Source: a virus. From it: a stretch of 21,962 nucleotides of DNA. The stretch lies in the IMG/VR virus record IMGVR_UViG_3300047408_000153, positions 1 to 21,962 of that record; one strand, given 5' to 3'. A model generated the notes under the pieces. That model made no database searches. It saw only the letters and a list, made by a program, of their open reading frames with translations, and was not told the DNA's origin. Made by a program: the position numbers and the translations under genes. Of the stretch, positions 1-21,962 are shown one piece after another (the first letter of the stretch is position 1; every line of letters starts with the position of its first letter).

Positions 1-176
1 GTCTTGCGTCGGCCGTCACCCAAAAAATCGCCTTGGGCGATGCCTTTGAGGAGGCCGGCGTTGAACGCTTGGTGCATGATCGCGGTGAGCTCGTTTGCCT
101 CGTCGAGCGGCACGTCGTGCCGGATCATGGGTACGGAGTTCGCATCGACCCAGGCGCGGGGGTTGGTGCTGTTCAT
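1..176 (-). CDS. Hypothetical phage protein, truncated by left window edge
   Basis: The ATG at 174-176 overlaps the TAA of the upstream 29-aa gene (TAATG), and the frame stays open to the window edge, giving 58 residues before the cut. The start reads MNSTNPRAWVDANSVPM, followed by an acidic and helical stretch (DVPLDEANELTAIMHQAF) and a basic end. No signal peptide or membrane segment is visible and I do not recognise a family. It is the last visible gene of the leftward early operon, so a role in replication or host takeover is only a guess from position. The C-terminus lies outside the window. Confidence 0.65.
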   Translation of the reverse strand, partial: MNSTNPRAWVDANSVPMIRHDVPLDEANELTAIMHQAFNAGLLKGIAQGDFLGDGRRK

Positions 177-265
177 TAGCCCCAGCCGTTGAAGTAGCCG
201 AGGACGACGAAGATCGCGATGACGACCCATGCGATCTCGCCGATGGTGACGGTTCGGTAGTTCAC
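176..265 (-). CDS. 29-aa single-helix membrane micro-protein
   Basis: A GTG start at 263-265 overlaps the TGA of the zinc-finger gene (GTGA), and the TAA overlaps the next ATG (TAATG). The product begins MNYRTVTIGEI and continues with a hydrophobic run (IAWVVIAIFVVLGYF) long enough to span a membrane, ending NGWG. I recognise no family. Coupled overlaps on both sides and a composition very unlike the neighbouring frames are the reasons for calling it. Possible roles are membrane targeting, superinfection exclusion or a small holin-like function. None is supported beyond the transmembrane helix. Confidence 0.55.
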   Translation of the reverse strand: MNYRTVTIGEIAWVVIAIFVVLGYFNGWG

Positions 266-543
266 TCCTCGTCGCCCTGGTCGTCGTCGTCGCTGTCGGG
301 TTCGGGCTCGGTTGGTTCGGGGGTGGTGGGTTCGGTGGTTTCGTTCATGGTTCCTCCTTGTTTGCAGGCGATATGCCAAGCGTGCTGAGTATGCGTGAGA
401 TCGTCGATGTGGTGTTGGAACGATTCCCTCGATGTGTAGATGCGCTGTCCGCAGATCTGGCAGGTGTGGGGCATCCCGGCTGGTGGTGTGCTCGAGGATC
501 CTTGGGTGTAGGTGGTCCCGTGCTTGGAGGTGCGGCGGGTCAT
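262..543 (-). CDS. Small zinc-finger protein with acidic tail
   Basis: 93 aa from ATG 541-543, chosen because it overlaps the previous stop as ATGA; longer in-frame starts lie inside the upstream gene. Residues 28-51 form a C2H2-like finger: CQIC (C28, C31), then HH at 44-45 and H51, with a further H54, H57 and C60 nearby. This suggests zinc and probably nucleic-acid binding. The last 28 residues are acidic and Pro/Thr-rich (DSDDDDQGDEE end). An internal in-frame ATG at 346-348 has its own GGAGG at 353-357, so a separate 28-aa acidic peptide could also be made. It lies in the early operon, which fits a regulator or replication accessory protein; the exact role is unknown. Confidence 0.7.
   Translation of the reverse strand: MTRRTSKHGTTYTQGSSSTPPAGMPHTCQICGQRIYTSRESFQHHIDDLTHTQHAWHIACKQGGTMNETTEPTTPEPTEPEPDSDDDDQGDEE
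353..357 (-). promoter_or_regulatory. Strong internal ribosome binding site inside the zinc-finger gene
   Basis: On the minus strand GGAGG is followed 4 nt later by an in-frame ATG (346-348). Initiation here would yield only the acidic C-terminal 28 residues (262-348). The complementarity to 16S rRNA is better than at most starts in this window, so dual initiation is plausible but unproven. Confidence 0.4.
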
Positions 544-719
544 CGTTTCCGCCATCGGCCGTTGATGCCGGTGGTGAGCCACCGGTCGCGCCACGCGTCG
601 CGTTGCCGGCGCATCGTGTAGAACCGCTGCCGCCACTTTTCGGCGCGCGCAGTTGCGGCGTCCCGTTGGTCGGCGACCTCGTCGATCCGTTCACGGAGGC
701 GGTGCTCGCGGTCGTTCAT
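540..719 (-). CDS. 59-aa basic helical protein
   Basis: ATG 717-719 overlaps the stop of the replication-initiator gene (ATGA) and the TGA overlaps the next ATG (ATGA). The 59 residues are strongly charged and helical: MNDREHRLRERIDEVADQ, then AEKWRQRFYTMRRQRDAWRD, ending NGRWRKR. Heptad-like spacing suggests a short coiled coil, and the basic C-terminus suggests nucleic-acid contact. No family is recognised. Small Arg/Trp-rich proteins of this look are common after phage replication genes, but their function is generally unknown. Confidence 0.7.
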   Translation of the reverse strand: MNDREHRLRERIDEVADQRDAATARAEKWRQRFYTMRRQRDAWRDRWLTTGINGRWRKR

Positions 720-1297
720 CGCTGTTCGCTCGTGAGGCGGTGCTCGAGCTGTTCGTGGAGGCTTTCGGCGAGGTGCCCGTCGATGCGGTAGCCGCGGAGC
801 TCGGCGTCGAGGTCGAGGTCGTCTCGGATGACGCCGTTACGGATCATCCGTTCGATCGCCGCGAACCCGTCAGCCGCGACGACGTTGGTGCGGTGCGACG
901 AGCTCGCCGGTGGTGCTGGTTTTGGCTCTTCGGTTTTCAGAGCCGAAGGCAAGATCTTAAGATCTTTCTTCTCTTTCTCTACTTCTACTTCTCGCGAGCG
1001 CGCGAGGGCTAGCGGTTTGCTAGCAACAACCTGGATGAAACCCGCATGAATCAACGAGTCGATGTGCGCAGTTCGCGCGGACTTCCCGCACAGTTGCATC
1101 GCTTTCCACAGGGGTAAGTGGCCTCCACTGCGCGCGTACTCCGCCCAGATCGTCGTCAACATCCCGCGAGCTGCGGTGCTCAACTCGCACCACTCGTCGT
1201 TGCTGTTGATGTCGGTGTACAGCTTGATCCACGGCGGTCGCCGGTCGCTGTAGTGCTGGAACTTGTCCCAGTTCCGGACGATGATCCAGCCGTCCAC
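716..1297 (-). CDS. Winged-helix replication initiator-like protein (DnaD/replisome organiser type)
   Basis: 193 aa, GTG start at 1295-1297 directly after the TAA of the 50-aa gene. The N-terminus (WIIVRNWDKFQHYSDRRPPW, residues 4-23) and residues 24-95, including LSTAARGMLTTIW and the helix-turn-helix-like SARTAHIDSLIHAGFI, match the usual start of phage replication initiation proteins that open a local origin and recruit host helicase. Residues 96-135 form a charged, Lys/Glu- and Pro-rich linker. The C-terminal helical part (136-193) is unassigned. The linker DNA is unusually AT-rich and palindromic, as in phages whose origin lies inside the initiator gene. Family placement rests on pattern recognition only. 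Confidence 0.7.
   Translation of the reverse strand: MDGWIIVRNWDKFQHYSDRRPPWIKLYTDINSNDEWCELSTAARGMLTTIWAEYARSGGHLPLWKAMQLCGKSARTAHIDSLIHAGFIQVVASKPLALARSREVEVEKEKKDLKILPSALKTEEPKPAPPASSSHRTNVVAADGFAAIERMIRNGVIRDDLDLDAELRGYRIDGHLAESLHEQLEHRLTSEQR
924..1024. other. Candidate phage replication origin inside the initiator gene
   Basis: The segment coding for the linker of the initiator is structurally unlike its surroundings. At 924-948 two nested inverted repeats compete (ggctct/agagcc at 924-929/939-944 and cttcgg/ccgaag at 928-933/943-948). A perfect 16-bp palindrome, aagatcttaagatctt, lies at 951-966. Next comes a near-pure pyrimidine tract (964-993) with tacttc twice in tandem (980-991). 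Palindromic gctagc occurs twice 5 bp apart (1008-1013, 1019-1024). Only 16 of 45 bases at 945-989 are G/C in a GC-rich genome. Origins inside initiator genes are established in lambda and some lactococcal phages; assignment here is inference. Confidence 0.45.
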
Positions 1298-1450
1298 TTA
1301 CTCCGCGTCCTCCCGCTTCTGCCGTGAGGCCGCGTACAGCTCTTCGAGGCGCTCCTCACGCGGGTCGGGTAGGAACTCCGACCCGGGCCACTCGCGTTCG
1401 GGCTCGTCATACGTCCACGCCGGCGGTGCGGTCTCTCGTGGGGCGTCCAT
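1298..1450 (-). CDS. 50-aa acidic hypothetical protein
   Basis: The ATG at 1448-1450 overlaps the stop of the annealing-protein gene (TGATG) and the TAA abuts the GTG of the initiator gene. The product begins MDAPRETAPPAWTYDEPE, is rich in Glu, Pro and Trp, and ends in a helical segment (REERLEELYAASRQKREDAE). I recognise no family. Its position between the recombination and replication genes suggests an accessory role. Coupling on both sides is the main argument that it is translated. Confidence 0.65.
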   Translation of the reverse strand: MDAPRETAPPAWTYDEPEREWPGSEFLPDPREERLEELYAASRQKREDAE

Positions 1451-2088
1451 CAGAACGGGACGGCCTGCGCCTGGATCGCCTCGATGATCAGGTCGTACCT
1501 GTCACGCGGAATGTCCAATGTGGAGTCGACCCCGGCGATGTCGAGCACGATCTTGCGGAGCAGCTCCTCGCTGACGGTGTTCTCCTTCGCGACGGCCCAC
1601 AGCCGTTTCCGCTGCGGGCTCGTGATCACAGGAGCAGCCGCCCGCGGCTGCTCCTGTGGCTCGTCGGCGGCGTCGCCGCGCAGGTCTTCTTTCGCCCACA
1701 GGTCCAGTGCGACACCGAACCGCATCGCCGCGTTCCGGATCGCGTCACTGATGCACTCCTTCGCGTTCTTCCCGTCACCGACACCTGGGCGGGTGACACC
1801 GCAGACCGTCAACCGGATCCACAGGTTCCCCGCGCGATCGAGCGCCGGCAAACCCTCCGGGGTCAGTGCGAGCGGCTCCCACGACCATGCCGGGTCGACC
1901 TCCAACAACCGGCTCGTGACGGCGGCGTGACCGACGTAGTCGAGCATCACCCCGCCCTTTGGTAGCTTCCCGATCTGCGAGGCGGGGAACGGCTCACGGA
2001 GCTTCCTCGCCCACTCTGTGTCCGGCGCCTGACCGCCTGTCGGGCTAGGCGGGGGTGACGGTGCAGGCGCCGGATCCCTCGCGGGCAT
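1450..2088 (-). CDS. Single-strand annealing protein, Rad52/ERF-like
   Basis: 212 aa from the ATG at 2086-2088, chosen because it overlaps the transglycosylase stop (TGATG). A GTG at 2124 would add 12 residues but lies inside the upstream gene and has no clear ribosome binding site. After a Pro-rich leader (1-20), residues 41-60 (LPKGGVMLDYVGHAAVTSRL), LWIRLTVCGVTRPGVGDG (89-106) and SDAIRNAAMRFGVALDLW (114-131) form the core typical of actinophage Rad52/ERF/Sak-type annealing proteins. These pair complementary single strands in phage recombination and replication. Residues 155-212 form a separate C-terminal domain (TSPQRKRLWAVAKEN start). Next-door replication genes fit. Confidence 0.75.
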   Translation of the reverse strand: MPARDPAPAPSPPPSPTGGQAPDTEWARKLREPFPASQIGKLPKGGVMLDYVGHAAVTSRLLEVDPAWSWEPLALTPEGLPALDRAGNLWIRLTVCGVTRPGVGDGKNAKECISDAIRNAAMRFGVALDLWAKEDLRGDAADEPQEQPRAAAPVITSPQRKRLWAVAKENTVSEELLRKIVLDIAGVDSTLDIPRDRYDLIIEAIQAQAVPF

Positions 2089-2501
2089 CAGATCAGCCCG
2101 CACAATCTCGCGCTGTTCGGCCACGGGTAGAACCCGCGGCCCGACAGGTACGCCCTCATGGCGACCGCGATCTGCACCGCCGGCGGCCAGTGATCAGCGG
2201 TCCCCCATGCCCGTAGGTAGTCGGATCCGTAGGTGCTCATGAACGACCAGTCCATCTGCAGGCCGCCGTAATACGGGGCGCCCGGATCGGTCCACGAGCC
2301 CTCGAACCGGTGGATGCACATGAACCCCCGCATGAGCGCATCCGGGGTCGCGCGCGTCGTTTTCGCGGTGACAGCGAGAGCAAGCGCGAGGAGGTACAGG
2401 GCGAGGATGAGGTGGGCTGCACGGTTGATGTCACCGATCCTTTCCTTCGCTTGGGGTGGCTCGCGACACGCGGGTCGCGGCTTTCTTAGGGTCGTCTTCA
2501 T
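2088..2501 (-). CDS. Membrane-anchored lysozyme-like transglycosylase
   Basis: 137 aa from ATG 2499-2501, which overlaps the preceding micro-ORF stop (ATGA). An in-frame ATG at 2648 is possible but would swallow two coupled micro-ORFs. Residues 1-29 are basic, and 30-46 form a hydrophobic helix (LILALYLLALALAVTAK), so the enzyme is probably N-in with the domain outside. The catalytic domain spans about 55-137: CIHRFEGSW with putative catalytic Glu67, PYYGGLQMDWSFMSTYG, then a GRGFYPWPNSARLCGLI end. This is the resuscitation-factor/lysozyme-like fold that cleaves peptidoglycan glycan strands. It sits in the early region, away from the endolysin, so a role in entry, membrane-proximal wall remodelling or host-gene capture is more likely than timed lysis. 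Confidence 0.7.
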   Translation of the reverse strand: MKTTLRKPRPACREPPQAKERIGDINRAAHLILALYLLALALAVTAKTTRATPDALMRGFMCIHRFEGSWTDPGAPYYGGLQMDWSFMSTYGSDYLRAWGTADHWPPAVQIAVAMRAYLSGRGFYPWPNSARLCGLI

Positions 2502-2560
2502 CGCTCCCGTCGCTGCTTCGGGGTCTTTGCGCCAGCCGCTGAGCGCCCGTTGAACCTCAC
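2498..2560 (-). CDS. Putative 20-aa basic micro-ORF
   Basis: GTG 2558-2560 overlaps the stop of the 35-aa ORF (GTGA) and its TGA overlaps the transglycosylase ATG (ATGA). The peptide is MRFNGRSAAGAKTPKQRRER. It is too short for family assignment. It may act mainly as a translational coupler between the 35-aa ORF and the transglycosylase. A +1 shift at its end would enter a frame open for about 23 further codons (DEDDPKKAATRVS onwards), so a frameshifted longer product or a sequencing indel cannot be excluded. Confidence 0.35.
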   Translation of the reverse strand: MRFNGRSAAGAKTPKQRRER

Positions 2561-2664
2561 CCACCTTGACCTCGTAGGTGGTAGGCGGTGCCCTTCCAGT
2601 AGTCCGCCCGGTCAGCGTCAGTCCGGAGCCGTTTACTGGGATTTCCATCCGCTAAGCCGGTCAC
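2557..2664 (-). CDS. 35-aa hypothetical protein
   Basis: GTG 2662-2664 overlaps the DUF7352-like stop (GTGA), and the TGA overlaps the next GTG (GTGA). The peptide contains SKRLRTDADRADYWKGTAY followed by HLRGQGG, with a composition that looks like genuine coding sequence, in contrast to the Gly/Thr-rich competing frame. No family is recognised. The unbroken chain of 4-bp overlaps from 2664 to 2498 is the main evidence for translation. Confidence 0.5.
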   Translation of the reverse strand: MTGLADGNPSKRLRTDADRADYWKGTAYHLRGQGG

Positions 2665-2924
2665 TGCTCGCCACCGTCGAAGACGTGCCAGACCAGCGAA
2701 CCGTCAGCCATGAGGGCGGAGCCGATGTAGGGCTGCTGCCAGATCGGGTGACCGGTTCCGCGAATGATGATCTCCCGCGGCCTCGTCTCACTCGTCGGGA
2801 TCACACGCGCCCAGAGGCACAGCTGGTCGTGCTGGACCGCGACGAAAAGCAGGTCGGCGTCGGCGGGCATCCGGATCGCCTGCACGTCCTCGATCGCGAG
2901 CGGGAACTTCCAGACCTCGCTCAA
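2661..2924 (-). CDS. DUF7352-like small phage protein
   Basis: 87 aa from a TTG at 2922-2924, with AGGGG about 5-6 nt upstream as ribosome binding site. The pattern VWKFPLAIEDVQAIRMPADA, then LFVAVQHDQLCLWARVIP, RGTGHPI and a SLVWHVFDGG end is the one seen in a widespread small phage protein family of unknown function (DUF7352 by my recollection). It is soluble, beta-rich and has no catalytic motif. It is the first gene left of the putative attP and may begin the early operon; the AT-richer 2925-3000 stretch would then hold its promoter, although I see no convincing -35/-10 pair. Confidence 0.75.
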   Translation of the reverse strand: MSEVWKFPLAIEDVQAIRMPADADLLFVAVQHDQLCLWARVIPTSETRPREIIIRGTGHPIWQQPYIGSALMADGSLVWHVFDGGEQ

Positions 2925-2973
2925 AACCGCCCCTGAGCAGGGAAATATGTCTTTCGGGCCTTATGCCTGTAAC

Positions 2974-2990
2974 AGCGGATGTGATCCGCT
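2974..2990. repeat. 17-bp hairpin palindrome near attP
   Basis: agcggat-gtg-atccgct is a perfect 7-bp inverted repeat with a 3-nt loop. It contains ggatgtga (2977-2984), the same octamer that recurs at 3021-3028 and 3084-3091 in the direct repeats flanking the putative attP. It could therefore be a further integrase or excisionase site, or a terminator hairpin for the integrase transcript (no T-run follows). Confidence 0.4.
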
Positions 2991-2996
2991 AGGCAG

Positions 2997-3029
2997 AAAT
3001 CCCTGCTGAGCGCACTTTCGGGATGTGAC
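2997..3029 (+). repeat. attP-flanking direct repeat, copy 1
   Basis: This 33-bp unit has ends aaatccctgc and gggatgtgac and a 13-bp variable middle. It matches the unit at 3060-3092 at 26 of 33 positions, with both 10-bp ends identical. Within the unit atccc and gggat form an inverted pair. The copies are 63 bp apart, six helical turns, so bound proteins would lie on the same DNA face. Confidence 0.6.
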
Positions 3030-3060
3030 GGAACGCGGGTTCGATTCCCGCCGCCTCCAA
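3029..3060 (+). other. attP: Putative phage attachment site (attP): 3' end of a tRNA or tmRNA
   Basis: The sequence reads as the T-arm and 3' acceptor strand of a tRNA-like molecule: stem gcggg, loop ttcgatt, stem cccgc, then cgcctcc and discriminator a. No matching 5' acceptor half, D-arm or anticodon arm lies upstream, so this is a fragment, not a gene. The gcgggttcgattcccgcc wording with a cgcctcca end resembles tmRNA (ssrA) 3' ends as well as some tRNAs; I cannot decide. Tyrosine integrases commonly use such ends as the recombination core, which the phage carries so that the host gene is restored. The integrase gene lies immediately beside it and phage genes flank both sides, which favours attP over attL or attR. 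Confidence 0.65.
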
Positions 3061-3092
3061 AATCCCTGCAAATCGCATCGGCGGGATGTGAC
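3060..3092 (+). repeat. attP-flanking direct repeat, copy 2
   Basis: Second copy of the 33-bp unit described at 2997-3029, lying between the tRNA-like fragment and the integrase stop codon at 3096. It has identical ends (aaatccctgc, gggatgtgac) and a diverged centre. Likely recombinase or excisionase binding DNA; this is inferred from position and symmetry. Confidence 0.6.
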
Positions 3093-3095
3093 ACT

Positions 3096-4271
3096 TCAAT
3101 CGTCCCGTTCCATCGCCCGCAACGCGGCAGCGAGGTCGGCGGTGTCGAGGTCGGCGTAGATCGACGTTGTCCTCATGTCGATATGGCCGAGGATCTGCTG
3201 CGTGATCTTCAGGTCGCCGCTGTGGCGCTGGACGGCGCGTCCGGTGGTGTGGCGGCCGCGGTGCATGTTCGCGCCGGCGGTCACGCCCGGGTCGACGAGC
3301 GCGGCGCCCTGGAGGCACCGGTACCACCAGCGGTGCACCGTCTGCCCAGACGACCGTTTCGGGCTGTGGGTGCGGGTGGTGACCTCGGCGTACCCGACCG
3401 GCTCCCCTTGGATCATGAGCATCTCGTCGGCCTCGTCGAGCGGGACGCGGCGGCGGCGGGTGTCGCGCCGGTAGAGCAGGTAGTCCTCCTGGTCGAGCTG
3501 CGCCTCGAGTTGGAGCTCGCCGAGGCGACGCCAGAACACGGGCTCGACGATCGGGATCGGGTACACCCGACCGTTCTTGGTGTGGACGGTCAGCTCGCGC
3601 ATCTCGAAGTCGAAGTGCTTCAACTGGATGTTCTGGATCCCGGAGCGACGAAGGCCGTAGCGGAGGATCAGGTAGGCGAGGACCCAGTCACCGACGTAGT
3701 CCTGCGCCGCGAGCACCTTCTTCACGAACGACTCCGTGAACGTTTTGCGGTCGACGTCGCGGACCTTCGGCATCTTCAGCGCGCGGGCGGGGTTGCCGGG
3801 GAGCTCGCACTCTTCGATCGCCCAGTCGAAGAAGCTGACCCAGATCGACCGGATCTTCTTCTTCGTCCTAGGGGTGGTCGGGGTGCCCTTCGGGGTCGTC
3901 GACCAGTGGCGGGCCATGCACGCGCGGAGCAGCGCGACCCCGGCCGGCGGCGTGAAGTCGAGGATGCCGAGCGTCGGGTTGTCGGTTGCGAGGTGCGCCA
4001 GCGGGGGTTCGTAGTCGCGGACCGAGTCCTTCGAAGCGAACGCCTCGTGTTCGAACCAGTGCATGAACCGCGCGACGTCCGCGCCGAGCGGTGTCTGCTG
4101 ATAGCGCTTGTCAAGCACGGGGTTGTCCAGGATCGCCCTGGCCTCCGCGAGCGTGAATAGCGCCTGCGTAAGATCGTTGCCGCATGGGAGCGAAGACCTC
4201 CTGTGCCGGGCCCCCGGGCGCTGGACGGCGTCGCGGGGGTCATTTGTGTTGTCGGCCAGGATGGTACTCAC
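3096..4271 (-). CDS. int: Tyrosine-family phage integrase
   Basis: 391 aa, GTG start at 4269-4271 overlapping the upstream stop (GTGA). It catalyses recombination between attP and the host attB, and excision together with an excisionase. Visible catalytic set: Arg208/209 in RYGLRRSG, Lys232 in VHTKNGR, the HxxR pair His337/Arg340 in MHRGRH, His363 in QQILGHID, and nucleophile Tyr372 in TTSIYADLD. Residues about 60-165 form the SAM-like core-binding domain. The N-terminal 30 residues are polar and may contain an arm-binding element, but no clear one is seen. The length is normal and the gene looks intact. It is third in a coupled xis-orf-int operon and its 3' end abuts the putative attP. Confidence 0.93.
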   Translation of the reverse strand: MSTILADNTNDPRDAVQRPGARHRRSSLPCGNDLTQALFTLAEARAILDNPVLDKRYQQTPLGADVARFMHWFEHEAFASKDSVRDYEPPLAHLATDNPTLGILDFTPPAGVALLRACMARHWSTTPKGTPTTPRTKKKIRSIWVSFFDWAIEECELPGNPARALKMPKVRDVDRKTFTESFVKKVLAAQDYVGDWVLAYLILRYGLRRSGIQNIQLKHFDFEMRELTVHTKNGRVYPIPIVEPVFWRRLGELQLEAQLDQEDYLLYRRDTRRRRVPLDEADEMLMIQGEPVGYAEVTTRTHSPKRSSGQTVHRWWYRCLQGAALVDPGVTAGANMHRGRHTTGRAVQRHSGDLKITQQILGHIDMRTTSIYADLDTADLAAALRAMERDD

Positions 4272-4453
4272 GTCGCGGTCTCCCTGGTCAGCTTCTCCCG
4301 GACGTGGAGGTGGAGCTCGGTGACGGCGAACAGGACGGCTTGCCAGTCGCGGCGGGAGACGTCGTCGGCTTTCGGTTCCGCGTCGACCCGGTCCTGGAGC
4401 TCGTAGACCGTGTCGGCGATCGCGGTCACGCTGAGGTCGACGATGTCGCTCAC
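4268..4453 (-). CDS. 61-aa hypothetical protein between xis and int
   Basis: GTG 4451-4453 overlaps the excisionase stop (GTGA) and the TGA overlaps the integrase GTG (GTGA). The product is helical and acidic at its start (MSDIVDLSVTAIADTVYELQ) and ends in an amphipathic segment (TELHLHVREKLTRETAT). I recognise no domain. Sandwiched in the recombination operon, it may modulate integration or excision, but that is inferred only from position. Confidence 0.65.
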   Translation of the reverse strand: MSDIVDLSVTAIADTVYELQDRVDAEPKADDVSRRDWQAVLFAVTELHLHVREKLTRETAT

Positions 4454-4659
4454 TGATCGGCCCCGTTGTGGTCGTCGCCGGGTACCGCGTCGATGCCGAG
4501 GTAGCGCAGCACTTCGCTTTCGGGAATCCGCTTCGATCCGTCCGCCAGCTGGGTTACCTTGATCAGTCCCTCGTCGATCCGCCGTTTGATCGTGCGGGGA
4601 TTCTGGTCGGCGAGCAGAGCGAGATGCGTGACCTTGTAGCGCCGCTCGATCCGGGTCAT
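4450..4659 (-). CDS. xis: Excisionase/AlpA-like winged-helix DNA-binding protein
   Basis: 69 aa, ATG at 4657-4659. Residues 8-53 form a MerR/AlpA-like winged helix: YKVTHLALLADQNPRTIKRR (helix-turn-helix), then IDEGLIKVTQLADGSKRI (wing) and PESEVLRYLG. Small proteins of this kind bend DNA at att sites and direct the integrase towards excision, and many also regulate their own promoter. It is the first gene of the operon and lies just downstream of the 10-bp-phased repeat array (4678-4737), a plausible target. A simple transcriptional regulator is the main alternative. Confidence 0.75.
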   Translation of the reverse strand: MTRIERRYKVTHLALLADQNPRTIKRRIDEGLIKVTQLADGSKRIPESEVLRYLGIDAVPGDDHNGADQ

Positions 4660-4677
4660 AGCCGCCGTTTTACCCCG

Positions 4678-4737
4678 CTGTCACCGGGCGCGCTGACACG
4701 CTCTGTCCACGTCTGTCCCGCCCTGACCACTTCTGAC
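4678..4737 (-). repeat. Helically phased GWCAG repeat array upstream of xis
   Basis: On the minus strand the pentamer G(A/T)CAG occurs six times. Five copies are spaced exactly 10 bp apart (plus-strand ctgwc starts at 4693, 4703, 4713, 4723, 4733) and a sixth starts at 4678, 15 bp further on. Upstream flanks often read gtgg or cggg. Same-face spacing 19-78 bp upstream of the xis start suggests cooperative binding of a small regulator, possibly Xis itself or the HTH protein at 5116-5316. Confidence 0.6.
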
Positions 4738-4776
4738 GTAGCGACGGAACTTGCCGCACTTTGCAGGCAAAAGATT

Positions 4777-4814
4777 GGGCAGACGGCCGGCTGTGGCATC
4801 CCGACCGTCTGCCC
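4777..4814 (-). terminator. Strong inverted repeat, possible leftward terminator
   Basis: gggcagacgg (4777-4786) and ccgtctgccc (4805-4814) form a perfect 10-bp stem with an 18-nt loop. Read on the minus strand, the stem is followed by AATCTTTTG, a short T-rich stretch, so it could stop late or antisense transcription entering xis-int from the right. With so weak a T-run, an operator or attenuator role is equally possible. Confidence 0.4.
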
Positions 4815-5115
4815 GGTCGCCGCGAGCGCGGCGGACTCGCCGCCCAAGGTGCCCAGCCACACCCGCCGCACCAGTGAGCAAGGGTGACCACCCAGGATAA
4901 CGTGCCCGCCGGCCGCATGACCCTCCCAGAGTCCCGCCCGGGATGAACCGGGCGTTCGACACTATCCCGTGGATTATGAGAGCGTCAAGATCCCGACCGA
5001 CACGAAAAGCCGCAACGAGCGGGGAGTCCTGCGTAGAAAACCCCTAGACGGGACACGTTCGCTTTTCCGAACAGTCGCCGGGCCGTCGTGACCGGACGGG
5101 GAAGATGCCATAGGC

Positions 5116-5316
5116 ATGGCGCGGAAACACCTCGACGCTGTCCGGAAGGCAGCCAGAGCAATCGACAACGCCAGAGAGAATCTCGGCGACAGGATGCTCG
5201 AGGCGCAGGAGTCCGGTGAAACGGTCGTGGATATCTGCGAGGTCGCCGGGCTCGGCCGGACGCGCGTCTACGAGCTGATCGACGAAGCGAAGCGCCGCCG
5301 GGAACAACGAGGCTAG
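5116..5316 (+). CDS. Small helix-turn-helix protein
   Basis: 66 aa, ATG at 5116, with a GGGGAAG-like ribosome binding site about 11 nt upstream. The N-terminal half is a basic or amphipathic helix (residues 1-32). Residues 36-56 (TVVDICEVAGLGRTRVYELI) have the shape of a helix-turn-helix with recognition helix around GRTRVYELID, and the tail is basic (EAKRRREQRG). It is one of only two rightward genes, divergent from xis-int, the usual place for an immunity repressor or antirepressor. It is very short for a CI-type repressor and has no dimerisation or peptidase domain. No other repressor candidate lies in the window. Confidence 0.65.
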   Translation: MARKHLDAVRKAARAIDNARENLGDRMLEAQESGETVVDICEVAGLGRTRVYELIDEAKRRREQRG

Positions 5317-5317
5317 C

Positions 5318-5358
5318 CGGCCGGCGCCAAGCACTGGACAGAGCTCGGCGGCCGGCCG
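5318..5358 (+). terminator. GC-rich inverted repeat after the HTH gene, possible terminator
   Basis: cggccggc (5318-5325) and gccggccg (5351-5358) can pair across a 25-nt spacer immediately after the TAG at 5314-5316. There is no T-run, so intrinsic termination is uncertain. The rest of the gap to 5486 holds an imperfect ccccagatgggg element and the promoter/leader of the secreted-protein gene, without a consensus that I would call. Confidence 0.3.
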
Positions 5359-5474
5359 ACCCCTGACGGTAGCCAAGCCCGGACACCCCAGATGGGGGAT
5401 ACGTGCTATCGAGCGTGGCCGCTACCTTCACGTGTGAACCCCGGCGGGTCTTCCGGCGGGGGAACTGGACAACA

Positions 5475-5480
5475 CAGGAG
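5475..5480 (+). promoter_or_regulatory. Ribosome binding site of the secreted-protein gene
   Basis: caggag lies 6 nt before the ATG at 5487-5489. It fixes the start there rather than at an upstream in-frame TTG/GTG, and places a clean signal peptide at the N-terminus. Confidence 0.7.
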
Positions 5481-5486
5481 ATTTCG

Positions 5487-5825
5487 ATGAAAGCTGCTGT
5501 TCTTGCTCTGCTGTGCCTCGCTTGTCTTGCCGCGAGCGCATCCGCGTCCGCTACCCGAGTCACCGGTATATGGGTCAGCGAGTATGGGATGTCGGCAAAG
5601 CTTAGGTCCACGTATGACTATGCGTCCTGTTCCGGGCTTCGCCGCTACGGGACGCACTCGTTGAACACAGCCCAGTGGGGATGGGTCCCCGGGTACTTCG
5701 AGTTCGACTGCTTCTACAACACGGGCTCTAAATCGTGCTATGGCGGGCGCTTTGAGTCAGATGCGGGAGCTAGGGGTGGCGCGTGGTTCCCACGGATGCT
5801 GTCGCCAGGCCGCTGTTACAGCTAG
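5487..5825 (+). CDS. Secreted small cysteine-containing protein, probable lysogeny cargo (moron)
   Basis: 112 aa. Residues 1-22 are a Sec signal peptide (MKAAVLALLCLACLAASASA start, Ala-x-Ala cleavage around 20-22). The mature part has four cysteines (48, 75, 84, 110), enough for two disulfides, and many aromatics and glycines (GWVPGYFEFDCFYNTG, CYGGRF), suggesting a compact extracellular beta-rich domain of unrecognised family. Its strand is opposite to the late genes, it has its own ribosome binding site, and its GC content is lower (32 of 60 bases at 5581-5640). These are typical signs of a cargo gene expressed from the prophage. Surface modification, superinfection exclusion or niche adaptation are all possible. 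Its stop shares a GCTAGC palindrome with the convergent gene. Confidence 0.75.
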   Translation: MKAAVLALLCLACLAASASASATRVTGIWVSEYGMSAKLRSTYDYASCSGLRRYGTHSLNTAQWGWVPGYFEFDCFYNTGSKSCYGGRFESDAGARGGAWFPRMLSPGRCYS

Positions 5826-5893
5826 CGGCGTAGCGATGCGAGCACCGCGAGGGCGAGCAGCACGACGAGCACCCACAGGACCGTCTCGATCAA
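5822..5893 (-). CDS. 23-aa transmembrane micro-protein of the lysis cassette
   Basis: TTG 5891-5893 overlaps the stop of the upstream gene (TTGA). The peptide is almost wholly hydrophobic: METVL-like start (MIETVLWVLVVLLALAV) and a basic end (LASLRR), giving one transmembrane helix with an inside-positive tail. It is the last gene of the late operon. Its TAG lies in the GCTAGC palindrome that also supplies the TAG of the convergent plus-strand gene. It is too short to assign a family; a holin subunit or lysis regulator is suggested by location only. Confidence 0.45.
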   Translation of the reverse strand: MIETVLWVLVVLLALAVLASLRR

Positions 5894-6165
5894 ACGTCGG
5901 ATGTGTTGGGCGGGTCGCCGGGCTCGGGCTGCGGTTCGAGCTCGGCGGTCGTGTCGGGCCACCGCGGCAGCGTCCGCTCCACGGGCGGGTGCAGCTCGGG
6001 CCAGCCCGGCTCCTGGTCGTAGCGGTCGCGTTCGACGAAGAACCCGTACCGGGTGCGGCGCACGTCGGGGTCGCGGCTCATCATCCGGTACAGCAGCACC
6101 ATCGCAACCAACAGGAGCACGGCGGCGATGCCGAGGACCTTCCAGTCAACCGTGGCGGCGATCAC
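5890..6165 (-). CDS. 91-aa one-helix membrane protein, lysis cassette
   Basis: GTG 6163-6165, overlapping the 59-aa gene by 20 nt. Residues 8-28 form a transmembrane helix (WKVLGIAAVLLLVAMVLLYR). The rest is polar, with a charged segment (VERDRYDQEPGWPELHPP) and a Pro/Glu-rich end. Topology is likely N-out/C-in or the reverse; no holin family is recognised. Directly downstream of an endolysin, a holin or spanin-like accessory is the natural guess. In hosts without an outer membrane a spanin would be unnecessary, which favours holin or holin regulator. Confidence 0.65.
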   Translation of the reverse strand: MIAATVDWKVLGIAAVLLLVAMVLLYRMMSRDPDVRRTRYGFFVERDRYDQEPGWPELHPPVERTLPRWPDTTAELEPQPEPGDPPNTSDV

Positions 6166-6325
6166 GTTCCTGCTGCTCCTCCTCCCTCTTCCCCTCGAGC
6201 TTCCCTTCCATCCGCGCGATCTTCTCGCGGAGGAAGCTGACCGCGACCGCGAGGTAGATGATCCCGATCAGCTCGAGGCTGTTGACGGTGATCAAAGCTT
6301 CGTCGCTGATGCGGGCGACGATCAA
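6146..6325 (-). CDS. 59-aa holin-like membrane protein with charged helical tail
   Basis: TTG 6323-6325 overlaps the endolysin stop (TTGA). Layout: short N-terminus (MIVARISDEALITVN), one transmembrane helix at about 17-32 (LELIGIIYLAVAVSFL), then a very charged, coiled-coil-like tail (REKIARMEGKLEGKREEEQQ and RDRRHG). One-helix proteins with a charged C-terminal tail next to the endolysin are typical phage holins or pinholins. It was located by reading the gap after the endolysin; the coupled start and coding-like composition support it. Confidence 0.65.
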   Translation of the reverse strand: MIVARISDEALITVNSLELIGIIYLAVAVSFLREKIARMEGKLEGKREEEQQERDRRHG

Positions 6326-7209
6326 TCGGCGACCCGGACGAACACGACCGAGGCCTGAGAGCTCGACCGTTGTCGTCGGTAGACGCCGCCGCCGTTGCTC
6401 TGGCTCCCGTTGTTGTCGGAGCTGGTGTTGCCGCCGATCGCGCTGAACGAACTCGGGGTGCCGGACTCGAACAGCTCAACGTGGTCGAACGTCCCGTCGG
6501 ATGGGTCCCAGTCGTAGCAGACGAGGTCACCAGGGATGGGCGCCTGGGTGATCGTGAGCCCGTTGGTGGCCTTCGCGGCGTCCGCGACGATGTACGGGAC
6601 GTACGCGTACCGGCTGCCGCGAGCGAACGACGGGGAGCCGCCCGCCTCGACCTCGTAGCAGTACGTGGCGAACATCGCGCACCACGGCTGGAGGTCCATC
6701 CCGTAGTACTCGCCGAAGGTGGTGTGGTTCGACCCGGCTGGGTTCTCGGTGTACCCGAGCCAGCCGGTCGCCCCGTCCAAGGCCTGCTCGCGGACGGTTG
6801 CTTTCGGCGCGGGTTTCGGGTGGAACCGGGCGTACGCCTCAGCGATGAGGTTGGCGGCGTTCGCGTCCATGGCCATCTCGCCGGCGTGGGGTTTGCCTTC
6901 GGGGACGCGGATCGAGCGGAGCGTGTTGAACATCGCCTGGTCGACGATCCCGGTGTCGGGCATGTTCTGCTGTCGTTGCACCCCGGCGACACCGGTGTCG
7001 ACCACGTTCGGCCCGCAACCGTTCGCGAAGTTGTCGCTGTAGCTGTCGTCGAACCTCGAGGCGGGGCCTTGCCAGCGCCCGGCACGCCAGACGGTGCGCT
7101 TATAGGCGACGGTGTCGGGGCCGTCCGGGTCGCCGACGTGGAGCTCCCGCGGGAACCCCGGGACGGGGACCATCGGGCCGCCCTTGTACGGCTGCTGCCA
7201 CCAGTCCAT
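6322..7209 (-). CDS. CHAP-domain endolysin with N-terminal peptidoglycan-binding-like region
   Basis: 295 aa, ATG 7207-7209 overlapping the fibre gene stop (TGATG). Residues about 60-106 (VAGVQRQQNMPDTGIVDQAM and LRSIRVPEG) resemble a PG_binding_1 module that docks on the wall. Residues 140-295 form a CHAP amidase/endopeptidase: nucleophile Cys177 in LQPWCAMFATYC, His243 in TFDHVELFES and Asn261 in AIGGNTSSDN, the expected Cys-His-Asn set. The C-terminus (about 265-285) is Ser/Asn-rich. There is no signal peptide or SAR helix, so release should depend on a holin, and three small membrane proteins follow directly. Confidence 0.88.
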   Translation of the reverse strand: MDWWQQPYKGGPMVPVPGFPRELHVGDPDGPDTVAYKRTVWRAGRWQGPASRFDDSYSDNFANGCGPNVVDTGVAGVQRQQNMPDTGIVDQAMFNTLRSIRVPEGKPHAGEMAMDANAANLIAEAYARFHPKPAPKATVREQALDGATGWLGYTENPAGSNHTTFGEYYGMDLQPWCAMFATYCYEVEAGGSPSFARGSRYAYVPYIVADAAKATNGLTITQAPIPGDLVCYDWDPSDGTFDHVELFESGTPSSFSAIGGNTSSDNNGSQSNGGGVYRRQRSSSQASVVFVRVAD

Positions 7210-8120
7210 CAGCCGCCTTTAGTGATCCGGATGTAGCCGGGAAACGGGTTACCTGACCCGCCAGCGCCGGCGCTGACGGTCGCTGTCCCGTTGAACTCCC
7301 AGGCGCGAACCGACCAGGTGTAGGTTCCCGCCGACGGGGTGAAGTAACGGCGGGCGAAAACGGATGGGCCTCCGCTGGCGGACCCTTCGGTGATGAGCTG
7401 GGCGAGCCTGCCGATCGAGGAGCTGCCCTGGTAGAGAACAACGATTAGTTGGGCTGATGCCGCTGGTGCGAGAACCACGTTCGGGCAGTAGAACTCAACG
7501 CAGATCAGGGTTGACCCGTCGACGGTGAGCGACGCGGCGGTGACGACGGTGTTCGCGCTGCCCTCGGCCGTCGCACTGATACTGACCGATGAGGTGAACT
7601 CGACGTAGGAGAGCTCGGTGACGCCACCACCCGCCGCAGCCGCGGCCCATTTGATCCCGGTGGTCTGGGTGCTGTCGGCGGTCAGCACCTGGCCGTTCGA
7701 CCCGACCGCGAGCTTGCTGGCGGCGTCGGCGCCGGTCGCGACAGCGAGGTCGCCCTTGGTGTCCCAGATCGTGTCGGCGACCATCCCGCCGCTCGGTAGC
7801 GCCGCCCATTTGATCCCGAGCGTCTGCGCCGAGTCCGCGGTCAACACCTGGCCGTTCGACCCGACCGCGAGCCTGGCGCCCGAATCAGCGGCCGACGCGG
7901 CGACCAGGTCGCCTTTGACGTCCCACAACGCGTCGTTCGCGATCGTCGTCGGTGTGACACCGCTCCCGAGGGTGGCGTAATCAGCCCAGGCGGCGGACAC
8001 GACCCGTTCGATTTTCGCGTGGGTCGTACAGACGTACATCGTTCCTTCGGGGAGCCCGGTCGTGGCCGGGCGGGCCGAGTGGGTGCCGGGCCCGAGGAAA
8101 TGCCCTGCGAACGTCGTCAA
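7209..8120 (-). CDS. Tail fibre/tail-tip protein with WDxKGDL repeats
   Basis: 303 aa from a TTG at 8118-8120; the AAAGGAG at 8128-8134, 7 nt upstream, decides this start. Two copies of a 53-aa-period repeat (residues 66-106 and 119-160) carry WDxKGDL, LAVGSNGQVLTADS and GIKWAA, a repeat widespread in phage tail fibres. Residues 165-303 form a beta-rich C-terminal domain (SYVEFTSSVSISATAEGSAN start, GNPFPGYIRITKGG end), likely the trimer tip that contacts the host or a carbohydrate. The gene lies between the tail adhesins and the endolysin, as is usual for the distal tail. Confidence 0.75.
   Translation of the reverse strand: MTTFAGHFLGPGTHSARPATTGLPEGTMYVCTTHAKIERVVSAAWADYATLGSGVTPTTIANDALWDVKGDLVAASAADSGARLAVGSNGQVLTADSAQTLGIKWAALPSGGMVADTIWDTKGDLAVATGADAASKLAVGSNGQVLTADSTQTTGIKWAAAAAGGGVTELSYVEFTSSVSISATAEGSANTVVTAASLTVDGSTLICVEFYCPNVVLAPAASAQLIVVLYQGSSSIGRLAQLITEGSASGGPSVFARRYFTPSAGTYTWSVRAWEFNGTATVSAGAGGSGNPFPGYIRITKGG
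7644..7766 (-). repeat. Fibre repeat, copy 2
   Basis: This DNA encodes residues 119-159 of the fibre protein (WDTKGDLAVATGAD onward). It repeats the copy at 7803-7925 with a period of 159 bp, 53 codons, including identical runs such as cacctggccgttcgaccc on the plus strand. Such in-frame repeats allow fibre length change by recombination. Confidence 0.75.
7803..7925 (-). repeat. Fibre repeat, copy 1
   Basis: This DNA encodes residues 66-106 of the fibre protein (WDVKGDLVAASAAD onward). It is the partner of the copy at 7644-7766; protein-level identity is highest over LAVGSNGQVLTADS. Confidence 0.75.
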
Positions 8121-8127
8121 CGTCGGG

Positions 8128-8134
8128 CTCCTTT
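8128..8134 (-). promoter_or_regulatory. Ribosome binding site selecting a TTG start
   Basis: AAAGGAG on the minus strand sits 7 nt before TTG 8118-8120. No ATG or GTG with comparable spacing is available, so the fibre gene very likely starts with TTG. Confidence 0.7.
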
Positions 8135-8373
8135 CACAGTGTGATCAGGGTCGGGATCAGGTTGCCGGTGCTGTCCAATACGCAGGTGCCGTCGCTGTCG
8201 ACCAGCGGCATCCACCATTGCGTGAAGGTTGTGGGGTCGCCGCCGGCGCCGGTGTCGTCGTCGACGAACGTCGAGCTGATCTCGATGTCGAGGATCTCGG
8301 GGTCGGCCGGGTTCGGGCTCGTCTGGATCGAGATGTCGGTGCCTTCGACGAAGTTGAGGGTGTCGACGGTCAT
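8134..8373 (-). CDS. 79-aa small tail-associated protein
   Basis: ATG 8371-8373, 4 nt after the stop of the LamG gene. The protein begins MTVDTLNFVEGTDISIQTSP, a beta-hairpin style opening often found in small phage tail-tip or fibre-attachment proteins. It ends with a conserved-looking QWWMPLVDSDGTCVLDSTG segment. It has no membrane segment. I recognise no named family. Its place between two adhesin genes suggests a structural connector or fibre chaperone. Confidence 0.65.
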   Translation of the reverse strand: MTVDTLNFVEGTDISIQTSPNPADPEILDIEISSTFVDDDTGAGGDPTTFTQWWMPLVDSDGTCVLDSTGNLIPTLITL

Positions 8374-8377
8374 CGGG

Positions 8378-10090
8378 TCAGGTGGGCCACGTCGACCAGG
8401 GCGGCCCCCACGCCCGGTCGCACGAGATGTACAGGACGAAGTGGGGTTTGTAGGTTCCGCCGGTGTTCGCGCACGAGAACGTGAGCGGGACGGTTGCGTC
8501 GTGCCAGGCTTGCGCGACGAGCCGCATCCCTGCTTTCAGGGTGGGGACACCCGAGACTTTCGGGAGCCAGTCGTTCCCGTTGAGGGCGTAGGCGAGGCCG
8601 GCGTTCGGGGCGAAGAAGATGTCCGGGTGGCTACCGGTGTTCCCGGTGTCCCCGGACGCGAACACGCTGCCGCCGAGATAGACGTTGATGCCGCCGCCCT
8701 CGTCGCACGGGTTCGCTGCCTGCTCCGACACCACCTGGATCAGGGTTTTCTGGTGGGTCGTCTCGAAGATCCGCAACCCGCGGAACGACGTGGTGGGCTG
8801 CACCAACGGGTTGTCGATCCGGAGGCACACCTGCATCCAGTCGGACGGGTCGCCGAGGAACGCGACGTCATGCGGGACCGTGATCGCGTGCGGCGCGTCA
8901 ACGTCGAGCCACCCGGCGGCGTCGCTGCTCGCGAGGTCGATCGCGGCGCTCATCCCGTCGGGGTTGTCCCTAGCCATCACCGGGGTCGCGAACGGGACCG
9001 TCGTCCACGTTCTCGGCTGCACGGTGAACGACGGGCCGTCATACGTGAACGGCTGGTCGCTGATCCAGTCGAGCCCGGACGCGGCCGGCGGCGGCGACGG
9101 CGGCGGCTTCGGGGTTTTCGCGGCCGGCATCGTGGATCCGTTCACGGTGACCGCCGGCGCCGGGGGTGGCGACTGCCAGCTGGTGCCGCCGTGCCCGTCG
9201 CTGACGAGCACCGACCCGGCCGCGACCCCGCCGGTCGCGGCCTTGTGCAAACCGTCGACGTCGGCGTCCGACAGGGCGGAGCCGTACACGGCGGCCTCGT
9301 CGATGACGCCGAGGAACGGCCGCCACACACTGTTCCCGGTGGTCGGGGCGTTCGGCCCCTGGTAGCCGCCGATCCGGATCGTCGCGAGCGACCCGCCGGT
9401 GATCGTCGTCAACGTCGAAGAATCAGCGACGGACGCGCGGAGAACACCATCGACGTACACCCGGCTGGTGGTGCCGTCGTACGTCGCGACGAGCAGCGAG
9501 ACCTGCCCGGCGGTCACCGCGCCCGCCGGCGAAGCAGCGGCGACGTACGAGCTGGGGGTGCCGCGCCAAAACTGCACCTCGCCCGTCGGGAACCGCACGT
9601 CCAACGCCCAGTAGCCGACCGAGATCACGCCACCCCAGAACGGCAGCGACGTCGACGATGGCCGCACGAGCGCGACGACGCTCATCGCGGGGTTCGACGC
9701 GTCGAAGTTGAAGTTGATGTTGCTCGACCGGTCGGAGTCCTCGAGGAACGGGTGGACAGCCGCGGCGGCGTCGTTGCCGGCCATGTTGAACCCGACCGCG
9801 CCGTCGTCGGTGTCGGCGGGGAGCAGCCCGGGGGTGACGTCCTCGGTGACGGGGGAGTCGCCGCTGGTGCCGGGGTTCACGGCGAGGTCGCACGGGTTCG
9901 ACGGGTTGTAGCCGCTCGTGTCGGCGTAGAGGGGTGCGCCCTCCCCGAGCCGCCAGTAGCCGCGGAGCTCGGGGAGCGCGAAGATAGCGGTGGTGTAGTT
10001 GCTCGCCTGGCCCGGCAGCAGCCCGGGGACGGGGTCGGGGCCGCCCGCGACGTGGGTGATGCCGTGCATGCGGGGATGCGGCGCCGGCAT
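8378..10090 (-). CDS. Minor tail protein with LamG/concanavalin-like domain
   Basis: 570 aa, ATG 10088-10090 overlapping the hub gene stop (TGATG). Residues 1-35 carry a collagen-fibre style opening (MHGITHVAGGPDPVPG) common at the start of actinophage tail proteins. Residues about 43-290 form a LamG-like jelly roll (ALPELRGYWRLGEGAPLYAD; LLVATYDGTTSRVYVDGVLR; FLGVIDEAAVYGSALSDADV), which usually binds glycans. A Pro-rich hinge follows (about 308-345, KTPKPPPSPPPAASG). Residues 346-570 are a second beta-rich domain (GLDWISDQPFTYDGPSFTVQ onward). It is probably a receptor-binding adhesin at the tail tip. Confidence 0.8.
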   Translation of the reverse strand: MPAPHPRMHGITHVAGGPDPVPGLLPGQASNYTTAIFALPELRGYWRLGEGAPLYADTSGYNPSNPCDLAVNPGTSGDSPVTEDVTPGLLPADTDDGAVGFNMAGNDAAAAVHPFLEDSDRSSNINFNFDASNPAMSVVALVRPSSTSLPFWGGVISVGYWALDVRFPTGEVQFWRGTPSSYVAAASPAGAVTAGQVSLLVATYDGTTSRVYVDGVLRASVADSSTLTTITGGSLATIRIGGYQGPNAPTTGNSVWRPFLGVIDEAAVYGSALSDADVDGLHKAATGGVAAGSVLVSDGHGGTSWQSPPPAPAVTVNGSTMPAAKTPKPPPSPPPAASGLDWISDQPFTYDGPSFTVQPRTWTTVPFATPVMARDNPDGMSAAIDLASSDAAGWLDVDAPHAITVPHDVAFLGDPSDWMQVCLRIDNPLVQPTTSFRGLRIFETTHQKTLIQVVSEQAANPCDEGGGINVYLGGSVFASGDTGNTGSHPDIFFAPNAGLAYALNGNDWLPKVSGVPTLKAGMRLVAQAWHDATVPLTFSCANTGGTYKPHFVLYISCDRAWGPPWSTWPT

Positions 10091-11484
10091 CAGGGAGGCC
10101 CGTCCTCAGGGAATGGGTTCGTTGTCCAGTTCGCTTGAGGTGACACGTCGAGGCTGAGTTCGACGATGATCGGGATGTCGGGGTTCCCTGGCTGCCCGGT
10201 GTAGTGGATCCCTTCGACGTAGAACTCGGCGTCGAACCCGCCCCCGCCGGGATGCTGCGTCTTCACTGTGAGCAGGTCTGAGATGTCGACGTTGCACATG
10301 AACTGCCACAGGTGGGAGCCGAGCACGTCACCGGGGCGGCGCGTCTTGAAAGTCAGCTTCGAGATCCGCGGTTGGGGGTCGTTGTAGTTGCTGAAGTAGT
10401 AGGTCGCGAAAAGCTTCGTCTCGACGAGCGCGTCGTTGCCGGTCGCGATCCCTTCGACTGTTTGGAGCTGGTCGAACGTGATCGAGCGGAGCCCGTACAA
10501 CCCGATCGACGCGTCGTCTTTGACGTACTGGCCGGCGACATCATCCTTTTCGGGATCGAGCATCCGCCAGGTGCCGTCGTCCTGGACGATCCCTTGTGGT
10601 GTCGCGGAAGCGGCGTTGTAGAGGTTGTCGTTCCCGAGTGACCATTCGAGCTCGGCGATCGGGACGGCCATGGGTTCGCCCCACGCGGACGGGTCCGCGA
10701 CCGTCCAACGGCTGATGTTGTACTCGGCGACGTCGGGACGGAACCGGGCCTGGCGGCCGTGGAAGATCAGGTGCCCGGGTGCGGAAGGGCCGCCGATCCA
10801 CATGTTCGCGACACCGGGGAACTCGCCGTCGGCGGCGTCCCAGAGGGCGTCGAGGGCGCTGGTACCTGGCCCGTACGCTTTCGGGCCGAGCCGCACGTTC
10901 CCGGAGAACACGTCGACGCCGGGGACCGCGAGCTCTTCGGGCCATTTCAGGTTCCCCAGGCCTGCGGTTCCGAGGATCGCATAGATCCGGTCGCTCATCG
11001 TGCCTTCGGTGAGGCCGTAACCGATGTTCCCTTTCGCGATCTCCGCCGGCAGCGGGAGGATCCCGTCGACGCCGACCTGGAGCACGGCCTGTTCGAGGAC
11101 AGCGAACCCGTCGACGAGCTGGAGCTCGAGCTCCATGTACTGGCGGGTCTGGTCGAGCTGGTAGGCCCACGCTTCGACGAAGCCGCGGAACAGTGTGTGC
11201 CAGGTGTCCGAGGCGGGGTTGTAGAGGCTGATCGCGGCCTGTTTCCCGGGTTTGACGTTGCCTGTGTAGGTGCCCGACCCGGTCGGGTCGAACAGACCGG
11301 CCCGGTCGACGATGTGCACGGTGGCTGTCCCGGTCCCTGTTTTGGAGAACTCGTCGGGGCGGCCCCGGTCGATCTGCCAGTCCCTCACGCGGCACCCGTC
11401 GAGGGTGTCGATCCGTGTCCAGGTCGGGTCAGGTTCAAGGGGCGTCGCGTCGAACGCGATCGACACGCCGAGGGGGTCAGCCAT
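10090..11484 (-). CDS. Minor tail protein, distal tail/hub type
   Basis: 464 aa, ATG 11482-11484 overlapping the tape-measure stop by 8 nt. The N-terminal 150 residues follow the pattern of actinophage minor tail proteins just after the tape measure: DGCRVRDWQIDRGRPDEFSK, FDPTGSGTYTGNVKPGKQAA, LFRGFVEAWAYQLDQ and LQLVDGFAVLEQAV. This corresponds to the beta-sandwich hub proteins closing the tail tube. The remainder is a mixed beta region ending in VELSLDVSPQANW. No muralytic motif is seen. Its position between tape measure and adhesin supports a baseplate hub. Confidence 0.75.
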   Translation of the reverse strand: MADPLGVSIAFDATPLEPDPTWTRIDTLDGCRVRDWQIDRGRPDEFSKTGTGTATVHIVDRAGLFDPTGSGTYTGNVKPGKQAAISLYNPASDTWHTLFRGFVEAWAYQLDQTRQYMELELQLVDGFAVLEQAVLQVGVDGILPLPAEIAKGNIGYGLTEGTMSDRIYAILGTAGLGNLKWPEELAVPGVDVFSGNVRLGPKAYGPGTSALDALWDAADGEFPGVANMWIGGPSAPGHLIFHGRQARFRPDVAEYNISRWTVADPSAWGEPMAVPIAELEWSLGNDNLYNAASATPQGIVQDDGTWRMLDPEKDDVAGQYVKDDASIGLYGLRSITFDQLQTVEGIATGNDALVETKLFATYYFSNYNDPQPRISKLTFKTRRPGDVLGSHLWQFMCNVDISDLLTVKTQHPGGGGFDAEFYVEGIHYTGQPGNPDIPIIVELSLDVSPQANWTTNPFPEDGPP

Positions 11485-13651
11485 GGAACCCGGACGTTTG
11501 TTTCGCTGTTCTCCGGGTTGCGCGGGCCTGGTGTTTCGTGACGACCTGCGCGACTTCGCGCCCGTCGATGTTGACGTGGACGTGGACGGGCTGGATGTCG
11601 GCGCCGCCGATGTTCGCGACCAGCCTGCGGCGGCCGGTGACGTCGAGGCCGGTGCCGGCGGCGAGGATGTTCGCGAGCTGCCTCGACGACACCTGAGCGA
11701 GACCGGCGAGCGGGTCGATGTTCTGTTTGTTCAGGTCGCGGATCTTCTGGCGGGTCTCCCACAGGTCGCGGACGAGGTCGAGGGTGCGGCCTTCCTGCCG
11801 GATCTTGCCTTTGAGCCACTTCTCGATCGCCTGGTACGCCTTGCGGTCGTCGGTGAGGGTTTTGGTGGCCTGGGCGCGTTCGACGGCGAAGTCGAGCCAG
11901 GCGCGTTGCGCGTCGCTGGCGTCCTGGGCCTTCTGCTTGATCTGGTCGGTGAGATCTGTCCGGGTCCCGCGTTGCTGCCGCACCACGTCCGCGAGTTTGT
12001 CCTCGAGCGTGAGTTGCCTCGTGATGTCCTTCGTGACCGCGAGACGGTTCCGGATCAGTTGGGCGATCTGGCCGAGCCGGGCGATCTGCCCTCTGAGCGA
12101 CGTGATGTCCTGCACTCGTCCGAGCTGCCGGTTGATCATCGCGTCGAACCACTGGTTCCGTTGGGAGGCGGTGACACCGCGCCGGCCGCCGCCGGCCGCG
12201 CCTGCTGTCACGGCGGGCGCTGTTGGGGGGCCGGTGACAGCGGTCGGGGCTGTCTGCGGGCCGGTGAGACCGGGTGGGACACCGACCGCGCCGCCGACGG
12301 CCTGAGCGGTCTGGGTCGCCTGCGCCTCCAGGTCCTGGAGGTCCGCTTGCAAGGCTGCTTTGGCGCGTTGGAACGGGCCGCCGCCGAGGATCTTCGGGAG
12401 ATGCGAGAACGCCTCCACCATCGCGAGCAAGGTCTTGTCCTCGGTCTCCTCCATCCAGATCCAGAACTCCTGGAAGAACTGCTTCACCGCCTGCCAGTGA
12501 GCGATCACCTCGGTCGCGGCGATACCGGCAGCGACAGCGAAGACACCCCACCCGGTCGAGATCAGCGCGGCCTTCCACGCGTCCGCGGTGATCCCGGCGG
12601 CGATCACGTTCGCGGTTGACACCGCGATTGCTGACCCGATCCCGGCGGCCTTGAATCCGAGGAAGGCGCCGCCGAGGACGATCAGCGCCTGGTGCCAGCC
12701 GCCGAGATCACCAACAACGGTCTTGATCACGCCGCTGATCGTCCGGATCGCGCCGATGGTCTTGTCGACCGCTTCTCTCAGGTCGTCCTGCACGCGTTTC
12801 TGGTTGCCCGACTTGGCGAGCCAGTCGTTGATCTTCTTGACGACGTCGGTGATCGCGGGGACGAGCGCGACCCCCAATGCGATCTGGAGCTGCCGGACGT
12901 TCGCCTGCAGGATCCGCTGTTGGTTCGCCAATCCTCCGGAGGTGCGGGCGAAGTCGCCCTGTGCCTGCGCGGTGTCCTTGTAGATGATCGCGAGCCTGGC
13001 GATCACTTTCTCCTGGTCGGTGAGCTGTGACGCGTGTTTCTTGCCGGTCTCCGTCAGCGCTTCCTGGTTGACGCGGGTCGCGGAGAGGAGCACGCCGTAG
13101 GCGCGGAGCGGCCTTACCTGCCCGGTCAGGCCGGACTGGAGCGCGTCGAGGGCGGACTTGACGTCGGTGTTGTAGAACGACGCGAGGTCCGCTCCGAGCT
13201 GGGTGAGCTGCTCCGACTGTCTCGCGGCCTCCTGCCCCGTGATCCCCAACGGGCGTAGCAGCGCGCCGAACGAGCTCGCCGTCTGCAGCGCCTGGTCTTC
13301 GGCGAGCCCCATCGAGTTGACCGTGGTTTTCGCCCACGCCTCGACCGCCTTCGCTGACGCGCCGAACACGACGTTCGATTTCGAGAGCTGCTCCTCGAGG
13401 TTCGACGCGGCCTCAACCGAGCTTTTGACGACCTGGACGAACCCGACGCCGCCGAGGAACGACGCCGACGCGAACGCGACCGACCGGCCCAGCGAGCGGA
13501 ACGCCCCGGAGCCGGCAAGCACCCCGCGGAACGTCCGTTCCATGTCCCGGTTGAACTTGTTCGCGCCGCCGGCGGCCTCACGGAACGACGCGAGCAGTTT
13601 GCTGGCGTCCCCGACGATCGCGACGCCGATGACGCGGTTCCCGAACGCCAC
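11477..13651 (-). CDS. Tail tape measure protein
   Basis: 724 aa, GTG 13649-13651, 3 nt after the chaperone GT stop. N-terminal 300 residues are helical with the classic tape-measure pattern (SSVEAASNLEEQLSKSNVVF; ALQTASSFGALLRPLGITGQ; TDVKSALDALQSGLTGQV; QLTDQEKVIARLAIIYKDT). A hydrophobic stretch of about 75 residues around 325-400 (LIVLGGAFLGFKAAGIGSAI onward) could insert in the host membrane during DNA entry. A Thr/Pro/Gly-rich linker and a coiled-coil region follow. At about 0.15 nm per residue it predicts a tail near 110 nm. It is short for an actinophage tape measure and no peptidase domain is visible. Confidence 0.9.
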   Translation of the reverse strand: MAFGNRVIGVAIVGDASKLLASFREAAGGANKFNRDMERTFRGVLAGSGAFRSLGRSVAFASASFLGGVGFVQVVKSSVEAASNLEEQLSKSNVVFGASAKAVEAWAKTTVNSMGLAEDQALQTASSFGALLRPLGITGQEAARQSEQLTQLGADLASFYNTDVKSALDALQSGLTGQVRPLRAYGVLLSATRVNQEALTETGKKHASQLTDQEKVIARLAIIYKDTAQAQGDFARTSGGLANQQRILQANVRQLQIALGVALVPAITDVVKKINDWLAKSGNQKRVQDDLREAVDKTIGAIRTISGVIKTVVGDLGGWHQALIVLGGAFLGFKAAGIGSAIAVSTANVIAAGITADAWKAALISTGWGVFAVAAGIAATEVIAHWQAVKQFFQEFWIWMEETEDKTLLAMVEAFSHLPKILGGGPFQRAKAALQADLQDLEAQATQTAQAVGGAVGVPPGLTGPQTAPTAVTGPPTAPAVTAGAAGGGRRGVTASQRNQWFDAMINRQLGRVQDITSLRGQIARLGQIAQLIRNRLAVTKDITRQLTLEDKLADVVRQQRGTRTDLTDQIKQKAQDASDAQRAWLDFAVERAQATKTLTDDRKAYQAIEKWLKGKIRQEGRTLDLVRDLWETRQKIRDLNKQNIDPLAGLAQVSSRQLANILAAGTGLDVTGRRRLVANIGGADIQPVHVHVNIDGREVAQVVTKHQARATRRTAKQTSGFHG

Positions 13652-13654
13652 CGG

Positions 13655-14184
13655 CTATCCCCCGTGGTGGAGGGACGCGAACAACTCGGTGCAGCCCAAC
13701 AGTTGGGCGGGTGTCAGGTCGCCCACGGCACCGGGACTAACGCCGAAGTATCCGAGTCGGGCGTCCCAGAGCCGCTCGGGCTCGGTGTCTCCGAGGGGTC
13801 CGAACTCGTCCTCGTATCGGGACCAGAAGAGGTCCCGTTCGAGCTCGAGCTTCCTGCCGGGGGGCCAGCATCATCCTCCACGGCCTGGTCGGGCTGGTCG
13901 GTCTCGAGCCGGATCGACGACGAGAACGGCGCGTCGACGATCCGCTCGAAAACCTGTTGCACCTCCCGGGCCTCGATCTTCCCGGCCCGCCGCAGCGCGA
14001 TAACCGCGAACACGCTGAAAAGCTCGGGGTCGGCCCCCTCGAACCCGTCGGTGATCGTGGCGGGCATGTATCCGGAGAGGCGTTTGATCCAGCCCCACTC
14101 GCGTGTTGTTGGTTCCGAGGCGGCGAGGTCGAACTCGTAGCGGCCGTCGTAGGGCTTCACGCCTTCGATCACGACCCAGTCCAT
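13655..14184 (-). CDS. Tail assembly chaperone GT, -1 frameshifted form
   Basis: The -1 frame opens at the stop TGA 13871-13873 and runs to TAG 13655-13657, ending 3 nt before the tape-measure start. A -1 slip on C CCC CCG (13858-13864) joins the first 108 codons of G to a 68-residue extension: PGRKLELERDLFWSRYEDEF, then RLWDARLGYFGVSPGAVGDL and TPAQLLGCTELFASLHHGG. The extension looks like a folded, helical protein, while the unshifted tail is Ser/Thr/Pro low complexity. The predicted product is 176 aa. In lambda and most siphophages the G/GT pair guides tail tube assembly around the tape measure. The extension has no start of its own. Confidence 0.75.
13714..14184 (-). CDS. Tail assembly chaperone G, unshifted form
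   Basis: 156 aa, ATG 14182-14184 directly after the stop of the gp10-like gene. Residues 1-100 form the conserved part: MDWVVIEGVKPYDGRYEFDL, EWGWIKRLSGYMPATITDGF, LFSVFAVIALRRAGKIEARE and VQQVFERIVDAPFSSSI. Residues about 104-156, beyond the slip site, are a Ser/Thr/Pro/Asp-rich tail probably without structure. The chaperone is non-structural and keeps the tape measure soluble until tube polymerisation. Confidence 0.8.
   Translation of the reverse strand: MDWVVIEGVKPYDGRYEFDLAASEPTTREWGWIKRLSGYMPATITDGFEGADPELFSVFAVIALRRAGKIEAREVQQVFERIVDAPFSSSIRLETDQPDQAVEDDAGPPAGSSSSNGTSSGPDTRTSSDPSETPSPSGSGTPDSDTSALVPVPWAT
13858..13864 (-). other. Programmed -1 frameshift slippery heptamer
   Basis: Read in the G frame as GGC CCC CCG, the minus-strand heptamer C CCC CCG fits X XXY YYZ exactly, so both tRNAs can re-pair one base back. 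The -1 frame is closed just upstream (TGA 13871-13873) and open downstream for 68 codons. The palindrome agctcgagct begins 6 nt after the heptamer and could contribute to pausing. Confidence 0.75.
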
Positions 14185-14556
14185 CTAGACGGTCTCCCAC
14201 AGGTCGCAGACACGGTGGACGGCGTCCTCGAACGCTTGCTCGGTGTTCTCGACGTTGTCCTCGAGTGACGGCACCAGCGCCCTGGTCATCTGCAACGCCC
14301 CGAACTCGGGGTGCAGCCCCGTTGTTTTCCGGAGCGACTGCTCGACCGAGATCCCCCGTTGCCGCACGTAGGTGCGGTACCCTGCCGCCGATTTCGCGTC
14401 GTAGCGTGCGAAGAGGGCGGCCGCCTCCTGCTTGACGGGGTCGCCGACCTTCCTGAACGTCGCGCGCATCTCCCGCTTTGTGGCCTTGTCAGCCAACGCG
14501 GATGCGCGGATCAGTTCCCTGTAGCCGCGAACAACAACTTCGAGATCCTTGGGCAT
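14185..14556 (-). CDS. HK97 gp10-like/minor tail completion protein
   Basis: 123 aa, ATG 14554-14556 overlapping the tail-tube stop (TGATG). It begins MPKDLEVVVRGYRELIRASA and continues with a helical stretch ending EAAALFARYDAKSAAGYRTY, then VRQRGISVEQSLRKTTGLHP. This is the usual layout of HK97-gp10-like proteins, short helical phage proteins of the head-tail interface or tail completion. Its location after the tube rather than before it is slightly unusual but occurs in actinophages. A minor tail role cannot be excluded. Confidence 0.65.
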   Translation of the reverse strand: MPKDLEVVVRGYRELIRASALADKATKREMRATFRKVGDPVKQEAAALFARYDAKSAAGYRTYVRQRGISVEQSLRKTTGLHPEFGALQMTRALVPSLEDNVENTEQAFEDAVHRVCDLWETV

Positions 14557-14993
14557 CAGCCCCCAACTTCCGCGGCGGTGAAGAACTGGAGGCCGTCCTC
14601 GTCGGCGGCGTTGAACGTCGCCTCGAACGTGTCGACGTCGCCGCGGGTGCCGCCGGGCCCGTACGTGTAGAGCTGCACGTTCCCGCGGAGCTCGGGGTTC
14701 GTCGCGGCGACCGCGGTGTTCATGTCGGGCCGCCACTTGAACTCGACGATCTCGCGGTCTTTGTGGATCGGGTACAGGGTCGCGTGAACCTCACCGGTGC
14801 CGTAGGAGCCGAAGAACTCGACGGTGACGGACTGGTCGGTGGGACCCGGCAGGTACTCGTTCGCGCCGGTCGGGCTGAACCCTGATACGTCCTCACGGCT
14901 GTGTTCGCTCGCGAACCTCACGGTGCGGGCGAAATTTGAGAGGTCGACCGAGTCGACCTCGACTGAATCATTGAGTGCGATCCGCTTCGGCAT
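14556..14993 (-). CDS. Major tail tube protein
   Basis: 145 aa, ATG 14991-14993, overlapping the 64-aa gene by 26 nt. The beta-rich sequence (MPKRIALNDSVEVDSVDLSN; QSVTVEFFGSYGTGEVHATL; EIVEFKWRPDMNTAVAATNP; DTFEATFNAADEDGLQFFT) matches small actinophage tail tube proteins, which stack as hexamer rings to form the DNA conduit. Position between the tail terminator and the chaperone is canonical. The ATG may be reached by re-initiation because of the overlap. Confidence 0.8.
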   Translation of the reverse strand: MPKRIALNDSVEVDSVDLSNFARTVRFASEHSREDVSGFSPTGANEYLPGPTDQSVTVEFFGSYGTGEVHATLYPIHKDREIVEFKWRPDMNTAVAATNPELRGNVQLYTYGPGGTRGDVDTFEATFNAADEDGLQFFTAAEVGG

Positions 14994-15162
14994 CTGCGGT
15001 CTCCTCCTCCTCGTGTTTGGTGGTGTCGCGCCGGACGACGCGGATCTGGCCGCGCGCCTTCGCGCGGCGCTCCTGGTCGGGGTCGAGTTCCGCGTCGAAC
15101 TCCTCGCCCGGCCCGTGTCCCGCGAACGGGGTCAGGCCGGTGACCTTGTACGTGGTTTTCAT
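14968..15162 (-). CDS. 64-aa hypothetical protein of the tail operon
   Basis: ATG 15160-15162 overlaps the tail-terminator stop (ATGA); an in-frame upstream start at 15189 is less likely. The N-terminus (MKTTYKVTGLTPFAGHGPGE) looks like a small beta barrel and is followed by a strongly charged tail (RRDTTKHEEEETADAEADRT). Similar small proteins precede tail tube genes in other actinophages, but no function is known to me. Confidence 0.65.
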   Translation of the reverse strand: MKTTYKVTGLTPFAGHGPGEEFDAELDPDQERRAKARGQIRVVRRDTTKHEEEETADAEADRTQ

Positions 15163-15599
15163 GCCAGAACCCTCACTCTCCATTCGCACCCGAGCAGGCG
15201 GCCGTTGACCGGGACGTCCTCGATGTACTCCCGCAACCCTGAGACGCCGGGGGCTCCTTCCTCGCCGATCCCCAAGGTGTCGACGACACCGCCGAGGGTC
15301 TGGTCGACCGTGAGAGCAGCCGAGACACCGGTCTCGGGTTCCATGATCTGGTCGAGGAGCTGCTGCCCCGCCACGCTGTCGGCGGTCGTGACCCGAGCGC
15401 GGACGGTGAAGAACATCTCGGCGCCGCCGCCGTTCCCGAAGCCAAGGCCGTCCATGAACGGGTCAGCCTGGTAGACGTCGATCGTTGGCGGGGTCGCGTT
15501 CGCGAGCCAGTACGGGAACAGCTGCAGATCAGGGATGTCGGTACGGAGCGGCTCGAGCGCGTCGACGAGCGCCTCTTTGATCTCGGCGATTGTGCTCAC
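15159..15599 (-). CDS. Tail terminator/tail-completion protein
   Basis: 146 aa, GTG 15597-15599 overlapping the connector stop (GTGA). It begins MSTIAEIKEALVDALEPLRT and continues PDLQLFPYWLANATPPTIDV, then a beta core (AEMFFTVRARVTTADSVAGQ) and a C-terminus ending LLGCEWRVRVLA. The alternating helix and beta pattern with this gene order (connector, this gene, tube) corresponds to the gpU-like tail terminator, a ring that caps the tube and joins it to the head. Family assignment is by pattern and position. Confidence 0.65.
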   Translation of the reverse strand: MSTIAEIKEALVDALEPLRTDIPDLQLFPYWLANATPPTIDVYQADPFMDGLGFGNGGGAEMFFTVRARVTTADSVAGQQLLDQIMEPETGVSAALTVDQTLGGVVDTLGIGEEGAPGVSGLREYIEDVPVNGRLLGCEWRVRVLA

Positions 15600-16210
15600 G
15601 CGACGCCCCACGACTGTTCGAGCGGGAGCAGCTTCGCGAGCGCCCGCGACTTCCGCGGCAGGTAGGTAGGACCGCTGGGGCTGTCCAGTCCGATCACGCC
15701 GAACGGGACCTCCTGCTGCGACCAGTGCTCGACCGCGCGTTCGAGGTTGACCTCGGCGCACAGCTGCAGCTCCCACGGCGCCAATCCGTCGAGGCGCCCC
15801 ATCTTCGAGTTGATCTCGCCGGCGGCGACCTCGAGCACCCTCTGGGCCGCAACGGTCTGGTCGGCTGTGGGTGTGCGGATCTTCAGGATCCGGAACAGCT
15901 CGTCGGTCGTCGCGTACGTGTCGGACGGCGGGACCGGCTCGCCCGGGGCGGACCCGGTGACGACGAGGTCCTCGATGCCGAGCACCGCGCCGGCGTGCTT
16001 CCAGATCAGGGTGTACTGCCCCGCCGTGTCAGGGGCCTGGAGGCCGGTGGCGGCGTACACGCCGGCGGCGATCTCGGTGACCCCGAGGGTCGTCGGGATG
16101 ATCGCTGTGGCGCCGGTGTTGTCGTTCGCCTCGACCGTGATCAGGCCGGCCAGGCCGGGCTCGCCGGTATCGATGACCGCCTCGAACGCCGCGCCGGGCT
16201 GGACGTTCAC
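15596..16210 (-). CDS. Head-tail connector with extra N-terminal beta domain
   Basis: 204 aa, GTG 16208-16210 overlapping the upstream stop (GTGA). Residues 1-88 are beta-rich and Ig-like (FEAVIDTGEPGLAGLITVEA; ATGLQAPDTAGQYTLIWKHA). Residues 96-204 are helical (TYATTDELFRILKIRTPTAD; QRVLEVAAGEINSKMGRLDG; LCAEVNLERAVEHWSQQE), the HK97 gp6/SPP1 gp15-like connector that docks under the portal. The N-terminal beta domain is an accessory, perhaps exposed at the neck. Confidence 0.75.
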   Translation of the reverse strand: MNVQPGAAFEAVIDTGEPGLAGLITVEANDNTGATAIIPTTLGVTEIAAGVYAATGLQAPDTAGQYTLIWKHAGAVLGIEDLVVTGSAPGEPVPPSDTYATTDELFRILKIRTPTADQTVAAQRVLEVAAGEINSKMGRLDGLAPWELQLCAEVNLERAVEHWSQQEVPFGVIGLDSPSGPTYLPRKSRALAKLLPLEQSWGVA

Positions 16211-16725
16211 TGGGCGGCCCCGACCGAGAACGTCACGACCGAGAGGCTGAACCAGTCGATCTGCCCGCCCCCGATCAGCATCCCCTGGAACGTGACCGAA
16301 CCGTCAGGGGTGACGTCGAAGCGGGCGTTGTTCCCGTACGCGGGGCAGCCGAACAGCAGCGTCCCGTCGGGGCGGGAGTCCGGGGGGAGCGTGGTGAGGA
16401 GCTTGCCGACGTCGTCGTCCGACAGCGGCGGCGAGCAGCCGACCATGCCCTCGACGTGCACGACGTTGTTCAACGTGAGGCGGTACTTCGGGGTCGCGAA
16501 CTGCGGGTCCGAGAACACCTCGAACCCCGGCTCGAGATCCAACGGCCGCCAGTTCACAGCGGCTACCGACGCGAGGATCGCGTCGAGGTCGGTCTGGGTG
16601 GTGACGAGGGTGAGCGGGTAGACCCCTGACCCGTCGTCGACGGGGCTCGCCCCGAGCCCCGGATCGATCGTGGTCTCCACGTCGTGGAGGTCTCGGAGCC
16701 GCCGGATCACCCTCGTCGCCACCAC
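16207..16725 (-). CDS. Beta-rich virion protein after the capsid gene (head decoration or neck)
   Basis: 172 aa from GTG 16723-16725 (a second GTG follows at 16720-16722), 5 nt after the previous stop. Residues 1-60 begin with VIRRLRDLHDVETTIDPGLG. The C-terminal half carries LLTTLPPDSRPDGTLLFGCP, ARFDVTPDGSVTFQGMLIGG and WFSLSVVTFSVG. The 'LP-x-RP ... V-x-PDG-V' wording resembles the beta sandwich found in phage tail appendages and receptor-binding proteins. In this position, between capsid and connector genes, a head fibre or decoration role is more likely than a tail role. No named family is certain. Confidence 0.55.
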   Translation of the reverse strand: MVATRVIRRLRDLHDVETTIDPGLGASPVDDGSGVYPLTLVTTQTDLDAILASVAAVNWRPLDLEPGFEVFSDPQFATPKYRLTLNNVVHVEGMVGCSPPLSDDDVGKLLTTLPPDSRPDGTLLFGCPAYGNNARFDVTPDGSVTFQGMLIGGGQIDWFSLSVVTFSVGAAQ

Positions 16726-16730
16726 AGCTG

Positions 16731-16976
16731 TCAGCCGGCCTCGTCGATCGCCGTGCGGACATCGGCCTTCGGCAACGACGGGTCGACGTCGATGCCGTGC
16801 TCGTCCGCGTACGCGAGCAGCTGGTTCTTCGTCATCTCGTCGAGCGTCGGCTCGTTGCTGTCCTCGACGGCCTTCGGGCCGGCGTTCTCGCTGCCACCCG
16901 TGCCTTCGTCCCACGGTGCGGACTGGTCGGGACGGACGACCTGCTGGTTCGGCGCGTCCCACATCTGGCCGCTCAT
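16731..16976 (-). CDS. 81-aa protein with SAP/Rho-N/HeH-like fold
   Basis: ATG 16974-16976 overlaps the capsid stop (ATGA). The first 45 residues are polar and probably disordered (MSGQMWDAPNQQVVRPDQSA). Residues 46-81 (LDEMTKNQLLAYADEHGIDV then PSLPKADVRTAIDEAG) match the short two-helix SAP/HeH/Rho-N motif. Such proteins follow the capsid gene in very many phages. They are thought to be virion or head-completion proteins, some contacting DNA. Confidence 0.7.
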   Translation of the reverse strand: MSGQMWDAPNQQVVRPDQSAPWDEGTGGSENAGPKAVEDSNEPTLDEMTKNQLLAYADEHGIDVDPSLPKADVRTAIDEAG

Positions 16977-18184
16977 GGCGTCTTCGTGATCTTCACCACG
17001 CCCCCGGCGGCGGCGATCCACCAGGTGTAGTACCCGGCGTACGCGACCTGGACGCCCAACACGGACGGCTCGACGACCTGCAACGAGCCGATCCGGTCTT
17101 CGTACACCTCGACCGCTGCGGAGCTGATGACGAGGTTGGTGCCGGCGGCGAGGCCAGCCGACATGTATGTCGGGATCCCGCTGATGGCGCCCATCAGACC
17201 GGAGTTGAAGTCGGACGCCTGGAACCCCGCGGATTGCGCCGTGACGGGGTTGACGGGAGCGAACAGCGGGCCCCACAGCCCGAGCATGTCCGGGGACACG
17301 AAGAACGCGACCCTGCCTTGCCCCTTCGTGGTGTTGTAAACGGACGCGGTCGCGGCCCACAGTGCGCCGGCGAGCTCGTCGGTCGTGGCGGCCCCGGTCG
17401 GGATCGTCGTCCCGGCGGTCGCGCCGGCGACCAAGGCGGTCCCGAGCGCGGCTTCGGTGGTGGACCCGTACTGCGCGGCGAGGTCGGAGATGACGAGGTC
17501 CATGATCGACGGGGTCGACCAGTCGATGTCCTGCCTCGACACGTTCACGTAGCCGCCGTACGTGTTGGCGGTGACGGCGGTCTTCGTGATCGTCATCTTC
17601 TGCGACACGAGCTCGTTCTTCTCACCCGCCGGCTGCGCCGCCACCGAGGTGTGCTGCGTGACCTTCGGCCGGGTCCAGCTGTTCGACGGGATCTGCCTGG
17701 GGCCGAGCCACGTCGTGATCGGGCGGGCGAGGTCGACGAAGTTGACGACCGGCTCCACGATCGGCGTCGGGAGCAGACCGGGGTTGTCCGCGGTCGTCTG
17801 GTGGGACGCGGCGCGGTTGTACAGGTCCATCCGTTTCATCGCGTCCGACGCGCCCAGCGAGCCTTTCCAGTAGTCGAGGACGTACGCGCCGGCGGAGCGG
17901 TACTCCACCTGCGCAGGCGGCTGGTTCGATTCGTCCTGGGTGAACTTCGCGAGGTCCGCGATCATCGATCGGGCCTCGCTCGAGATCGCCCGGGACTCGC
18001 GGACCGGCGCGATCTGCTTGTTCAGGTCATGCAACCTGTCACGGCTGCGGGTGAACAGCTCCATCTCGTTGTCGGAGAGGTCGCGGTTCTCTTTCTGGGC
18101 GTCCTCGATCAGGCCGTCCTGGAACGTCTGCTGCTGCTCGATCTCGGCTGCGAGCCGGGCGAGCATCTGGTCTGACGCACGCAT
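16973..18184 (-). CDS. Major capsid protein, HK97 fold
   Basis: 403 aa from ATG 18182-18184, chosen for its GGAGG at 18194-18198; a longer GTG start at 18262 would add 26 residues of non-coding character. Residues 1-65 form a charged coiled coil (MLARLAAEIEQQQTFQDGLI; NEMELFTRSRDRLHDLNKQI), the internal scaffold-like delta domain expected to be removed by the protease. From about 95 the HK97 body follows (LPTPIVEPVVNFVDLARPIT; YGGYVNVSRQDIDWSTPSIM; GTNLVISSAAVEVYEDRIGS) to a VVKITKTP end. Gene order portal-protease-capsid supports it. Confidence 0.9.
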   Translation of the reverse strand: MRASDQMLARLAAEIEQQQTFQDGLIEDAQKENRDLSDNEMELFTRSRDRLHDLNKQIAPVRESRAISSEARSMIADLAKFTQDESNQPPAQVEYRSAGAYVLDYWKGSLGASDAMKRMDLYNRAASHQTTADNPGLLPTPIVEPVVNFVDLARPITTWLGPRQIPSNSWTRPKVTQHTSVAAQPAGEKNELVSQKMTITKTAVTANTYGGYVNVSRQDIDWSTPSIMDLVISDLAAQYGSTTEAALGTALVAGATAGTTIPTGAATTDELAGALWAATASVYNTTKGQGRVAFFVSPDMLGLWGPLFAPVNPVTAQSAGFQASDFNSGLMGAISGIPTYMSAGLAAGTNLVISSAAVEVYEDRIGSLQVVEPSVLGVQVAYAGYYTWWIAAAGGVVKITKTP

Positions 18185-18193
18185 TGCGGGGAA

Positions 18194-18224
18194 CCTCCAC
18201 TGGTCGCGAAACGATTGGTTTCGC
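18194..18224 (-). promoter_or_regulatory. Hairpin and strong ribosome binding site before the capsid gene
   Basis: The 95-bp gap 18185-18279 is the only substantial gap in the late operon. It holds gcgaaac (18206-18212) and gtttcgc (18218-18224), a perfect 7-bp stem with 5-nt loop. A GGAGG (plus cctcc 18194-18198) lies 9 nt before the ATG. This may raise capsid output by transcript processing or protection from decay. No T-run follows, so a terminator is unlikely. Confidence 0.5.
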
Positions 18225-18279
18225 CCGGGCGCCACGTCCCCCGCAACAGCCGGCCCGTCCAACGGCCACGGCTGGTAGT

Positions 18280-18915
18280 TCAGCGGCTCGGCTGAGGATA
18301 CCTCGCCTCGAGGACGAGCGCACGGACCCGGTCGAGGTTCGGTGTCGCGACCACGATGCCCGCTGGAGGCTCACCGAGGCCGGGTGCCGCGGCGGGAGGC
18401 TGTTGCCGGACCGTGAGCACCTCCGCTCCAGGGTAGGCCGGTATCGGGGTCATTGCGATGTGGCCGAGCCACACCTTGTTGAGGCGGCGGAAGTCGCGCT
18501 CCTCCCACACCTCCTCAAGAGTGCCATCGGTCCGTCTCATCGGCAGGAACCCAGCCGACGCGCCGAGGTCGCCGTCGTTCGCGAGCTCGAGCGTCTCCTC
18601 CCCGAGCGGTGTGCGTGACACCTTCACCTCGGCGACGAGCCCCTCGGTCCGGGACGGGTGGAACCTGACGGCGTGACCGCATGTCCGGGTGACGTCGTGG
18701 TCGCGGTTCAGCTTCACACGGTTCGGTCGCTGGTCGATCCCGTCGAACGCGCCCCTGGTGACGATCTCGCGGATCATGCGGCCGTGGTAGTCGGCGACGG
18801 TCGGGGTCTCGTACGGCATGACGACGAGCTCGATCGTTCGTTTCGGGTACGACAGGGCGGCCATCGTCGCGGTGCGGTACTCGAGCTGCCCCGTAGGTTG
18901 TGTCATCTCGCTCAT
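18280..18915 (-). CDS. HK97-family prohead protease
   Basis: 211 aa, ATG 18913-18915 overlapping the portal stop (ATGA). It is a herpesvirus-assemblin-like serine protease that matures the procapsid by cutting scaffold and capsid N-termini. His73 in VKLNRDHDV and Ser120 in GDLGASAGF match the catalytic pair. Other typical blocks are VVMPYETPTVADYHGRMIRE, TRGAFDGI and IAMTPIPAYPGAEV. The Pro/Ala-rich C-terminal 40 residues are probably flexible or self-cleaved. Confidence 0.9.
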   Translation of the reverse strand: MSEMTQPTGQLEYRTATMAALSYPKRTIELVVMPYETPTVADYHGRMIREIVTRGAFDGIDQRPNRVKLNRDHDVTRTCGHAVRFHPSRTEGLVAEVKVSRTPLGEETLELANDGDLGASAGFLPMRRTDGTLEEVWEERDFRRLNKVWLGHIAMTPIPAYPGAEVLTVRQQPPAAAPGLGEPPAGIVVATPNLDRVRALVLEARYPQPSR

Positions 18916-20165
18916 GCTGGGACTCCTGCTTGTTCGGGGTTGAGGTCGTCGAGGCGTTCCGCGGCGCGGATCTCGTCGACGGTCAAGGCGGGGTTCCCGA
19001 GCTTGTCGACGATCCCGTTCAGGATCTCCGCGGTCTGCGCCCGTTCCAACGGCGGCGCTGCGATGTAGGCGTCGCGGTCGAGCTCGACGGTCGTGCCCCG
19101 CGGCAACGCCCACCCGCTGAGGGCGGACATGACAGCGGCGGCCTTGGGACGGAGCCCGGCACGCCAGTGGTGGTCGAACAGGTTCACCACGTTCTTGTAG
19201 GTCAGCGGATCCCCGCCCGACGGCAAACCGACCATGTATGGCGGGACTCCTAGCAGGATCGCGATCCGGGATTGGACGTACTGCGACAGCTCCAACAGGC
19301 CCATGTCCTTGGGGTTCATCTGCGTCGGTTTCCACGTCACCCCGCCCGAGAGGACGGCGGGCTCGCCGATCGACGAGATCCTCGCTTGCACCCACTGCGC
19401 CTGCAGGTCGGCGGCCTGCTGCGCGGTCAGCTCCTCCGGGTGCTCCAATACGCTCGACGGGATCCCGCCCATCGTGATCATCCGGGTCGCGTACTCCGCC
19501 AGGACTTGCGCCGCGACGATCCGGCCGCGGCCCACCTCCAACGGGCCGTGGCCGTGCCCGTCGGGGCCGACCCGGGACGTGTAGCGGATGTGGAGCATCC
19601 GGCCGGTCACGTCACGGTCGCCCATGTGGAAGTGCCGGATCCCGTTCTCGACGGTCACCTGGACATACCAGGGCGGCACGACGTGGAACCGTGCGGGCCA
19701 CCCGGTTGCGTAGAACGAGTCGACGACGATGAACACCTCGCCGGCGGCCTGGTAGTCCCAGAACACCTGCTTCGCGAACTCCTCCCACGACACGTACACG
19801 TCGGGGTTCGGGTTCGTGAGCCAGTCAGCGTTCAACGTCGGCGCGTCGCCGACGAGGTACGGGGGCATCGTCGAGAGCACCGACGCGTTCAGGTCGATAC
19901 ACGACCACGCTGTCTCCTCCAATGCATCGGCGCCGCTGTACCAGCTCGCTGTCCATTCGGCCGGCCACCCCGACCACGCGGACGGGACGATCCGGGGAAG
20001 CCCCGCCGGCGGCACCGGAGGTGTGGCGTCCTCCAGGGTGACGCCGTGCGGGTCCCCAGGACTGACGTTCGGCGGCCCCACGGTGCCCGGCATGGCGGTC
20101 GCGGGGTCGTTCCCGTTCGGCAGCTCGGGGTCGGAGGGCCGGATCGAGCGCGTGAAAAGCGCCAC
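18912..20165 (-). CDS. Portal protein, HK97 family
   Basis: 417 aa, GTG 20163-20165, 13 nt after the terminase stop, with an AGGA about 11 nt upstream. It forms the dodecameric ring at the capsid vertex through which DNA is packaged. After a Pro-rich leader (1-60), blocks typical of the family appear: AWSCIDLNASVLSTMPPYLV, FAKQVFWDYQAAGEVFIVVD, LHIRYTSRVGPDGHGHGPLE, QSRIAILLGVPPYMVGLPSG and LTYKNVVNLFDHHWRAGL. Length is normal for the group. Confidence 0.9.
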   Translation of the reverse strand: MALFTRSIRPSDPELPNGNDPATAMPGTVGPPNVSPGDPHGVTLEDATPPVPPAGLPRIVPSAWSGWPAEWTASWYSGADALEETAWSCIDLNASVLSTMPPYLVGDAPTLNADWLTNPNPDVYVSWEEFAKQVFWDYQAAGEVFIVVDSFYATGWPARFHVVPPWYVQVTVENGIRHFHMGDRDVTGRMLHIRYTSRVGPDGHGHGPLEVGRGRIVAAQVLAEYATRMITMGGIPSSVLEHPEELTAQQAADLQAQWVQARISSIGEPAVLSGGVTWKPTQMNPKDMGLLELSQYVQSRIAILLGVPPYMVGLPSGGDPLTYKNVVNLFDHHWRAGLRPKAAAVMSALSGWALPRGTTVELDRDAYIAAPPLERAQTAEILNGIVDKLGNPALTVDEIRAAERLDDLNPEQAGVPA

Positions 20166-20178
20166 TACGCAGGCAATC

Positions 20179-21930
20179 CTAGTGGATCGCCGGGACGGGA
20201 GCCGGTTTGTGCGCCGCGGCGACCGCCCACACGGCGGCCTTCACGACATGCATCTTCTCGCCGTTCAGCAGCTGAAGCCCGGTCGTCGTTTCCCGCACGC
20301 GAGCCATAGCAAGCGCGGCGTCGAGCTCGAATGTTGTTGCGTCATGGACGAGCTGGCCGCCCGCGGCGAGATCTCGGAACAGCGACAGGCCTCGTCGGGT
20401 CTCGGTGCCGCCGGCGCGTTCCGGTGACGGCGCTATCCCCGCCGGGACACGGTCGAGCATGTTCGCGCCGACGAGGAGCCGCCGGACCGGCCGGATGAGC
20501 TGGAGGCGTTGCACCTCCTCGACAGCGGAGTCCCAGTCGTCGCAATCCCACGCGTCGACTTCGAGGCCGCCGCTGTCGAGTTTCCCGACAGCAGCGACCG
20601 ACGCACGCCACCCGCCCGCGTCCTCCATCGCGACCCAGATCGCCCCGGTCGACGCGAGACCCGGGACAGCCCTGTCCGCCCACAACCCCGGCGGGAGCAG
20701 CTCCTCGACGCCGCCCGCGAGCTCGGGGACGCGTCGAGGCCACTGATTCAGCCACTGCGACCGAAACGACGCGAGCGGATCAGGCTCCTCCGGGTCGTCG
20801 GTCGCGCCCTCCCGCGCGGCCTGCAACCGCTTCTCGATCATTCGTTCCCGGCGTGTCGACCAGTGCGACGACGCCTGCCGCCAACCAGTCCGGTCATCGA
20901 CGTCGGTGTCGGCGTGCGCCGACCATTCGATCAGCAGCGCGTCGTCGCCGTCCTCGAGCGCGTCCAGGGCGAGAGCGCGGCGGCTCAGCATCAACGACGT
21001 CGCCAACCGGTGAGCCGTCGATACCAACAGCAGCTGCGGCTGCTCCCGTTCCGCCATCGTCGGTTCCAGCCCCTCGTCGACGTACTCGAGCTTCACCTTC
21101 CACGCCTCGTCGACGACGCCCATCCCGGCGCCATACCCGTACACGCCCTCGTTCGAGAGGATCATCCACCGGGACCCGTTCTCGACGAGCTCGATCTGGA
21201 CCTCGCCATTCGCCTCTCGCACCCGGTAATCGTCCGGGCGGTACTTCGCCCACAACCTCGCCGGCCGCTGCACCTCGACGCAGATCCGTAGGTTGTTTCC
21301 AGTGTGCAGCACGTCCTGCGGCTCGCCGAACCGGTCACGCTGATGGATCCGCCAGAAGCACAGCTCCCGCAGCAGCCACGACTTGCCGAGCTGCCGCGGC
21401 ATCGACAGGACGACGGTTTCCCAGACGAGGCCGCCCTGGTCGTCGACCTCGAGGATCCGAGTCGCGGCCAGCCGCTGCCACCACCGCAGCGGGCCGCTCC
21501 GCTCCTCCGCCCAAGCGATGAACTCCGGTCCCAGCGACCCCGCCGCGCGCGGGTGAGGAACCGTCATCAACCGCGGCCACACCGCGTCAGCAGGCACACG
21601 CCGGAACGGTCTCAGCCAAGGCACCCGCCACCGCTTGTCGTTCCCGGCCAGCCCGTCACGCTCCGGCTCCGGCTCCGGCACCACCGGCACCTCACCCGGC
21701 CGCCACCGGCCTTGCTGCACCAGATGACCGCCCGTCCGGTTGCACTCAGCGCACGACGGGATCAGCCGGCAACACCGCGACCCCTCACGATGAACGTGCA
21801 TCGCCAGCGGCGGATCGTGGTCGAGCGTGTCCGCCCTCCGCGTCTTGCAGTGGGCGCACAGAACAGGCGGATCGAGCGCCATCCGGCGGACCCGCGCGTA
21901 CCGCGCCCCATACGCCGGCGAGCTAGCCAA
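20179..21930 (-). CDS. terL: Terminase large subunit with fused N-terminal HNH-like domain
   Basis: 583 aa from TTG 21928-21930; ATG 21880-21882 is an alternative, and the frame is open to the right edge, so a longer protein is possible. Residues 25-68 form an HNH-type zinc ribbon: CAHC (25-28), LDHDPP with His38, and CAEC (60-63). A Pro/Trp-rich linker (75-125) leads to the motor: Walker A SMPRQLGKS (176-184), Walker B GVVDEA (271-276), motif III LLVSTAHR (301-308). The nuclease domain starts near 430 (IWVAMEDAGG with Glu436/Asp437). It pumps and cuts phage DNA. HNH proteins are usually separate neighbours needed for cutting in HK97-like phages; here both are in one chain. No small subunit is in the window. 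Confidence 0.88.
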   Translation of the reverse strand: MASSPAYGARYARVRRMALDPPVLCAHCKTRRADTLDHDPPLAMHVHREGSRCCRLIPSCAECNRTGGHLVQQGRWRPGEVPVVPEPEPERDGLAGNDKRWRVPWLRPFRRVPADAVWPRLMTVPHPRAAGSLGPEFIAWAEERSGPLRWWQRLAATRILEVDDQGGLVWETVVLSMPRQLGKSWLLRELCFWRIHQRDRFGEPQDVLHTGNNLRICVEVQRPARLWAKYRPDDYRVREANGEVQIELVENGSRWMILSNEGVYGYGAGMGVVDEAWKVKLEYVDEGLEPTMAEREQPQLLLVSTAHRLATSLMLSRRALALDALEDGDDALLIEWSAHADTDVDDRTGWRQASSHWSTRRERMIEKRLQAAREGATDDPEEPDPLASFRSQWLNQWPRRVPELAGGVEELLPPGLWADRAVPGLASTGAIWVAMEDAGGWRASVAAVGKLDSGGLEVDAWDCDDWDSAVEEVQRLQLIRPVRRLLVGANMLDRVPAGIAPSPERAGGTETRRGLSLFRDLAAGGQLVHDATTFELDAALAMARVRETTTGLQLLNGEKMHVVKAAVWAVAAAHKPAPVPAIH

Positions 21931-21962
21931 CCTCAGGCCGCGGAGAGAGAGACGACGAAAAG

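Follow-up and report, generated by a model that had tools for sequence, protein, structure and literature searches.

The window, by which we mean the whole 21,962-base virus record analyzed here, contains genes for a large terminase, a portal, a major head protein, a tape measure protein, and an endolysin. It also contains an array of GWCAG boxes between the divergent genes of two small helix-turn-helix (HTH) proteins of 66 and 69 amino acids. The second of these, a winged-HTH (wHTH) gene, is directly upstream of the integrase region. Listed from the 66-aa gene to attP in window coordinates, the features of the locus are as follows.

5116-5316, plus strand: divergent gene for the 66-aa HTH protein, an unlikely ligand of the array, as its relatives lack the array
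4961-4988, minus strand: leftward promoter-like TTGACG-16-GATAGT, a consensus match alone, upstream of the hairpin
4777-4814, minus strand: strong hairpin (inverted repeat and fold) followed by AATCTTTT, a possible terminator
4693-4737, minus strand: core array of five GWCAG boxes in exact 10-bp phase, counted from the sequence
4678-4682, minus strand: sixth box, GACAG (5' end 4682), 15 bp or 1.5 turns from the fifth; doubtful member
4667-4672, minus strand: TAAAAC, a possible -10 element read from the sequence, 7 nt before the ATG
4450-4659, minus strand: 69-aa wHTH gene (HTH_17-like, Xis/MerR-like; weak Pfam HTH_17 match), presumed ligand of the array
4268-4453, minus strand: 61-aa ORF of no family, between the wHTH gene and int
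3096-4271, minus strand: tyrosine integrase (Pfam PF00589, E=2.6e-12; PHROG integrase, E=2e-27), downstream gene in the presumed operon
4274-5083, no strand assigned: exchanged module (array, 69-aa gene, 61-aa ORF), with no similarity to the syntenic record L219
3034-3059, minus strand: attP core at the 3' end of a tRNA/tmRNA-like gene, a 26-mer shared among int loci
2997-3029 and 3060-3092, no strand assigned: 33-nt imperfect direct repeats flanking the attP core, presumed Int sites, containing no GWCAG

On the minus strand, the 5' ends of the core boxes fall at 4737 (GTCAG, 4733-4737), 4727 (GTCAG, 4723-4727), 4717 (GACAG, 4713-4717), 4707 (GACAG, 4703-4707), and 4697 (GTCAG, 4693-4697), with a start-to-start distance of 10 bp. 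The boxes are direct repeats in a single orientation, spaced one helix turn apart, in a G+C-rich stretch. The 69-aa ORF begins with an ATG at 4659 on the minus strand, leaving a gap of 18 bp to the array, and the boxes span positions -19 to -78. An earlier reading of this DNA, made without database searches (the sequence-only reading), had described five minus-strand G(A/T)CAG starts 10 bp apart, located 19-78 bp upstream of the start codon. We located the same five boxes, and the ATG at 4659 fits that distance. The sequence-only reading also counted a sixth box. Its 15-bp distance was correct, but its membership in a same-face array was not: being 1.5 turns from the fifth box, it is predicted to lie on the opposite helix face and therefore outside the same-face array. 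With regard to transcription, TAAAAC, immediately past the array, could make a promoter for a leaderless mRNA, and the T-tailed hairpin upstream of the array could shield the operon from leftward read-through. A terminator scan of the window did not flag this hairpin.

GWCAG occurs at 93 sites in the window (47 on the minus strand and 46 on the plus strand), and the core array is the sole run of three or more boxes at period 10. None of 100 dinucleotide shuffles yielded even three GWCAG boxes in phase. As a look-elsewhere scan, we searched for five copies of any pentamer, at periods of 6 to 25, in which at least four of the five columns were fixed and the other could take no more than two letters; the GWCAG array was the one match in the window. 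Of 600 order-3 Markov simulations of the window, 5 contained a comparable five-copy run with some period between 6 and 25, and 0 of 600 contained one at period 10. The pentamer-run scan of 434 kb of related phage contigs gave 54 overlapping matches, all with periods of 6, 9, 12, or 18, and no run at period 10. These periods are all divisible by 3, as expected from coding repeats. A chance origin of the box run is unlikely.

Lag-10 identity over the whole 50-60 bp was moderately unusual (p about 0.04, mononucleotide shuffle), its modest size being due to the spacers between the boxes, which are not conserved. Both properties are as expected if the box alone is read. They could also be taken to mean that the run is a functionless product of chance or of mutation (tandem duplication), the more so as there is no orthologous copy that would reveal selection. 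We give this explanation very little credence, given the outcome of the simulations and the absence of period-10 runs from 434 kb of relatives. Fixed boxes with diverged spacers also argue against a recent tandem duplication, and two relatives have the same geometry at the same type of operon. Judged by its sequence, the array is non-random and operator-like; it represents a known type of element and comes from a new group of uncultivated phages.

The 69-aa protein matched Pfam HTH_17 with E=0.0014 and 19.3 bits, below the cut-off of 27, and the PHROG excisionase family with E=0.23; on such matches, "Xis" is a weak name for it. AlphaFold prediction from the single sequence gave a mean pLDDT of 55, too poor for a fold search. 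Neither a pattern search of viral contigs nor tblastn against phages, plasmids, and int-related records returned a convincing homologue. The 66-aa protein weakly matches PHROG HTH and late-activator families. Relatives of the integrase were found in records L218-L229. A contig search with Int and TerL for the genome of the window's host found nothing.

Five related records (L218-L222) share the attP core downstream of their integrase genes, identical at 26 of 26 bases. The array is ~1.6 kb from this predicted core, and the stretch around it (2900-3095) contained no GWCAG boxes, with phased weight-matrix matches at background. Because of this distance and because the repeats that flank the core differ from the array, we rejected the idea that the boxes are a cluster of integrase arm-type sites, which had already been thought unlikely from the sequence alone. 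Separately, ARAGORN called a tmRNA at 2718-3059 with an implausible tag peptide; only its 3' end, which is the attP core, resembles a tmRNA or tRNA. An Rfam search of the window returned no match, including for a tmRNA at 2718-3059.

We identified HTH_17 genes in TerL-related contigs with the Pfam HTH_17 family. Among 25 distinct HTH_17 domains for which DNA was fetched, three were preceded by a four-copy phased array, in every case at period 10; periods 7-9 and 11-14 gave no such array. The three include the window; the other two, G009 (contig L354) and G012 (contig L353), were retrieved by terminase similarity and not by their arrays, and the comparison rests on these three loci. In G009, eight boxes in exact 10-bp phase (3692-3767, minus strand: CGGACG, six GGGACG, and GGGCCG) precede a 107-aa HTH_17 gene, which is followed by an integrase gene. 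The boxes recur, four per side and in opposite orientation, at L354 1865-1900 and 1936-1971. Both sets fall within the 250 bp that follow the integrase stop and are bounded by 24-nt direct repeats resembling arm sites. Ten three-box matches were found in this predicted attP stretch compared with 0.02 expected by chance. Over L354 1834-2074, the predicted attP has boxes identical to those of the regulator promoter, mirrored to the left and right of the core, and the G009 HTH_17 protein is a good candidate for a dual-role excisionase. In G012, TGMCTC boxes in 10-bp phase precede an 88-aa HTH_17 gene and an integrase gene; a second, inverted box set is nearer the gene, and the array is farther from the gene than in the window. 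The HTH_17 proteins of G009 and G012 both match the PHROG family "excisionase and transcriptional regulator."

The two loci thus share with the window a 10-bp phased array before an HTH_17 gene and an integrase gene. In contrast, their boxes are GGGACG and TGMCTC rather than GWCAG, those of G009 are also at the predicted attP, and the integrase of the window is not closely related to theirs. Searches with the G009 and G012 integrases returned only themselves. A weak lag-10 signal was present at the same distance in G056 (p about 0.03), whose integrase is 34% identical to that of the window. No array precedes the int-adjacent HTH_17 genes of G026 (if that record is circular), KingMidas, or Ramsey, so the feature is recurrent but not universal.

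Record L219 has an integrase 69% identical to the window's and is colinear with it to the left and right of the exchanged module, where 7217-5822, 5539-5084 (with the 66-aa HTH gene), and 4273-2923 (with int and attP) could be aligned at 76-88%. At the place of the module, L219 has an Xre/CI-like repressor gene (HTH_3, E=3.1e-8), and L218 has an Xre gene in the same slot. The array and the 69-aa gene are both absent from L219, which keeps the 66-aa HTH gene, int, and attP; the array is likewise absent from G020, which encodes a relative of the 66-aa protein (45% identical). One positive and two negative cases therefore suggest that the array accompanies the 69-aa gene rather than the 66-aa gene. 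Because the array and the 69-aa gene are jointly missing from L219 while the 66-aa gene is kept, the 69-aa protein is the likelier ligand. The 66-aa protein, which the sequence-only reading had named along with the 69-aa protein as a candidate ligand, has relatives in L219 and G020 that occur without the array. In addition, the GWCAG array was not found conserved at homologous int loci, the module having been swapped in the closest relatives; it is the geometry that recurs and not the box sequence. The only GWCAG triple among 50 TerL relatives contained one mismatch and had the same sequence in G004 and G045.

What occupies the slot in L219 and L218 raises another possibility, namely, that the 69-aa wHTH protein is the main lysogeny regulator, replacing a CI-type repressor, that the array is its only operator, and that it is not an excisionase. 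This would agree with the conservation of int and the attP repeats between the window and L219, with an attP free of GWCAG boxes, and with the finding of no other repressor among the window ORFs scanned. However, the comparable HTH_17 gene of G009 has boxes at its predicted attP too, and the window is an incomplete linear record, outside of which a repressor may lie. Furthermore, L219 has a second HTH_17 gene elsewhere, beyond attP, that may be its excisionase; the missing 69-aa gene in L219 is therefore no proof against an excisionase role in the window. We consider this alternative doubtful. A broader proposal strikes us as improbable: that across these uncultivated phages the int-side module swaps an Xre/CI repressor for a wHTH protein that polymerizes on its own phased array, the filament being the lysogeny switch, with the 10-bp phase kept as the box sequence varies between phages.

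A scan of the collection for four-copy GWCAG arrays returned at least 119 matches, mostly simple tandem or coding repeats and unrelated late-promoter arrays, so the raw match count is no evidence for the window locus. Unrelated, AT-richer phage contigs (L020, L024, L095, and L114, and also L007 and L008) carry four to six GTCAG boxes phased at exactly 10 bp, with 12-14 nt between the end of the array and a TATAAT-like box. In the first four of these, the array is just after a PHROG_36 "transcriptional regulator" gene and is often followed by HNH or terminase small subunit genes. The arrays in contigs of this type are probably activator sites of late promoters. In L018, L050, L086, L113, L121, and L012, AGTCAG boxes in 10-bp phase with varied spacers precede what are presumed to be genes for the small and large terminase subunits. 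We rejected a PHROG_36-associated late-promoter array as the identity of the window array: neither adjoining small ORF matches PHROG_36, and the array is not near the terminase.

These late-promoter arrays beside PHROG_36 regulators in unrelated phages do lend something to the view that a different protein reads the window array, whether the 66-aa HTH protein, a host regulator, or a two-component-type direct-repeat binder. The 66-aa gene, with its weak PHROG HTH and late-activator matches, points away from the intergenic region that holds the array. Nevertheless, no array accompanies its relatives in L219 and G020, and the array in the window is at neither a terminase nor a late promoter. We think it quite unlikely that one of these proteins is the ligand.

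Recombination directionality factors (RDFs) assemble cooperatively, in head-to-tail order, on tandem direct repeats spaced by one turn and bend the DNA; several double as transcriptional regulators (PMC7498355). The Apl operators at pR-pL of coliphage 186 (PMC7498355; U32222) are, like the window array, direct-repeat boxes one turn apart. Record U32222 annotates seven Apl sites that end 17 bp before apl, a gap that compares with 18 bp in the window, and five at attP. Lag-10 autocorrelation was 0.48 for 186 (0.68 at attP), 0.50 for the window, 0.63 for G009, and 0.55 for G012. The seven sites of 186 are spaced 10-11 bp apart between convergent promoters, whereas the window has five boxes at exactly 10 bp and none at attP. 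The window also differs in that its regulator gene is upstream of int in the same direction, and any kinship of its protein to Apl is hypothetical. P2 Cox and Pf4 XisF4 are excisionases that also regulate lysis-lysogeny promoters (PMC7498355, PMC7379572). The window resembles these systems in having a small DNA-binding, excisionase-type gene with a putative regulatory role away from att; it differs in that no boxes were found at its attP and in that both roles, in excision and in regulation, are putative.

The HTH_17 proteins BldC (PMC5859096) and RdfS (PMC11963761) are, like the putative ligand in the window, HTH_17/MerR-like wHTH proteins, and they polymerize head to tail on direct repeats, each turn taking about one protomer. 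The repeats recognized by BldC are AT-rich and of the AATTNNNNC type (PMC5859096), in contrast to the G+C-richer GWCAG boxes of the window; as the boxes are GWCAG in a G+C-rich stretch, we rejected a BldC family operator. RdfS has no clear consensus (PMC11963761), and the 69-aa protein is a weak HTH_17 match. Operators of the CI/Cro type, which are palindromic and bound by symmetric dimers, were also rejected, as the boxes are non-palindromic pentamers in one orientation. Of the properties of RDF-type operators, the window has direct repeats at one turn and, as with those RDFs that also regulate transcription, a position before the regulator gene; the same boxes at attP, present in G009, were not found.

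Taken together, we favor, with a probability of roughly 60%, the reading that the array is the operator of the 69-aa wHTH protein and that this protein is of the RDF type (Apl/Cox/Xis). By analogy with 186 Apl, BldC, and RdfS, we take the protein to bind the array and regulate its own operon. Protomers would line up head to tail along a single face of the DNA, with one protomer at each helical turn, and the resulting short cooperative filament would bend the DNA where the wHTH-integrase operon begins. The protein would most likely repress its own promoter (autoregulation) and, with it, int; boxes adjoining the -35 region could also act in activation. The identity of the ligand, cooperativity, bending, and the direction of regulation are what we infer. 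The protein may also act as an RDF at an attP without GWCAG boxes, or not at all. Since attP lacks the boxes, and the slot holds a repressor in L219, it may be a pure regulator and not an excisionase. A multi-site, same-face operator at a regulator-integrase operon, as the sequence-only reading had suggested, agrees with the geometry of 186 Apl and with the arrays of the two relatives; the 66-aa ligand suggested with it is not supported. Several points weigh against the preferred reading: the HTH_17 match of the 69-aa protein is weak, and the collections searched contained no orthologue of it; attP and some int-adjacent HTH_17 genes lack an array; the G012 array is more distant from its gene and is accompanied by an inverted set; and very few loci underlie the co-occurrence.

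RDF-like direct-repeat operators with one site per turn are known from a handful of model phages. In the uncultivated phages examined here, unrelated box sequences with a constant phase stand before HTH_17-integrase operons. This suggests a homology-free scan for period-10 pentamer runs before small HTH genes, which could locate switch regions and predict ligand-operator pairs. G009, G012, and the window offer natural pairs for asking how wHTH filaments gain sequence specificity.

Two further observations were made in the contigs surveyed. In L219, the peptide motif L(A/P)D(S/Q)NPxKR recurs on the plus strand near 8810, 8924, 9044, 9259, and 9713. It lies at, or close to, the beginnings of several consecutive ORFs in the early region, and one of these ORFs encodes an HTH_17 protein. 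In L014, L051, L085, L104, L106, and L117, 10-bp phased GTCAGC runs lie inside frames of ~250-300 aa; these frames may be replication genes, and the runs are possible intragenic origin iterons.
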